Positions 1 through 64,000 of a stretch of DNA of 64,000 bases are shown one piece after another; position 1 is the stretch's first letter, and every line of letters starts with the position of its first letter. The notes below the pieces were generated by a model, which was not told the origin of the DNA, searched no databases, and worked only from the letters and a program-made list of their open reading frames with translations. Source of the stretch: Synechococcus sp. LA31 (GTDB lineage Bacteria; Cyanobacteriota; Cyanobacteriia; PCC-6307; Cyanobiaceae); NCBI RefSeq assembly GCF_018502385.1, contig NZ_CP075523.1, positions 1,054,001 through 1,118,000 of the forward strand, read 5' to 3'. Position numbers and translations under genes: made by a program.

Positions 1-45
1 TCCTACGCAATGCAAAGGCGCTGCACTCGTGCACCCCTGCAGGCT

Positions 46-693
46 TCAACGCAGGCGTTTGAGGCAGAGCTCTTCAAAAGCAGGACGAAGCAGGTAGGGG
101 TAGTCGCCCACCCAGAGCTTGAGCTGGGGCAACCAGGCGTCACTGAGAGCGCCAATTCGCGAGAAATCCTTGCGCTCGCTGAGCACCAAACACCGCACCA
201 CCATGCCCCGGCGGATCAGCTTGTGCTTTTTGTCGTAGGGAAAGCGGATCGTGCCTAGATAGCCCTCGTCGTCCTCCAACTCCAAGCACAGCCAGGTACG
301 CCGGTTTTCCACCATCTCGAGTCGGCCCTGACGGTCAGTGGTTTCCTGGCGTCCCTCCACCAATTCCTTGGTGAAATAGTCCGCTACTTCCCCCTCAAAG
401 ATCGCAGCAGCTGGATAGCGGCGCAGGGTGGCGTTCTTGCGGCCTGCCTCCACAATCGGGCCCCACAGCAGATAGAGCAGAAACACCACGCCGATCACCA
501 GGAAGATCGGCCCCGCCTGGCTGGAGAACAGCAGCGTCTGGCTGATCAGCAGGGTGATCACGCCCCCGATCACGGAAATAAACACGCGCTGCAGCAGCTT
601 TTGGGGGCTGCCAGAGCAGGCAGTGAACTGAGGGCCAGTGGCGACCGCCGGGATCAACCGCGGCAACTCTCCGGGACGCAGGGGAATGAGCAT
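46..693 (-). CDS. Conserved cyanobacterial membrane protein of unknown function
   Basis: The protein is 215 aa. It has two adjacent hydrophobic segments near residues 35-75, followed by a soluble C-terminal part rich in charged residues. Similar cyanobacterial proteins are often labelled 'phosphate ABC transporter permease', but nothing here looks like a PstA/PstC permease loop, so I do not use that name. The start is an ATG at 693. The gene lies 26 nt downstream of dapB on the same strand, so the two may be cotranscribed. The soluble part is probably cytoplasmic, but this is a guess. I see no catalytic motif. Confidence 0.75.
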   Translation of the reverse strand: MLIPLRPGELPRLIPAVATGPQFTACSGSPQKLLQRVFISVIGGVITLLISQTLLFSSQAGPIFLVIGVVFLLYLLWGPIVEAGRKNATLRRYPAAAIFEGEVADYFTKELVEGRQETTDRQGRLEMVENRRTWLCLELEDDEGYLGTIRFPYDKKHKLIRRGMVVRCLVLSERKDFSRIGALSDAWLPQLKLWVGDYPYLLRPAFEELCLKRLR

Positions 694-719
694 GGCGCCA
701 GTGTCGAGGCGTGTGGGGC

Positions 720-1592
720 TCAGAGCAAGCGCTCGAGGCCGTACACCAGCCCTTGGAGCTGGCGCACCTTGCGCACACTCAGCAGCACGCCGGGCATGTA
801 AGCGGAGCGATCGATCGTGTCGTGGCGGAGGGTGTAGGTCTCACCCGGAGCCCCAAACATCACCTCTTGATGGGCGACCAGACCCGGCAGGCGGATCGAA
901 TGCAAACGCAGGCCACTGGAGCGTTCACCGCCGCGGCAACCGGCCAGGGTTTCGTGCTCCTCCACCTGCTGGGGGTTGAAGCTCTTGCCCAGTTCCTCCA
1001 TCAGCTCAGCGGTTTTGATGCAGGTGCCGCTGGGGGCATCGGCCTTGCGGTTGTGATGGAGCTCGGTGAGTTCGGCGAAGTCGTAGAAGCGAGCGGCGGC
1101 GGCGGCAGCCTGCTGCAGCAGCACCATACCCACGGAGAAATTGGGGATCACGGCGCCGCCCACCGAGGCCTTCTCAGCAAAGGTGGCCAGATCGGCCAAC
1201 TGTTCAGGGCTGAGGCCAGTGGTGCCGATCACCGGATGCACGCCATAGGCGATCGCGCCGCGGGTGTGCTCGTACACAACAGAGGGATGGGTGAAATCCA
1301 CCAACACCGCGCCGGCGCCAGGCCCGTCGTTGCGCACCGCTTGGCTGGCTTGGCAGAGACAACCTTCAAAATCAGCGGTGATGGCCACCTCCAGCTCAGC
1401 CAGACCCAGCTCAAGCCCCACATCCGCTCCTTCTTTGCCGGATGTGGTGTCGATCGCGCCCACCAAACGGCAATCAGGGGAGGCCGTCACCGCCTTCACC
1501 ACTTCAGCGCCCATGCGGCCCAGAGCTCCAGCCACCACCACCGCAATCGGCTGGCTGGTGGCGGTGCTGGCGGAGGCAGGGCTGGCGGTCAT
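720..1592 (-). CDS. dapB: 4-hydroxy-tetrahydrodipicolinate reductase
   Basis: This enzyme reduces hydroxy-tetrahydrodipicolinate with NAD(P)H in the diaminopimelate/lysine pathway in the cytoplasm. The N-terminal Rossmann motif is [11 protein letters not shown] (near residue 20), followed by VDFTHPS, the GTTG loop, the [14 protein letters not shown] segment carrying the catalytic His and Lys, and a [12 protein letters not shown]-terminal region. Length is 290 aa, slightly above the usual ~270 because of a Ser/Thr/Ala-rich N-terminus. The ATG at 1592 is preferred over an upstream in-frame TTG at 1595. It is divergent from chlH, with 133 nt between them. Confidence 0.95.
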
Positions 1593-1725
1593 CAACGGTT
1601 CAGGTGGCTAACGCAAGCGTTGAGCCTATGGGTCGCCCCGCGCAGGAGCTGTAACAGCTTGGAATCCCTGCTCGCACAGGCGCCCAGGCCTACGTAGGCT
1701 CCTTCACATTGCTCAATCAGCGCGC

Positions 1726-4700
1726 ATGTTCACGCAGGTCCGCTCCGCTTCCCGCCGCGTCAGCCCCGCGGAGGCGAATGGCCGGGCCGTGATGAAGGCC
1801 GTGTATGTGGTGCTTGAGCCTCAGTACCAAAACGCCCTCACCCAGGCGGCGACCTCACTCAATGATCAAAACGGCCCGCTGGCTATTGACCTAAGCGGCT
1901 ACCTGATCGAGGAATTGCGCGACCCTGGCAACTACGCCGATTTCTGCGCCGATGTGGCTGAAGCCGATGTGTTCATCGGCTCCTTGATCTTCCTCGAAGA
2001 TCTGGCTCAGAAAGTGGTCGAAGCGGTAGCCCCCCACCGCGATCGCCTCAAAGCCGCAGTGGTGTTCCCCTCCATGCCGGAGGTGATGCGCCTGAACAAG
2101 CTCGGCACCTTCTCCATGGCCCAGTTGGGCCAGAGCAAGAGCGCCATCGCCGGCTTCATGAAAAAGCGCAAGGAGGCCGGCGGCGCTGGCTTCCAAGACG
2201 CGATGCTCAAGCTGCTCAACACCCTTCCAACGGTGTTGAAGTACCTCCCCGTGGAGAAGGCACAGGATGCCCGCTCCTTCATGCTCAGCTTCCAATATTG
2301 GCTCGGCGGCACGCCAGACAACCTGCGCAACTTCCTGTTGATGCTGGCGGACAAATATGTGTTCCCCCGCAGCGCAAATGATCGCCCTGAGCTGCAGGTT
2401 GCTGATCCAGTTGTGTTCCCTGATCTGGGCATCTGGCATCCCCTGGCACCAGGGATGTTTGAAGACCTCAAGGAATACCTGAACTGGAACGCCAGCCGCA
2501 AAGATCTCTCTGAGAAGGCGCGCCAGGGCCCAGTGATCGGCCTGGTGTTGCAACGAAGCCACATCGTCACTGGCGATGAGGCCCACTACGTGGCGGTGAT
2601 TCAAGAGATGGAATTCCGCGGCGCCACGGTGATTCCGGTGTTCTGCGGCGGTCTCGACTTCACCAAGCCGGTGAACGCCTTCTTCTACGACCCAATCAAT
2701 CCCGACATGCCGCTGGTCGACGGCGTGGTGTCACTGACCGGTTTTGCTCTGGTGGGCGGCCCGGCCCGTCAGGATCACCCCAAGGCGATCGAAGTGCTGA
2801 AGAAGCTCAATCGCCCCTACATGGTGGCGCTGCCTCTGGTGTTCCAAACCACCCAGGAGTGGGAGGAGAGCGATCTCGGTCTGCACCCAGTGCAGGTGGC
2901 CCTGCAAATCGCCATTCCCGAACTCGATGGTGCGATCGAACCGATCGTGCTCAGCGGCCGCGACGATGCCACCGGCAAAGCTCACACCCTCCAAGACCGG
3001 GTGGATGCCATCGCCGAGCGCGCCATCCGCTGGGCCTCACTGCGGGTCAAGCCCCGCAGTGAGAAGAAGCTGGCGATCACCGTGTTCAGCTTCCCGCCCG
3101 ATAAGGGCAACGTGGGCACCGCGGCCTACCTCGATGTGTTCGGCTCGATCTACCGGGTGCTCGAGGAGATGCGCGCCAAGGGCTATGAGGTGAACGATCT
3201 GCCCGCAACGCCCAAGGCGCTCATGGAGGCGGTGCTCCAAGACCCCGAAGCGCTTGAGGGCGCACCAGAGCTGGCGATTGCCCACCGCATGAGCGTGGAG
3301 GAATACGAGCGCCTCACGCCCTATTCGGAGCGACTGGAGGAGAACTGGGGCAAGCCCCCCGGCACCCTCAACACCGATGGCACCAACCTGCTGATCTTCG
3401 GCCGCCACTTCGGCAACGTGTTCGTTGGCGTGCAGCCCACCTTCGGCTACGAAGGCGACCCGATGCGCCTGCTCTACTCCCGCAGCGCCAGCCCTCACCA
3501 CGGCTTTGCGGCTTACTACACCTACCTGGAAAAGGTGTGGGGCGCTGACGCCGTACTGCACTTCGGCACCCACGGCTCGCTGGAGTTCATGCCTGGCAAA
3601 CAGATGGGCATGAGCGAAACCTGCTATCCCGACTCCCTGATCGGCGCGCTGCCCAACCTCTATTACTACGCCGCCAACAACCCCTCAGAAGCCACGATCG
3701 CCAAGCGGCGCGGCTACGCCGAAACCATCTCCTACCTCACTCCGCCCGCTGAAAATGCTGGTCTTTACAAGGGTCTGAAGGAACTGGGCGAGCTGGTGGG
3801 CTCCTACCAGCAGCTGCGGGAAAGTTCCCGCGGTATTCAGATCGTGAACGCGGTGGTGGAAACAGCCCGCCAGTGCAACCTCGACAAAGACGTGCAGCTG
3901 CCCGAGGTGGATGGCTCTGAGCTCGATCAGGATGCGCGCGACGCCGTGATTGGCGCGGTCTACCGCCAGCTCATGGAGATCGAAAGCCGGCTGCTGCCCT
4001 GCGGCCTGCACACCATCGGCAAGCCCCCCACCGCCGAAGAAGCGATCGCCACCTTGGTGAACATCGCCGCCCTCGAGCGTGATGACGACGGACTCCGCTC
4101 CCTGCCCGCCCTGCTGGCCGAGAGCAAAGGCCGCACCATCACCGACGTGTATGCCGGCAACGACAACGGTGTGCTCGCCGATGTGGAACTCAACCGCGTC
4201 ATCACCGAGACATCCCGCGCCGCCGTCGGTGCGATGGTGCAAGCCGTGACTGGCAGCGATGGGCGCGTCACCCTGCGGCGCAACTTCGCTTGGTTCTTCA
4301 ACCTGCTCGAGCAGTTCGGCTTCAAGCTGCCCAGCCCCTGGCTGAGCGCCTGCCGCAGCGCTGGTTTCCCGGATGTCGACCAAGCCGAGCTCGACAAGCT
4401 GTTCGGTTATCTGCAGTTCTGCCTTGAACAGGTGTGCGCTGATCTCGAAATGGAGAGCCTGCTCCGCGCTCTCGATGGCGAGTACGTGCTGCCTGGTCCT
4501 GGCGGCGACCCGATTCGTAACCCTGGCGTGCTGCCCAGCGGCAAAAACTTGCACGCCCTCGATCCACAGGCCATCCCCACCAAAGCCGCCGTTGCTGCGG
4601 CCAAGGGCGTGGTTGACAAGCTGATTGAGCGCCAGAAGCAGGAGCAGGGCACCTGGCCCGAAACCATCGCCTGCGTGCTTTGGGGCACTGACAACATCAA

Positions 4701-5727
4701 GACCTACGGCGAATCCCTGGCACAGATTCTTTGGTTCATCGGCGTCAAGCCGGTGCCTGATTCCCTGGGACGCGTGAACAAGCTGGAGCTGCTCTCTCTC
4801 GAGGAGCTCGGTCGTCCTCGCATCGATGTTGTGGTGAACTGCAGCGGAGTGTTCCGTGATCTGTTCATCAACCAGATGGCGCTGATCGATCAAGGCGTGA
4901 AGATGGCCGCCGAGGCTGATGAGCCCCTTGAGATGAACTTCGTGCGCAAGCACGCTCAGGAGCAAGCTGAACAGGAAGGCATCTCCTTGCGTGATGCTGC
5001 CACCCGCGTGTTTTCCAATGCCAGCGGCAGCTATTCATCGAATGTGAACCTGGCGGTTGAGAACAGCACCTGGGAAGAAGAGAATGAACTGCAGGAGATG
5101 TATCTCTCCCGCAAAACCTTCGCCTTCAATGCCGATAACCCCGGCGAAATGAACCAGAAGCGCGATGTGTTCGAATCGGTGATGAAAACCGCCGACGTGA
5201 CCTTCCAGAACCTGGATTCAGCCGAGATCTCACTCACCGATGTTAGCCATTACTTCGACAGCGACCCCACCAAGCTCATTCAGGGCCTGCGTGATGACGG
5301 CAAAGCTCCAACCAGCTACATCGCCGACACCACAACTGCCAACGCGCAGGTGCGCTCACTAAGCGAGACGATCCGCCTGGACTCGCGCACCAAGCTGCTC
5401 AACCCCAAGTGGTACGAAGGCATGCTGAACTCGGGCTACGAGGGTGTGCGCGAAGTGGCCAAGCGCCTCAACTTCACCCTGGGTTGGAGCGCCACCAGCG
5501 GCGCCGTTGACAACTTTGTCTACGAAGAAGCCAACGACACCTTCATTAATGACCCAGAGATGCGCAAGCGGTTGATGGAGCTGAACCCCCACAGCTTCCG
5601 CCGCATCGTGGGCACCCTGCTGGAGGTGAATGGGCGTGGCTACTGGGAGACCTCAGACGAGAACATCCAGCAATTGCAGGAGATCTACCAGGAGATTGAA
5701 GACAAGATCGAAGGTGTAGCCAACTAG
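1726..5727 (+). CDS. chlH: Magnesium chelatase subunit H
   Basis: ChlH binds protoporphyrin IX and is the large subunit of the ChlH-ChlI-ChlD complex, which inserts Mg2+ in the first committed step of chlorophyll synthesis. The length (1333 aa) is right for the family. The N-terminal DUF3479 domain ([19 protein letters not shown] onward) is followed by the long CobN/ChlH domain. This contains the conserved [14 protein letters not shown] motif near residue 615 and the [11 protein letters not shown] segment near residue 985. The first ~22 residues before MKAVYV are non-conserved, so the true start could be the internal ATG at about 1792. The downstream Nif11-like gene follows after 11 nt and may share its transcript. 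Confidence 0.97.
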
Positions 5728-5738
5728 GCCACCAGCGC

Positions 5739-6005
5739 ATGACATCCGCCAATGCCATGCGCCTTAAGCTGCTGCTGAAGGATGATCGCCTCCTTCAGCA
5801 GCAGCTTTCCCAATGCGATAGCGCTGATCAAGTGATAGAAATTGCAGCCAAGTTGCAACTCGACCTGTGCATGCCTGATCTCTTGAGAATGGAGGCACTC
5901 ATGACTCTCACTCTCAATGACGATCAGCTTGAAGAATGGTATTCAACGCCATACTGGAAGCGGGTCTTGATCAGCCTCGGTGCCATGCCAGAGCGATTCA
6001 GCTAA
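5739..6005 (+). CDS. Nif11-like small protein
   Basis: This 88-aa protein starts 11 nt after chlH. Residues 8-45 follow the Nif11 pattern: a leucine-rich helix with 'KDDRLLQQQL', then an acidic turn, then 'ADQVIEIAAKL' and a 'LDLCMPDLL' segment. In other cyanobacteria Nif11 domains serve as leader regions of ribosomal peptides or as stand-alone small proteins. Here there is no double-glycine cleavage site and no Cys/Ser/Thr-rich core, and no modification enzyme lies nearby. A peptide-natural-product role is therefore unlikely. The function is unknown. A start at the ATG at 5757 is also possible. Confidence 0.6.
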   Translation: MTSANAMRLKLLLKDDRLLQQQLSQCDSADQVIEIAAKLQLDLCMPDLLRMEALMTLTLNDDQLEEWYSTPYWKRVLISLGAMPERFS

Positions 6006-6163
6006 CCGAATCAAACCCGAGCGATAACCATTCAACGTCAGACCTTGCCGGCGACGAATCGCAAAGAATTAGATTAACTTTAACGACTCGACGAATCCTC
6101 CCAGCACTGCTATACAGCAGTGGTGCAGTGAGCGCAGTGGAGTCAAAGCAGTCACCCGATCAG

Positions 6164-8125
6164 ATGAACCGTCTGGGCGTGCAGCTAGGCAGCCTTCCTT
6201 GGCTTGTGCTGGTGACTGGGCTCTGCATCACCGGGCTATGGAGCCATCAGCAGCGCAGTTACCGGCAGCTGGAGCATGAGCGCGTCGAGCGGGATCTGGC
6301 AGGGGCGATTAGCCAGGCGTTGACCTCTCGGCTGCAGAGCACGATCGGCGTGCTCGATGCGGTGGTCGGCCTCTTTGATGCCTCTAGTGCAGTGACCAGG
6401 GCGGAGTTTCATGAGTTCTACATGGCACTCAACCGACGCGGCGACACCCTCAAAGGCATCCAGGGCATTGGCTACGCGGCTGTGGTGCCCAACAACAACG
6501 TGGAAGCTTTTCAGCAGCAGGTGCGGGCTTCAGGGCAACCCGACTTCACGGTGAAGCCAGCGGGAACGCGGGCCCTGACCACGGCCATTCTCTTTCTGCA
6601 ACCGAACGATTGGCGCAATCAGCGCGCTCTCGGTTTTGACATGTACTCCGAGATCACGCGGCGCGATGCCATGCAGCTGGCAGCCAGCACCGGTGAGCCC
6701 ACCTTGAGTGGACCGGTACGGCTCTTACAGGAAAACTCGATCCGGCCCCAGGTGGGGGCTCTGATTTATCAGGCCATCTATGGGCAGCCCGATCGAGCGT
6801 TTAACTCTGGTCAGGATCGGCGCAATCGCCTCAGGGGCTGGGCTTACTCCCCCTTGCGGATGGACGATCTGATCAACGGGGCGCTGGCGACCATCAACAA
6901 CCCCGCCCTGATCGGCACCAGTGTGCTCGTGTACGACAGCGACCGCACCAAGCCCAACAATCTCCTCTTTGACAACCTCAACCTGGCGGGAAGCAACAAG
7001 CTCACGCATCCCACGTGGCTGGATGTGACGATCGCCAACCGCACCTGGGTGATCGGAATCCAGCTGGATCACCGCAGCCTCAACCCACAAGGCTGGAGCA
7101 ATGCTCTGCTGCTTCAAGCATTGCTCGGAGCAAGCCTCAGTGTGCTGGCTTCTGTGATAACCCGACAGTTGATTAGCAACCACCAGGCCGTTCGTCTGGC
7201 CCTGTCGAAAGAACAAGAAGTGTCCAAAGAACGTGCACTAGCAGGCACAGTTTTTGATAGCAGTCCTCTGGCCATTGTAGTCACCGATCCCAACGGAGTG
7301 ATCGTTCAGGTGAACCAAGCATTCTGTCAACTCACCGGATATTCCGAACTTGAGGCCCAGGGCAACAAAACAAACCTGCTGCGTTCTGGTCGTCATGACA
7401 GCAACTTCTACGAGCAGATGTGGGCTGCAATTTTGAACAAGGGGTATTGGACCGGTGAAATCTGGAACCGTCACCGCAACGGCCAGATCATTAGGCACGA
7501 ACTCTCCATCACAGCCGTACTGGATCCCCAGAAGAACGTGAGCAATTTCGTGGGCTTACTGCGCGATGTGAGTGAGCGCTACGCCCAACAAGAACAGATG
7601 CGCTTCCTGGCTACACACGACCAGCTCACGGGCCTAGCCAACCGCACTCTGTTGATTGAGGAGCTCACGAGGAGCCTGGCCCTGGCCCGACGCCAGCGGC
7701 ATGGCGTTGGCCTTCTATTCCTCGATCTCAACAACTTCAAACCCGTGAATGATCGCTATGGCCACAGCACCGGTGATGCGCTCCTCACCGCGGTAGGCCA
7801 GCGGCTGCTCAGCAGTGTGCGGGAAAGCGACACGCTCTGCCGTCAAGGTGGTGATGAATTTGTGCTGTTGGTTCCCGATGCACCAGAACTCAAGCAACTT
7901 GTGGCCATGGCTCACAAGCTGGTACAACTGCTGGAGCAACCCTTCAACGAACTAGCTAATGGCGCAGGCAGCATTCAGGTGAGCGCCAGCATCGGAGTTG
8001 CCCGCTGGCCCGATCATGCCCATGACGCCGATAGTTTGATTGAGGCTGCCGATACTGCGATGTACCAGGCGAAACACCAAGGCGGGGACGCCATCGCCAC
8101 AGCAAGCAGCAACGCAACCCTTTAG
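6164..8125 (+). CDS. CHASE-PAS-GGDEF diguanylate cyclase
   Basis: The predicted reaction is 2 GTP to cyclic di-GMP. The order is a transmembrane helix (residues ~10-30, LPWLVLVTGLCITGLW), a periplasmic CHASE domain (~40-265), a second transmembrane helix (~305-330), a PAS domain (~360-475) and a GGDEF domain to the end. The active-site GGDEF at residues 562-566 is intact. RESD five residues before it is a complete RxxD inhibitory site, so product feedback is expected. The start is uncertain: ATG 6164 puts the first helix at the N-terminus, while GTG 6128 and 6137 are also in frame. The reading frame stays open back to 5936, but that stretch overlaps the Nif11-like gene. It ends in a 4-nt convergent overlap with folP. 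Confidence 0.9.
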   Translation: MNRLGVQLGSLPWLVLVTGLCITGLWSHQQRSYRQLEHERVERDLAGAISQALTSRLQSTIGVLDAVVGLFDASSAVTRAEFHEFYMALNRRGDTLKGIQGIGYAAVVPNNNVEAFQQQVRASGQPDFTVKPAGTRALTTAILFLQPNDWRNQRALGFDMYSEITRRDAMQLAASTGEPTLSGPVRLLQENSIRPQVGALIYQAIYGQPDRAFNSGQDRRNRLRGWAYSPLRMDDLINGALATINNPALIGTSVLVYDSDRTKPNNLLFDNLNLAGSNKLTHPTWLDVTIANRTWVIGIQLDHRSLNPQGWSNALLLQALLGASLSVLASVITRQLISNHQAVRLALSKEQEVSKERALAGTVFDSSPLAIVVTDPNGVIVQVNQAFCQLTGYSELEAQGNKTNLLRSGRHDSNFYEQMWAAILNKGYWTGEIWNRHRNGQIIRHELSITAVLDPQKNVSNFVGLLRDVSERYAQQEQMRFLATHDQLTGLANRTLLIEELTRSLALARRQRHGVGLLFLDLNNFKPVNDRYGHSTGDALLTAVGQRLLSSVRESDTLCRQGGDEFVLLVPDAPELKQLVAMAHKLVQLLEQPFNELANGAGSIQVSASIGVARWPDHAHDADSLIEAADTAMYQAKHQGGDAIATASSNATL

Positions 8126-8964
8126 TGAGATCCGCGCCACAGAGCATCCGCCATGCGCGCCACCTGCACGATCGGAGCCCCGTCGTGAACGCGCACAACA
8201 TCGACCCCGGCTGAGACGCACTGGGCCACCACAGCGGCCGTGCCCCACAGCCGTGCCTTGGCGCGCGCTTCATTGAGCACAGCCCCGATGAAGCGCTTAC
8301 GTGACGGCCCCACCAACAGGGGGATCCCCTCCGAGCGCAAACGGGGCAAACCGCGCAACAAGGCGATGTTTTGCTCCGTGCTCTTGGCGAAGCCCAAACC
8401 TGGATCCCAGATCAACTGCTCACGCCGAATCCCAGCGGACAAGGCTCGCTCACTCGCTCGCTGCAATTCCGTGAGCACACCATCCACAACGCCGTGTGCG
8501 CCGTAATCGGTGAGCGCGTCCATGGTCTGGCTGTCGCCGCGCGAATGCATCAGCACATAGGGACAGCCGGCGGCGGCCACGAGCGGCAACATCGCCGGGT
8601 CCTGACGTCCGCCGCTCACGTCATTGATCCAATCAGCACCGGCCTCGAGGGCTGCTTCCGCCACCGGAGCGCGAAAGGTGTCCACAGAGATCAGCGGCCG
8701 TTGCTCAAGATCAGCAAAAGCTTCACGGATTAACTGAAGCGCCGGCAACAGCCTTGCCACTTCCGCATCCGCGCCAACATCCTCAGCGCCGGGGCGTGTG
8801 CTCTGGGCACCCAAATCGAGAAGATCCACCCCCTGAGCCACCAGCATCCGTGCCTGGGCCAGGGCGCGCTCGGGCCGATCGAAGCGGCCACCATCACTGA
8901 AGGAATCGGGGGTGAGGTTGATCACCCCCATCACATGGGTGCGCTGACCCCAGCGCAGCTGCAT
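8122..8964 (-). CDS. folP: Dihydropteroate synthase
   Basis: The enzyme joins p-aminobenzoate to dihydropterin pyrophosphate in folate synthesis. The family signatures are visible: MGVINLTPDSFSDGG at the N-terminus, GVDLLDLGAQSTRPGA, SVDTFRAPVAEAAL, INDVSGG and the C-terminal VVRVHDG. Length (280 aa) is normal. The ATG at 8964 overlaps the tpiA stop by one base (TGATG), which suggests translational coupling in an S4 protein-tpiA-folP operon. Confidence 0.96.
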   Translation of the reverse strand: MQLRWGQRTHVMGVINLTPDSFSDGGRFDRPERALAQARMLVAQGVDLLDLGAQSTRPGAEDVGADAEVARLLPALQLIREAFADLEQRPLISVDTFRAPVAEAALEAGADWINDVSGGRQDPAMLPLVAAAGCPYVLMHSRGDSQTMDALTDYGAHGVVDGVLTELQRASERALSAGIRREQLIWDPGLGFAKSTEQNIALLRGLPRLRSEGIPLLVGPSRKRFIGAVLNEARAKARLWGTAAVVAQCVSAGVDVVRVHDGAPIVQVARMADALWRGSH

Positions 8965-9704
8965 CAGGCGGCCACCGGCACCTGGTAGTTGGCGATGCGG
9001 GCGAAGCCCTCAGGATCAAGCGAAGCCCCACCCACCAACACGCCATCAATGTCGCTCTGGGCCATCAGCTGATCGATCGTGGCGGGGTTCACCGAACCGC
9101 CGTACTGGATCACCACCTCGGGATATCCCACCCACTCGCGGATCAGGCCGCAGATGCGGTTGGCTTCGGCGGCCTCACAGGTTTTGCCGGTGCCGATCGC
9201 CCAGATCGGCTCATAGGCCACGATCAGCCGAGCCGGATCGAGGCCATCCACCCCTTGCTCCACCTGACGGCGGATCACGCGCTCGGCTTCACCGGCCTCG
9301 CGCTGGGAATCGCTCTCACCCACGCAAAGAATCGGGATGATGCCGTGCTTCTGGGCACTGCGGGCCCGCAAGTTGATCTGCTCGTCAGTCTCGCTGTAGT
9401 ACTTGCGCGGCTCGCTGTGCCCCACGATTGCGTGGCTGACGCCGTGCTCCAGCAGCATCGGGGCGGAGACCATACCGGTGAAGGCACCCTTCTCCTGCCA
9501 GTGAATGTTCTGGGCAGCGATGTGGATGCCCGTGCCCGTCAAGCCAGTGCTCAAGGTGGGGATCGCCGTAAACGGAGGCGCCAGCACCACCTCGCGATCG
9601 GCCGGGAGGTTGGCCACCAGGGGCTTGAAGGCGTCTGCAAAGGCCTGCGCTTCGGCGCAAGTCATGTGCATCTTCCAGTTGCCTGCGATGACGGCCTTAC
9701 CCAC
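8964..9704 (-). CDS. tpiA: Triosephosphate isomerase
   Basis: TPI interconverts dihydroxyacetone phosphate and glyceraldehyde 3-phosphate in the Calvin cycle and glycolysis. AGNWKMH (substrate Asn/Lys), GHSE (catalytic His) and [13 protein letters not shown] (catalytic Glu, then loop 6) are all present. I chose the GTG at 9704, giving 246 aa starting just before KAVIAGNWK, because AAGGGA lies about 5 nt upstream and this matches family length. The longer reading from a TTG at 9752 would add 16 unconserved residues and would overlap the S4 gene stop. Confidence 0.94.
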
Positions 9705-9748
9705 AGCGTCCCTTACGAATCGACCCACCAACCTAAAGGCTGCCCGGT

Positions 9749-9994
9749 TCAAGCCCGATTGGCCGTGTTCTGGGGCACCACATGCGTCTGTCCGCCGAAC
9801 TCGACCCGATCGCCCGGCTTGAGCTTGCGGCCCCGCTGGGTTTCCTGAAAGCCATTCACCCGTGCCTCGCCGCCCTGGATGCGCTGCTTGGCCTCACCAC
9901 CGGTGAACACCAGGCCTTGCCATTTGAGGAATTGATCGAGGCGAATGGGTTCGCTGCCATGGCCCGCAGGACCTGCACCTGGAGATGGGACCAA
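9749..9994 (-). CDS. S4-domain RNA-binding protein
   Basis: This is an 81-aa stand-alone S4 fold. [11 protein letters not shown] and [17 protein letters not shown] are the two S4 helices and the turn, and the end is a basic [10 protein letters not shown] segment. Such YbcJ/YaaA-type proteins are thought to bind structured RNA such as rRNA. No ATG is available in this frame. A TTG at 9994 is the only sensible start, and I see no strong ribosome-binding site for it. It is the first gene of the S4-tpiA-folP group and is divergent from the ABC transporter, with only 25 nt between the two starts. Confidence 0.85.
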
Positions 9995-10019
9995 AAAAAA
10001 GCGCTGATAGCTTGCCCTG

Positions 10020-11756
10020 ATGCTCGCACCTTCCTCGGCCGGCTTCCGGCGGCTGCTGCCGCTGCTGGTTCCCTACCGGTCTGCACTCCTGGCCGGCGGG
10101 GCGTGCATGCTCGTGTTTGTGGTCTGTTGGCCGCTTCTGGCCTGGCTGGCCGGTCAGCTCCTGCCGGCCATCGGCGCCGGTGATTTTGATCGGGTGCTGC
10201 AGGTCATCGGCCTGGCCCTGAGTGTGTTCATGCTGCAAAAACTGGCCCAGTTCGGCCAGGACACACTGCTGGCCGGCCCGGCCCTGCAGGTGAGCCAAGA
10301 GCTCAGGCGGCGGCTATTCGCCAGGTTGCAACGGCTGGATTTCGGCGTGCTGGAGAAACTCTCGGCCGGCGACCTCACCTATCGCCTCACCGAGGACGCC
10401 GACCGCGTCGGCGAGGTGATCTACAAAACAATCCAAGACACCACCCCCTCCGTTCTGCAGCTGGTGGTGGTGTTTGGCTACATGGTGTGGCTCGACTGGA
10501 AGCTGTCGCTGGGCACCCTGGTCCTCGCCCCGCTGGTGGCGGTGCTGGTGAGCGTGTTCGGCGCCAAGGTGATGGGGGCGGCCGAGAAAAGCCAGAAGCA
10601 GGTGAGTGAGCTGGCCGCCCTGCTCGGTGAAGCGATCGGCGGGCTGCCGCTGGTGCGCGCCTTTGCCGCCGAACCCTGGTTGCAGCAGCGCTTCGAAACG
10701 GAGATCGATCTGCACCGCCGCGCCCGTTACCGCACGCAGCGGCTGCTCGCTCTCCAATATCCGGTGGTGGGCTTTCTGGAAGCGGCCGGAATCCTGGCGG
10801 TGCTGCTGATGGGCGCGGCCCGCATCCAGAGCGGCGACCTCAACGGCCAGGGCTTCAGCAGCTATGTGGCGGCTCTGTTGATGCTGATCGATCCGATCAG
10901 CCACCTCACCACCAACTTCAACGAGTTTCAGCAGGGGCAGGCCTCACTGCGGCGCCTGCGGGAGATCGAGCAGCAAGCGATCGAGCCACCCGATAAGCCC
11001 CAGGCCCTAGCCCTCGATCACGTGGCCGGTGAACTCACCCTCGAGCAGGTGAGCTTCAGCTATGAGCCCGAGCAGCCGGTGCTGCGCAACCTCAGCCTGC
11101 GGGTGAAGCCCGGCCAGGTGGTGGCCTTGGTGGGCCCCTCCGGAGCTGGCAAAAGCACCCTGTTTTCGCTGCTGCTGCGCTTCAACACTGCCCAGAGCGG
11201 GCGGGTGCTGCTCGATGGGTGCGATCTGGCCGATCTCAAGGCCAGTGAACTGCGCAAAGCCGTGGCGCTGGTCCCTCAGCAGAGCGCTGTGTTCTCAGGC
11301 ACGGTGGCGGATGCGATTGCCTTCGGCCGGCCAGCCAGCCTCGAACAGATTCGCAGCGCCGCCCGCCTCGCCAACGCCGATGGCTTCATCGAGGCGATGC
11401 CTGGTGGCTACCAGGCCAGGGTGGAAGAGCGGGGCAGCAACTTCTCCGGTGGCCAGCTTCAACGCTTGGCGATTGCCCGAGCCGTGCTCGGGGATCCAGC
11501 CGTGCTGTTGCTGGATGAAGCCACCAGCGCCCTCGATGCCGAATCCGAGGAGGCCGTGCAGCGCGGACTGGATCAAGCCATGGCCGGACGCACCGTGCTG
11601 GTGATCGCCCACCGTCTCTCCACGGTGCAGGAGGCCGATTCGATCGTGGTCTTGGAACACGGCCAGATCGTGGACGAGGGCAATCACGATGTGCTGATCA
11701 GCCGACCCGGCCGCTACCGCGACCTCTGCGAGCGCCAGCTGATTCGCGGGGCGTGA
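10020..11756 (+). CDS. ABC half-transporter (MsbA/multidrug type, fused permease and ATPase)
   Basis: The protein is 578 aa with an N-terminal six-helix membrane domain (residues ~15-310) and a C-terminal ATPase. Walker A is GPSGAGKST, the Q-loop is in LVPQQSAVFSG, the signature is SGGQLQ, Walker B is VLLLDEATSALD, and the switch His is in VIAHRLSTV. All catalytic residues are intact. It probably works as a homodimer exporting a lipid or drug from the cytoplasmic membrane, but the substrate cannot be read from sequence. A small DUF6447-like gene follows after 22 nt. Confidence 0.92.
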   Translation: MLAPSSAGFRRLLPLLVPYRSALLAGGACMLVFVVCWPLLAWLAGQLLPAIGAGDFDRVLQVIGLALSVFMLQKLAQFGQDTLLAGPALQVSQELRRRLFARLQRLDFGVLEKLSAGDLTYRLTEDADRVGEVIYKTIQDTTPSVLQLVVVFGYMVWLDWKLSLGTLVLAPLVAVLVSVFGAKVMGAAEKSQKQVSELAALLGEAIGGLPLVRAFAAEPWLQQRFETEIDLHRRARYRTQRLLALQYPVVGFLEAAGILAVLLMGAARIQSGDLNGQGFSSYVAALLMLIDPISHLTTNFNEFQQGQASLRRLREIEQQAIEPPDKPQALALDHVAGELTLEQVSFSYEPEQPVLRNLSLRVKPGQVVALVGPSGAGKSTLFSLLLRFNTAQSGRVLLDGCDLADLKASELRKAVALVPQQSAVFSGTVADAIAFGRPASLEQIRSAARLANADGFIEAMPGGYQARVEERGSNFSGGQLQRLAIARAVLGDPAVLLLDEATSALDAESEEAVQRGLDQAMAGRTVLVIAHRLSTVQEADSIVVLEHGQIVDEGNHDVLISRPGRYRDLCERQLIRGA

Positions 11757-11778
11757 ACGCCGCCAGCGCGATCACTCC

Positions 11779-12042
11779 ATGCCCCATAAGCTGAACCCGA
11801 CCGACACCAGCCCAGTGACCGACTCCGCCGCCCAGCAGCCCCCCGTTCTCACCTTCGAGGGCAAGCGTTACGACCTCAACACCCTGCCCGATGACCTCAA
11901 GGAGCTGGTGCGCGGCATGCAGGTGGCTGACGCCCAGCTGCGCATGCACGAAGACACCCTGAAGGTTCTCGCGGTGGGCCGGCAGTCGATGGCCATGCAA
12001 CTCAACGAGCGGCTGAAAGGCGTCAGCCCGATAGCCGACTGA
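11779..12042 (+). CDS. DUF6447-like small protein
   Basis: This 87-aa protein has a disordered N-terminus (Pro/Thr/Ser-rich, to about residue 22). The conserved part begins with LTFEGKRYDLNTLPDDLKEL and continues through VADAQLRMHEDTLKVLAVGRQSMA. This resembles small proteins grouped as DUF6447. The function is unknown. It follows the ABC transporter on the same strand and probably shares its transcript. It ends 13 nt before the convergent cysK stop. Confidence 0.75.
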   Translation: MPHKLNPTDTSPVTDSAAQQPPVLTFEGKRYDLNTLPDDLKELVRGMQVADAQLRMHEDTLKVLAVGRQSMAMQLNERLKGVSPIAD

Positions 12043-12055
12043 GCCCGCGGTGGGG

Positions 12056-13036
12056 TCAGCCCACCGGCAGGCCCCGCTCATTGAAGATGCCCTCAAACAG
12101 CACCGAGCTGAGGTAGCGCTCGCCGGAATCGGGCAGCACCACCACGATCGTTTTACCGGCCTGCTCAGGTTCGCGGGCAATGCGCAGCGCAGCCGCCGCG
12201 GCAGCACCGCAACTGATGCCGGCCAAAATGCCTTCCTCGCGCGCCAGGCGGCGGGCCATCGCAACGGCCTCCTCGTCACTCACCTGCTCCACGCGATCCA
12301 CCATCGCCAGATCGAGGTTGCCGGGTACGAAGCCCGCTCCGATGCCTTGAATTTTGTGGGGGCCGGGCTGTAGCGGCTGCCCTGCCTTGGTCTGGCTGAT
12401 CACTGGGCTGTTGCAGGGCTCTACCGCCACGCTGAGCAGTGGCTGACCCAGGGTCGTTTTGATGTAGCGGCTCACACCGGTGATGGTGCCGCCGGTGCCC
12501 ACGCCCGACACGAGCACGTCGACAGCACCATCGGTGTCATCCCAGATCTCAGGGCCAGTGGTGTCGTGGTGGATCTGCGGGTTGGCAGGATTCACAAACT
12601 GCTGAAGCAGCACATAGCGATCGGGATCGCTGGCGGCGATGTCCTTGGCAAGGTTCACTGCGCCAGTCATCCCCAGGCGGCCTTCGGTGAGCTCCAGATG
12701 GGCGCCAAAGGCCGTGAGCAGCTTGCGCCGCTCCAAGCTCATCGTTTCCGGCATGGTGAGGGTGAGCCGGATGCCCTTACTGGCAGCCACAAACGCAAGG
12801 GCAATGCCGGTGTTACCGCTGGTGGGTTCAATCAGCTCCTTGCCGGGGCCGAGCAGCCCCTCGCGCTCGGCGGCCGCCACCATGGCAGCGCCAATGCGGC
12901 ACTTCACCGAATACGCCGGATTACGGCCCTCGATCTTGGCCAGCACCCGTGCCACGCAGCCCTCGCTGATGCGGTTGAGCTGGACCAGGGGTGTGCGGCC
13001 GATGGTGAGGCTGTTGTCGCTGAAGATCGCGGCCAT
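12056..13036 (-). CDS. cysK: Cysteine synthase A (O-acetylserine sulfhydrylase)
   Basis: This PLP enzyme makes cysteine from O-acetylserine and sulfide. The PLP lysine is in [14 protein letters not shown], the substrate loop is [12 protein letters not shown], and the phosphate-binding GTGGTITG motif and [12 protein letters not shown] are both present. Length is 325 aa from the ATG at 13036 (MAAIFSDNS), which fits the family. An upstream in-frame start at 13069 would add 11 unconserved residues. It has no cysE next to it. The sulfide:quinone oxidoreductase 7 kb away uses the same sulfide pool, but I see no regulatory link. Confidence 0.94.
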
Positions 13037-13133
13037 CAGTCGGCAGTTGAACACAGACGATGCCCGCACCCTAAGTAGGGCTCAGGCATCTGGACACAAC
13101 CCATCTAACCTGTGGCGCTCACGCATCTCCCCG

Positions 13134-13634
13134 GTGAATCCCACAACCCTGCGCCGCCTGACAGCCGTGCTGCTGTTTCTTGCAGCCGCTGCCTCGATTG
13201 CGTTGCCGTTTCTCTCTGCCACAGCCCTCACCCTCAGCATCGGTGTGATCGCAGCCGTGGCGGGTGTGACCCAGCTACTGCGGATCGGCCAGGCGGAAGG
13301 CACCAAGGGCAAGATCTTCCGTGGCCTCTCCGGACTGTTCTATTTGGTGGCAGGAATCTGGGTGGTGGCCTACCCGATCGAAAGCGAAATCAGCCTCACC
13401 TTGTTTGTGGGCCTGCTGCTGATTTTCGAGGGGGTGATGGAACTGGCGGCAGCTGCTGCCAATCAAGGCGAGGCCCGCGGGCTGGTGCTGATCGATGGTG
13501 TTGTCACCGCCATCCTGGGCGGCCTGCTGGTGGCCGAATGGCCCAGCGACAGCCTCTGGGCCGTTGGAACCCTGTTCGGCATTTCGCTGTTCTTCAGCGG
13601 CTTCCGCCTGCTCAGCACCCCTGCTGAGAGCTGA
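13134..13634 (+). CDS. HdeD/DUF308-family membrane protein
   Basis: The protein is 166 aa with six predicted hydrophobic helices in three pairs, the usual HdeD layout. Landmarks are LRRLTAVLLFLAAAAS, LLRIGQAEGTKGK and LFVGLLLIFEGVMEL. HdeD in enterobacteria is an acid-stress membrane protein; for the cyanobacterial members the role is unknown. The reading frame is open far upstream through the antisense of cysK. I chose the GTG at 13134 because it starts just before the first helix and lies outside cysK. Confidence 0.8.
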   Translation: MNPTTLRRLTAVLLFLAAAASIALPFLSATALTLSIGVIAAVAGVTQLLRIGQAEGTKGKIFRGLSGLFYLVAGIWVVAYPIESEISLTLFVGLLLIFEGVMELAAAAANQGEARGLVLIDGVVTAILGGLLVAEWPSDSLWAVGTLFGISLFFSGFRLLSTPAES

Positions 13635-13648
13635 CCGCCTGCTTGAGC

Positions 13649-13900
13649 TCACTGCAGCTTCACCACATCCACCGGCTGGCCGAACACTTCAGCGATATCG
13701 CGGGCTGCGGCAACGGCCCGCTCATGGGTGTGAAACACCCAGGCTCTGCAGGGATCGGCCACCGGTTCAATCAAATCGTTCAAGGGCGTAATGCCCAAAA
13801 ACAAGGCATCCCTCGTGGCCCGCAGCGCATAACGCTCCGGTTGCGCACCTTCGCCTCTACCGCTGGGATCAATCCAAGGACGCCAAAAATTGATAGCCAT
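13649..13900 (-). CDS. Conserved small protein of picocyanobacteria
   Basis: The protein is 83 aa, soluble and mixed in composition. It begins MAINFWRPWIDPSGRG and ends in DIAEVFGQPVDVVKLQ. I recognise it as a type of protein common in Synechococcus but know no function. The ATG at 13900 is chosen because residues further upstream are low-complexity and run into the promoter region of the FAD monooxygenase. It is convergent with the HdeD gene, with 14 nt between stops. Confidence 0.65.
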   Translation of the reverse strand: MAINFWRPWIDPSGRGEGAQPERYALRATRDALFLGITPLNDLIEPVADPCRAWVFHTHERAVAAARDIAEVFGQPVDVVKLQ

Positions 13901-13960
13901 CTCGGCAGCATGAGAGCGACCCCCACGCTTTAGCCACGGCAAGACACAACCCCCAACAAG

Positions 13961-15205
13961 ATGATGAGGTCCGCTGGCTTGCCCATGCCTCGCTTCGTTG
14001 TGGTGGGAGCTGGGCCCGCCGGCCTCGCTGTTGCTCTGCAGTTGGCGCAAGCGGGGCAGTCCGTCACCCTGATCGAGGCCAGCACTCGCTTCAGCCGGCA
14101 GTTCAGGGGCGATGCGCTGATGCCCTGCGGGCTGGAGGCCCTAGCCCACCTTGGCCTGGCTGAGCTGCACCGCCAGCTTCCGCACCGAACACTGCAAGGG
14201 TGGAGCGTTTGGGTGGAAGGGCGCCGCCTGTTTCAGGTGCGCGAACCGATGGGCACGCTTCAGCCCTGCACGCTGGTGGCCCAAGAGCACCTGTTGGAGC
14301 ATCTTCTGGCGCTCGCTCGCGACCAATCCACCCTGGAATGGCTACCGGGCCAAGCCGTGCAGGGGTTGCTCTACAGCGATCAGCGCATCTGCGGTGTGAC
14401 CTTGGCCAATGGCCGGCAGCAGCCGGCTGACCTGGTGATCGGCTGCGACGGCCGCCAATCACTGCTGCGCCGGCAGGCTGGACTCACCCTGCACACCAAC
14501 GGGCAAGGGCTCGAGCTGCTTTGGTTTGAGCTTCCCGGCCCTCTACCAGCAGACCTCGATGGCGGTTTCACCACCTGGCTAGCGCAGGGCAAGATCGGCA
14601 GCGCCTGCATCAGTGCCAGCGGACACCTCCAGCTGGCTTGGTTACTCGAGCCCGGCGCATCCATGCCGCAACTCACCAGCAGGCAATGGGCCGAACAGCT
14701 GGCCGCGCACTTGCCGCCAACCTTCGCTGCAGTGGTGCGTGGGCGCGCCGAGCAGCTGAGTGCTCCACGGCGCGTGTCAGTTCAGGTGGGGCTGAGCTCC
14801 TCCTGGCAGCGGCCAGGTCTGCTGCTACTCGGGGATGCGGCCCATCCGATGAGTCCGGTGCGAGCGCAGGGGATCAACATGGCGCTGCGCGACAGCGTTG
14901 TAGCCGCCCACTGGCTGAGCCAGGCCCACAACGCGCGTGAACTTGATAGGGCAGCCACGCGGGTGGAGCAGCTGCGGTTGCCGGAAATCAAACGGATGCA
15001 GACGCTCCAAAGCACCGAAGCGAGCCAAGGTCACCGGCTCAGCCAGTTCGCCGCGGCCCGTTGGATCCTGGCTGGACTCTCGCCACTGATAGGCCCGATG
15101 GCCGGGGCAATCTGGCGTGCTCGGCAGGGGCCACTGCGGCAGGGGTTGGCGGGTGCCCTGCCAGCAGCAAACCTGGCGCCTCAACGCACGAACAGCATCT
15201 CCTGA
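13961..15205 (+). CDS. FAD-dependent monooxygenase (UbiH/PHBH type)
   Basis: The protein is a 414-aa flavoprotein hydroxylase. The N-terminal FAD dinucleotide motif is [20 protein letters not shown], the mid motif is [13 protein letters not shown] (DG motif, binding both FAD and NAD(P)H), and the second FAD motif is [20 protein letters not shown]. These are diagnostic of class A aromatic or quinone hydroxylases. The substrate is unknown; related cyanobacterial enzymes act on quinones, aromatics or halogenated compounds. The start could instead be the ATG at 13985, directly before PRFVVVGAG. The last 25 nt overlap the 3' end of glnN on the other strand. Confidence 0.85.
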
Positions 15206-17349
15206 TAGGTGGGCAGCGGCCAAGCGGCGTCATCCACCAGGGCCTCGAGCCCATCCACGGCTTCGCGCAGTTCGCCCATACGCACCATCAGCTGATCAGC
15301 GCAATGGCGCATGTGGGCCTCGGCTCCGTGGGGAGCCGCAGCCATGGCCGCTTCCAAGCTGCCGGCGCGATCCAGCAACTGTTGATTGAGAGCTGCGATC
15401 TGTTGGGCCACAGCCTTGGAGGGGCTGAGACCAATGGCCTCTTGCTCCTGCAGGGAACCGGCCAGTTCGCCCAAATAGGCGCTCACCGCGGGGTAGATCA
15501 CCGTGCGGGCCAAGCGCAGCGACAAACGAGCCTCCACCTCAATGGCCAGGATGTATTGCTCGGAATACACCTCAAAACGGCTCTCGAGCTCCACAGGGCT
15601 GAGCACGTTCTGCCGCTGGAACAGATCGCGAATCGCCTCGCGCTTGAGCACAGGCAGTGCATCAGCACTGGTGCGCAGGTTCTCGAGGCCGCGCTCTTTC
15701 ACGGCCAGTTCATGCCACTGCGAGGAGTAACCATCGCCGCCGAAAATCACAGCGCCGTTCTCCTGGGTGATCCGCTGCAGCGCCGCGAAGCTGGCCTGTT
15801 CGATCGTTTCACCCTTGGCTAGGCGGCTTTCCAGCTGGTCAGCGATCCACCCGAGCGAATCCGCCAGCACGGTGTTCAGCACCACCAGCGGACCGGCCAC
15901 CGATTGGCCAGAGCCCACAGCGCGGAACTCGAAGCGATTACCGGTGAACGCAAAGGGTGAGGTGCGATTGCGATCGCCAGCATCCTTGGGGAACTCCGGC
16001 AGGCTGTCGACCCCGAGTTGCATCACACCGCCACTGGTGGAGCTCTTCAGCTGGCCCGCCTTGATCTGGTTGAACACGTCCTCAAGCTGGCTGCCGAGGT
16101 AGACGGAGATGATCGCTGGGGGGGCCTCGTTGGCACCGAGGCGATGGTCATTACTAGCGGTGGCGATGGCCGCACGCATGAGCGGGCCGTATTGATGAAC
16201 GCCACGGATCACAGCGCCGCAGAACAGCAGGAATTGCATGTTCTCGTGGGGGGTCTTGCCGGGATCGAGCAAGTTGCCCTGGGTGCTGTTGCCGATCGAC
16301 CAGTTCACATGCTTACCGCTGCCGTTCACGCCGGCGAAGGGCTTCTCATGCAGCAAGCAGGTGAAGCCGTGGCGCTTCGCGGTGCTCTTGAGCACCGTCA
16401 TGATCAGTTGCTGGTGATCGGTGGCCACGTTGGCGGCTTCATGCACCGGCGCGATCTCGAACTGACCTGGAGCAACTTCGTTGTGGCGGGTCTTGGCGGG
16501 CACACCCAGGCGGTAGAGCTGATCCTCCACGTCTTGCATGAACACCTGCACCCGCTCGGGGATGGCGCCGAAGTAGTGGTCATCGAACTGCTGCCCCTTG
16601 GCTGGCGGTGCACCAAACAGGCTGCGGCCGGAGAGCTGCAGGTCGGGGCGGAGCGCCATGAAGGCGTTGTCCACCAGGAAATACTCCTGCTCGGCGCCGC
16701 AGCTGGAGTTGATCGGAGCAACCTCCTTCTCCCCCAACAGCTTGAGCACGCGGCGCGCCTGGGCGTTCACGGCAGCGTTGGAGCGCAGCAGGGGGGTTTT
16801 CTTATCGAGGGCCTCGCCGGTCCACGACACAAACACCGTGGGGATGCACAGGGTGACGCCATTGGGGGTGCGCATCAGCCAGGCAGGGCTGGTCACATCC
16901 CAGGCCGTGTAGCCACGGGCCTCAAAGGTGGAGCGCAGACCACCATTGGGGAAGGATGAGCCATCGGGCTCGCCCTGCACCAGCAGCTTGCCGGTGAATT
17001 CGGTAATGGCACGACCGTCGCCCTTCGGCACGATGAAGCCGTCGTGCTTCTCAGCGCTGAGGTTGGTGAGCGGATAGAAAACGTGGGCGTAGTAGAGCGC
17101 TCCGCGGCTGGTGGCCCAGTCCTTCATGGCACTGGCCACGGCATCCGCCACGGTGGGATCCAGGCGTCCGCCCTCGCGGATCGTGGCCTGAATCGATTTG
17201 AACACCGAGCGAGGCAGCGCCTCTTTCATCCGATCCAGCGTGAACACATCGCTGGCCCAGATGTCCTGCAGGGCAGATGGGGCCTGAACCGCTGCGGGCT
17301 TGCGCCGCTGGATGGTCTGCAGGGCTGCGAAACGCTCGGCGCTAGGCAT
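15181..17349 (-). CDS. glnN: Glutamine synthetase type III
   Basis: GSIII makes glutamine from glutamate, ammonium and ATP. The length (722 aa) and the diagnostic blocks are those of the large type III enzyme, not the ~470-aa Gln[15 protein letters not shown] (metal-binding Glu), [27 protein letters not shown] and the late [16 protein letters not shown]. In cyanobacteria that have both enzymes, glnN is induced under nitrogen starvation by NtcA. A perfect NtcA site lies 48 nt upstream of the ATG. The gene ends in a 25-nt convergent overlap with the FAD monooxygenase. Confidence 0.95.
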
Positions 17350-17397
17350 GGCCAGTGTGTATCAATTCAAACCATGCAAGGCGCGCACGGCAGGTTT

Positions 17398-17419
17398 ATT
17401 GGTATCAGGTGATACCAAT
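17398..17419 (-). promoter_or_regulatory. NtcA-binding site of glnN
   Basis: GTA-N8-TAC occurs at 17402-17415, inside a perfect inverted repeat with 9-nt arms (ATTGGTATC and GATACCAAT) and a 4-nt spacer. This is the known NtcA consensus. It lies 48 nt before the glnN ATG, which leaves room for an NtcA-activated class II promoter, although I see only a weak -10 (CATGGT). Confidence 0.88.
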
Positions 17420-17441
17420 CTGAGATCTACTCCTGGCCTGC

Positions 17442-17849
17442 TCAGCGGCCTCGCCCCAGCCACCAGGGCCGCGGTAGGCACCAGTAGATCAACAGCAGCA
17501 GCTCCACCACCACCAGAACCCCAAGGGCCGATGCCGTCAGCGGACGCGCGAAGGGCACCAACACCAGCCACACCACGCCATAGCTCAGGGTGACGGCTAG
17601 GGACAACCCCAGCGCCACGATCGCCACCACGCGGCCCCAGCGCCGACGTTTCACCAGGGCAGCGCAAGCCACCACGCCGAGAACGAGGGCGGGCAAGATC
17701 GCGCTGGTGCCCACGGCCCAGTTAGCAGCCGCCATGGAGCCGCCGCTGGTGACCAGCTGCACCAGCCAAGGCAAGCCGGCGGCATTGAGCAGTAAACCTG
17801 CCCAGGCCAACCCTCGATCAAGACTTTCGTTCGCCCGCATCGATCGCAT
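17442..17849 (-). CDS. Hypothetical membrane protein
   Basis: The protein is 135 aa with about four hydrophobic helices and a basic turn (VKRRRWGR) between the second and third. There is no recognisable family motif. I chose the ATG at 17849 because it overlaps the stop of the upstream gene as TAATG, typical of coupled translation. An ATG at 17861 is also in frame. It lies between glnN and the upstream small gene on the same strand. Confidence 0.6.
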   Translation of the reverse strand: MRSMRANESLDRGLAWAGLLLNAAGLPWLVQLVTSGGSMAAANWAVGTSAILPALVLGVVACAALVKRRRWGRVVAIVALGLSLAVTLSYGVVWLVLVPFARPLTASALGVLVVVELLLLIYWCLPRPWWLGRGR

Positions 17850-18127
17850 TAAGAACGCCATGCCATGAAACCCGCATGACGCAGCGTGCGCCAGCAACCA
17901 CTGGGTGTACTCATCTCCACACCCACCTGGAGGGCCAGCTGCCGCTCCCGCTCCCGCTGATCAGCGCGGAGATCCACCAGCCCCTGCTGCTCCAGCCAAG
18001 CCATCGCGGCCTCAAGGGCTAGCTCAAGGCTCTCAAAACACTCATCCAGCACTGGATGGGGCAGACCCTGCCTGTCTGTGAGGCGGTACTGCCGCGTGGA
18101 GATTGCCGGCCGAGGGGCGTATGCCAT
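17849..18127 (-). CDS. Conserved small soluble protein
   Basis: The protein is 92 aa. It begins MAYAPRPAISTRQYRLTDRQG and has an acidic central helix (ECFESLELALEAAMAWLEQQG). I recognise the type from other picocyanobacteria, but no function is known to me. The stop overlaps the start of the downstream membrane protein by one base, so the two are probably one operon. Confidence 0.65.
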   Translation of the reverse strand: MAYAPRPAISTRQYRLTDRQGLPHPVLDECFESLELALEAAMAWLEQQGLVDLRADQRERERQLALQVGVEMSTPSGCWRTLRHAGFMAWRS

Positions 18128-18199
18128 CGAACAAGCCTGATCGGATCAGCCGCTAGCGCGGGTGCCCGGGAGCACATCAACCGGTGACCTGCGGCGGCC

Positions 18200-18967
18200 T
18201 CAATGCAGCGCAAACAGCAGCAGGTCAGCCCCGCCGGCTGTGGCCCTTAGGGGGGTACGAGCGGCATCGCCAGCGGTGCGCGTTGGCGACCAGCCGAGTC
18301 CATCTCCGCGTTGGAGCAACCAGGGCTGCTCGAGCGCTCCATCAATCATCTGCAACCAGGCCAAACCCGAGAGATCTGGCAGCTCCACACTCTCGCCAGC
18401 CAGAAGCTGCGTCCGCCACAGACGCACCGGACGCTGAATGGCCAGGGCACCGGCGTGGCGTTGGGGATCCAACAGTGGCGTCCAGCCCCGTTGCAGCGGG
18501 AAAGGTTTCTGCTCATAGGCCGGTGAGATGCCCGGCGCACTTGGCTCTATCCAGATCTGCAAGAGCCGGCAGGGCTGATCCGAACCATTGATCTCGCTGT
18601 GCACCACGCCAGTGCCAGCGCTCATCCGCTGCACCTCGCCAGCCCGCAACACCTCGGCATGGCCCATCGAATCGCGGTGATGCAACTCGCCCTGCACCAT
18701 CACCGTGACGATCTCCATGTCGCGGTGGGGGTGCATGCCAAACCCCTGGCCAGCCGCGATCGTGTCGTCGTTGATCACCCGCAACGGCCCGAAGCCCATC
18801 CAGGCCGGGTCGTAGTGCGACGAGAAGGAGAAGCTATGCCAGCTATCAAGCCAATCGAGCTGGCTGTGGAAGCGTTGTGCCGCCAGGCGCAGCACGAGTG
18901 CATCAACAGCCAGGGCTTGAGCTAGGTCGCGGTGGCTGGCGGGAATGGCGGCGGTGGTGGGGGTCAT
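18200..18967 (-). CDS. Pirin-family bicupin protein
   Basis: The protein is 255 aa. The N-terminal cupin carries the pirin signature: HSFSFSSHYDPAWMGFGPLRVINDD, then FGMHPHRDMEIVTVMVQGELHHRDSMGH, with metal-binding His residues, and MSAGTGVVHSE. Some pirins have quercetinase activity or act in stress responses; the role in this organism is unknown. The ATG at 18967 is clear. The next gene on the strand, the FMN reductase, ends 15 nt upstream, so they likely form an operon. Confidence 0.9.
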   Translation of the reverse strand: MTPTTAAIPASHRDLAQALAVDALVLRLAAQRFHSQLDWLDSWHSFSFSSHYDPAWMGFGPLRVINDDTIAAGQGFGMHPHRDMEIVTVMVQGELHHRDSMGHAEVLRAGEVQRMSAGTGVVHSEINGSDQPCRLLQIWIEPSAPGISPAYEQKPFPLQRGWTPLLDPQRHAGALAIQRPVRLWRTQLLAGESVELPDLSGLAWLQMIDGALEQPWLLQRGDGLGWSPTRTAGDAARTPLRATAGGADLLLFALH

Positions 18968-18982
18968 GGCGGATCAATCGAC

Positions 18983-19510
18983 TCAGGACTGGAGAGGTTG
19001 AAGCTGGATGAGGCGACGAATCAGATCGGCAATGGAGTCGTCTTTGGCGGCATTGCTGCTGTTACTCACCAACTGACGGCCGACGACGTGGGCGCCGAGA
19101 TGGGCCAGCTGGAGGCGCAAGGCGGCCATCAAAGTGTGGCCACCGCCGCCGGAATGGGTGGCGATAGCCACGGGGCGCTCGTTAAACAGCGCACGAAAAT
19201 CATCGCCCTGCACCGACAACCAGGCGATGGCACTGGTCAGCACCGGCGGAATCGACCCGTTGTATTCCGGCGCGCAGATCACCCATCGGGGTGCTGCCAT
19301 CAGCGTTTGCTGGAGACCCGCAAGTGCAGGCGGCGTTCCAGCAGCAAGAGCCCGTGGCGTGAACAGCGGCAGTTCAACCAACGTGAGATCAAGCACCTCC
19401 ACACTGAGGTTCTGGGCCTGTGCCAGAGCTGCAAAACGCTCAGACAGCTTGAGGTTCTCACCGTTGCTGCAGGCGATCACCAACAGATCTGGGGAAGGGG
19501 GTGTCGTCAC
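18983..19510 (-). CDS. NADPH-dependent FMN reductase-like flavoprotein
   Basis: This flavodoxin-like fold begins LLVIACSNGENLKLSERFAAL and carries the APEYNGSIPPVLTSAIAWLS motif that defines NADPH-dependent FMN/azo reductases. Length is 175 aa from the GTG at 19510. The frame is open up to 19663, but that stretch is low-complexity and has no homology that I can see. GGAG lies 12 nt before this GTG, a slightly long spacing. The likely role is cytoplasmic reduction of flavin or quinone, perhaps as an oxidative-stress response together with the neighbouring pirin. Confidence 0.8.
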   Translation of the reverse strand: MTTPPSPDLLVIACSNGENLKLSERFAALAQAQNLSVEVLDLTLVELPLFTPRALAAGTPPALAGLQQTLMAAPRWVICAPEYNGSIPPVLTSAIAWLSVQGDDFRALFNERPVAIATHSGGGGHTLMAALRLQLAHLGAHVVGRQLVSNSSNAAKDDSIADLIRRLIQLQPLQS

Positions 19511-19778
19511 AGTTGTGCTCAGCTCCAGAACGGCCACCAAGGGCGCTTCAACCTCCCCAGCTTGGCGTGGCTGCCGCTCGGGGGATCGTGCGCTTGGGTT
19601 GCTGCAGTTTGCTTCAAGCTCATCACAAGAACGCTCGTCAACCTGCGGCGTTGACCAAGACACAAAGCCTGAGTGGGGGGCACGCCGCGGGTTGATCAGC
19701 CCTACCAGCCTGAGGCGATCAGCGAACTGGGTAGACGCTTATCCAATCGCTGGATCATCCAATGACTCTCTTCTGATC

Positions 19779-19818
19779 TGTCCAACTGCGGATATCCATG
19801 GATATCCGCAGTTGGACA
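19779..19818. repeat. 40-bp perfect palindrome in a 359-base gene-free stretch
   Basis: The left arm TGTCCAACTGCGGATATCCA is followed directly by its exact reverse complement (the last bases around the centre are CCATGG). It lies in the gene-free stretch 19511-19869, 51 nt after the sqr stop and upstream of the FMN reductase. There is no T-run on either side, so it does not look like a standard terminator. I see nothing else in this stretch except an open frame with no recognisable content. Confidence 0.9.
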
Positions 19819-19869
19819 ATCTCGCCGCAGCACCTGCCATCCACCCTGCGGAGAGCCGCAGACATCTGA

Positions 19870-21099
19870 TCAGTGCTTCACGCCAGGGATGAAGCGCTTC
19901 TCGTGATCGGCGCCCTTGAGCATTCGGTTCCAGTACACCCACGGCAGGATGGTGGTCTTCATCACCCACATGCTCCAACGCTCCTTGGTGGGATCGAGCG
20001 GGAAGGAGGGTTCAGGCTGGGCGTCGTAATTGAACTCGGCCATGATCGTTTTGCCGTAACCGGTGATCAGCGGGCAGCAGCTGTAGCCGTTGTAAGAGCC
20101 ATCGCCCTTGCCTCCATCGAGCTGGGCGAGCAGATTGGTAACCAGCGCGGGGGCCTGACCACGCACTGCAGCAGCGGTTTTGGAGTTCGGCATCCCGCTC
20201 ACATCGCCGATGGCAAAGACGTTGGGGTAGCGCAGATGCTGGGTGGAATGCTTGTCCACCTCCACGAATCCGCTGGCTGCAGCGAGAGGGCTCTGGGCCA
20301 CGACATCAGGAGCGGCCATTGGAGGAGTCACATGCAAAAGCCCGTAGGAGATCACCTCCTCTCGGGCTTCTTGTCCCTCCTTCGCCACCTTGAACACCGC
20401 CTCTTTGCGATCGGGGCGAACGGCGATCAAGGTATGGCTGTAGCGGGCATCAATGCCTTTACGCGCCACCACCTGCTTGAGCGGAGCGGCATAGGCCGGG
20501 ATGCCGAAGATGCCGGGTGTGGCTGTCGCATAGATCACGCTGCTCTTGGCCGCTAGCGCTGGATCGCGCTTGATCGCGTCGTCAGCCATGTAGGCGATCT
20601 TCTGGGGAGCGCCTGGGCACTTGATCGGCATGGGCGCGCAGGTGAACACCGCATTGCCGCCCTTGAAATTCTGAATGCACTCCCAGGTGTAAGAGGCGTA
20701 GTCCTTCGAGTAATTGCTGCACACACCTCCCTTACCCAGGGCATCGGTGAGGCCATCAATCGCATCCCAGTTGAGCTTGAGGCCAACGGCTACCACCAGG
20801 GCGTCGTAGGTGAGGGTCTGCCCGCCACTGGTGCTAACGCTGTTGTGATCAGGATCGAAGCCGGCGGCTGCTTCACGAATCCAGGTAACACCCGCAGGAA
20901 TCAACTCAGCTTCCTGGCGGCGGGTCTGCGCCAAGGTGAACACACCGCCACCCACCAGGGTCCAACCGGGTTGGTAGTAGTGCTCGAGCGATGGCTCAAG
21001 GATGGCCACATCAAGGCTGGGGCGGAAGCGCTTCAGCCGCGCCGCCACGGTGATACCTCCGGCACCGCCCCCCACGATCAAAACCTGGTGATGAGCCAT
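19870..21099 (-). CDS. sqr: Sulfide:quinone oxidoreductase, type II-like
   Basis: This membrane-associated flavoprotein oxidises sulfide and passes electrons to quinone. It has 409 aa from the ATG at 21099. The FAD motif is VLIVGGGAGGITVAARL. The SQR hallmarks are GGVCSNYSKDY and FTCAPMPIKCPGAPQKI; the cysteines here and the FAIGDVSGMPNSKTAAAVRGQA segment fit the sulfide-oxidising enzymes related to eukaryotic SQOR rather than NDH-2. The C-terminus has SCCPLITGYGK. The likely role is sulfide detoxification. It is divergent from rubrerythrin across 146 nt. Confidence 0.88.
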   Translation of the reverse strand: MAHHQVLIVGGGAGGITVAARLKRFRPSLDVAILEPSLEHYYQPGWTLVGGGVFTLAQTRRQEAELIPAGVTWIREAAAGFDPDHNSVSTSGGQTLTYDALVVAVGLKLNWDAIDGLTDALGKGGVCSNYSKDYASYTWECIQNFKGGNAVFTCAPMPIKCPGAPQKIAYMADDAIKRDPALAAKSSVIYATATPGIFGIPAYAAPLKQVVARKGIDARYSHTLIAVRPDRKEAVFKVAKEGQEAREEVISYGLLHVTPPMAAPDVVAQSPLAAASGFVEVDKHSTQHLRYPNVFAIGDVSGMPNSKTAAAVRGQAPALVTNLLAQLDGGKGDGSYNGYSCCPLITGYGKTIMAEFNYDAQPEPSFPLDPTKERWSMWVMKTTILPWVYWNRMLKGADHEKRFIPGVKH

Positions 21100-21173
21100 G
21101 GCTCTGAAATCTCGAGATCTCACCCAGATCTAACGAGACCTGAGACAGCCGACCACAGCAGCTTTCAAAGCGA

Positions 21174-21186
21174 AGTCGGACCGACT
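21174..21186. promoter_or_regulatory. Short inverted repeat between sqr and rubrerythrin
   Basis: AGTCGG, one base, CCGACT forms a 13-nt dyad in the 146-nt divergent region. TAAGAT at about 21203 could be a -10 for rubrerythrin. The site could be an operator for either gene. No sulfide- or peroxide-sensing regulator lies next to it, so this is only suggestive. Confidence 0.35.
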
Positions 21187-21245
21187 ACGGATAAGTGAGG
21201 TAAGATAACCGCACTGCAGCACGCAGGCCGATCACATCGCAGCCC

Positions 21246-21959
21246 ATGGATCTCTCCAAGCCCAGCACCCAGGCCAACCTCGAAGCCGCTTTCGGCGGCG
21301 AGAGCATGGCTAATCGCAAATACCTGTTCTTTGCAGAGGTGGCCAAGCAACTTGGCAACAGCGAGCTGGCCAGGCTGTTCCGCGACACCGCCAATCAGGA
21401 AACAGAGCACGCTTTCGCCCATTTCCGCCTGATGCACCCGGAGCTGGTGGTGGACGACGGGGGGGCCCTCACCGACGACCAGAAGCAAGCGATCCTCAGC
21501 CGCTGCCTGGAGCTGGCCATCGAGGGCGAGACCTACGAGTACACAACGATGTACCCCGAGTTCGCCGCCCAAGCCCGCAGCGATCGCGACAGCGGCGCCG
21601 AAGCCGAGTTCAACGAGCAGATCAGCGAATCCAAGGAGCATGCTGGAGTCTTTCGCAGCGCTGCCCGCAACTTCGGCCTGCTAGCCCCGGTGGAGCACCA
21701 CCACGCCGATCGCTACAGCGTGGCCTTGGCAGCCCTGCAAGGACAAGGCCAACCCAGCGAGGCCGCCATGCCGGTGCAGGGGCTGTGGATCTGCAAAGTG
21801 TGCGGCGTGATCTACAACCCGGCCGAGGGCGACCCCGACTCGGGCATCGCTGCCGGCACGCCCTTCGAAGCGATCCCCGACGACTGGAGCTGCCCAATCT
21901 GCGGGACCCGCAAGGCGAATTTCATCCCCTACCGCCCGGCAGAGCTGCATACAGCCTGA
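21246..21959 (+). CDS. Rubrerythrin with C-terminal rubredoxin domain
   Basis: The protein is 237 aa. The N-terminal ferritin-like four-helix bundle holds a diiron site (Glu-rich helices: [14 protein letters not shown], and [16 protein letters not shown]). The C-terminal rubredoxin has two Cys pairs, [18 protein letters not shown] and [11 protein letters not shown], binding one iron. Rubrerythrins reduce hydrogen peroxide with electrons from the rubredoxin domain. Its divergence from sqr suggests a shared redox or sulfide-stress role. Confidence 0.93.
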
Positions 21960-22022
21960 TCAGCACCACCGCCTCAGGCGCCCCTGGCGGACTTAGTGTT
22001 GGTTTCAGCACATCAGTTGCGC

Positions 22023-22190
22023 ATGGGCGCCGACCTTTCTCTCTCCAGCCAGGCCACACCCGAGAGCACCAGCCTCAAATGGGGACACGATGGGGAACTC
22101 TCACCGGTGGATCTGCAACGCGTGCTGGAGCGTCTCACCGATCCTTCACTAACCCAGTGCCGGCTGGAATCGGAAGCAGCCGCCGACTGA
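22023..22190 (+). CDS. Small hypothetical protein
   Basis: The ORF is 55 aa (MGADLSLSSQATP to a C-terminal CRLESEAAAD) between rubrerythrin and phoB. Composition and codon use resemble neighbouring genes, and the helix SPVDLQRVLERLTDPSL looks structured. I see no ribosome-binding site that would fix the start; an upstream ATG/TTG in the same frame is possible. No function can be assigned. Confidence 0.45.
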   Translation: MGADLSLSSQATPESTSLKWGHDGELSPVDLQRVLERLTDPSLTQCRLESEAAAD

Positions 22191-22252
22191 GCGAGGGCGC
22201 AAGGGGCACTCCGGTATCCGGCAACACAGGGGCTCCGGCCCACAATTGAGCC

Positions 22253-22957
22253 ATGAGCCAGGTTGCCGAACCCACGCCCTCTGCCCGCCTCCTGGTGGTG
22301 GAGGACGACGACACTATCCGCGAGACCGTGGCCGAAGCCCTGGAAATGGAGGGCTTCGGCGTCACGGCCGCCACCAACGGACGGAGCGCCTGGGATCTGC
22401 TCAGCCGTGACAGCTACGACCTGGTGGTACTTGATCTCATGCTTCCGGGGATCAACGGGCTCGATCTTTGCCGCCAGTTGCGCGGCAGCAACACACCACC
22501 GTTGATTCTCGTAGTGAGCGCCCGCGACACCGAAACCGATCGCGTATTGGGCCTGGAGGTGGGTGCGGACGACTACTTAATTAAGCCGTTCGGGATGCGC
22601 GAGCTGGTGGCCCGCTGCAGGGCACTGCTGCGCCGTCAGCGCACTCCCTTGCCTACCGCAAGCACTCTTGACTATCTCGATCTGGAGCTGTATCCGGGCG
22701 AATGTCGCGTCACGCGCAGCGGCATCGAGATCCGACTCTCCCCCAAGGAATATCGATTACTGGAGCTGTTCATGCAGCATCCACGCCGGGTCTGGAGCCG
22801 CGAGCAGCTCATCGAACAGGTGTGGGGCGTGGATTACATCGGCGATAGCAAAACCGTGGATGTGCACATCCGCTGGCTACGCGAAAAAATCGAAGATGAC
22901 CCCTCCCAGCCAGCCAAGTTGGTCACGGTGCGAGGGTTCGGCTATCGCTTCGGTTGA
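22253..22957 (+). CDS. phoB: PhoB-type phosphate response regulator
   Basis: The protein is an OmpR-family response regulator of 234 aa. The receiver domain has the acidic pair in VVEDDD, the phospho-acceptor Asp61 (LVVLDLMLPG) and Lys111 (LIKPFG). The winged-helix DNA-binding domain follows from about residue 140 (SPKEYRLLELFMQHP, SREQLIEQVWG, VDVHIRWLREKIE). A histidine kinase follows after 27 nt, and a ptrA-type Crp regulator comes next. That order matches the phosphate cluster known in marine Synechococcus. It should bind the tandem TTAAC boxes found through this window. Confidence 0.88.
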   Translation: MSQVAEPTPSARLLVVEDDDTIRETVAEALEMEGFGVTAATNGRSAWDLLSRDSYDLVVLDLMLPGINGLDLCRQLRGSNTPPLILVVSARDTETDRVLGLEVGADDYLIKPFGMRELVARCRALLRRQRTPLPTASTLDYLDLELYPGECRVTRSGIEIRLSPKEYRLLELFMQHPRRVWSREQLIEQVWGVDYIGDSKTVDVHIRWLREKIEDDPSQPAKLVTVRGFGYRFG

Positions 22958-22984
22958 TCGCGTGCCCAGCCGCCCCACAACCCG

Positions 22985-24139
22985 ATGAGCGACGCGAGCC
23001 TGCTGGCCTTTGCCCTTGGCGCTGCTGCCGGCGGAGGCCTGGTTGTGTGGTTCAAGCGCAAGCCGCGGTTGAAGCGCCGCAGCCGCAAACACCTGCTCGA
23101 TCCGCCGGAGCAACAGCTGCGCGACTGGCTGGAGGAGGTGGCCCAGGGCTGGCTGCTGATCAATGGCGACAACCTCATCGCCAGCCTCAACCCCCGCGCT
23201 GAAGTGTTGCTGGAGCTGGAAGATTCAGGCTTGGTGCTGCGGGGTGAGCCGCTGGCAAGCCTCGATCCCTCTGATGAACTGCTGCATCTGGTGAATCTGG
23301 CGCGGGAGAAGGGCCTTGCCCAGCGAGGAGCATGGCCACACAAGGCCGGCAACCTGGACGTGCGGATGATGCCCGGCAACAACGGCTGGGTGGCTGTGGT
23401 GCTGCAGGGGCGCAACCCGCTGGAGAGCCAGTTGGAGCAGCAGGAGCAATGGGTGAGCGACGTAGCGCACGAACTCAAAACCCCCCTCACAGCGCTGCGG
23501 TTGGTAGGTGACAGCCTGGCCATCAAGGCTGAAGGACGGCAGGCGGTTCTGGTGGGGCGGCTGCAACGGGAGCTGGAGCGGCTGCAGGTGCTGGTGAGTG
23601 ATCTGCTCGATCTCTCACGGCTCGACAACACACCCTTCAACGACGCAGCAGCCCAGGCCGCTGTAGACCCCTTGGGGGTGCTCCACAACGTGTGGACCAT
23701 CCTCGAACCCCTCGCTTCAGAGCGGGGTGTGCGGCTCCACATCCAAGGGGGAAGCTCCAACCAGGAGGAATCACCGCACCTGGCAGCGATTGACCCCTCT
23801 CGCTTTCACCAAGCCCTCCTGAATCTGCTCGATAACGCCCTGCGTTTCAGCCCTGAACAGAGCGTCATCGATGTCGATGTGGCTGCCCGCAATCGCTGGT
23901 GCCTGGTGGCCGTGCGCGACCGCGGCCCAGGCCTCAGTGAGACCGATCTAGAACGCATGTTTCAGCGCTTCTACCGCGGTGACCCCGCGAGAGCCCGCTC
24001 CCCCCGAAGCGGCAGCGGGCTGGGTCTAGCAATCGTGCAACAGATCGCCCTCTCGCAGGGGGGGATGGTGCGCGCCAGCAACCACCCTGAGGGGGGCGCA
24101 TTGCTGGAGTTGTTGGTACCGCGCTCAAGAGCGCGGTAG
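22985..24139 (+). CDS. phoR: PhoR-type phosphate sensor histidine kinase
   Basis: The protein has 384 aa. The N-terminus has one membrane helix (residues 5-22), followed by a basic stretch and a PAS-like region (~45-140). The phospho-acceptor His is in SDVAHELKTPLTAL, the N box is NLLDNALRFSP, the G1 box is DRGPGLSETD and the G2 box is GSGLGLAI, so the kinase looks fully active. The lack of a large periplasmic domain agrees with PhoR proteins that sense phosphate through the Pst transporter. It overlaps ptrA tail to tail by 15 nt. Confidence 0.88.
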   Translation: MSDASLLAFALGAAAGGGLVVWFKRKPRLKRRSRKHLLDPPEQQLRDWLEEVAQGWLLINGDNLIASLNPRAEVLLELEDSGLVLRGEPLASLDPSDELLHLVNLAREKGLAQRGAWPHKAGNLDVRMMPGNNGWVAVVLQGRNPLESQLEQQEQWVSDVAHELKTPLTALRLVGDSLAIKAEGRQAVLVGRLQRELERLQVLVSDLLDLSRLDNTPFNDAAAQAAVDPLGVLHNVWTILEPLASERGVRLHIQGGSSNQEESPHLAAIDPSRFHQALLNLLDNALRFSPEQSVIDVDVAARNRWCLVAVRDRGPGLSETDLERMFQRFYRGDPARARSPRSGSGLGLAIVQQIALSQGGMVRASNHPEGGALLELLVPRSRAR

Positions 24140-24745
24140 GTGGCTCACCACCAGCTGGCGTTGGTCATCGAGCTGCAGCCACCCCTCCTCGCGCAGTAAG
24201 CCCAGCACCCGCGTCACGGTGACGCGGGTGGTGCTTAGAGCATTGGCGATGTCTTGATGCGTGAGGCGCAGATTGAGCAGCAGTCCCTGATCACAGGGCT
24301 GGCCGTAATCCTGAGCCAACAGCTCGAGGAACCCACGCACGCGCTCTTCAATGCGGCGCAAACCGAGCAAGGCAATCAGGGCTTCCGATTGACGCATGCG
24401 GCTGGTCATCGCCTTGACCAGGGTGATGGCCAGGTGGGGCGTGCCTTCAATCTCATCCATGGGCAAACACAGCAAATCGCTGTCGCCGATGGTGGTGGCT
24501 TCGTAGAGATCGATGTTGGTGAGGGGCTCACCGAAAATTTCATTCGGCCCAGCCAGGCCGAGCAGCAGATCATCGCCCTGCTCATTCATGCAGCTGAGCT
24601 TGACCATGCCGCGGGTCACCAGCCACACGTGATTGCGCAGCAGAGGAACTTTGCTGCCAGCTCCCAGGTGCACCAGATCACGGCGCTGATAAATCTCTTC
24701 CAGCGAGCTGCGCAAGCCCTGCTGACCACTTGGTGTGTAAACCAT
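24125..24745 (-). CDS. ptrA: PtrA-like Crp/Fnr-family regulator
   Basis: The protein is 206 aa from the ATG at 24745. It has an N-terminal cyclic-nucleotide-binding-like barrel and a C-terminal winged helix-turn-helix (LTHQDIANALSTTRVTVTRVLGLL). The barrel does not keep the phosphate-binding cassette that would show cAMP binding. In marine Synechococcus, PtrA activates a second tier of phosphate genes and is itself controlled by PhoB; the position next to phoBR and the Pho box at 24821-24839 support that identity. A Crp/Fnr paralogue such as NtcA is excluded by sequence and context. Upstream ATGs at 24787/24790 are possible but lie too close to the box. Confidence 0.75.
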   Translation of the reverse strand: MVYTPSGQQGLRSSLEEIYQRRDLVHLGAGSKVPLLRNHVWLVTRGMVKLSCMNEQGDDLLLGLAGPNEIFGEPLTNIDLYEATTIGDSDLLCLPMDEIEGTPHLAITLVKAMTSRMRQSEALIALLGLRRIEERVRGFLELLAQDYGQPCDQGLLLNLRLTHQDIANALSTTRVTVTRVLGLLREEGWLQLDDQRQLVVSHLPRS

Positions 24746-24820
24746 CGAGCGGTTGTGCCGACGGGACCAGCGGACTGTATGGAGCATCACCAGCGCCTGA
24801 GCAAAGCCCGGGTAGAGGGC

Positions 24821-24839
24821 TGGTTAAGGGTGGGTTAGG
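24821..24839 (-). promoter_or_regulatory. Pho box upstream of ptrA
   Basis: On the minus strand the units CCTAACCC and CTTAACCA lie 11 nt apart, with a 3-nt spacer. This matches the known cyanobacterial Pho box of repeated PyTTAAPyPy-type units. The site lies 76 nt upstream of the ptrA start I chose and overlaps the 3' end of the CHAD gene. Confidence 0.65.
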
Positions 24840-25752
24840 CCTTCAGTTGCAGCTGCAGCAACCCCTGGCGGCCCTCAACAGTGCGCAGGTCTGCCGCCAG
24901 TAACAGCCAGCGCTGCCAGGCCTGATCCTGGGCTTCAAGGATCAGGCTGCAGAGGCAAGGCATCACTGAATCCGGTGCCGCTTCAAGCAAGCGCTCCAGG
25001 GTGTGCACCAGCACCTGCAGATCCTGAAGATCGCCCAACACGGTCTGCATCGCCTTGAGCTGATCCACCCAGGGCTGGAACGCCTGGGGATCAAGGGCCG
25101 TGAGGTTATGAAATCCATAGCGCGCACGCTTGATGCGGCGGCGCAACTGATGCAGCTTCTGGGCGGATGGTTGATCGCGGGGATTGCCCACCCACCAACC
25201 CGGAAGGGTGAACAACCCCGCCAGGGCCACCTGTTGAAGTTCAGGGCACCAGGCCTCGATCGGCTCCTCACCCATCGGGGTGAAGCGGGGCTGACGCAGC
25301 CAGCCCTGCAGACGCTCGAGCAGCTTGAGGTAGCGGCGCCCTTTCAAGGTGCCGGTGAGCACGGTGAAGGCCAGCTTGCGTTCACGCTTCAACTGCTTCA
25401 GCAGCTTGCGCAGGGCCAACTGCTCAGCCTCCGGCAACAGGGGCTGCCAGTGATGCTCAAGCCGTTGGCGCAACACATCGAGATCGCGGCTCAGGCCGAG
25501 ATCAGAACCAATCCGGGCCAGCCGCTGCGGCGACACTGGCTCTGGCAACACCAGGGCATCAGCAAACTGTTCCACCGTGCTGCGCAACTGCCGGCAGGTG
25601 ACCCGCATCTGATGCAAAGGCTCGGGATCACGATCAGCAAGCACATCCAGCTGCGACGCAACCAGGTGCTTCACTCTCTGCGCGAGCAGTACAGCTGCAA
25701 AGACACCCGTGCTCTGCGCCCTGCTCGGTGCCGGAAGATCAGACGCGCCCAC
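24835..25752 (-). CDS. CHAD-domain protein (polyphosphate-associated)
   Basis: The protein has 305 aa made almost wholly of a helical CHAD domain. Conserved basic/histidine residues, which bind phosphate groups, are visible in PLHQMRVTCRQLRST, LSRDLDVLRQRL and KLHQLRRRIKRARYGFHNL. CHAD proteins bind polyphosphate granules. A Pho box-like repeat lies 43 nt upstream, and ppk1 is 10 kb away, so a role in phosphate storage fits. The GTG at 25752 is preceded by a G-rich stretch. A TTG at 25755 is the alternative. Confidence 0.85.
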   Translation of the reverse strand: MGASDLPAPSRAQSTGVFAAVLLAQRVKHLVASQLDVLADRDPEPLHQMRVTCRQLRSTVEQFADALVLPEPVSPQRLARIGSDLGLSRDLDVLRQRLEHHWQPLLPEAEQLALRKLLKQLKRERKLAFTVLTGTLKGRRYLKLLERLQGWLRQPRFTPMGEEPIEAWCPELQQVALAGLFTLPGWWVGNPRDQPSAQKLHQLRRRIKRARYGFHNLTALDPQAFQPWVDQLKAMQTVLGDLQDLQVLVHTLERLLEAAPDSVMPCLCSLILEAQDQAWQRWLLLAADLRTVEGRQGLLQLQLKA

Positions 25753-25794
25753 CAAGTGCCCCCCGGAGAAAGGATCACTCTGAACACAAGCAGG

Positions 25795-25821
25795 AGGTTA
25801 AGGAGTTAAGGGAGGGTTATG
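25795..25821 (-). promoter_or_regulatory. Pho box-like repeat upstream of the CHAD gene
   Basis: The units CATAACCC (25814-25821) and CTTAACTC (25803-25810) have the 11-nt period. A third unit, CTTAACCT (25795-25802), follows immediately, without the 3-nt spacer. The strand orientation points to the CHAD gene, 43 nt away. Confidence 0.55.
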
Positions 25822-25867
25822 AATTGTTGCCTGCAATCGCGCTGCTAAGTTGCCAAAAAATTTCAGC

Positions 25868-26095
25868 GTGAAGCTGTCGACATTTACGGGCGAACCCACC
25901 AGCCAGGCCAGCACCAAACAGCATCTGCTCTGCCTCACTCAACAGGAAGCTTTGATGCTGTTTGGGCTGCTGCAGGCTGCACTACGGCACGAACCCACGC
26001 GACGCAGCCTGCTGAGCAGCGGTGATTACAAACACTTCCACAGGCAACTGAGCCAATCGTTGGCCCAGGGTCTTGCTCAACCGATCAAGGGCTGA
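25868..26095 (+). CDS. Small hypothetical protein
   Basis: The ORF is 75 aa (start GTG, VKLSTFTGEP; a TTG at 25850 would add 6 aa). It has a helical core (QEALMLFGLLQAALRHEP) and a basic C-terminus. No family or function is recognised. It is divergent from the CHAD gene. Confidence 0.45.
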   Translation: MKLSTFTGEPTSQASTKQHLLCLTQQEALMLFGLLQAALRHEPTRRSLLSSGDYKHFHRQLSQSLAQGLAQPIKG

Positions 26096-26113
26096 GCGCC
26101 ACTGCCTCACCCA

Positions 26114-26299
26114 TCAAAAGAACATGCGGCTGGCTCCACTCGCCCGCTCTTGCATGCGAGGCTCCCAGCGCTGCTTGAGCTGCTCCAAGCTGAGGGACCA
26201 TTCCTCCTGGGGCTGCTGAGCCTCCACCAGGCTCGCCAGCCAATCGCGAAACTGCTGCAAGCTCAGCAGATCCGCTTCGAAATCAGACGTCTTAGACAC
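26114..26299 (-). CDS. Small hypothetical protein
   Basis: The ORF is 61 aa from the GTG at 26299. It is rich in Gln, Glu and Leu (LSLQQFRDWLASLVEAQQ) and is probably helical. Its start overlaps the end of the upstream small gene by 8 nt, which supports both being real. No function is known. Confidence 0.5.
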   Translation of the reverse strand: MSKTSDFEADLLSLQQFRDWLASLVEAQQPQEEWSLSLEQLKQRWEPRMQERASGASRMFF

Positions 26300-26474
26300 G
26301 GGGTTTCGGGCCCTTCATGTTCAAGGTAGGGGCATTGGCACCGCTGAACCGATGCAGATCCTGAAGATCGGAAGGCCCCAAACGCGGCTGCAGGGTGAAC
26401 AAGGCACCTAGCCAGAAGCCCTGAATCGCCATACAGCAGGCCACAGGCGGGAACCAAACGGAAAGGCTCTGCAT
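26292..26474 (-). CDS. Small membrane protein, unknown
   Basis: The ORF is 60 aa from the ATG at 26474. It has one or two hydrophobic segments (SVWFPPVACCMAIQGFWLGA) and ends GPKPRV. The frame is open to 26540, giving a longer protein with another hydrophobic stretch, so the start is unsure. It overlaps the next small gene by 8 nt. Confidence 0.45.
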   Translation of the reverse strand: MQSLSVWFPPVACCMAIQGFWLGALFTLQPRLGPSDLQDLHRFSGANAPTLNMKGPKPRV

Positions 26475-26617
26475 GCCAAGCAAGCAGCGGGCTAAACCAT
26501 TCGAAATGATTTGCCCGGCCAAAGCTGTGGCAGGAAACACCAGGCCTCCGTGCCCGAGCTCACATCATTCGGTTCACGAGCGCTGGCTACCTTGCCGGTG
26601 ACGGAGCAAGCAGGTGC

Positions 26618-27736
26618 ATGCAGAGCCTCCCCCAGCTGAGGCCAACGCCAGGCTCTCTGGATTCACGCCGCCTTGAGGAGCGGCCAGGGCAGATGCCCAA
26701 CAGCCTCTACCTGGCGGGCGGACGTGCCGCCAGCAGCTTGTCTGCCGTGATCCTCTGGCCGAGAGGCCCAGAGCGACGCCTGCTACGCAACCTCGGCGAA
26801 CTGCAGGAGCTGAAGGAGCAGAACGTGCCGTTTTGGCTGCGGATCACCGGCATGGGCCAACCACATCTGATCCGGGATGCCTTGGAGCGCTGCCATATCC
26901 CCATGGTGTTTGCGCCCTTGGTGCTCGACACACCGCAATCCACCCGCGTGGATTCGATCGGCGATGTGATTGCAGTGGTGCTGCACCGGCTGCGCTTCTC
27001 ACGTGATCCTCTCAATCTGGTGAGCGATCAAGTGAGCATGCTGCTCACCCACAACTGCTTGATCTCCATCGAGGAAGCGCCAAGCGGCGAACCCTTCGCC
27101 TCACTCACCGACTGGCTGCTGCACAAAACACCAATCGCCGGGGCCGACGATCTCGATGATTTGCTCCACTACATGGTGGACAACATTCTTGATGGCATTT
27201 TCCCAATGCTCGAGCAGATGGCCAACCGCCTCGATGATCTCGAGGAGGCCGCTCTGCGCGACCCGCGGCCGCGGGTGCTCACCCGGGCTTATCAACTCAG
27301 AGCCAACCTGCGCCGCATCCGCCAACAACTCTGGCCGCTGCGCCATCAAATTCTTCTCTTCCTGCGCCAGAACCAACCCGTGATGGGCCCCGACGGCCTG
27401 TTGGGATTTCAGGAGATGGCCCAGAACGTGGATCAGATCTTTGACAGCTGCGAAATCCTGCGGCATCAGTGCGATGCCGTCACCGAGGCGCACATGGCCA
27501 GCACGGGTAATCGCATGAACCAGATCATGAAGACCCTCACGATTGTGTCGACGATTTTTGCTCCGCTCACCTTCATCGCCGGCATTTATGGCATGAACTT
27601 CGACAACATGCCAGAGCTGCACTGGCGCTATGGCTATATCGCTTCGCTTGTGCTGATGGGAGCCATCGCCACCACGCAAGCCATCTATCTCTGGCGGCGG
27701 GGTTGGTTTGAAGACTGGACGGCCCCGCGCCGCTGA
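26618..27736 (+). CDS. corA: CorA-family magnesium/divalent cation transporter
   Basis: The protein is 372 aa with the long helical cytoplasmic funnel and two C-terminal membrane helices. The diagnostic YGMNF motif follows the first helix (TIVSTIFAPLTFIAGIYGMNF). It forms a pentameric Mg2+ (or Co2+/Ni2+) channel. The ATG at 26618 is the natural start. ATP and polyphosphate carry Mg2+, so its place among phosphate genes is reasonable, but this may be coincidence. It is convergent with the CNBD gene, with 5 nt between the stops. Confidence 0.92.
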   Translation: MQSLPQLRPTPGSLDSRRLEERPGQMPNSLYLAGGRAASSLSAVILWPRGPERRLLRNLGELQELKEQNVPFWLRITGMGQPHLIRDALERCHIPMVFAPLVLDTPQSTRVDSIGDVIAVVLHRLRFSRDPLNLVSDQVSMLLTHNCLISIEEAPSGEPFASLTDWLLHKTPIAGADDLDDLLHYMVDNILDGIFPMLEQMANRLDDLEEAALRDPRPRVLTRAYQLRANLRRIRQQLWPLRHQILLFLRQNQPVMGPDGLLGFQEMAQNVDQIFDSCEILRHQCDAVTEAHMASTGNRMNQIMKTLTIVSTIFAPLTFIAGIYGMNFDNMPELHWRYGYIASLVLMGAIATTQAIYLWRRGWFEDWTAPRR

Positions 27737-27741
27737 AGGCA

Positions 27742-28110
27742 CTAGTCCTCGAGGCGCCGCAGACGGCGCTCAAGGCTGGCCATCAGCTCCAGCGCAAACA
27801 TCGGGGTTTCTTGAACAGCAAATAGAAACTGCTCCCGGCCCATCTCGAGCAGCTCAGTCGCCACAACGGCTCGGGCGGTGCCGTGGCGGAGATGGTGATC
27901 ACTCACCAGCGCACCAACACCCAGCACATCACCAGGGCCGAAGATCTCGAACGAGGCATCGCCCCAAGAGAGCTCAACCGAGCCGCTCAGCACACAGAAG
28001 ATGCTGTTGCCGGGCTGACCCGCCTCAAACAGCACCTGCTCGGGCTGAAGAACGCGACTCGGCAGGCTTGCCGCAAGAGCCTGCATGGTGTGAAGCACAC
28101 CGGAATTCAT
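27742..28110 (-). CDS. Stand-alone cyclic-nucleotide-binding-domain protein
   Basis: The protein is 122 aa, about one cNMP-binding domain: an N-terminal helix, LFEAGQPGNSIFCVLSGSVELS and the FGPGDVLGVGALVSDHHLRHGTARAVVATELLEM barrel. No DNA-binding domain follows, so it cannot be a whole Crp/Fnr regulator. It might be a sensor partner or a remnant. The conserved Arg of a real cAMP pocket is not clear. The ATG at 28110 is preferred over TTG 28113. Confidence 0.75.
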   Translation of the reverse strand: MNSGVLHTMQALAASLPSRVLQPEQVLFEAGQPGNSIFCVLSGSVELSWGDASFEIFGPGDVLGVGALVSDHHLRHGTARAVVATELLEMGREQFLFAVQETPMFALELMASLERRLRRLED

Positions 28111-28209
28111 CAAGGGTGATGCAGATGATCATCATCCTTGCGTTTTTTGGTTTGGAAACGGTGAAGGCGGCCCCCTGGCCACCCCACTTACGCTGCACCA
28201 CCAAAGAAC

Positions 28210-30063
28210 GTGCGAGCCTTGTCGAGCAGCCCTGGCACGGTTGTTGTGTGCGGCCTGGGAGCCTTGGGGCAAGCCTGCCTAGAACGGCTGATGCCGTTCG
28301 GCGTGCCCCTCGTAGGTGTCGACTGCCGCCCGCCTCGCTGGCGCCGACAAGAGCTTGAGCTGAAAATCGGATCACGGGTGATCCAAGGAGACATGCGTCA
28401 GAGCCTGGTGCTGGAGCGCGCCGGCGTGCGCCACTGCCGGGCGGTTCTGTTATTGAGCTCAGACAGCCAGGTGAATCTGGAAGCAGCCCTACAGGTGCGG
28501 TTGTTGAACCCCCACGCGGAAATTGTTGTGCGCTCCAGTAGTGGTCAGATGGCCCTGGGTCGCCTCCTGGAACAACGCCTACCCAAGGTTGCCGTGGTGG
28601 ATCCAATTGTGCTCACGGCCGGAGCTGTAGCCAACGCCATTCATCCCACAGAGGGACTGATTCCGCTCAATAGCAACGCCGGGGGCAACAACATTCGCCT
28701 TGTGAATTCCTCAGAGTGTTCGGCACAGAGGGGCCACCGACCAGTGCGACGACAGCCTTCCGAGCTCCACCCCCTCTGGCTCACGGTGGTGCAGCGCCAC
28801 GCACAGGTGAAGCGGCGCCAACACACAACTCAACTGCGCGCGCAACGAGCTGCACGCTGGATCAAGCAAACGTGGCGAGGATTGCCCCGTAGCCAGATGT
28901 CTTGGTTGCTACCGATGAGCATCGGACTGATCACAGCCGGGGTTGTTCTATTTTCCGATCATGCCGACAACTGGCAGCTTGGCTTAATGATCACGTTTGG
29001 ACTACTAAAAGGAGAATATGTCGATCCCGTAATGCTACTCAGTGGCTCTGAAATCTGGCGACTGCTACTAGGGATGAGCTACTCACTCATCGGCACATTA
29101 ATCACATCTGCTTTCGTGGCTCTCATTCTAGAGAAACTGCTCTCTAACCGTCTAGGCCTGAGGCGCCGCGTCTACCTGCGCACGGGCAGCAGACAGGCCC
29201 TCATCGTCGATGGTCAGCAAGTTGTTGAGCCCATTCGAGACCTGCTGGCCAGTGAACAGATCGGCGTGCAGACCGCCACAATTCAAGAAGGTATGTCTGA
29301 ACTGGAGACCCAGCTGGAGCGGCTTAGGCATACCGAACTTGTGGGCATCGGACTGTTGAGCAACAACCTACTCAGCAATGTTCATGCAGCCATGGCCCTG
29401 CAAAGCAGCCATCGACCATGCCGGATCGCTGTGCTTGCGCATGAAATGGAATCCAGCGATCAACTCGGCGCCCTGCTGGGTGGAATCACTGTTCTATCCG
29501 GGGTGGACCTTGCTGCGGATGCACTCGTCGCCACTGCATTTGGAGAAAGGGTGGAGCGCGTGCTGCAGATCAAGGGCATGAATCACATGGTGGTGCGCTA
29601 TCAGCTCGAGGAGGGGGACACGCTCTGCGGCCTCAATATTTCAAGGCTTGAGAATGGCTACCAATTGAATGTGCTCACCCACAGTCGCACTGATCAGAGC
29701 AGCCCAGGGGTCCTACCACCGCTCGATTGCATGCTGATGGCAGGCGACGAGATCACAGTTCTAGCCGATCTCGAAAGCTTGCGACTCGTGGAAATCGGCG
29801 CCCTCCACCCCGCGCAATGGCGCGTGGATTTTCGTGTGATTCATCATTTTGATAACCACTTCATGGTGCAACAGTGTCTTGCCAAATTTCTAGGTTCTGT
29901 TCCCGGCCGGATGCACGATCTGGTGGATGGTCACTGGCACCACACTCCGCCACTCGACAATGACCTTGGAGAGATTCTCTGCGAGCAATTGCAGCGTATG
30001 GGAGTGGAGGCTCATCTGCGCCAGGTTCAGGCGGAGGCTGCATCGATGAGCTGTCATGCCTGA
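28210..30063 (+). CDS. Two-RCK membrane protein (CASTOR/TrkA-N-like), possible ion channel
   Basis: The protein is 617 aa with two Rossmann-like NAD-binding domains flanking a short membrane part. The first has VVVCGLGALGQACLERL (residues 11-27). The membrane part is two helices at residues ~235-300 with no GYGD-type K+ filter. The second half has LIVDGQQVVEPIRDLLAS and MAGDEITVLADL (a TrkA-C type end). This architecture resembles CASTOR/POLLUX and related cyanobacterial ion-channel proteins. Ion specificity is unknown. The start is a GTG at 28210. Its stop overlaps the next gene by 8 nt. Confidence 0.75.
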   Translation: MRALSSSPGTVVVCGLGALGQACLERLMPFGVPLVGVDCRPPRWRRQELELKIGSRVIQGDMRQSLVLERAGVRHCRAVLLLSSDSQVNLEAALQVRLLNPHAEIVVRSSSGQMALGRLLEQRLPKVAVVDPIVLTAGAVANAIHPTEGLIPLNSNAGGNNIRLVNSSECSAQRGHRPVRRQPSELHPLWLTVVQRHAQVKRRQHTTQLRAQRAARWIKQTWRGLPRSQMSWLLPMSIGLITAGVVLFSDHADNWQLGLMITFGLLKGEYVDPVMLLSGSEIWRLLLGMSYSLIGTLITSAFVALILEKLLSNRLGLRRRVYLRTGSRQALIVDGQQVVEPIRDLLASEQIGVQTATIQEGMSELETQLERLRHTELVGIGLLSNNLLSNVHAAMALQSSHRPCRIAVLAHEMESSDQLGALLGGITVLSGVDLAADALVATAFGERVERVLQIKGMNHMVVRYQLEEGDTLCGLNISRLENGYQLNVLTHSRTDQSSPGVLPPLDCMLMAGDEITVLADLESLRLVEIGALHPAQWRVDFRVIHHFDNHFMVQQCLAKFLGSVPGRMHDLVDGHWHHTPPLDNDLGEILCEQLQRMGVEAHLRQVQAEAASMSCHA

Positions 30064-31063
30064 CAGGTGGCCACAACTGCTGCTTGGGATGCTCCTGCCG
30101 TGTCCGTTGCAGCTGGAATGGATCAAAACCTTCGACATAGCCCTACCCGTAGCCCTAGCGAACGATGCCGACGGCGGTTACTCCGCCATCCACTACGACC
30201 AACCTGGCCATCGCCTCTGGCTGCTCAGTGATCTGCCCGGTGGCCATCTCAGCAGCACCACGCTGCCTTCTGCTCTCAGCAGGCCTCGGCACCTGAAGAC
30301 CATCTCCCTCCAGGTGCCGGCTCCAATCAGCCAGCAGCTCGATGCCGAAGCCCTCGTGATCGACACCGATCAAGCTTGGGTTGCCAGTGAAGGGAGGCGC
30401 AGCCGCGAACGCCCGGCTCAGTTGCTGCGGTTCTCGCTTCCTCGCGGTGCGTTCCTCCAGGCGGTGCCGTTACCCGCTGCCTGGCAGCCAGGCCCTGGAC
30501 AGGGGCTCGAGAGCAATGCTGGCCCCGAATCCCTGGCACGCCTGAGCCGGGCGGATCAACCCCTCGCGTTGTTGATGGCCGCCGAGCACCCCTTGCGGCA
30601 GGGCCCAGCGGATCAAGTCCCCCTGCTGCGCTGGCACTGGCCGCCCGGCCGGGATCCCCGTCGGGATGCACCCCTGGCCGCTCCCCAGGGAACCCTGCGC
30701 TCCCCTGCCGGCGGCAACTGGGGACTGACTGATCTCCTGGTGCTCCACCCCCCTGGTGGGGCAGGCGCCCCGCAACTGCTCAGCCTGTGGCGGCGCTACC
30801 GCGAGCCGCTGCAGTGGGATAACCAGCTGCGGCTTTACCCCCTACCCGCAGCTGGCAGAGTTGCCGAAGCGCTGCAGGTCTGGGATCTCCATGCCATCGG
30901 CATCACACCTGAAAACTGGGAGGGCCTGAGCTTGGGGCCGGAGCTGTCGCCTGGGCAACCAAGCCTGCTGCTGGTGAGCGACGACAATCGCAACCCCTTG
31001 CAATCCAGCCGCTTGGCGCAACTGCAGGCCCGGCGCTCACCGCGTTGTGAGCTGAACCGATGA
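30056..31063 (+). CDS. Phytase-like esterase
   Basis: The protein is 335 aa of the 'esterase-like activity of phytase' type. Landmarks are AEALVIDTDQAWVASEGRR, NWEGLSLGPELSPGQPSLLLVSDDNRNP (the conserved NxEG and SDDN motifs) and a WD-like repeat composition suggesting a propeller. An N-terminal hydrophobic stretch (LLLGMLLPCPLQ) suggests export. It starts within the preceding gene (8-nt overlap) and overlaps phoX by 4 nt (ATGA). Organic phosphate hydrolysis is the likely role, by family and by position. Confidence 0.82.
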   Translation: MPDRWPQLLLGMLLPCPLQLEWIKTFDIALPVALANDADGGYSAIHYDQPGHRLWLLSDLPGGHLSSTTLPSALSRPRHLKTISLQVPAPISQQLDAEALVIDTDQAWVASEGRRSRERPAQLLRFSLPRGAFLQAVPLPAAWQPGPGQGLESNAGPESLARLSRADQPLALLMAAEHPLRQGPADQVPLLRWHWPPGRDPRRDAPLAAPQGTLRSPAGGNWGLTDLLVLHPPGGAGAPQLLSLWRRYREPLQWDNQLRLYPLPAAGRVAEALQVWDLHAIGITPENWEGLSLGPELSPGQPSLLLVSDDNRNPLQSSRLAQLQARRSPRCELNR

Positions 31064-33216
31064 ATCGCCGCTCTCTGCTAGAGCTCCTCGGCCTGGCTGC
31101 AGCCAGTGCAACCGCTACGGCAACGATCCCCTCAGGCTCTGCCGCCCCTCAGAGACCCACGCGACGCTGGCCTTCGCTGCTGGGGCCGATCCCACTGCCC
31201 AGTGATGGGCTCACGGCCAAGCAGCAACAACACACCTACCGGCGCATCGCCCTACACGACCGGCTCGACGTGCCTACCGGTTATCGCTCCGATGTGTTGC
31301 TGAGTTGGGGCGATCGCCTCGGCAAGGGAGCCATGGGGTTCAATAACGACTACCTGGCTTTCAGCGCGCTCGATGCAGATCGAGCACTGCTCACGATCAA
31401 TTTCGAATACATCAGTGCCCAAACCTGGTGCGCCGGCTACGCCGAAGCCCATGGGCGAACGTTGCCCTTTGCCGCCTTACAAGAAGCCCTTCAAACCACA
31501 GGGGGGCGTTTGGAGCCGAACACCGCAGAGACAAACGCCGCTTTGCAGGCGATGGCGGTGGCAGTGGCTGCAGCCGCTCTGGAGGATCTGGGGGTGGGAG
31601 TGGCTTGTCTGGTGCGTCAAAGCGATGGCAGCTGGCGACACCAGAGCGGAGCGCAGGAGCGGCGCATCCATGGTCTGAGCGGCCTGAAGGAGCCAGGCCA
31701 GCAGCTGCGCAGCTCCGGCCCGGCCGCTGCGGTGTTCCGCCGCACTGATCGCCAGGGCTACGACGATGGGCTCGGTGATCGGGTGATCGGCACCTTCGCC
31801 AACTGCGCCGGCGGGCAGACGCCCTGGGGCACGGTGCTCTCCGCCGAGGAAAACTTTCAGACCCATGTGGTGGAGGCCGTGTACGCCGATGGCAGTTCGC
31901 CGCCACCCTCCGAGCGTCCTTTTGAATTCAGCCGCAAGCGCATCGCAGGGCTGGGGGCACCGTTCGGCTTGGCGGGCAACAAATACGGCTGGATGGTGGA
32001 ACTTGATCCCCGCCGGCCCGAACAAGCGGCTGTGAAGCACACCTGGCTGGGCCGCTTCCGCCATGAGGCCGTAGGGGTCAGGGCCAGGGCTGGCGAGCCG
32101 CTGGTGGTGTATTCCGCCTGTGATCGTCACAGCGGCCACCTCTATCGCTTTGTCAGCAGCGAGCGGGTAAGCGATCCAAGCGACCCGGCCAACTCACGCC
32201 TGCTGCACAACGGCCGCCTGGAAGTGGCGCAGCTGCAGGCCGATGGCAGTGGGCGTTGGTTGCTGCTGCACCCGCAAACCCCGCTCGCACCCCTGAGACC
32301 CAGCCACTACGAACGCTTCGGCAGTGCCGGCCTGATCGAAGTGCCCCACAGCGATCGGCGCCAAGCCGGAGCTGAGCGCCTCAGATCAGACGCAGAGCTG
32401 GAGCGCTATTGCCGGCGCTTTCCGCAGCTGGCTGATCTCTACCCAGGCCAAGGCGAGGAGCAAATGGGCGCGATCTTGATCGATGCCCACCTGGCGGCCA
32501 ATGCAATCGGTGCCACTCCCACCGCACGCCCGGAAGACACCGAGATCGATCCGATCACAGGCGATCTCTTGATCAGCTTCACCATGGGCGGCTCCGATGA
32601 AACCGGCAGCCCCGATCCCGCCATCTTCCAAGGCCCAAACCAGCAAACCCCCTGGCCATTTGGCTGGATGATGCGACTCAGCGACAGCCCCGCCGATCCG
32701 GCAGAGGCCGGAGGCCATTTCAACTGGCGCATGGCGGCAACTGGTGGCACTCCCTGGGAGGGAGGCCTGGGCTTTGCCAACCCCGACAACCTGGCCATCG
32801 ACCGCCAGGGCAATGTGTGGATGGTGACCGACCGCTCGAACAGCAAAGCCAGCACCGACATCTTCGGCAAGAACAGCTGCTGGCTCCTGCCGCGTGCAGC
32901 CAATCCAGGTGAAGAGGCTCTCCTCTTTGCCAGCGGACCGATGGAATGCGAGCTCTGTGGACCCTGTTTTGATCAAGAGGAGCACACTTTGTTTCTGGCC
33001 GTGCAGCACCCAGGCGAGCAATACGGTTGCCACAACCTCGGAGAGCAGGAACTGCAGGCCTTCGAGCTGATGGATCGCTCCGGCACGCGCTTCGAACAAT
33101 TGCGCACGGTGCCCCTGGGCTCCAACTGGCCCTCAGGCGTTCCGGGCCGGAACCCCAGGCCAGCAGTCGTGATGATCCGCCGATCCCAGGGTGGGCCGTT
33201 GGTGCAAGCGAGCTAA
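31060..33216 (+). CDS. phoX: PhoX-type alkaline phosphatase
   Basis: The protein is 718 aa of the DUF839/PhoX family, a calcium- and iron-dependent phosphatase outside the cytoplasm. The N-terminus is a Tat signal (MNRRSLLELLGLAAAS). Key blocks are present: TINFEYISAQTWCAGY, NCAGGQTPWGTVLSAEENF, GRFRHEAVGV, GFANPDNLAIDRQGNVWMVTDRSNS and GPMECELCGPCF (Cys ligands). PhoX releases phosphate from phosphomonoesters. It is the last gene of the overlapping operon that starts at 28210, although I see no Pho box in front of that operon. Confidence 0.9.
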   Translation: MNRRSLLELLGLAAASATATATIPSGSAAPQRPTRRWPSLLGPIPLPSDGLTAKQQQHTYRRIALHDRLDVPTGYRSDVLLSWGDRLGKGAMGFNNDYLAFSALDADRALLTINFEYISAQTWCAGYAEAHGRTLPFAALQEALQTTGGRLEPNTAETNAALQAMAVAVAAAALEDLGVGVACLVRQSDGSWRHQSGAQERRIHGLSGLKEPGQQLRSSGPAAAVFRRTDRQGYDDGLGDRVIGTFANCAGGQTPWGTVLSAEENFQTHVVEAVYADGSSPPPSERPFEFSRKRIAGLGAPFGLAGNKYGWMVELDPRRPEQAAVKHTWLGRFRHEAVGVRARAGEPLVVYSACDRHSGHLYRFVSSERVSDPSDPANSRLLHNGRLEVAQLQADGSGRWLLLHPQTPLAPLRPSHYERFGSAGLIEVPHSDRRQAGAERLRSDAELERYCRRFPQLADLYPGQGEEQMGAILIDAHLAANAIGATPTARPEDTEIDPITGDLLISFTMGGSDETGSPDPAIFQGPNQQTPWPFGWMMRLSDSPADPAEAGGHFNWRMAATGGTPWEGGLGFANPDNLAIDRQGNVWMVTDRSNSKASTDIFGKNSCWLLPRAANPGEEALLFASGPMECELCGPCFDQEEHTLFLAVQHPGEQYGCHNLGEQELQAFELMDRSGTRFEQLRTVPLGSNWPSGVPGRNPRPAVVMIRRSQGGPLVQAS

Positions 33217-33431
33217 CTCAGGCCATCTCCGCCAGGAGTTCTCGGGCGCTGGGTCTGTTTAGCCACAGGCAGGGCAAGCAGGCCACCACCGCATGGGACC
33301 AGATGGAGGTTTCGGGGGATTCAAGCTCCAGAAACAAACGTTCTGGCACGGCCCAATCAAACAGATACCTAGAAAGTATTGAGGGCCTCAGTGTTGAACT
33401 GTGCTGTGCAATACACGCCCTCAGTAATGCA

Positions 33432-34160
33432 TCAATGCACCAACACGGGTAAGGCTGAAGCCGGCACCTTGCGCACCTGATCCAATTCAACCTGTACGGC
33501 GGGATCCGCTTTGAACGCACGCCATTGGGGCGACTGAATTAGCTGGTTGGCCGCGGCAACACCGAGGCGCTGACCGGCCTCCACATCCGAGGGGTAATGC
33601 ATCCCGCAGAGCACACGGCTGTTGCCGCCATGGCGGCCGAGCTCAAGCAACCTGGAGCGCCGCTCCGGCAACAGATCAGCCAAGAGCTCTGAGGCAGCGC
33701 GGTACCAAGTGGAATGCCCCGACGGGAACGACGCGCTCGCCTCCAAGGGCAAGCAGGGAATGATCTGGGGATGACTCACAAATGGACGAGGCCGATTAAC
33801 GCGATCCTTGATTTGATCCTTGATGCCATCCACCGGCTTGAGAAAGGCTTTGAGTGCGGCATTGAGCCGAGGTGTGGTGCGCACCATGTCGACACCGAGT
33901 GCACGGCTGAAGGCGGTAGGGTTGCGCTCCAGCAGCGTCCAGCTGCTACTCACAATCTCAGGAGTACGCACCTGTTGCAGCCAGAGCAGAATCGCCAGAT
34001 CCTGACCTGCTTCGGCACTCCTGGCAGCAGGTGGCGTGCCCACGACCCGCTCCAAGGGAGCAGGATTAAGGGACACGCCGGCGGCAGGGGATGGATCAGC
34101 GCGAACAGCGACCGGGGTGAACGCCAAGACGGAGAGAGCCAGAGCTTGAATGGCAGCCAT
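33432..34160 (-). CDS. PAP2-type class A acid phosphatase
   Basis: The protein is 242 aa from the ATG at 34160 and starts with a signal peptide (AIQALALSVLAFTPVAVRA). The phosphatase signatures are all visible: KDRVNRPRP, SFPSGHS and SRVLCGMHYPSDVEAG, giving the catalytic triad His/Arg/Asp. It is probably periplasmic. Its ATG overlaps the stop of the upstream histidine phosphatase (TGATG), so the two formed an operon. That upstream gene is now broken by an IS, which may reduce or alter expression of this one. Confidence 0.88.
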   Translation of the reverse strand: MAAIQALALSVLAFTPVAVRADPSPAAGVSLNPAPLERVVGTPPAARSAEAGQDLAILLWLQQVRTPEIVSSSWTLLERNPTAFSRALGVDMVRTTPRLNAALKAFLKPVDGIKDQIKDRVNRPRPFVSHPQIIPCLPLEASASFPSGHSTWYRAASELLADLLPERRSRLLELGRHGGNSRVLCGMHYPSDVEAGQRLGVAAANQLIQSPQWRAFKADPAVQVELDQVRKVPASALPVLVH

Positions 34161-34480
34161 CAGTTCGGTGCAACAACAGTGAATTGGGGGGCCGGCTGGC
34201 TGCAGGGCTGAGAGCCATCCAGGAGGGCCGTTTGGCTGAAGCGCGTCACTTGCGGCAGGGCTGAACCTGGGCAGTAGCTGAGTCGGTAGAGGGTGTCGAA
34301 GTCGTTGTCGTCGATCGGTGGCATCGCCGGCCAGCCCAAACCGGCAGCCAGTTGGGGCAAGTGGCGATGCTCCCAAAACACCACCAGCAAGCCACCGCTG
34401 TAGGTGGGGTTGCTGAGCATGCTCCGGCCGGACTCAACGGAATCGACGACAGACGATCGGTCGATGCGGATATTCACGCC

Positions 34481-34486
34481 GCTAGC
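34481..34486. repeat. Target-site duplication, left copy
   Basis: GCTAGC directly before the left end of the IS. The same six bases follow the right end. Confidence 0.85.
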
Positions 34487-35530
34487 TGTTGTGTCTCACC
34501 ACGTTGATCAGCAGAGCAGCTCGTTGAGCCGCTGCTGAGGTGATCGGCCGCCGAGTGCTGTGTGCTTCCTGAGACGGTTATAGATCGACAGGTAGCGAGG
34601 CAGCCACTGATTGCGTTCTTCTGAGTTCTGGAACGGCATCCCGTAGGCCCATTCCCGGCACAGGGTCTGGATGAACCGTTCGGCTTTGCCGTTGGTCCTC
34701 GGCGTGTAGGGCCTGGTGCGGATGTGCCTGAGGCCCAGGACCTTGCACGCCTTGGCAAAGCTGCGTGAGACGTAGGCGGGACCGTTGTCAGACATGACCT
34801 GCCGGCACTCGACGCCCTGACTGTTGAACCAAGCCACAGCTCGGCTCATAAAGCCAATGGCCGTGGCCTGCTGCTCGTCCGCGAGCACCTCGACATAAGC
34901 AAGCCGTGTGGCGTCATCAATGGCGACGTGGACGCGGTCGTAGCCAACGCCCGTGGAGCGGCCCTGCTGGCGGTTGCCAGTGATGCGGTGACCGACTTTG
35001 CGAAAGCGGGCGAGCTTTTTGACGTCGATATGGATCAGCTCTCCGGGATGCTCCCGCTCGTAGCGCTGGACTGGAGGTTTGGGCTCGAGATTCCGCAACC
35101 GCCCCAGACCAAGGCGGTTGAGCACCCTGGCCACGGTGGAGAAGGGTGCGACCAGAAGCCTGGCGATGTGGCGGAGGTGGAGGCGTTGGTGACGGAGATC
35201 CACGGCCTGCTGCAGTTGCCGCGGATCGAGCGTCCGCCGCTGGGTGCGGCGAACACTCCGTCGATCAGCCAGAGAAGCAGCACCACCTGAGCGGTAGCGG
35301 GCCAGCCACTTGTAGGCGCAGCGGAGACTGATGCCTGCTTCTGCAGCCAGTTCAGCGAGGGGACGACGGTCTTGGAGGTGTTGATTGACGAGCCTGAGAC
35401 GGCTCTTCTGTGTCAGTCGGGCATTGGGATGGCTATGCATGGGGCGTGAGGTCTGGGTTGCTGGGTCGCACCTCAACCCGTAGCGGCCTCACACCTTCTT
35501 GTCAGCTGACCAACCTGCTGAGACTGAACA
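34487..35530 (-). mobile_element. IS481-family insertion sequence
   Basis: The element is 1044 bp with imperfect terminal inverted repeats: the left end TGTTGTGTCTCACCACGTTG and the right end, read inwards, TGTTCAGTCTCAGCAGGTTG. These match at 21 of 26 positions over 34487-34512 and 35505-35530. It carries one transposase gene and is bounded by GCTAGC duplications. One intact transposase in full-length ends suggests that it may still be active. Confidence 0.9.
34508..35440 (-). CDS. IS481-family transposase
   Basis: The protein is 310 aa from the ATG at 35440. The N-terminus is a helix-turn-helix (ELAAEAGISLRCAYKWLARYR), and the C-terminal integrase catalytic core has the DDE triad: Asp in LIHIDVKKL, Asp in VMSDNGPAYVS and Glu in NGKAERFIQTL. 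It appears intact. The stop codon lies inside the left inverted repeat. The frame is open to 35476, so an earlier start is possible. Confidence 0.93.
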   Translation of the reverse strand: MHSHPNARLTQKSRLRLVNQHLQDRRPLAELAAEAGISLRCAYKWLARYRSGGAASLADRRSVRRTQRRTLDPRQLQQAVDLRHQRLHLRHIARLLVAPFSTVARVLNRLGLGRLRNLEPKPPVQRYEREHPGELIHIDVKKLARFRKVGHRITGNRQQGRSTGVGYDRVHVAIDDATRLAYVEVLADEQQATAIGFMSRAVAWFNSQGVECRQVMSDNGPAYVSRSFAKACKVLGLRHIRTRPYTPRTNGKAERFIQTLCREWAYGMPFQNSEERNQWLPRYLSIYNRLRKHTALGGRSPQQRLNELLC

Positions 35531-35536
35531 GCTAGC
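35531..35536. repeat. Target-site duplication, right copy
   Basis: GCTAGC, a copy of the 6 bp on the left of the element. Confidence 0.85.
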
Positions 35537-35962
35537 GACAGCGAGTGGCACAGCCGTTTGGTAGCTGCGGGCGTTTTTACTGGTCTCAGGATCGAGAAAG
35601 TAGGTGACGATATGAGAAGGGGTGCCGTAACAGGCAGGGATCACACTGGCCAGTGCAATGGCCCGTTGAAAGCCAATGGCAGAGAGGTTGTAGTTGTTGG
35701 ATGCGCTGCCTTTGTGCCCGTGGCGCATCAAGATCACTTGGGCCGGTTGTGCATCAGCCGGCTGGATTGACACGGCCAACCCACAAACACCCACCAAAGC
35801 AACAGCAGCGCGAAGAACGGAAATGGGTTGAGCCACGGCTTAACGCAGTGTGCCTGGACGTGCAGCGCGTGCGAGAACGCTGGCAACAATCGTCCGTGCA
35901 ATGCAACACATCCAAACCCGCCTGCACCGGTAAAGAATGGCTGAGCAGGCCGGAGCATCCCC

Positions 35963-36274
35963 GTGCCGCAGCTGGGTTGGACAGCCAAGGTGCATCAGGC
36001 CAGCATCCTGCGGCTGCGGCCGTTGATTGCCAGCAGCCTTGATCTGGAGCTACAGAAGCGACAAAGCCGAGATGGTTATCTGTTGCTGAAGGAAACCGGC
36101 TTGCCTTGCCATTGCCAGGATGAGACCGTGGTGGTGGCGATGCACTGGAAGGATTCGCGCTCCAGCCTTTGCCACATCAGTGTCTCGAGCGAGGAGGCCG
36201 ACCATCCTGAATCCACACGCTGCTGGGAGGTATCGGTGCGCTTACGCCGCCTGCTGAGGCCAACCGATCCATAA
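35963..36274 (+). CDS. Hypothetical protein upstream of ppk1
   Basis: The protein is 103 aa from a GTG (MPQLGWTAKVHQASILRL). It is mostly basic and soluble, with a CHCQDETVVVAMHW segment. I recognise no family. It is on the same strand as ppk1, and the Pho box before ppk1 overlaps its stop codon. It may be a short conserved gene of this lineage. Confidence 0.55.
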   Translation: MPQLGWTAKVHQASILRLRPLIASSLDLELQKRQSRDGYLLLKETGLPCHCQDETVVVAMHWKDSRSSLCHISVSSEEADHPESTRCWEVSVRLRRLLRPTDP

Positions 36275-36288
36275 CCTCAGCACAACCT
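36270..36288 (+). promoter_or_regulatory. Pho box-like repeat upstream of ppk1
   Basis: Two units, CATAACCT and CACAACCT, are 11 nt apart with CAG between. This is a weaker match than the pst sites, lying 37 nt before the ppk1 ATG. Confidence 0.5.
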
Positions 36289-36325
36289 CAGAGCCCTACA
36301 ACAGAACCAGCGACGCGCCTGATCC

Positions 36326-38578
36326 ATGGCCACAGCCGCCCTGCCCCACGAGCTCTATCTGAATCGGGAACTGAGCTGGATCCGATTCAACGAGCGGGTG
36401 TTAGCGCAGGCGCTCGACCCTCGCACCCCGTTGCTGGAGCAGGCCAAGTTCAGCGCGATCTTCAGCAACAACCTTGATGAATTCTTCATGGTGAGGGTGG
36501 CATCACTGCAGTCGCAGTTGCATGCCGGTGTGCAAACCCTCAGTGAAGACGGCTGCTCACCCAGAGAGCAGCTCGAAGCGATCCGCCGCCAGCTGGAACC
36601 ACTACTCAAACAGCAGCAAGATCACTACCGTGGCAGCCTCAAAACCAACCTGGCTGAGCAGGGCATCCTGCTGCTCGATTACGAGCAACTCTCACGCAAA
36701 CAGAAAGACTGGGCCAATAGCTATTTCCAGACATCGGTGTTTCCGGTGCTCACGCCGTTAGCGGTGGATCCGGCTCATCCCTTCCCCTTTATTAGCAATC
36801 TAAGCCTCAACGTCGCGGTGACCATCCGCGACCCGAAAACCCAGCAGCAGCAATTTGCGCGAATCAAGATTCCCCAGAAAAACCTGCCCCGCTTTGTCAG
36901 CCTGCCGCCCGAACTGCATGGGGGCCGCAGCCCCCAACCGCTGTACATGGGGTTACCACTGGAGCAGCTCGTGGCCTTCAACCTGCAGCGTCTGTTTCCG
37001 GGGATGCTGATCGAAGGCCATCACTTTTTCCGGGTGACCCGCGATGCCGACCTGGAATTGCGGGAACTGGAAGCCGACGATCTGATGGAGGCCCTGGAGC
37101 AAGGTCTGCGCAAACGGCGCATGGGTGGGGAAGTGGTGCGCCTCGAGGTCGCTGATGAGATGCCGCTGTCTCTGGTGGATCAGCTGATGCACGGCATGGA
37201 GGTGGACGACTTTGACGTGTACCGCATCAACGGCCCCCTAGGACTCGATGATCTGATGAGTCTGCTGGCCATCGCGGCTCCCCAACTCAAAGACAAACCA
37301 TTCCGCGGCAAGACTCCATCGCAACTGCGCACCACTCAAAGCAGCCAGCTGGAAGATGGATCCCTTCAATACCAAGATTTCGAGAGCATCTTCCGGGTGA
37401 TCCGCCGCGGTGATCGGCTACTGCATCATCCCTTTGATCTGTTCTCCACATCGGTGGAAGAGTTCATCAATCAGGCAGCCGACGATCCCCATGTGTTGGC
37501 CATCAAGATGACCCTGTATCGGGTATCAAAGGATTCACCGATCATCGCCGCGCTGATCCGCGCTGCAGAAAATGGAAAACAGGTGATGACCCTGGTGGAG
37601 CTGAAGGCCCGCTTCGATGAAGACAACAACATTCAATGGGCGCGCCAACTGGAGCGCTCCGGCGTACACGTGGTGTATGGTGTGCTGGGCCTAAAGACCC
37701 ACACGAAGATCACACTGGTGGTGCGGCGTGAACAGGAGAAGTTGCAAGGCTATTGCCATATTGGCACCGGCAACTACAACTCAAAAACATCGAGTCTCTA
37801 CACCGATCTTGGCATCCTCAGCTGCAACGAGGAACTGGTAAATGATCTCGTAGACCTATTCAACTACCTCACCGGATTCTCCAAACAGCAGGAGTTTCAA
37901 CGGCTGCTCGTGGCGCCAGTGACCCTCAGACGCCGCATGCAGGAATTGATCAAGCGCGAGATCGAGTACGCCCGCGCCGGACAGCCGGCGGCGATCAAGG
38001 CGAAGATGAATGCCTTGGTAGATCCCAGCATCGTTGCGCTGCTGTATGAGGCCTCACAAGCGGGCGTGAGCATTGATCTAGTGGTGCGCGGGATGTGCAG
38101 TCTGCGGCCGGGCATCGAGGGCATCAGTGACAACATCCGGGTTTACAGCGTGATCGGCCGGTTGCTTGAGCATTCACGGCTGTTCTGGTTCGCCAACGGC
38201 GGAGACGCTGAGCTGTTTTTGGGCAGTGCCGACTGGATGCCCCGCAACCTGGATCGCCGGGTGGAAGCTGTGGTGCCCGTACTCGACCCACAGCTCTGTC
38301 TACAACTCGAATGGCTGATGCAGCTCTACCTTGATGATCAGCACGCCTGGCTGATGCACTCCGATGGCACCTATGTGGTGCGCAACCCAGAGGCTGAGGG
38401 CCCACTTGCGCAGCAGGAACTGATGGAACTCTGGTCGCTCAGAAGCGTTCAGGGCGTGGTTCGCTCCAGGTGGGACGCAGCCCCTGCCTCTGTTCCAGAC
38501 CCTTGGCCCGCTTCGCCAGGCGCTGAAGATCCAGCCACCACAGCCCATAGCGCCCCTGCCGTTGGATCAGCGGGCTAA
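36326..38578 (+). CDS. ppk1: Polyphosphate kinase 1
   Basis: This enzyme makes polyphosphate from ATP. It has 750 aa with the usual four-domain layout: an N-terminal helical region (NRELSWIRFNERVL), then a head domain, then two catalytic lobes. The autophosphorylated His is probably in YGVLGLKTHTKITLVV, followed by GYCHIGTGNYNSKTS. The family is normally ~700 aa; the last ~45 residues are an extension rich in Pro and Ala that overlaps the convergent glycosyltransferase gene by 140 nt. The protein looks intact. Confidence 0.95.
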   Translation: MATAALPHELYLNRELSWIRFNERVLAQALDPRTPLLEQAKFSAIFSNNLDEFFMVRVASLQSQLHAGVQTLSEDGCSPREQLEAIRRQLEPLLKQQQDHYRGSLKTNLAEQGILLLDYEQLSRKQKDWANSYFQTSVFPVLTPLAVDPAHPFPFISNLSLNVAVTIRDPKTQQQQFARIKIPQKNLPRFVSLPPELHGGRSPQPLYMGLPLEQLVAFNLQRLFPGMLIEGHHFFRVTRDADLELRELEADDLMEALEQGLRKRRMGGEVVRLEVADEMPLSLVDQLMHGMEVDDFDVYRINGPLGLDDLMSLLAIAAPQLKDKPFRGKTPSQLRTTQSSQLEDGSLQYQDFESIFRVIRRGDRLLHHPFDLFSTSVEEFINQAADDPHVLAIKMTLYRVSKDSPIIAALIRAAENGKQVMTLVELKARFDEDNNIQWARQLERSGVHVVYGVLGLKTHTKITLVVRREQEKLQGYCHIGTGNYNSKTSSLYTDLGILSCNEELVNDLVDLFNYLTGFSKQQEFQRLLVAPVTLRRRMQELIKREIEYARAGQPAAIKAKMNALVDPSIVALLYEASQAGVSIDLVVRGMCSLRPGIEGISDNIRVYSVIGRLLEHSRLFWFANGGDAELFLGSADWMPRNLDRRVEAVVPVLDPQLCLQLEWLMQLYLDDQHAWLMHSDGTYVVRNPEAEGPLAQQELMELWSLRSVQGVVRSRWDAAPASVPDPWPASPGAEDPATTAHSAPAVGSAG

Positions 38579-40212
38579 TCAAAGACGCCCAGTGCTTGCG
38601 CTCAGCAAGGTTCAAAGGTGCCACGACAAGAATGTGACCTTGCCTCCCCTCGACGCGCACCCTGCTCTCTGAGCTAAGGCGGTCGTTGAGATTCACCAAC
38701 GCCTGCACAGAGGTCCCCTCATAGGCCACCGGTGCTTCGGCGTAGAAATGAAAACTCGGCCGAATCACCCCCAGCATCGCGATGGGTTGCCGTGTGGCCT
38801 GAAGTTGACCGCTCAACGTTGCCAAGGTGCGGATCGGCCGGCTGCGCAGGTTGTCACCAATGCGTAGCAGGGGTAAGACCACCACAGGCAGCAGCAGGAA
38901 CCAGCTGAACTGAAGGGCCACGATGGGCTTCACGGGAGAGCAGCAGACAGCAGATCGGCTCAACCAGAGCGCGACAAAAGCGCCGCCAAGAAGCGGAGCT
39001 ACCGCCAAAGGCAGCAGGGCTGAGCCCTCGAGCAGTTGGGGCAACATGATCAGATCGGGATCACTGATCTGATTGATCCAAAAGGGAATGCAGGCCAGGG
39101 CTACAGCGCAGCTGAGGGCCGTGCAAGCACTCAGCCGTAGGGCCCAACGCATCCAACGATCAGGGCTAGTGAGCGCTAGGGCAGCCAGGATGGCCGCTGC
39201 CGGTGTGGCCGGCAACCAATAGCTGGGGAGCTTGGTAGCCGACAAACTGAAGAGCAGCAGCACCGCCAGGAGCCAACAAGCGGCAAAGCGCGCCAGGCTC
39301 AACGGGCTTGCAGGCAAAGCACGCCAGAGCCCAAGCAGCAACAGGGGCGACCAAGGCAGACTGGCAACCACCAAGATCACTCCGTAGAACCACCATGGCG
39401 ACTGGTGGCGATTCACCACTTCAGTGAAACGCTGAAGATTGTGGTAGCCAAAGAAGCTCGCCAGAAACGGTTGGCCCTCCCGCAGGGCTGCTGCTGCATA
39501 CCAAGGAATGGCAACAGCGAGGCTCACCAGCACTCCCAACCCCGGCCGCAAGCGCTCCCTGAACAAACGGGGCTGGCGCTCCAACAACACAAACAGTCCC
39601 CAGCTGAGGGCGAAGAGCACCAACGCCACCGGGCCTTTGGTGAGCGTGGCAAGGCCGAGGGCTACCCAGCTGAACCACCAGGGGATTCGGGCGTTCACCA
39701 GCCGCCACCAGGAGCTGATCATCGCCAGAGCCACCAAAGCAGTGAGCAGGCTGTCGCTTACGCCAATACGGCTCCACAGCATCACCAGCGGGCTCAGCCC
39801 GAAGCACAACACCGCCGGTAGCCATAACCCCTCAGGTCGCTGCAGATAGCGGCGCTCCCACCACGCCATCAGGAGAGCCAACAGCGCCACCACGCCGGTG
39901 GAGGCAACAGCAGACAGAAGGCAGAGCAGCAGCCCAGGATCCCAACGGATCCCAGCTGGTGTGGACGGGGAGGCTGTAGAGGACAGCCATCAACCAATAC
40001 ACCAAAGGGGGTTTGTCGTATCGGGGTAAACCGTTCACGTGCGGTATCAGCCAATCGCCGGTGCGCGCCATGGTTCGAGCCGATGCAGCAAACAGCGGCG
40101 GGGTTTCATCAACCAGGCCCACGGAGCCCAGATCAACGACAAACAAAACAACACCGATCGCTACCGCTGCGATCGTTACGGCCCAATAGGGCCAACACTT
40201 AGGGCTGCGCAA
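38439..40212 (-). pseudogene. Frameshifted ArnT-like glycosyltransferase
   Basis: Two frames together encode one ArnT/dolichyl-phosphate-mannose-type integral membrane glycosyltransferase. The first frame (40212 down to about 39920) has LVDETPPLFAASARTMARTGDWL and NGLPRYDKPPLVYWLMAVLYS. The second, to 38439, has the multi-helix remainder. The break is a 4-bp tandem duplication (CAGA CAGA at 39911-39918 on the plus strand); deleting one copy reads WAAALPSAVASTGVVALL, in frame. It may be a recent loss of function or a sequencing error. The intact protein would add sugars such as aminoarabinose or mannose to a lipid-linked acceptor outside the cell membrane. Confidence 0.85.
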
Positions 40213-40345
40213 CGATCAAAGGACGCAAACGAGAGTGAATGTCACCTGTGACCACGCTGGCAAAGCCAAATCCCTGGCTAAGTGCTACAGCATGAATCAT
40301 GGCAGCAACAGATAACGCAACCAGCAGACGGCATGAATCTGACAT
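40199..40345 (-). CDS. Possible small exported protein
   Basis: The ORF is 48 aa with a hydrophobic N-terminus (RLLVALSVAAMIHAVALS) resembling a signal peptide. It overlaps the 5' end of the frameshifted glycosyltransferase by 14 nt and lies on the same strand. AGGA is 11 nt upstream of the ATG. It is too short to be sure. Confidence 0.3.
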   Translation of the reverse strand: MSDSCRLLVALSVAAMIHAVALSQGFGFASVVTGDIHSRLRPLIVAQP

Positions 40346-40432
40346 GGGAGCTAATCCTAACGATTGGCCAGGCCAAGTTTGAGGCCAATCAACAGAAGCA
40401 ACAACCACGGAAGGCTGTAGCCAGCCTTACAT

Positions 40433-40690
40433 TCAATCAAACAGGGTTGAACGGCTGCCGCGTAACATCTTCCAGAGTTGCTTGATTTCATCATAAGCCG
40501 CTTCCTGGGAGATCTTGCCATTTCCCTGAAGCCCAACAATCAAGCCAACACGGTCGGCAAATTGCTCGAGGTTTTGATGAAAAGCAAGGCGCTCAGGCGA
40601 CCAGTCGTCGCCTCGGTAATGGCTAAAGCCCTCGAGAGGAGACTGGGTACCTGCATCCCTCTCGGGGGAGGGATCAGAGGAATCGATCAC
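40433..40690 (-). CDS. DUF7219-like conserved cyanobacterial protein
   Basis: The protein is 85 aa with an N-terminal disordered part and a conserved core (LAFHQNLEQFADRVGLIVGLQG, then GKISQEAAYDEIKQLWKML). I recognise this as the DUF7219 type of small cyanobacterial protein; the function is unknown. It lies on the strand of pstB and 63 nt beyond its stop, so it may be the end of the pst operon. Confidence 0.7.
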   Translation of the reverse strand: MIDSSDPSPERDAGTQSPLEGFSHYRGDDWSPERLAFHQNLEQFADRVGLIVGLQGNGKISQEAAYDEIKQLWKMLRGSRSTLFD

Positions 40691-40753
40691 TGCAGATTGT
40701 TGTACGGTTGAATAACGCTAGCGAGCACGACGGGAGCTTGAGGTTCAGAATGA

Positions 40754-41578
40754 TCAACCAAACCGACCAGAGACATAGTCTTGAGTGGCTTGCTGACTGG
40801 GAGCATTAAAGATGGTCTCCGTTTCAGCAAATTCCTCAAGGCAGCCCACCTTGCCATCGCCATCAGCTTTGGGCGTCACATTAAAAAAGCCTGTCAGGTC
40901 GCTGACACGAACGGCCTGCTGCATGTTGTGGGTCACGATCACGATCGTGTAGCTCTTCTTGAGTTCATGCATCATCTCCTCGATTTTGAGTGTAGAGATG
41001 GGGTCAAGTGCCGAGCAGGGCTCGTCCATCAAGATCACCTCCGGCTCAATTGCAATGGCCCTCGCAATGCATAGGCGCTGTTGCTGGCCACCGGATAGGG
41101 CATAGCCACTTTCCTTGAGTTTGTCTTTGGTTTCATCCCAGATGGCGGCCTTGCGGAGAGAACGCTCGACCAATTCATCCATGTCACCGCGGTAGCCATT
41201 GATGCGAGCGCCAAAGGCGATGTTTTCGTAGATGCTCTTAGGGAAGGGGTTGGGCTTCTGAAACACCATGCCGATGCGCCTACGCACTTCCACCGGATCC
41301 ACCTGGGGCGCGTAAAGGTCCTGACCATCAAAGATCACACGACCCTTGAGCGTGCAGCCATCGATCAAGTCATTCATGCGATTGAGCGCACGCAAGACAG
41401 TGCTCTTGCCGCAGCCGGATGGACCAATGAACGCTGTGACTTTGCCGCGAGGAATCTGCATGTAGACGCCCTTGACAGCTTCATTGCCGCCGTAGCTAAT
41501 GCCCACATTCTCGAGTTCCATGCAGAAGCCTGGACTGGCTTGCTGCATGCGAGATGGGGAAGGCATGGAGGTGGTCAT
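40754..41578 (-). CDS. pstB: Phosphate ABC transporter ATPase
   Basis: The protein is 274 aa. Walker A is GPSGCGKST, the signature is [16 protein letters not shown] and Walker B is [13 protein letters not shown]. The PstB-specific blocks [20 protein letters not shown] and [12 protein letters not shown] are present. It energises high-affinity phosphate import and also signals to PhoR. It is the third gene of pstC-pstA-pstB, 45 nt after pstA. The first ~20 residues before CMELENV are non-conserved, so the start is approximate. Confidence 0.97.
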
Positions 41579-41623
41579 GATGAGTGATTGGTGAAGGAGC
41601 TCAGGAAACGGATAGACAAAGAA

Positions 41624-42532
41624 TCAGGCGCGGGTAAAACGTCCCACCCAACGTGCAAAGAGGTTGGCGCCCAGGATCATCACCACCAGCACAAACGAAG
41701 CCGCCCATGCCAGAGCGTTCTGAGCTTCGTAAGGCATGATCGCGAAGTTAAAGATCAGCACCGACATGGTGGCGATCGGGTTGAACACTCCCTCAGGCCA
41801 GAAGGGTGAAAACAAGGCGGTGAAAATCAGTGGCGCCGTTTCACCAGCAGCTCGGGCGATACCGAGCACGACACCGGTCGCAATGGGAGTGAAGGCAGCG
41901 GGCAGGGTGATGCGCGTGATCGTGACAAATCTGGAGGCACCGATCCCGATAGCGCCCCAACGCAACTCTTGAGGCACAAGCTTGAGCGCCTCATCCGTGG
42001 TTTTGATCACCGTGGGCAGCATCAGGACCGACAGAGCAATTCCGCCGGCCATAGCGCTGTAACTCTGACCAAAAAAGATGCGGGTGCTCACCACCAGGCC
42101 GTAGATGAACACGCCACAAATGATCGATGGCACACCAGCCAACACGTTCGTGCCGAAACGCACGAACTGGGCGAACCAGCCCGACCTTGAATATTCAGCC
42201 AAGTAAATGCCGCCACCCACTCCAACGGGGATCGCCACAAGGCTGGCAATCAGGGTGACCACAACAGTGCCGAGGATGGCATTGCCAATGCCGCCGCCAT
42301 CGAGACCGGGAGGAGGCGGCAGATCGGTGAGCAGCTGGGCACTAATCAGAGAGCCACCCTTAATGAGCACATAGGCCAACACAAGCACCAGAGGGATCAC
42401 CGCTATCACGGCGAAGAAAGCAGCCAACAAGCTGAAGAAGCTGTTCCAGCGGTTGCGGGGCAAAGAGGCGCGGAAGTGGAGAGAGCGGCCGAGGCTGGTG
42501 GACCCAGGAGCGGGAGTTGCGGAGAGTGCCAT
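41624..42532 (-). CDS. pstA: Phosphate ABC transporter permease PstA
   Basis: The protein is 302 aa from the ATG at 42532 (MALSATPAPGS). There are six membrane helices, with an N-terminal one (FFSLLAAFFAVIAVIPLVLVLAYVL), and the permease loop EALKLVPQELRWGAIGIGASRFVTITRITLP, which contacts PstB. It forms the channel with PstC. It starts 5 nt after pstC. The longer frame to 43084 is not supported, since it runs through pstC in another frame. Confidence 0.95.
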   Translation of the reverse strand: MALSATPAPGSTSLGRSLHFRASLPRNRWNSFFSLLAAFFAVIAVIPLVLVLAYVLIKGGSLISAQLLTDLPPPPGLDGGGIGNAILGTVVVTLIASLVAIPVGVGGGIYLAEYSRSGWFAQFVRFGTNVLAGVPSIICGVFIYGLVVSTRIFFGQSYSAMAGGIALSVLMLPTVIKTTDEALKLVPQELRWGAIGIGASRFVTITRITLPAAFTPIATGVVLGIARAAGETAPLIFTALFSPFWPEGVFNPIATMSVLIFNFAIMPYEAQNALAWAASFVLVVMILGANLFARWVGRFTRA

Positions 42533-42537
42533 CGGAG

Positions 42538-43494
42538 TCAGCTGTATTTGAGGCTCAGGCGGCGCACGATCCACTGCGCCAACACATTCACGAGCAAGGT
42601 GAGCAGCATCAGCACAAAGGCCGCATACATCAACGCCGATACCTGAAAACCATCGGCCTCGCCGAACTGGTTGGCCAACATCGATGAGATGGTGTTGCCC
42701 GGTGCCAACAGGCTCCAACTGAAGTTGTTGGAGTTGCCGATAATCATTGTGACAGCCATGGTTTCTCCCATGGCACGGCCCAGAGCCAACATCACACCAC
42801 CGGTGATTCCTGAAACGGCCGCCGGCAACATCACCTGAAGAATCGCGCCCCAACGGGTGGTGCCAACGCCATAGGCGGCCTGGCGCAGCTCGGGGGGCAC
42901 CTGCTGCAGCGAATCCCGGGAGATGGCCGTGATGATCGGCAGGATCATCACCACCAAGATCAAGATGGCTGGTGCCATGCCTGGCCCCAACGGCACCGTG
43001 GAGAAGAACGGCAGCCAGCCGAGGAACTGATGCAACACATCCAGACCGGGCCGAATAAAGGGCTCCATCACGAAGATGGCCCACAGGCCCAGGACCACAG
43101 AAGGTATGGCCGCCAGCAGCTCCACCATGATTCCGAGCACCTGACGCACCCGAAGGGGAATCAGGTTTTCGGTGATGAAGATGGCCGTACCCACACCGAG
43201 GGGCACCGCGATCACCAGGGCAAGAATCGACGTGACGATCGTGCCGTAGATGGCTGTGAAAGCTCCGTAGGTATCGCCGGCTGGATCCCAGTCGGAAATC
43301 ACCAAAAAGCGGAGGCCGAAACGGGCCATCGCCTCACGCGATCCAGACAACACGGTGAGCAGGATGCCGAGCAGCACCAGGCCCACAAGCGAAGCCAAAA
43401 CGATGGAGAGCTGGCGGAAGCCCTGATCCACCAGCTTTTCCTGAGGGGGTCGCCGCCTCAGCTCAAATAAATCTGTTGATTCAGAGGCCGCCAT
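42538..43494 (-). CDS. pstC: Phosphate ABC transporter permease PstC
   Basis: The protein is 318 aa from the ATG at 43494. It has an N-terminal cytoplasmic segment (FELRRRPPQEKLVDQGFR), six helices and the EAA-like loop (DSLQQVPPELRQAAYGVGTTRWGAILQVMLP). It is the first gene of the pst operon and divergent from sphX. A Pho box lies 49 nt upstream. The frame is open to 43530, adding 12 residues, but the ATG is the better start. Confidence 0.95.
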   Translation of the reverse strand: MAASESTDLFELRRRPPQEKLVDQGFRQLSIVLASLVGLVLLGILLTVLSGSREAMARFGLRFLVISDWDPAGDTYGAFTAIYGTIVTSILALVIAVPLGVGTAIFITENLIPLRVRQVLGIMVELLAAIPSVVLGLWAIFVMEPFIRPGLDVLHQFLGWLPFFSTVPLGPGMAPAILILVVMILPIITAISRDSLQQVPPELRQAAYGVGTTRWGAILQVMLPAAVSGITGGVMLALGRAMGETMAVTMIIGNSNNFSWSLLAPGNTISSMLANQFGEADGFQVSALMYAAFVLMLLTLLVNVLAQWIVRRLSLKYS

Positions 43495-43542
43495 GGATCG
43501 GTAAACCCTTGACACCACGGTCTCACGCAATTCCGCGGAGTC

Positions 43543-43561
43543 GCTTAAGGCGTGGTTAAGG
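43543..43561 (-). promoter_or_regulatory. Pho box upstream of pstC
   Basis: On the minus strand CCTTAACC and CCTTAAGC lie 11 nt apart with a 3-nt spacer (ACG). The orientation points to pstC, 49 nt away. Confidence 0.75.
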
Positions 43562-43592
43562 AGTCAGGCGGAAGCGTTTATGGTTCAGCCGC

Positions 43593-43622
43593 GATCAACC
43601 AAGCATTAACCAACGCTTAAAC
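43593..43622 (+). promoter_or_regulatory. Pho box upstream of sphX
   Basis: Three units, GATCAACC, CATTAACC and GCTTAAAC, are separated by exactly 3 nt. They lie in the direction of sphX, 41 nt before its GTG. This and the pstC box sit in one 169-nt divergent region. Confidence 0.75.
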
Positions 43623-43663
43623 AGCGGCACCGTGGGTGGAAGCAAAGTGGGATCACATCAAGC

Positions 43664-44710
43664 GTGATCGATGTGATCGCCCGTCGCTTTGGCCCGATTG
43701 CTGCGCTCGTCCTTGCGCCCCTGCTCGTTGTTGGACAAGCTAACGCTCAGAGCAACAATCAACCCAGCAGCACGATCCTGATTTCGGGCTCAAGCACCGT
43801 TTATCCATTCAGCCAGGCGGCCATTAAGGCCTATGCCCCCCGAACCCGGAAGGGGGTGAGCTTCGCCGCAAAACCTATTGGCAGCAGTGCCGGCTTGCGC
43901 CAGTTCTGTGGCAAAAGCATTGTGATCGCTGCAGCATCCAGACCGATCAACAGCAAGGAGATCGCCAGCTGCAAAGCCAATGGGGTGAGCTTTCTCGAGC
44001 TGCCCATTGCTTTTGATGCGATCACGGTGGTGGTGAACCCAGCCAACAGCTTTGCCAAGAGCATCAGCACCGCACAGCTGCGAACGCTTTGGAGCAAGGC
44101 CGCTCAAGGCAACGTGATGCGCTGGAACCAGGTGAATCCAAGCTGGCCCAACAGGCCGATCCGGCTGTGCGGGCCAGGCAAGGATTCAGGCACCTACGAC
44201 ACCTTCAACAAGGCCATCAACGGCAGCGAGACCAATTCCAGGCAGGACTACACCGCCAGCGAAGACGACAATGTGCTGGTGAAGTGTGTCGCCAGCGATC
44301 CCAATGCCTTGGGCTACTTCGGTTTCGACTACTACCAAGCCAACCGTCAATCGCTACGGGCGCTAGCCGTGAGTGGCTTGCGCGGCAGCGTGATCCCAAG
44401 CGTGAGTGCCGTACAGGGCTCTCGCTACTTACCCCTGTCACGGCCTCTGTTTTTCTATGTGAATGACCAAGCCCTCAAAAGCAATCAGGCGCTGCGCTCA
44501 ATGATCGTGGCCACCCTTGAGCAGGGTGTGAAGGTGTCGCAAAAAGCCGGTGTGATTCCTCTTCAGGATTCCACGTATCGGTTGGTGCTGAACAAGCTTT
44601 ATCGCAATGTGCTCGGCAGCGCCTTTGGCGGCAACCTACCGATCGGGCTCACGGTTGGCCAAGTGCTGGAACGCAGCTTTGATGAACACAAGCGACCTCA
44701 ATTCCGCTAG
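43664..44710 (+). CDS. sphX: SphX-type phosphate-binding protein
   Basis: The protein is 348 aa. The signal peptide runs to about residue 29 (AALVLAPLLVVGQANAQ). The phosphate-binding motifs are LISGSSTVYPFS, PIGSSAGLRQFC, AAASRPIN and CGPGKDSGTYDTF. The two cysteine-rich features and overall pattern match SphX rather than PstS, which also occurs in this window at 45892-46869. It is periplasmic and probably delivers phosphate to PstCAB. The start is a GTG at 43664. It has its own Pho box. Confidence 0.9.
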   Translation: MIDVIARRFGPIAALVLAPLLVVGQANAQSNNQPSSTILISGSSTVYPFSQAAIKAYAPRTRKGVSFAAKPIGSSAGLRQFCGKSIVIAAASRPINSKEIASCKANGVSFLELPIAFDAITVVVNPANSFAKSISTAQLRTLWSKAAQGNVMRWNQVNPSWPNRPIRLCGPGKDSGTYDTFNKAINGSETNSRQDYTASEDDNVLVKCVASDPNALGYFGFDYYQANRQSLRALAVSGLRGSVIPSVSAVQGSRYLPLSRPLFFYVNDQALKSNQALRSMIVATLEQGVKVSQKAGVIPLQDSTYRLVLNKLYRNVLGSAFGGNLPIGLTVGQVLERSFDEHKRPQFR

Positions 44711-44921
44711 CCGGCTCTGCATGTGCCCTGCGCGACATTTCGACGCAGAACCGGGGCAATCTGTACCCATGGATACCAGCATCAACCATCGGCGCCCTAG
44801 GTTGTTCGAATTGACACGCAAGCAATGTTAGTGAAAACCGGTTTGGGGAGCATCAGCTTCGTGGCTGGTTGCTGTTGGGTGAATTCGGTAGTCCAGCCTC
44901 CTCCTTGCCAATCGCAATCCC

Positions 44922-45110
44922 ATGACCAATCCAGAGCAAACGCCTCCAGCGCTGGTGCCAACCAGCGCTGGAGACCAGAACAACAGGGCTGAGCCGAAAG
45001 GCTCCGATCCTTGTGATGAAGCGATGATCTCCAGGCAGCGCCAGCGCTACTTGGCTTCACTGCTCAGCGATCAGGAGCCGCAAAGCGATAGCCAATACCG
45101 CGAACAGTAA
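44922..45110 (+). CDS. Possible small hypothetical protein
   Basis: The ORF is 62 aa (MTNPEQTPPALVPTSAG...). It is hydrophilic with a basic helix (EAMISRQRQRYLASLLSD). It overlaps the 3' end of the response regulator by 47 nt and contains the 30-nt hairpin at 44944-44973, either of which could explain why the frame stays open. I rate it as doubtful. Confidence 0.35.
   Translation: MTNPEQTPPALVPTSAGDQNNRAEPKGSDPCDEAMISRQRQRYLASLLSDQEPQSDSQYREQ
44944..44973. repeat. Perfect hairpin, 13-nt arms
   Basis: CTCCAGCGCTGGT, a 4-nt loop (GCCA), then the exact reverse complement ACCAGCGCTGGAG. There is no T-run after it. It lies 234 nt after the sphX stop and near the 3' end of the opposite-strand response regulator. 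It may end transcription or slow it from either side, but I cannot tell. Confidence 0.75.
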
Positions 45111-45807
45111 CGAACATCGAGGGCTTCCCTGGTTGATCCAGCTTGCGGCGCAACCAGAGCACATGCACATCCACACTTTTGTTGTTGCCGCCATAATCAG
45201 GCCCCCACACCTGCTCGATCAGCTGATCACGGCTTAGGGCTCGGCCCGGTTGAAGCATGAAACATTCCAGCAATCGGTATTCCCTGGGAGTGAGCGAGAC
45301 CTCATTGCCATCGTTAACAACACGGCACTGATCGCGAAAGAGCTCAATCCGCCCGGCCCGCAGCACAGAACCAGTCTCGGCGGCGCGCGAGATCTGCTCC
45401 ATGCGCTTCAACCGCCGCAGGATCGCCCGGCAGCGAGCCACGCATTCAGGGAGGCCGCAGGGACGGGCCAGAACATCATCGGCACCACCATCCAGCAGCT
45501 TGGCGCGTTCGTCTGCACTGGCCGCATCAGCAAGGAGCAGCAGCGGCGTGAGTGGATCACGGCGATTGAAGCCCTTGATGAAAGCCAATGTGGCTTCAAG
45601 ATCATGGCGATCACTAGGAAGATGCAAAACCCACAGCGAGGGACGCTTGTCTTTGGGTGCATCGCTGAGCAATTGCCTCAGCTGCTGGGGCACCGGCTGC
45701 TGCTCCACACGAAATCCTTCCTGCTCCAAGGCGAGATGAAGCTGATCCCGCCAAGAGGGATCATCGGCAACAAGCCGGATTAACGCAGGCTGAGCGGCGG
45801 CAGCCAT
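45064..45807 (-). CDS. OmpR-family response regulator without phospho-acceptor Asp
   Basis: The protein is 247 aa, resembling PhoB in the DNA-binding half (LTPREYRLLECFMLQPGRALSRDQLIEQVWG, VDVHVLWLRRKLDQ). In the receiver half, the acidic pair is present (residues 15-16), but the acceptor position is His62 (LWVLHLPS) instead of Asp, and the conserved Lys is Arg115 (LARPC). Phosphorylation in the usual way should therefore be impossible. It lies between two phosphate-binding protein genes. It may regulate without phosphorylation or bind a small molecule. The start is ATG 45807 or GTG 45813. Confidence 0.85.
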   Translation of the reverse strand: MAAAAQPALIRLVADDPSWRDQLHLALEQEGFRVEQQPVPQQLRQLLSDAPKDKRPSLWVLHLPSDRHDLEATLAFIKGFNRRDPLTPLLLLADAASADERAKLLDGGADDVLARPCGLPECVARCRAILRRLKRMEQISRAAETGSVLRAGRIELFRDQCRVVNDGNEVSLTPREYRLLECFMLQPGRALSRDQLIEQVWGPDYGGNNKSVDVHVLWLRRKLDQPGKPSMFVTVRGIGYRFAAPDR

Positions 45808-45840
45808 CGACACACGGTCAGAGTTGGGGGATTTGGGGAC

Positions 45841-45866
45841 AAAAAAGGGGGGCTCATCAAGCCCCC
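45841..45866 (-). terminator. Rho-independent terminator of pstS
   Basis: On the minus strand a GGGGGCT stem, a 5-nt loop and AGCCCCC are followed by TTTTTT. It lies 26 nt after the pstS stop and separates it from the response regulator gene. Confidence 0.85.
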
Positions 45867-45891
45867 GGGTAGGTTTCAGATGGATCGGTGA

Positions 45892-46869
45892 TCAGGAACC
45901 GATCTTGGCCACCGCAGCCTTGGCACGGTTCAAGATGTCTCCCTTCAGCGGCACATAGCCCAGGCCACTGGCTTGGCTTTGAGCGGGGCCAAGCAGGTAA
46001 AGCATGGCTTCACGGATCTTGCCGGCTTTGGCTCCGTTGCCCTTCTGGTAGGCCAGGATCCAGGTGAGGGTGGAGATGGGATAGCTGGCTGCACCGGCGG
46101 GATTGGGATCCTCACCCGCGAGTTGGGCATTCAGCTTGATGTTGTTCAGCGCGGCAGCACCGCTGGCCTCAGTGGGAAGCACGTACTTGCCGGCTTTGTT
46201 TTGCAGAGCTGCGGCCTGCAGCTTGCCCTTCACATAGCTCTGGTTCACGTAGCCGATGGCACCAGGGGTGTTGTTGAGAACACCAGCGACACCCTCATTA
46301 CCCTTGCCGCCCACACCGACAGGCCACTTCACACTCTTGCCCTCGCCCACCTTGCTCTTCCACTCAGGGGAGAACGCGCTCAGGGAGTTGGTGAAGGCGA
46401 AGGTGGTGCCAGAACCGTCAGAACGATGCGCCACGGTGATGGGGCCTTTGCCGCACTTGAGCTGATCCCAGGTTTTGATCTTGCCCAGGAAGATATCAAC
46501 AGCCTGCTTCTGGCTCAGCTTGAGACCTTTGCAATCAGACTTGTTGTAAGCGATGGCGATGGTGCCGCCCACCGCAGGGAACTGCACCACACCACGGCTC
46601 ACCTTGGCGGCTTCAGACGCTTTGATCGGCTCATCAGTGGCACCGAAATCCACAGTGCCGGCCACGTACTGACGGACGCCAGCGCCGGATCCCACCGACT
46701 GATAGTTCACTTTGACGCCCTTGGAGGCGGCACCGGCGAAAGCGCGCTGGTAGAAGGGGGCCGGGAAGGATGCACCGGCGCCATTGATCACACTTTGTGC
46801 TGAGGCTGCAGCAGCAACACCCAGCGTGGAAAGAACACCAATGGAGAGAACCTTCTTCGCGAAGGACAT
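45892..46869 (-). CDS. pstS: PstS phosphate-binding protein
   Basis: The protein is 325 aa from the ATG at 46869, with a signal peptide (MSFAKKVLSIGVLSTLGVAA). Key motifs are INGAGASFPAPFYQRA, GSGAGVRQY, DFGATDEPI and RSDGSGTTFAFTNSL. It carries phosphate to PstCAB in the periplasm. The gene has its own Pho box and terminator, so it is monocistronic, which is typical for a protein made in large amounts under phosphate starvation. Confidence 0.95.
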   Translation of the reverse strand: MSFAKKVLSIGVLSTLGVAAAASAQSVINGAGASFPAPFYQRAFAGAASKGVKVNYQSVGSGAGVRQYVAGTVDFGATDEPIKASEAAKVSRGVVQFPAVGGTIAIAYNKSDCKGLKLSQKQAVDIFLGKIKTWDQLKCGKGPITVAHRSDGSGTTFAFTNSLSAFSPEWKSKVGEGKSVKWPVGVGGKGNEGVAGVLNNTPGAIGYVNQSYVKGKLQAAALQNKAGKYVLPTEASGAAALNNIKLNAQLAGEDPNPAGAASYPISTLTWILAYQKGNGAKAGKIREAMLYLLGPAQSQASGLGYVPLKGDILNRAKAAVAKIGS

Positions 46870-46922
46870 TGAAGGCAACCGAACAGGAGCTCCCAACGTC
46901 TAAGCAGCCGCTCGAGCCTGGC

Positions 46923-46941
46923 GGTTAGCAATGGGTTAAGA
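46923..46941 (-). promoter_or_regulatory. Pho box upstream of pstS
   Basis: On the minus strand TCTTAACC and TGCTAACC lie 11 nt apart with CAT between. It lies 54 nt before the pstS ATG. Confidence 0.75.
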
Positions 46942-47086
46942 GACCATGAAGTGTTGGTTGTGAACCACACAACTTGGTGCGCAGGATTACCAGGAGGCGC
47001 ACCCTGGGGCCATGCTGAGGCGAAATCCGGCCGCGCTTCCGTGCCAGCAAAGCCCTCGCGAACGGCAGGTTGCTAATGCAGCGGAT

Positions 47087-47437
47087 TCAACAACAGGGCG
47101 CAGCAGGGATCGTGCAACGGGAGGCCAACCCTCCTAGCCAAGCCCGCAAGGCCTCCAGGGCTTTGGGCTCAAGGCTGTAGTAAACCCAGCGGCCATCTTC
47201 GCGGGCGTTGAGCAGGCCAGCCTCCTTCAGCACCTTGAGGTGAAACGACAACTTCGACTGCGCCATGGACAGCTCGGAAGTGAGCTCACACACACAACGC
47301 TCTCCGCCGCCAAGCACCTCGATCAATTGGAGCCGGATCGGCTCGGCCAATGCCTTCAACATCAAGCGCGCATGGTCTGCCGTGAGCGGCGCGAGGGCGA
47401 CGGACACGTGAGCTGGAACACATGACTGATCAACCAT
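47087..47437 (-). CDS. arsR: ArsR-family arsenic-responsive repressor
   Basis: The protein is 116 aa from the ATG at 47437. It has the winged helix (AQSKLSFHLKVLKEAGLLNAREDGRWVYYSL) and an ERCVCEL sequence matching the As(III)-binding CVC of classic ArsR. More cysteines occur at the C-terminus (SRCTIPAAPCC) and may serve as an extra thiol site. It is divergent from gap-arsJ with its own operator. The frame is open to 48034, but that is antisense to gap. Confidence 0.92.
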   Translation of the reverse strand: MVDQSCVPAHVSVALAPLTADHARLMLKALAEPIRLQLIEVLGGGERCVCELTSELSMAQSKLSFHLKVLKEAGLLNAREDGRWVYYSLEPKALEALRAWLGGLASRCTIPAAPCC

Positions 47438-47444
47438 AGTTGAT
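47429..47444. promoter_or_regulatory. ArsR operator overlapping the arsR start codon
   Basis: ATCAA, 6 nt, TTGAT is a perfect dyad of the known ArsR/SmtB form. It spans the arsR ATG (47435-47437) and is 39 nt from the gap ATG. Bound ArsR would block both divergent promoters. Confidence 0.75.
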
Positions 47445-47482
47445 TTAGCTTGAAGCCTCGCGCAGCCCTCATTCCAGCAGCC

Positions 47483-48508
47483 ATGAAAATCGGCATCAAT
47501 GGCTTTGGCCGCATCGGCCGCCTGGTGTTTCGGGCCCTGTGGGGCAGGCCCGGCATTGAGCTGGTGCACGTGAACGACAACGGTGGCGATGCAGCCACCG
47601 CTGCACACCTTCTGGCCTTCGATTCCGTGCATGGGCGCTGGCACGAGCAGGTGCAGGCCAACACGCATGGCTTCCTGGTGGGTAACCGGCCAGTCAGCAC
47701 AAGCTGTGAAAGCGATCCAACGGCGGTGCCTTGGAAGAAAGCAGGGGTGGAGCTCGTGCTCGAGTGCAGCGGCAAGATCAAAACCCCGGACACACTTCAG
47801 CCCTATTTCGATGTGGTGGGGGTGAACCGGGTGCTTGTGGCCTGCCCGGTGAAAGGAAGCATCGCCGGCGCAGAAGCACTCAACATTGTTTATGGCGTGA
47901 ACCATCACCTTTACGACCCCAATCAGCACCGGCTGATCACGGCCGCCTCGTGCACCACCAACTGCCTGGCACCGGTGGTGAAGGTGGTGCATGAAAACTT
48001 CGGCATCCGGCACGGCTCCATCACCACCCTGCACGATGTCACCAACACCCAGGTGGTGGTAGATGGCTTCAAGAGCGATCTACGCCGGGCGCGCTCCTGC
48101 ATGCAGAGCCTGATCCCCACCACCACGGGATCAGCCAAAGCGATCGGGATGATCTTCCCCGAACTGCAGGGCAAGCTCAACGGCCATGCGGTGCGGGTGC
48201 CGCTGCTCAATGCCTCCCTCACCGATGCGGTGTTTGAACTGGAGCAAACGGTGAGCGCAGAGGAGGTGAATGCAGCCTTTGAAACCGCTGCTGGCGGAGA
48301 TCTGCGGGGGATCCTCGGCTACGAAACCCGGCCGCTGGTGTCGGTGGATTATGTGAACGACAACCGCAGTGCAGTTGTCGATGCCCTGTCCACGATGGTG
48401 GTGAATGGCACGCAGCTCAAGGTCTACGCCTGGTACGACAACGAGTGGGGCTACAGCTCCCGCATGGCCGATCTTGCCTGCCATATCGCTCAGCTGGATG
48501 CCCGCTGA
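47483..48508 (+). CDS. gap: Glyceraldehyde-3-phosphate dehydrogenase of the arsenic-export type
   Basis: The protein is 341 aa. The NAD motif [15 protein letters not shown], the catalytic Cys in [14 protein letters not shown] and the [12 protein letters not shown] end are complete. In arsJ operons this enzyme uses arsenate in place of phosphate to make 1-arseno-3-phosphoglycerate, which ArsJ exports. That reaction is known for gap genes next to arsJ; here it is inferred from the neighbours. It starts 45 nt from arsR in the opposite direction, and its stop overlaps arsJ (TGATG). Confidence 0.93.
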
Positions 48509-49746
48509 TGCGCTTCCTGTCGTCGCTGCAGCAATACGCCATCGTGACGGCCAATTACTGGGCCTTCACGCTCACAGATGGTGCCCTACGCATGTTGGTG
48601 GTGTTCCACTTTCACGCCCTGGGGTATTCCACGCTTGAGATTGCGTTTCTCTTCCTCTTCTACGAGTTCTTCGGCATCCTCACCAATCTCTATGGCGGCT
48701 GGCTCGGAGCTCGCTTTGGCCTGAGGCTCACCCTCTGGAGCGGCACCTTGATGCAGGTGGCGGCCCTGCTGATGCTCATCCCGGTGGCCGACACCTGGCC
48801 GAAATGGTGGAGCGTGGCCTACGTGATGGTGGCGCAGGCGATCAGCGGCATTGCCAAAGACCTCAACAAGATGAGCGCCAAAAGCGCCATCAAAACCGTG
48901 GTGCCGGAAACCCCAGATGACCAAAGCCGCGGGGATGCACAACTGTTCAAGTGGGTGGCCATCCTCACGGGATCCAAGAACGCCCTCAAAGGGGTGGGCT
49001 TTTTTCTGGGTGGCCTTCTGCTCACCACAATCGGCTTTAACGCTGCTGTGGCTGCGATGGCCGCAGGCCTGTTCATGGCATTCCTACTCACCCTGGTGCT
49101 GCCTGCCGACATCGGCCGGATGAAGCAGAAGCCCACGTTCACAGCGCTCCTGTCCAAGTCCCGCGGAATCAACGTGCTGTCGCTGGCGCGCTTCTTTCTG
49201 TTCGGCGCCCGCGATGTGTGGTTTGTGGTGGCCCTACCGGTGTTCCTACAGGCCGCCCTGGGCTGGCGCTTCTGGGAGGTGGGGGGCTTTATGGGTCTGT
49301 GGGTGATCGGCTACGGGATCGTGCAGGCCTCAGCGCCAGCGCTGAGGCGCAGCTGGGGTCAAACCAAGCCGCCTGGAGTGTCTGCGGTGGAGTTCTGGAG
49401 CGGTGTGCTCACCGCCATTCCGGCACTGATCGCCATCGCTCTCTGGCGTGAGGTGGCCCATCCGGGGATCGCGATCGTGGTGGGCTTGGCAGCCTTCGGC
49501 GTGGTGTTTGCCATGAATTCCTCGATCCACAGCTACATGGTGCTGGCCTACACCGATACCGAATCGGTGAGCCTCAACGTGGGCTTCTATTACATGGCCA
49601 ATGCCGCTGGTCGGCTTCTGGGCACCCTGCTCTCAGGCGCCCTGTTCCTGATGGGGGGAATGCAGGCCTGCCTGTGGATGTCGTGTCTCCTGGTGATCCT
49701 CGCCTTCGCGTCCAGCACCAGACTGCCAGCCGTGCATGCGCACTGA
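48508..49746 (+). CDS. arsJ: Organoarsenical MFS exporter ArsJ
   Basis: The protein is 412 aa with about 12 membrane helices and the ArsJ-like beginning (IVTANYWAFTLTDGALRMLVVFHFH). Other landmarks are YGGWLGARFGL and LSLARFFLFGARDVWFVVALPVF. ArsJ exports 1-arseno-3-phosphoglycerate. The ATG at 48508 overlaps the gap stop as TGATG, so translation is coupled. An upstream in-frame start at 48445 lies within gap and is not needed. Confidence 0.92.
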   Translation: MRFLSSLQQYAIVTANYWAFTLTDGALRMLVVFHFHALGYSTLEIAFLFLFYEFFGILTNLYGGWLGARFGLRLTLWSGTLMQVAALLMLIPVADTWPKWWSVAYVMVAQAISGIAKDLNKMSAKSAIKTVVPETPDDQSRGDAQLFKWVAILTGSKNALKGVGFFLGGLLLTTIGFNAAVAAMAAGLFMAFLLTLVLPADIGRMKQKPTFTALLSKSRGINVLSLARFFLFGARDVWFVVALPVFLQAALGWRFWEVGGFMGLWVIGYGIVQASAPALRRSWGQTKPPGVSAVEFWSGVLTAIPALIAIALWREVAHPGIAIVVGLAAFGVVFAMNSSIHSYMVLAYTDTESVSLNVGFYYMANAAGRLLGTLLSGALFLMGGMQACLWMSCLLVILAFASSTRLPAVHAH

Positions 49747-49833
49747 AATGCAGCAGCACTACCGTGAATCAATGCATGGAAGATTGCGTAGGATTCGAAC
49801 ACAAAGGGCATGCATTCCTCCTTTGCCAGTGCG

Positions 49834-50031
49834 ATGCCGCGCATCACAATCGCCTTGAACGAGAAAGATCATCGTGCTTTAAAACTGCTTTCACTTCGCG
49901 ACAGTCGGCGATTAAGCGAACTGATCGATGACGCCATCAAGATCTATCTCACCAGCGCAGGGGGCTACGGATTAAGCATCAGCGAGGCCACCCCTGAGCC
50001 AACCGATCGAGGACAGAGTTCGAATGGATAA
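49834..50031 (+). CDS. Small ribbon-helix-helix protein 1
   Basis: The protein is 65 aa, with RITIALNEKDHRALKLLSLRDSRRLSELIDDAIKIYL, a beta strand followed by two helices as in CopG/Arc-like repressors. A toxin gene is not visible beside it. It may autoregulate or act as a small DNA-binding protein. It overlaps the next gene by 8 nt. Confidence 0.7.
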   Translation: MPRITIALNEKDHRALKLLSLRDSRRLSELIDDAIKIYLTSAGGYGLSISEATPEPTDRGQSSNG

Positions 50032-50194
50032 CACGGCACCATGGCCGCCTGATCCAGCCAGGGGGCCACAAAAACTCGAGCTGGAGATTTCATCAGAGCT
50101 CGCCGCGTGGCTGGCCAGACAAGCCGAGCAAACGGGTCGATCGGAAGAGGAGCTGATCCTCGAGCTCCTCGACAAGGGCCTGCAAAACTTTTAA
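50024..50194 (+). CDS. Small ribbon-helix-helix-like protein 2
   Basis: The protein is 56 aa. The core KLELEISSELAAWLARQAEQTGRSEEELILELLDKGL again reads as a strand and two helices. It starts inside the preceding RHH gene (8-nt overlap, ATG at 50024) and ends in NF with a TAA stop. It is an RHH candidate below the usual length cut-off. Confidence 0.6.
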   Translation: MDNTAPWPPDPARGPQKLELEISSELAAWLARQAEQTGRSEEELILELLDKGLQNF

Positions 50195-50361
50195 CGCTGA
50201 AGCACTACAGATCCCACCGTTGACCAGCCTGCAAGAAATGCCGACAGGCTCAGGCCAAAGCGAGACATATCAACTTGAAGCATCACAGAACGTGACGTAC
50301 AAAGCATGGCCGCACCGAGAAAATGAAGACATACTGAAGTTGTTCACCAGTGGAGGGCTCC

Positions 50362-50562
50362 GTGGCATATGCGAACGAGGCACCAGACAGCCGTCAGGCT
50401 TATCGCAGCCGTTCTCCCAAGCGGCTAACCATCACCATTCCATTCACGGTCTTCAGCGCCCTAGAGCAGCGAAGCGCTGAGGAAGGGCGATCCCTCAGCA
50501 ACCTGGCCGCCTTCCTGTTAGAGCAAGCGCTTCACCCACAGCCATCATCACCATCACCGTGA
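50362..50562 (+). CDS. Small ribbon-helix-helix protein 3
   Basis: The protein is 66 aa. After a basic disordered N-terminus (RQAYRSRSPKR), the core RLTITIPFTVFSALEQRSAEEGRSLSNLAAFLLEQAL is a clear RHH. The GTG at 50362 has GGAGGG about 5 nt upstream and is preferred over GTG 50350. It is the third RHH-like gene in a row. Confidence 0.65.
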   Translation: MAYANEAPDSRQAYRSRSPKRLTITIPFTVFSALEQRSAEEGRSLSNLAAFLLEQALHPQPSSPSP

Positions 50563-50924
50563 GACATCAGCGCCAGCCGCTGGGTTTTCGACCATGGCCC
50601 TGTTGTTGTTGCGATCGTTTCTCCCAGAGAGAGCATGTGGTGGCAGCGGCTTCAGCCGCTGTCATCGGCTTATGCCAGATCTGACACACTCCTTGCGGGC
50701 CGATGGGCGGATGAAAATGCCGACAGGTTTCACAGCTGGTCAATGCAACCTGTCAACACTCCATCCACCACTCTAGAGGCCATCTCGAAGGCTGGCTGCT
50801 GGCGCTGAATCATTCCTCAGAGGGCTTCTGAGCGTGTCGAGCGCATTCAGAATCCACTGCCGCAGTGATACAGCAATCTGGTAACAAATCTTGCGGGCCA
50901 GATGTATCGCCATAGGGTCTGCAC
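50563..50924. other. Gene-free stretch with one inverted repeat
   Basis: No credible gene is seen in these 362 bases. The one notable item is GACAGGTT (50722-50729) with its reverse complement AACCTGTC (50747-50754), a 17-nt loop. GACAGG preceded by AATGCC also occurs at 50236-50247, before RHH 3. It may be an operator for an RHH protein or for the following glycosidase. Confidence 0.5.
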
Positions 50925-53102
50925 GTGAACAGCATCACCTGCAACATCCAGGCACACGTCGATGCTCTGATCGAGCGGCTCACGGTTCACGAGAAGCTTG
51001 GCCTGATCAGCGGATCGACACCGTTTTGGCCAGGCATGGCTGCGATTGCCCTGCGTGATACACCCCATCACCACCCCTGGCCGGCTGGTGTGCTGCCGAG
51101 GCTTGGCTTGAAGGGGCTGTGGTTTGTGGATGGCCCACGCGGCGTGGTGCTCCACGGCGGCGCCACCACGTTTCCGGTGGCGATCGCTCGCGGTGCCAGT
51201 TGGGATCCAGCGCTGGAGCAGCAGATTGGCGAGGCGATTGGCCGCGAAGCACGCAGCTTCGGTGCCAACTGGGTGGCGGCGGTGTGCGTGAATCTGCTGC
51301 GCTTTCCCGGTTGGGGCCGCGCCCAAGAAACCTATGGAGAAGACCCCGTGCATGTGGGCTCCATGGGGGCAGCGATCACGCGCGGCCTGCAGCGCCACTG
51401 CGTGGCTTGCGTGAAACACCTGGCCCTCAACTCGATCGACAGCTCGCGCTTTGTGGTGGATGTGGAGATCAACCGCCGGGCCCTGCATGAGCTTTACCTG
51501 CCGCAGTTCAAGGCGTGCGTGGACGCCGGTGCCGGATCGGTGATGAGCGCCTACAACCGCGTGAATGGTGAATGGTGCGGCCAACACCACGAGCTACTGG
51601 ATCAGATCCTCAAGCAGCGCTGGGGGTTTGAGGGGTTGGTAGTGAGCGATTTCATCTTCGGGATCCGCGATGGCGTGAAGGCCCTGCAAGCCGGCCAGGA
51701 TCTGGAGATGCCCTTTCGCATGGTGTGGGAGAGCTGCCTGGAGCAAGCTCTTGCCGATGGCCGCGTGGCGCCGCAACGCCTGAACGACGCCGTGCGCCGC
51801 CAGCTGCAGTTGCAGCTCACGATGCCGCCAGGGGATGCGCCGAGCACCGTGCGCAACAGCCCAGCCCATCGCCGCCTGGCGCGCCAGGCGGCGACCGAAT
51901 CCATCGTGCTGCTGCGCAACCAGGCCGAGGAGCTGCCCTGGCGAGACCTGCGCTCCTTAGCGGTGATCGGGCCACTGGCCCAAACGGCGAATCTCGGTGA
52001 TCACGGCTCCTCCGATACCCGGCCGCAGCCAGGGCAGGTGATCACCCCCCTAGAGGGGCTGCGGCAGGCGGCACCGGATCTGCGCCTGCTCAGCAACACC
52101 AGTGACAACCCCACCAGCGCCGCTACCACCGCTGCGCAATGCGATGCGGCTCTGGTGGTGGCCGGCCTCGATTGGCGCTTGGAGGGCGAGCACATCCACC
52201 CCGGTGACATCGCACCGATCCTGGCGCTGGTGCCGCCGCCGCAGTGGCTGGTGAGACTCTTGGGCCGCAAGCGCCTCCAACCCTGGTGGCCGGCGGTGGG
52301 CCGCGCCATGGCCTGGATCACCAGCCACGCCTCGCCGCCGCCGGGGGGGAACTTCGCCAGCGGGGATCGCACTGATCTGCATCTGCCCCCCGATCAGATT
52401 GCTTTGATCGAGGCCGTCGCCGCCGCTAATCCCAACACCGTTGTGGCGCTGATGGGCGGCGGAGCGATCCTCACCCAGCCCTGGGATCAGCACGTGGCTG
52501 GGCTGCTTCTGCTCTGGTACCCCGGCCAGGAAGGCGGCCATGCCCTGGCAGATGTATTGCTTGGGCATCTGTCCCCCTCGGGGCACTTGCCCTTTGCCAT
52601 GCCTGCTGATCCGGCGCATCTGCCGAACCTCGAACCGCGAGCCCTGCAGGTGCCCTACGACCTCTGGCATGGCTACCGGCGGTTGCAGCGCGACCAGCAC
52701 AGCGCCGCATACCCCTTTGGCTTCGGGCTCTCCTACTGCCGCTTTGCCTGGTCTGAACTGAGCCTGAAGCAGAACCAATCGGCCGTGCAGGTGGCGCTGA
52801 AGCTGCACAACCAAGGCGCGATGCGTGCCGCTGCGGTGGTGCAGGTGTATCTCGAAGCGCCTGGGCTGCAGCTGGAGCGCCCACCGCGCACACTGGTGGC
52901 CTTCCAACGCCTGGAGCTCGCGCGTGGAGAGCAGCGCCGCCTGGAGCTGGTGATCCCCCTACGCCGGCTTGCGGTGTTTGATCCAGCTCAAGACGGCTGG
53001 GTGCTGGAGAGCGGCATGCATCGCCTGGTGGTAGCCGAGCACAGTGAGCACACGGCCCTCGCCGGCGAGCTCAGCTTGGAGGGCGGCTGGCTAGAGCGCT
53101 GA
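50925..53102 (+). CDS. Glycoside hydrolase family 3 (beta-glucosidase-like)
   Basis: The protein is 725 aa of GH3. The N-terminal TIM-like domain has KLGLISGSTPFWPGM, FVDGPRGV and the nucleophile Asp242 in GLVVSDFIFG; the alpha/beta sandwich and a C-terminal fibronectin-like domain follow. No signal peptide is visible, so it may be cytoplasmic. The sugar substrate is unknown. The start is a GTG at 50925. The last 32 nt overlap the acyltransferase gene on the other strand. Confidence 0.9.
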   Translation: MNSITCNIQAHVDALIERLTVHEKLGLISGSTPFWPGMAAIALRDTPHHHPWPAGVLPRLGLKGLWFVDGPRGVVLHGGATTFPVAIARGASWDPALEQQIGEAIGREARSFGANWVAAVCVNLLRFPGWGRAQETYGEDPVHVGSMGAAITRGLQRHCVACVKHLALNSIDSSRFVVDVEINRRALHELYLPQFKACVDAGAGSVMSAYNRVNGEWCGQHHELLDQILKQRWGFEGLVVSDFIFGIRDGVKALQAGQDLEMPFRMVWESCLEQALADGRVAPQRLNDAVRRQLQLQLTMPPGDAPSTVRNSPAHRRLARQAATESIVLLRNQAEELPWRDLRSLAVIGPLAQTANLGDHGSSDTRPQPGQVITPLEGLRQAAPDLRLLSNTSDNPTSAATTAAQCDAALVVAGLDWRLEGEHIHPGDIAPILALVPPPQWLVRLLGRKRLQPWWPAVGRAMAWITSHASPPPGGNFASGDRTDLHLPPDQIALIEAVAAANPNTVVALMGGGAILTQPWDQHVAGLLLLWYPGQEGGHALADVLLGHLSPSGHLPFAMPADPAHLPNLEPRALQVPYDLWHGYRRLQRDQHSAAYPFGFGLSYCRFAWSELSLKQNQSAVQVALKLHNQGAMRAAAVVQVYLEAPGLQLERPPRTLVAFQRLELARGEQRRLELVIPLRRLAVFDPAQDGWVLESGMHRLVVAEHSEHTALAGELSLEGGWLER

Positions 53103-53589
53103 GGGCAGTCGCTCGACAGACCAGCAACTGCTGCAAACGCAGGCGGTTGTAACGCTGCAACAGCAGACAGGGCAGATTGAACACCGTGGCGAAGAGCAGG
53201 TTCAACACCACCCCCGGAGCCGGCAGCCAGAGAACAGTGAGCAGCCACAGGGGCCAAAGAGCCCAGTGCACCAATTCGGCCCTGCGGGTTTCAGCCACCA
53301 AGCGCAGCAGGGCCTGGTGATCGCGCCGCGCCAGGCTGGCCTTGGTGATGCCACCGGGCAGGGCATTGCCAGCGTCGGGGATCCAGCGCTTCCAGCGGCG
53401 AATCTGTAGGTAGCGCTGATACGCAGCCAACCGTGGGGCCAACGCGGCCGCTGAACCCGCTCCACATGCGGGGCTTAACCAGGCCAGCGGTAGCTGATTG
53501 GCGAGCGCTCCCACCAGCAGCGATCCGCCTAGCCAAAGGCCGGCAGAACTGAGCAGCGGCAGCAGGGATGCAGCGCCGACCACCGCCAT
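53071..53589 (-). CDS. CrtO-like glycosyl-carotenoid acyltransferase
   Basis: The protein is 172 aa with about four hydrophobic segments. It shows RRWKRWIPDAGNALPGGITKASL, ETRRAELVHWALWPLWLL and NLPCLLLQRYNRLRL, matching the pattern of glycosyl-4,4'-diaponeurosporenoate acyltransferase (CrtO of staphyloxanthin synthesis). It lies directly downstream of a CrtQ-like glycosyltransferase, sharing a TGATG junction, so both probably act on one carotenoid or related lipid. The substrate in this organism is not known. Confidence 0.75.
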   Translation of the reverse strand: MAVVGAASLLPLLSSAGLWLGGSLLVGALANQLPLAWLSPACGAGSAAALAPRLAAYQRYLQIRRWKRWIPDAGNALPGGITKASLARRDHQALLRLVAETRRAELVHWALWPLWLLTVLWLPAPGVVLNLLFATVFNLPCLLLQRYNRLRLQQLLVCRATALSALASRPPS

Positions 53590-54683
53590 CAGCGGGTGCT
53601 CACGGTGCGTCCCTTCCACTGAACCGAACCGCGCTCAAGATTCACGATCGCCAGCAGGAACACCCCCAGGAAAAACAACACCGGAATCGGAAACACCAGC
53701 GGGCTCCAGCGAAAACGTCCCACCCGCTGGGTGATCACGAGCAACTGCACGGCATAGGCCCCGTAGATCACCCCATGGCCCAGGGGATTGGGATCGCCGA
53801 CCAGCGGCCAGCCCAGGAGCGACGCCGGCAGACACCAGGCCGCCCAGAACAGACCCGACAGCCACAACACCACGGCCAGCATCCAGGGCCAGCGCACTTC
53901 TCCAGCCGCCGTGGCGAAGTTTTTATCGAACCCCACCACCAAATCCCCCAACCCGCCGGGATACATGCGGTAAGCGATCTGGCCATCGCCGATGAACGCA
54001 CTCACCGGCAGGCCTTCCTGCTCATAACAATGGGCCAAGAACCAGTCTTCCACCACCCTGCTGGCCACCGCCTGATGACCGCCGCTGCGCAGGTAGTGGG
54101 CGCGACTGGTGGCCATGGCTGGGCCAAAGGCAACGCCGCAGCGAGGCCCAAGTGGCACAGCCATCAACCCCACCAGGTTGAACAACATCGAAAGCTGTTC
54201 GTAGAGGCGCTCGGTGCGATGAAACGGCTGCACGGACACCAACCCCCCCAGCCGCTGCTGCTGGGCCACCAGGCTTTCCAACAAGCCAGCCGCCGGCTCG
54301 GTATCGGCATCGAGGAACACGAGCACCTCCCCCCCACTGCACTGCACGCCGTGATGCAAAGCCCAGGTTTTGCCGCACCAGCCGGGAGGGAGGGGAGGGG
54401 GCTGAACCAGCCGCAAAGGCAACCCGTTTGCGGAGGCTTGGGCAATGGCTGCGGTGCCATCACTGGAGTGATCGTCGATCACGATTACTTCCAGCGGTTG
54501 CAGGGTTTGCGCAGCCAAACCCTGCAACAGGTGATGCAGGGTGGCTTCTTCATTGCGGGCGGGGATCAACACCGACACAGACGGTGCGTGCTCCAGGCAC
54601 AGTGCAGGCAACGGCAACAGATGCCGTGACAACCACCAGCCCAGCAACCAGCGCACCACCACAGAGACACCCAGCCAATCCAC
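53589..54683 (-). CDS. CrtQ-like family 2 glycosyltransferase
   Basis: The protein is about 364 aa. Landmarks are VSVLIPARNEEATLHHLLQGL, the DDHSSDGT donor site, PGWCGKTWALHHG, VLVFLDADTEP and SRVVEDWFLAHCYEQ, followed by C-terminal membrane helices. This is the arrangement of carotenoid glucosyltransferases such as CrtQ (and CruG in cyanobacteria). The GTG at 54683, with GGAG 9 nt upstream, is my start; a TTG at 54698 is also possible. It is in an operon with an acyltransferase downstream and a hydrolase upstream. Confidence 0.8.
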   Translation of the reverse strand: MDWLGVSVVVRWLLGWWLSRHLLPLPALCLEHAPSVSVLIPARNEEATLHHLLQGLAAQTLQPLEVIVIDDHSSDGTAAIAQASANGLPLRLVQPPPLPPGWCGKTWALHHGVQCSGGEVLVFLDADTEPAAGLLESLVAQQQRLGGLVSVQPFHRTERLYEQLSMLFNLVGLMAVPLGPRCGVAFGPAMATSRAHYLRSGGHQAVASRVVEDWFLAHCYEQEGLPVSAFIGDGQIAYRMYPGGLGDLVVGFDKNFATAAGEVRWPWMLAVVLWLSGLFWAAWCLPASLLGWPLVGDPNPLGHGVIYGAYAVQLLVITQRVGRFRWSPLVFPIPVLFFLGVFLLAIVNLERGSVQWKGRTVSTR

Positions 54684-54746
54684 TGCGGTGAGCTCCAACC
54701 CGTGGACGCAAGTTATGCCCAGTGATCAAGCTGAATCAGGCCTGAT

Positions 54747-55316
54747 TCAGCTCCGCAGCAATTCCTCGACCAAAGGCTGCAAAGCCGCTGGATCCCGCAG
54801 CAACTGTGGATGGGTGGCCACCGGCAGGGCGCGAGCTGAACCCACGGGCAGGACGGCACGCCAGCCCGGCAGCACGGCCAAATCAAGGGCCGAATAAAAG
54901 CTGTGGCACTCCACGCCGCGCAATCTCTCCAGGTCTGCGTTGAGCTCCTGCAGTAGCGCACTGCCGCATTTGAGATCTGCCAAACCTGGAAACAACCGGC
55001 CTGGCCAGGGCTGGGCTGTCCAGGTGCCCTGCTGCGGGCTGCCAAGGCTGATGAAACGGCGGGTCCGCCTCTGGCCACCCAGCTGCTGAATCCAAGTGCG
55101 AGCAATCACCCCGCCCATCGAGAAGCCCAGCACATCCACAGGAGCTGAACCCGGCGCCAACGCTTCGATGTGCTGCTGGAGCAGTAGCGCTGCCTCGCGC
55201 ACCGGGGTGAGCCCGAAGCGCATGGGCAGGGCCGGAAGCAGCAGATCGGGCCGCCGACCAGCCAACAACTGCTGCAACGGGCGAAACACAGCCGGCGTGT
55301 CCAGCAGGCCATGCAC
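54747..55316 (-). CDS. Alpha/beta hydrolase (lipase-like)
   Basis: The protein is 189 aa from a GTG. The nucleophile elbow is VLGFSMGGVIAR, a family-typical HGLLDTPAVFRPLQQLL begins the chain, and RFISLGSPQQGTW follows. The codons just upstream (PLRPPLVLV) also encode the conserved strand before HG, but there is no standard start codon there before a TGA. The true start may be a rare ATT (ATT GAG ACC, about 55369). The likely substrate is an ester or acylglycerol. It heads the lipase-CrtQ-CrtO-like operon. Confidence 0.7.
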   Translation of the reverse strand: MHGLLDTPAVFRPLQQLLAGRRPDLLLPALPMRFGLTPVREAALLLQQHIEALAPGSAPVDVLGFSMGGVIARTWIQQLGGQRRTRRFISLGSPQQGTWTAQPWPGRLFPGLADLKCGSALLQELNADLERLRGVECHSFYSALDLAVLPGWRAVLPVGSARALPVATHPQLLRDPAALQPLVEELLRS

Positions 55317-55565
55317 CAGAACGAGGGGAGGACGCAGGGGCCCCGATCTCCAACTTGTGGTCTCAATTCAAGACCACTGAATCCAGCTGCGCTCGAGGCG
55401 CAGCGGTGCGGATCTCCGGCGGGCTGAACCTGTGTCAACGCAACAACATCAACATGCAGCGCTAATCACTATTTAATCGAGCCATAACGACGCATTGATC
55501 GATGCATAACCAACGCGGCGACGACTCCCCAGAGGATCCAGCGACGTTCACGCGGATTTGCTGGG

Positions 55566-57185
55566 ATGACCTTCCTGCGACAGCCCAAATCAAGCCTGCA
55601 GCTCGGTGGCGCCGAGATCGTGGCCTATGACAAGCAGCGCAACATTGCGGCTGTGAGCACAGGCGGTTCGAGCCTGTCGCTGGTGAGCTACCGCAAAGGC
55701 TTCAGCGATCCCAAGGCGATCGCCGAACTGGAGCTTCCTGGCAATGCTCAGAGCGTGGCGATCAATGAAAACGGCCTGATCGCCGTAGCCCTCGCCGTGA
55801 ATGAACGCAACGACGGCCGCATTCACTTCTATCAACTCGATGGCAAAAGCGCCTCGCCCAAGGGAAGCGTGGCGGTGGGCAACCTGCCCGATTCCATCAG
55901 CTTCACGCCCGATGGCAACACGCTGATCAGCGCCAACGAGGGTGAGCCCAACAAGTTCTACGGCACAGACGATGGGGTCGATCCCGAGGGCAGCATCTCG
56001 GTCGTGCGCATCGATGCACGCAAGCCGGGCCGCTCCAAGGTGAGCAACCTCGAGTTCGGAAACTACAGCACCGATGAGCTGCGCAGCCGGGGCGTTCGCA
56101 TCAGCGGGGAGAACCCCACCCCGCTGCAAGACATCGAACCGGAATACGTGAGCATCAGCCCGAACGGCCGCGATGCTTTTATCACTCTCCAGGAAAACAA
56201 CGCCATCGCCCGCGTTGACATCAAGCGGCGCAAGATCAAGGACATCTTCAGCCAAGGCCTCAAAGACTGGAGCGGCACAGACCTTGACACCACCGACGAA
56301 GACAGCACCTATGCCCCAGGCCCGCGCAATGTTGTTGGTCTGCGCATGGCCGACGGCATCGACACCTTCCGGCACAAGGGCAAGACCTACCTGATCACCG
56401 CCAATGAAGGGGATGGCCGTGTTCGGCCTGATGACGTGAATTTCGAAGCCCCTCTGGCTGACGGGACGATTTATTCCTACGGAGACAATCTCGCCGATGG
56501 CGTTCTAGCCGAAATCGAAGATGAACTCACTGGCGCCAACCTTTACGTCTACGCCGCCCCAGACATCGGCAACCGCGGCAACTTCGATGCCGACCAGGGC
56601 GATGAGTTCTTCATCACGTTGAACTATGGACCGGTCAGTGATGATGAATTTTATAGTGACGAAGTTCGCGCCGGCAAGCTGAGCACTGGCGATGGAACTC
56701 TGATCAATGAGGGCCGCCTTAAAACGGTGCAAGACGCCAATGATCCGATCACCGGGCTCAAGGGCTTCGGCGGCCGCAGCTTCACCATCTACGACGCCAA
56801 GGGCAATTTGGTGTACGACTCCGGCAATCTGCTGGATCAGATCACGAACGCTGCGGGCTTCTACGACGATGACCGCAGCGACGACAAGAGCATCGAACCC
56901 GAATCGGTCGTGACAGCCTCCATCCAGGGGCGCCGCTTTGCCTTCATTGGCCTGGAGCGCCCCTACAACCAGGGCGACGCCGATGCGCTGGGCACCTTCA
57001 TCCCGGTGTTCGAGATCACCAAACCCAACAAGCCCAGCTATGTGGGCGCCTTCAGCTCAGCCGAGTCGCTGTCTCCAGAAGGGCTCAGCTGGGTCGCTGG
57101 CGGCAACCGTGGCGGCCATCTGCTGGCGGCCAATGAGGTGAGCGGCAGCCTCGACGCCTTCCGCTTCCATCTGGGAATGCTCTAA
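55566..57185 (+). CDS. Choice-of-anchor-I family protein
   Basis: The protein is 539 aa, rich in Asp, Gly and Ser, with repeated blade-like segments such as SISFTPDGNTLISANEGEPN, YVSISPNGRDAFITLQENNAIA and SITTLDTTDED-like acidic stretches. This fits the choice-of-anchor-I propeller family, often found as exported proteins. No clear Sec signal peptide is seen, so export by another route is possible. Related proteins have been called alkaline phosphatase by some annotators, but I see no catalytic motif. Low-quality TTAATC/CATAACG units with an 11-nt period lie upstream (about 55460-55525). Confidence 0.8.
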   Translation: MTFLRQPKSSLQLGGAEIVAYDKQRNIAAVSTGGSSLSLVSYRKGFSDPKAIAELELPGNAQSVAINENGLIAVALAVNERNDGRIHFYQLDGKSASPKGSVAVGNLPDSISFTPDGNTLISANEGEPNKFYGTDDGVDPEGSISVVRIDARKPGRSKVSNLEFGNYSTDELRSRGVRISGENPTPLQDIEPEYVSISPNGRDAFITLQENNAIARVDIKRRKIKDIFSQGLKDWSGTDLDTTDEDSTYAPGPRNVVGLRMADGIDTFRHKGKTYLITANEGDGRVRPDDVNFEAPLADGTIYSYGDNLADGVLAEIEDELTGANLYVYAAPDIGNRGNFDADQGDEFFITLNYGPVSDDEFYSDEVRAGKLSTGDGTLINEGRLKTVQDANDPITGLKGFGGRSFTIYDAKGNLVYDSGNLLDQITNAAGFYDDDRSDDKSIEPESVVTASIQGRRFAFIGLERPYNQGDADALGTFIPVFEITKPNKPSYVGAFSSAESLSPEGLSWVAGGNRGGHLLAANEVSGSLDAFRFHLGML

Positions 57186-57198
57186 GGCGAACCTTGGA

Positions 57199-57582
57199 TT
57201 AAGCCGGGTTGAAAAGCTGGCGGATCTCTGGGCTTTTGGCGGGGCAGAGCATGGGGGCGTAGTAGCGAACAGCTGCTGTTTCCACCTGCTCCGCTGTGAT
57301 GCCGCGGAATTCAATGCCAGCTTGCTCGTATTGCTCGGCCAGCTGCTGCTCCATCAGCTCCGTGCTGCCCCGTTTCCCCACGGTGCTGCACAGGAGGCGG
57401 GCATACAGCCGGGCTGCACAACCGGTATGGCCGAAGCGAGTGACACAACTCTGGAGTTCGGGGCTCACCGTTGATGGTAGTGAAGGCAGCGGTGGAGGAA
57501 GTTGGGCCTGCGCCGGTGCGACCAAAACAGACACCAACGTCAGAGCCAGGCCCTGATCGGCGCGCAACGGCCCGGTGATCAC
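57199..57582 (-). CDS. Exported hypothetical protein
   Basis: The protein is 127 aa with a signal peptide (GLALTLVSVLVAPAQA) then a Cys-containing region (CVTRFGHTGCAARLYARLLC, four Cys in all with LCPAKS later). No family is recognised. The GTG at 57582 overlaps the stop of the upstream lipoprotein gene by 4 nt (GTGA), which supports this start. Confidence 0.65.
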   Translation of the reverse strand: MITGPLRADQGLALTLVSVLVAPAQAQLPPPLPSLPSTVSPELQSCVTRFGHTGCAARLYARLLCSTVGKRGSTELMEQQLAEQYEQAGIEFRGITAEQVETAAVRYYAPMLCPAKSPEIRQLFNPA

Positions 57583-58100
57583 CGAAAACGCTCCGGCTGG
57601 CAACTGCTGAAGCGAGCCACTTCAGCGCTGTTCAAACGGAGTGGGGTTCCGGGAAGCAACAGCTCTGGATGCACCTGGCGCAGGGCCTGGGCTGCCGCCT
57701 TGAAGGCTTGAACCGCATCGCGCTGCTTGGCGGCCTGCTCAGCCTCCCAACGCTCGCGCCGTTCGGCCTCCGTGCGGCGCCAGGCATCCACCTCCTGCTC
57801 GTACTGATCTTGTTCGCTCTGCTGGTCGTAAATGGTGAGGCGGCGCTGCTCCTCGGGATCCAGTGGCTTGGGAGCAGAGCTGGGCACATACGACTGCTCG
57901 CTCACCTGTGCCAACCCTTGCTGAGCGGCTTCAAAACGCCTGAGCAGCTCAGGCAACTGTTGTTGATGGCGCTGGCAAAGGAGCAGAAGCCGTTTCTGCT
58001 CAGCCAGACGCTCGCGCTCCTGAGGTGAAGGTGCGTTGGACGTACAGCTCGCCAACAACAGCACAGCCAATAGGGGCAGCAGCCGGAAACGGCGGATCAC
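57579..58100 (-). CDS. Hypothetical lipoprotein with coiled-coil region
   Basis: The protein is 173 aa from the GTG at 58100. A lipobox (LLAVLLLASC) marks lipidation at Cys. The rest is rich in Gln, Glu, Arg (EQKRLLLLCQRHQQQLPELL; QSEQDQYEQEVDAWRRTEA) and is probably helical or coiled coil. The role is unknown. It is coupled to the exported protein downstream. The longer frame to 58193 is not needed. Confidence 0.7.
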   Translation of the reverse strand: MIRRFRLLPLLAVLLLASCTSNAPSPQERERLAEQKRLLLLCQRHQQQLPELLRRFEAAQQGLAQVSEQSYVPSSAPKPLDPEEQRRLTIYDQQSEQDQYEQEVDAWRRTEAERRERWEAEQAAKQRDAVQAFKAAAQALRQVHPELLLPGTPLRLNSAEVARFSSCQPERFR

Positions 58101-58224
58101 ACGAACCCTTGGGCTTGGTCCACTTTGGCAGGCGACGCCGAACGCTGAGGGGGTTGCCCCCAAATGGGGGTATCGACAGCCTGGTGGCCGCACGTAGCTG
58201 TACGAGGCCGATCACACCGCAGTC

Positions 58225-58443
58225 TTGGAGAACATCGACTCCCACCTGAGCAAACTCAAGGCTGAGCTTGATCAGGCCCGCCAAAACGGCGACAGCGCTC
58301 GCATCAACCATCTGGAAGGGGAATTAAAGAACCTCGAGACCTACAAACAGCATCACCCGGACGAGCAGAAGGACCCCTCACCGCTCGAGGTGTACTGCGA
58401 CCTCAATCCAGAAGCCCCCGAATGCCTCGTCTACGACGACTGA
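58225..58443 (+). CDS. CP12-like protein lacking the N-terminal cysteine pair
   Basis: The protein is 72 aa. The end, EVYCDLNPEAPECLVYDD, is the CP12 C-terminal loop with its two cysteines, which binds GAPDH. The N-terminal half is a charged helix and lacks the usual first Cys pair and the AWD-VEE core that contacts phosphoribulokinase. CP12 variants without N-terminal cysteines are known in cyanobacteria. The start is a TTG at 58225, since no ATG or GTG precedes the helix. Confidence 0.75.
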   Translation: MENIDSHLSKLKAELDQARQNGDSARINHLEGELKNLETYKQHHPDEQKDPSPLEVYCDLNPEAPECLVYDD

Positions 58444-58446
58444 ACC

Positions 58447-58674
58447 ATGAGAAGCGAAGCGAGCATCACGATCGGCGAGCTTGAGGCTAACTATCAGCTT
58501 TATTGCAAAGCAATGAAGATGTTAATTGCCGAAAAACGCACGCTCAACAAAATTCAACGCACTGTGTGCTGGGCGCGGCTTGAGACGCTGCATCACTGCC
58601 TGCCACGTCATTACAAATCGCCGCAGTATCTCTACGCGCAGCTCACACGCCATGAGCAGAAGGTTGCGGCGTGA
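58447..58674 (+). CDS. Small hypothetical protein next to CP12-like gene
   Basis: The protein is 75 aa, starting with an ATG 3 nt after the CP12-like stop. It is helical and basic, with a few Cys (ANYQLYCKAMKML, TVCWARLETLHHCLP). No function is recognised. It probably shares a transcript with the CP12-like gene. Confidence 0.55.
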   Translation: MRSEASITIGELEANYQLYCKAMKMLIAEKRTLNKIQRTVCWARLETLHHCLPRHYKSPQYLYAQLTRHEQKVAA

Positions 58675-58725
58675 ACCACCGATGACCGTCGTGGAGCGAT
58701 GATGGCTCAAGCCACTGTCTGAGCG

Positions 58726-59412
58726 ATGGACTTCACGCCCTATCTCGACAGCATGAGCAGCGGCAACCTCGACGAGGTGCTGCTCTCAGTGGCCGTGCAG
58801 GGCAAGGTGGCACTGGCGCTGAAAGGGCGTTTTTTCCTGCGTTGCCTCTGCGACAGTTTCAGCGATCCCTCGCGCATTGGCTGCGCCGTAACCGATGAGG
58901 AGAGCTGCCTGCGTTATCTGCAGCAGGAGAGCTACGAACTGCTGATCTGCACGGATTTTCTTGAGAGCGGCAACGGCTTTGAGCTGGCGCGTCGGGCGCG
59001 GCTAGCCCAACCGCAGCTCAAGGTGGTGGTGCTTGCCCTCGGTGATGCCATACCGGTGGAGTTCGCCGAGGCCAGTTGGCTCGAAGCGGTGGTCGCCGAA
59101 GCGGATTTGATCGAGGATCAGAAACCTCTGGAGGCGGCGATCATGGCGGTGATGGGCCATCACTCCTATCGAAGCCCGTCGTTGCGTTCCGGCCAGTTGC
59201 CCTATTTGAGCTGTCCGCGGCTCACTCCACGGGAATACGAAGTGCTCGACCATCTGGCCAGCGGCCTCACCGACCGCGAGATTGCTGAGCAGCTGGTGGT
59301 GAGTGAAGAAACAGCCCGCACCTACACCAAGCGCCTGTTGAAAACCCTCGACGTGAATAACCGCGTGCAGGCCGTGCTCAAAGGCATGCGTTGCGGCATG
59401 GTGCAGATCTGA
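58726..59412 (+). CDS. LuxR/NarL-family response regulator
   Basis: The protein is 228 aa. The receiver part has an acceptor-like Asp in LLICTDFLESGNGFEL. The DNA-binding part is a typical LuxR helix-turn-helix (RLTPREYEVLDHLASGLTDREIAEQLVVSEETARTYTKRLL). The first ~25 residues are unusual. No sensor kinase is next to it. Its target is unknown. Confidence 0.85.
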   Translation: MDFTPYLDSMSSGNLDEVLLSVAVQGKVALALKGRFFLRCLCDSFSDPSRIGCAVTDEESCLRYLQQESYELLICTDFLESGNGFELARRARLAQPQLKVVVLALGDAIPVEFAEASWLEAVVAEADLIEDQKPLEAAIMAVMGHHSYRSPSLRSGQLPYLSCPRLTPREYEVLDHLASGLTDREIAEQLVVSEETARTYTKRLLKTLDVNNRVQAVLKGMRCGMVQI

Positions 59413-59431
59413 AGAAAGCCTTCTCCAGTCC

Positions 59432-60235
59432 ATGCACCAACGACGCGTCGCCCTGATCCCCCTGGCAGCGGTGGGCCTGGGCACTGTTATCGGTATGCAG
59501 GCTCCTCAGGCCCAGGCCGCGCAGCCCAACTGCCCGGCGCCAATGCTGGGGCGCTACGCCGTGATGGGGATGGGCGTGCAGCCCAGCCAGGCCGCTAACG
59601 CCACCAACACCCCCACGGCCCACCTGCTCGAGGAGCGCTGGCTGGCCGGCGGCCAGCTGCAGGGCAGCGTGATCGAGCGCGTGGGCCGCAGCGAGCGCCA
59701 GGCGAGCTACAGCGGTACGGCCCGGATGACAGAGAGCTGCGTGCTGCAACTGGAACGCCGGCTGCCCTGGGGCACCGAGCGTAGTGAGGTGATGCTCGAC
59801 GGCAAAGGGCGCCCGCTCTACAGCCTTAACCGCAACAGCGGCAGCGTGATCACCAGCCGCTGGCTGCCCATGGCGCCGGGCAGCTGCAAGGCCGCCGATC
59901 TCAATGGCCTGGTGCTCAGCAGCCAGGTGGGCCTGAGCTGGAGCAACGGCGGCTGGAGCCCCAATGCCGTGGTGCAGCGCGAGCAGTGGCGCGATGGCAG
60001 CGTGCAGGGGTTGGCCCTCTCCAGCTATGGCGGTGTAGGTGAAACCGCCACTTACAACGGCAAGCTCAACCTGGATGCCAGCAGCTGCTGGGGCAGCCTG
60101 AACGAACGGGATGCGAAGGGAACCACCTACACCTACCGGGCCCTGCTGGTGAAAGGGCGCGCCGGTGCGCGGGGCTACTTCTACCTGCAACGCGATCCCA
60201 ACGACCTCACCGCTGGCTGGCTGGTGCGCGACTGA
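59432..60235 (+). CDS. Exported hypothetical protein
   Basis: The protein is 267 aa with a signal peptide (VALIPLAAVGLGTVIGMQAPQAQA). The mature part has four cysteines and repeated Trp/Arg-containing beta-rich segments (LEERWLAGGQLQGSV, SRWLPMAPGSCKAADL). No family is recognised. It lies 19 nt after the LuxR gene on the same strand and may be its target or operon partner. Confidence 0.7.
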   Translation: MHQRRVALIPLAAVGLGTVIGMQAPQAQAAQPNCPAPMLGRYAVMGMGVQPSQAANATNTPTAHLLEERWLAGGQLQGSVIERVGRSERQASYSGTARMTESCVLQLERRLPWGTERSEVMLDGKGRPLYSLNRNSGSVITSRWLPMAPGSCKAADLNGLVLSSQVGLSWSNGGWSPNAVVQREQWRDGSVQGLALSSYGGVGETATYNGKLNLDASSCWGSLNERDAKGTTYTYRALLVKGRAGARGYFYLQRDPNDLTAGWLVRD

Positions 60236-60249
60236 GCCACCCGCCCCCC

Positions 60250-62364
60250 TCAAAGCACCCGGCCGATCAGGGCCGCCTGACTGAAGCCGGCGGCCCACAC
60301 CGCCTGCAGCGCTGCCGCTGCGCGGTCAGCGGGCAAGGCTGCCAGCAGTGGGCCGCAGGTCTGCGGATCGATCCAGAGCTGCTGCTCGGCGGCCGTGGGC
60401 GTAGCCGTCACCGCCACAGGGCCAGTGGGCGCAAGCAACGCCAGTGCCCTGGCATTGGCGGGAGCAAGGCTGCTGGCCAGCCCCTGCTCAAGCACGGCCA
60501 GGGCACCAGGAAGCGCTGGGATCGCAGCTGGATCCAGCTCCACCCGCTGATGCGCTGCAAGCATCTCGCCCAGATGTCCCAACAACCCGAAACCCGTGAC
60601 ATCCGTGCAGGCCTGGCAGCCATGGGCCGCGAGTAACTCCACCAAGGGCGCCTGGCTCTGTTGCATCACCGCGAGGGCGGCATCGATCCAGGCCGGCTTG
60701 GCGGCACCGGCCATCGCCGCTGCAAACAGCACGCCACTACCGATCGGGCGGGTGAGCAGCAGCCTCTGGCCGCTGCATAGGGGCCCCTTGGGCCAGTGGC
60801 GCGCGGGCGGCACCACCCCATTCACCGCCAGGGTGAGGGCCAGGCCTGCTCCATCGCGCCCCTCCAGGGTGTGCCCCCCCAGCAACACGGCCTCCAGGGG
60901 ATCCAGCACCGAGCGCACCCCCGCCAGGGTGTGAAACAACAACTCTTCCTGAAGCGGCGCTGCAGCCTCGGGCAGGGTGACTACCGCTTGCAGGCTGTGC
61001 ACACTGGCCCCGCAGGCCCAGAGATCGCTGCAGGCATGCAGGGTGGTGAGGCGGGCGTTGAGCCAGGGGTCATCGAGCAGAGCCGGAAAGCCATCCACGC
61101 TTTGCAGCAGCAGCTCACCGTGCGCATTGAGATCCAGGCGGGCGGCATCCTGCGGCGGCGGCGCCACGCCCTGCGGATCGAGGCGCGTGAGTGCCGCCTC
61201 CAGGGGTGCAGCCGGCAGCTTGGCCGCGCAGCCGCGGCAGGCCATCGGCTCCGCTGAGGCCGTCATGGCCCGGGCGGGACGAAAGCCCTGCATGAACTGC
61301 CGATCGATGCGATCTTTCCAACGCCACAACCAGCGCGACGGGCCAACACTCCAAGGGCCGTAAAAAGCGAGGGCCCGGGGCGCCTCCAAGCCCAGGCAGC
61401 CGCCATCACCGAGCAGCTGCAGCGCCCAGCGCTGGGGCCGCCAGGGGCGAAGCGGCCGCTGGGGCCGGCCCAGCTGACGCCGCAGGTTCTCCGCCAGCAA
61501 GGGCGCAGCTCGCACGGCCCACACCCCCGCGGCAGGCCTGGGATCAACGGCGAGCACAGCGCAATCACCGCAGGCGAACAGCTGGGGCTGACCCTGCACC
61601 TGCAAGCTGGGCTCCGTGAGCACCCGGCCTGTGGCCGCCTGCACTGGCAATCCACTGGCGGCCAGCCAAGGCGGAGCCTCACTACCGGTGCAGGCCAGAT
61701 CAGCGGGGATGCCATCCTCCACGCCCCAGCGAATGGGAATGTCGGCGCGGCGCAGCAGTTGCGCTGCGGCGGCGTTGGCCGCCGGCGATCCCAGCTGCAG
61801 CTGCCGAGCGCGCACCAGAAGTTCCGGTGCCAAGCCGCGGGCCCGCAACGCCATGGCCAACTCCACAGCCGCAGCCCCGCCGCCTCGGATCCGCAGTGGC
61901 TGATGGTTGCGGTGCTGCAGCCGCTGCTCCAACCAGCCCAGAAAAGGCTCCAGTGGCTTCACCAGCTGCGGAGCGCTCGAGCTGGGATCACGCCAGCGGG
62001 TCTGGCAGCCCACATTCAGGCTCAAGACGTCAAAGCGCAGCGGCGGGCGATCCGCCAACTGCAGCAGCTGGCCCTCGGGATCCACACCGGTGATCTCGGC
62101 CTGGAGAAAGGTCACGCCCGCACGGCGGCACAGATCCCGCAGATCAATCGCGCAGGCATCGCGCGGATAGAGGCCAGCGACCAACCCCGGCACCATTCCC
62201 GAATAGAGCGCAGTACTGGTGCGGTTCACCAGAAACACCGCCACCGCTTCAGGCTTCAGCCGCGGCCGCATGATCCAGCGGCGCAACAGCAAGGCATGGG
62301 TGTGGCCGCCACCGGCAAGCACCAGCAAGGCTCGAGCCGGTGGTTGCCGCTGCGGAGAGCGCAA
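60250..62364 (-). CDS. selD: Fused pyridine nucleotide-disulfide oxidoreductase / selenide, water dikinase
   Basis: The protein is 704 aa. Residues ~1-365 are an FAD/NAD(P)H oxidoreductase domain (ALLVLAGGGHTHALLLRRW; ACGDCAVLAVDP). Residues ~370-704 are SelD (MACRGCAAKLPAAPLEAAL, LLGGHTLEGRDGAGLALT). SelD makes selenophosphate from selenide and ATP. The nucleophile position is Cys in CRGCAAK. The fused form is known in cyanobacteria and other bacteria and may reduce the selenium donor. The start is a TTG at 62364, 3 nt after the upstream small gene. Confidence 0.9.
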   Translation of the reverse strand: MRSPQRQPPARALLVLAGGGHTHALLLRRWIMRPRLKPEAVAVFLVNRTSTALYSGMVPGLVAGLYPRDACAIDLRDLCRRAGVTFLQAEITGVDPEGQLLQLADRPPLRFDVLSLNVGCQTRWRDPSSSAPQLVKPLEPFLGWLEQRLQHRNHQPLRIRGGGAAAVELAMALRARGLAPELLVRARQLQLGSPAANAAAAQLLRRADIPIRWGVEDGIPADLACTGSEAPPWLAASGLPVQAATGRVLTEPSLQVQGQPQLFACGDCAVLAVDPRPAAGVWAVRAAPLLAENLRRQLGRPQRPLRPWRPQRWALQLLGDGGCLGLEAPRALAFYGPWSVGPSRWLWRWKDRIDRQFMQGFRPARAMTASAEPMACRGCAAKLPAAPLEAALTRLDPQGVAPPPQDAARLDLNAHGELLLQSVDGFPALLDDPWLNARLTTLHACSDLWACGASVHSLQAVVTLPEAAAPLQEELLFHTLAGVRSVLDPLEAVLLGGHTLEGRDGAGLALTLAVNGVVPPARHWPKGPLCSGQRLLLTRPIGSGVLFAAAMAGAAKPAWIDAALAVMQQSQAPLVELLAAHGCQACTDVTGFGLLGHLGEMLAAHQRVELDPAAIPALPGALAVLEQGLASSLAPANARALALLAPTGPVAVTATPTAAEQQLWIDPQTCGPLLAALPADRAAAALQAVWAAGFSQAALIGRVL

Positions 62365-62367
62365 GGC

Positions 62368-62553
62368 TCAGTCCACGTTCAGCTGACCGTCGTCATCCCA
62401 GCTGAGCAGGGAAGGCAACCCATCACGGCCATGGCACGAGCCCACCCGGGCCACCGTGGAGCGGCCATTCACCAAGGGAATCAAGCGGCCGAGCTGCTCG
62501 GTGATCCGCTCGCTGGCTGGCGGCGTAATGGGGGGCTGGGCCTGGTCAGTCAT
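62368..62553 (-). CDS. Small hypothetical protein upstream of selD
   Basis: The protein is 61 aa from the ATG at 62553 (MTDQAQPPITPPA). The N-terminus is disordered, and the end is SLLSWDDDGQLNVD. It runs on the selD strand 3 nt from its start, so the two genes are probably cotranscribed. No function is known. Confidence 0.55.
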   Translation of the reverse strand: MTDQAQPPITPPASERITEQLGRLIPLVNGRSTVARVGSCHGRDGLPSLLSWDDDGQLNVD

Positions 62554-62562
62554 CACATCACT

Positions 62563-64000
62563 TTAAAGAGATGCGGGGGAGCCGCTCTCCGCAGCCGTGG
62601 TGCCGGTTTCCAGCTCTAAGCCAGCGCGGCTGAGATTCCAGCGGTGGATCGCCACCGCTTCGGCGGAGCGGGCCGCCTGGAGGTTGCGTTGCGCGATCAA
62701 CAACTCGGTGATCGGAGCAACGCCAGCCCGGTAGCGCAGCAGTGCATCGCGCACAGCCTCGGCACCGGCAGCGGCGGCAGCCGCTGCGGCTCGCATTTGC
62801 GGCCCGGCGGCCTGGTGGCTGGCATAAAAGGTTTCCACCTGCTGAGTAATGGCCTGCTCCGCAATCTCGATCGCCAGCTCGCTCTGCTGAGCGCGGCGCT
62901 TGGCCAACGCAACGGCCTCGCGGGTGAGGCCGCCATCAAACAAAGGCTGGCGCAGCCCCAGCACCGCACCCCAGTCGTAGAAGCTGCCGGACACGCTGCC
63001 GCTGGTGTTCACGGTGGGGAGGTCAGGGCCTGCGGCGCCGTTCACCGAAACCCGGGGGCTGGTGTTGAGCACGGGCACGTTGAGCCAGTCGCCACTGATG
63101 CCCCCACCCAGCAACAGCCCGAGCTGGGGCATGCCCGAGGCACGGGCCACCTGGATGCGGGCGAGGTTGGCCTGGCGCTGCTGATCCAGGGCCTCAAGAG
63201 CCGGCCTGTCCTGCAACGCCCGTTGCAGCGTGGGATCTAAAGCGAGCGTCCAGGCCGGGCCGGGCCGTAGGGGGTCCTGAAGGATCACCTCCTTCTGCGG
63301 CGGCAGATCGAGCTGGCGAGCCAGGGCACTGAGGGCGATCGTGCGCTGCGAACGGGCTTCCGCCAAGCCCTGCCGGTCGGTTTCCACCAGGGCCTCGGCC
63401 TGGAGCGTGTCGATGCGCGCCGCCAAGCCTTCGCGGCGGATCGCGCGGGCATCGCTGAGCAGCCGCGTTGATACTTGCAGCGCGCTCTCCCACACGGGGA
63501 TCAGCGCATCGGCGAGCTGGGCGTTGAGATAGGCGGTCTGGATGGCGAAGCGCGTGCGCCGTTGCTGTTCACTTCCCTGCGCTTCAGCGGCCGCCACACC
63601 AGCCCGCGCCGCCTTCTGCAACGGCCCACGGCTGAAATCGATCAGCGGAACCGTGAGGGCAAGGCCCACATTCACAAAGGTGTTCTGCACCACGGCGTAG
63701 CCGTCGCCGCCCAGCTCGAAGTTGAGGTCGCCGATGGCGGGCAGGTTGGAGATGAAGCCGATGTCGGTACCCACCTGGCCGTAGGTGCCCAAGCCCACCA
63801 GATCGAGCTTGGGCATGAAGCGGGCGCGCGCCAGCCCCTGCAAGGCCCGGCTCTCATCCACCACCAGCCCGCTGTTGCGCAACGCCAACGACTGGCCCAT
63901 GCCGAGCGCGATGGCCTGATCAAGCGTGAGCGCCAAGGGCTGCTGTGGAGCCTCAGCCTTGGCGCTCGGCCTAGGTGCCGCCTGGGCTTGGAGCGGCATG
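62563..64000 (-). CDS. TolC-like outer-membrane efflux protein, 5' end outside the window
   Basis: The visible 478 aa form the TolC channel repeat: ALTLDQAIALGMGQSLALRNSGL near the start and, later, VALAKRRAQQSELAIEIAEQAITQQVETFYASHQ. TolC-type proteins form the outer-membrane duct of efflux and secretion systems. The frame runs to the window edge at 64000; the signal peptide is probably beyond it, so this entry is partial. It ends 9 nt before the small gene preceding selD. Confidence 0.85.
   Translation of the reverse strand, partial: MPLQAQAAPRPSAKAEAPQQPLALTLDQAIALGMGQSLALRNSGLVVDESRALQGLARARFMPKLDLVGLGTYGQVGTDIGFISNLPAIGDLNFELGGDGYAVVQNTFVNVGLALTVPLIDFSRGPLQKAARAGVAAAEAQGSEQQRRTRFAIQTAYLNAQLADALIPVWESALQVSTRLLSDARAIRREGLAARIDTLQAEALVETDRQGLAEARSQRTIALSALARQLDLPPQKEVILQDPLRPGPAWTLALDPTLQRALQDRPALEALDQQRQANLARIQVARASGMPQLGLLLGGGISGDWLNVPVLNTSPRVSVNGAAGPDLPTVNTSGSVSGSFYDWGAVLGLRQPLFDGGLTREAVALAKRRAQQSELAIEIAEQAITQQVETFYASHQAAGPQMRAAAAAAAAGAEAVRDALLRYRAGVAPITELLIAQRNLQAARSAEAVAIHRWNLSRAGLELETGTTAAESGSPASL

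Follow-up and report, generated by a model that had tools for sequence, protein, structure and literature searches.

The window analysed here, a stretch of 64,000 nucleotides of the Synechococcus sp. LA31 chromosome, contains between positions 30056 and 38578 a cluster of phosphorus-related genes encoding a phytase-like protein, PhoX, a PAP2-type acid phosphatase, a histidine phosphatase and polyphosphate kinase. Within the histidine phosphatase gene lies an insertion sequence of the IS481 family (Table 1). The transposase gene, the phosphatase gene and the downstream PAP2 gene are all carried by the minus strand.

Table 1. Features of the interrupted locus of LA31, with positions in the window
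Feature	Position	Strand	Remarks
PAP2-type acid phosphatase	33432-34160	minus	242 aa; ATG overlaps phosphatase stop (TGATG)
3' part of interrupted histidine phosphatase gene	34160-34480	minus	second catalytic His, WEH motif
Target-site duplication GCTAGC, copy 1	34481-34486		
IS481-family insertion sequence	34487-35530	minus	1,044 bp; ends TGTTCAGTCTCA... / ...TGAGACACAACA; 3 identical genome copies
DDE transposase, IS481 family	34508-35476	minus	322 aa as listed, TTG start
Target-site duplication GCTAGC, copy 2	35531-35536		
5' part of interrupted histidine phosphatase gene	35531-35836	minus	codons 1-102, signal peptide-like start, RHG motif, R90
Conserved ORF (orf103), family unknown	35963-36274	plus	103 aa; divergent from phosphatase gene
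Polyphosphate kinase 1 (ppk)	36326-38578	plus	marker of conserved neighbourhood

The inserted element and its copies

The element has TGT...ACA termini, with 21 of 26 end positions matching. With the NCBIfam model transpos_IS481 (NF033577, cut-off 224), its transposase reaches 286.5 bits; it harbors the Pfam domains rve, rve_3 and LZ_Tnp_IS481 and includes in its translation an SDNG...GKAE stretch whose D and E are spaced by 35 residues. Three features of the IS481 family are thus present: an IS481-type transposase, TGT inverted ends and a 6-bp NCTAGN duplication. A preliminary description of this DNA, made from its letters only, had already given the length of the element, its imperfect inverted ends, the flanking GCTAGC and the assignment to this family, and all of these were re-found.

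The genome of LA31 (a single contig of 2,752,051 bp) carries three full copies of the element in total, 100% identical over 1,044 bp, in addition to two weaker matches below the cut-off. Each copy is flanked by an exact 6-bp duplication, GCTAGC in one case and GCTAGG in the two others. The third copy (115767-116810, locus L112, with GCTAGG duplications) has polA on one side and a long ORF with repeats on the other, the two being arranged tail to tail. The GCTAG[C/G] duplications fit the 6-bp NCTAGN target documented for IS481 (PMC3279416), and a duplication of this size also appears in the data available on the family (PMC10045372). With this element, the preference for CTAG targets described in Bordetella is shown to hold in picocyanobacteria too. 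The element shares with IS481 of Bordetella pertussis, and with the family as a whole, a DDE transposase, a size of about 1 kb, TGT...ACA ends, a 6-bp duplication and a CTAG-centred target, but it belongs to a cyanobacterial lineage and has only three full copies in its genome.

Among the relatives sampled, the nearest copies have a DNA identity of 76-80%. An element of another genus, about 72% identical, is flanked by a TCTAGA duplication; most of the related elements from other genera had no clean duplication in a simple search. Matches in plasmids were all distant and partial, and hence gave no evidence of a plasmid source. The element is fully formed and, judging from its identical copies, probably still active.

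The interrupted gene and its homologues

Removal of the element and of one GCTAGC leaves a single frame that is open across the junction (PLAVAS-GVNIRID), so that the gene can be rebuilt exactly, as had been proposed. The joined frame of 627 bp corresponds to 208 aa and a stop codon; the open frame of the preliminary description stands, while its length of 209 aa counted the stop codon. The CTAG-containing target covers codons A101-S102 and the element lies after codon 102, where it parts H39 and R90 from H140. Read onward, the 5' part continues for 13 codons into the element, up to a stop at 35489, while the 3' part contains an ORF with a GTG start that is open from 34477.

R38, H39, R90 and H140 are invariant in an alignment of 23 sequences. 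Pfam gave no match for either half or for the joined LA31 protein, and only weak His_Phos_1 matches for 10 of the 23 family members (best E 0.00039). Since a sequence profile search of the PDB with the phosphatase returned only insignificant matches, folds were compared: an intact relative, as modelled by AlphaFold (pLDDT 92), has a fold that matches those of SixA (1ujb, TM 0.67/0.74), PGAM5 and other histidine phosphatases. The motifs and this predicted fold support a secreted, SixA-like histidine phosphatase of branch 1, for which a catalytic role can be inferred. The name given previously is thus borne out by motifs and fold, but not by Pfam with the LA31 sequence itself. The family shares with SixA-like enzymes of branch 1 the RHG motif, the conserved Arg, the second catalytic His and the fold; it differs from them by its signal peptide-like start, the WEH around the second His, its picocyanobacterial distribution and its weak detection by Pfam. 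On inspection, the N-termini of both the histidine phosphatase and PAP2 resemble signal peptides.

Homologues were sought in a sample of 151 genomes of the family, and in 24 genomes of the same genus besides LA31. A scan of genome contigs with the single protein found no relative; a profile scan did. Of the 151 genomes, 28 have a match, counting LA31 and two remote ones (G009 and G101). Clear homologues are present in 9 of the 24 other same-genus genomes (51-67% identity, the nearest 63-67%), to which G009 adds one further, remote match (E 5e-4). None of the homologues has an insertion at the LA31 site, and the gene is whole in all nine genomes with a clear same-genus homologue, as expected by the preliminary description if the gene had been split in LA31. 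Two halves encoded as separate genes, which it had named as an observation against this view, were looked for and found in no relative examined. The search yielded no insert-free genome of the same species.

The phosphatase gene directly precedes the PAP2 gene and lies beside ppk in all six same-genus relatives checked; orf103 is found beside ppk in five of them. The stop of the phosphatase gene and the start of the PAP2 gene overlap, or nearly so, in relatives (ATGA, TGATG or similar), which makes translational coupling of the two genes plausible. The operon proposed in the preliminary description is thus supported by gene order and by the stop/start overlap in relatives. In G115 and G150, PhoX is encoded about 6.5 kb from PAP2 and is not adjacent to it. 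PAP2 of LA31 and PAP2 of G115 share 87% identity. G150 is the closer relative of G115 according to ppk, orf103 and a glycosyltransferase, yet it reaches only 69% in PAP2; these identities suggest that the PAP2 gene has likely recombined between lineages.

Age of the insertion and probable consequences for the two phosphatases

Neither half of the phosphatase gene contains a stop or a frameshift. The identity of the three copies and the exactness of their duplications point to recent activity of the element and, together with the open halves, provide good support for a recent insertion, in line with the young age proposed earlier from the lack of decay. Gene conversion between copies is a possible source of their identity, but it would not create the duplications. 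LA31 has four lineage-specific changes at otherwise invariant columns, where the other near relatives have 0 to 3. In the comparison with G115, each of the two halves gives a dN/dS of about 0.18, a rough value since dS exceeds 1; these figures agree with a gene that would have been under constraint until recently, and they do not date the insertion.

The open halves, together with the in-frame GTG of the 3' half directly past the duplication, would also suit an old insertion whose halves were kept since one or both make a useful product, such as a shortened secreted protein or the product of a 3' half restarted at GTG 34477. However, the three identical copies with exact duplications indicate recency, the two invariant catalytic histidines fall on different halves, and these halves occur as separate genes in no relative, which makes this scenario very improbable. 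Likewise, an assembly may place repeated 1-kb elements wrongly, but an artefact of this kind can practically be dismissed here: each copy has distinct flanks and a matching 6-bp duplication, which misassembly would not create, and LA31, an isolate from Narragansett Bay maintained in F/2 medium, was sequenced by PacBio and assembled into a single contig with mean reads of 3.5 kb, longer than the element (PMC8928756).

We therefore favor, with a probability of about 0.95, a recent IS481 insertion that has very probably inactivated the phosphatase and that probably lowered the expression of PAP2 or made it dependent on read-through. The element has recently transposed into the CTAG-containing target (A101-S102) of the chromosomal gene and duplicated six target bases, a step seen both in the sequence and by comparison. 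The truncated product retains R90 and the RHG motif with the first catalytic His, while the second one (WEH) is missing. Since the insertion separates the catalytic histidines, loss of histidine phosphatase function is likely.

An effect on PAP2 is also likely, and may go either way: coupling would lead to loss, co-orientation with the transposase to read-through. Given the overlap of start and stop, reduced expression of PAP2 is plausible, or its expression may now rely on read-through of the transposase transcript. That PAP2 may have lost its normal promoter, and that a strain free of the element might show a stronger phosphatase response, are conjectures of the preliminary description. Rather than silencing PAP2, the element might supply a promoter, outward or read-through, for its expression. 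IS481 promoters transcribe neighboring genes in Bordetella (PMC3053399, PMC11774165), and in LA31 the transposase and PAP2 genes point in the same direction. No strong terminator separates the two, and terminator-like sites were near chance level in the scan. However, the Bordetella promoters belong to a different element in another phylum and a consensus promoter was not found in the LA31 element; a scan for sigma-70-like promoters near it, a weak one as cyanobacterial promoters may differ, found none. We regard activation of PAP2 by the element as a tentative alternative to its silencing.

For specialists, this insertion is an unsurprising, textbook IS481 event in an ordinary chromosomal gene. 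It matters as a clean and recent natural gene knock-out in a named Synechococcus strain of estuarine origin. A comparable gene loss is that of pertactin in B. pertussis (prn::IS481), which also occurred at NCTAGN with a 6-bp repeat; it recurs in many isolates (PMC3279416), whereas LA31 shows a single insertion in one strain and no evidence of selection.

The second copy and vitamin B1

The second copy (genome positions 225029-226072, within G000:C1:224607-226472, locus L111) lies outside the window and interrupts the only PF08543 gene of LA31, which encodes the HMP-P kinase ThiD; once joined, the frame of this gene scores 306.8 bits with TIGR00097. ThiD is full-length and uninserted in 14 other same-genus genomes, four of which have one TGA inside the match. 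LA31 also carries ThiC and a ThiD2-ThiE fusion, and ThiD2 phosphorylates HMP monophosphate, not free HMP (PMC12345177). Hence, we predict that LA31 has probably kept vitamin B1 synthesis and lost the salvage of free HMP.

F/2 medium contains thiamin, so that the loss of ThiD could be tolerated in culture. A burst of the element during isolation or culture might have cost the strain functions that it can do without in rich medium, namely the secreted phosphatase together with PAP2, its partner, and the salvage of HMP through ThiD, but we consider such a burst rather unlikely. If it did occur, LA31 as sequenced may have phosphorus and vitamin B1 traits that are not those of its wild population. 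More generally, phenotypes of LA31 in experiments with phosphate or thiamin precursors may not represent its relatives.

Vitamin B1 auxotrophy of LA31 through the thiD insertion was considered and rejected, given the ThiD2-ThiE fusion. It is also countered by three complete genomes of the same genus (G009, G064 and G092) that have no ThiD over the family cut-off and still carry ThiC and ThiE-type genes. From these three genomes, ThiD seems to be dispensable in the genus.
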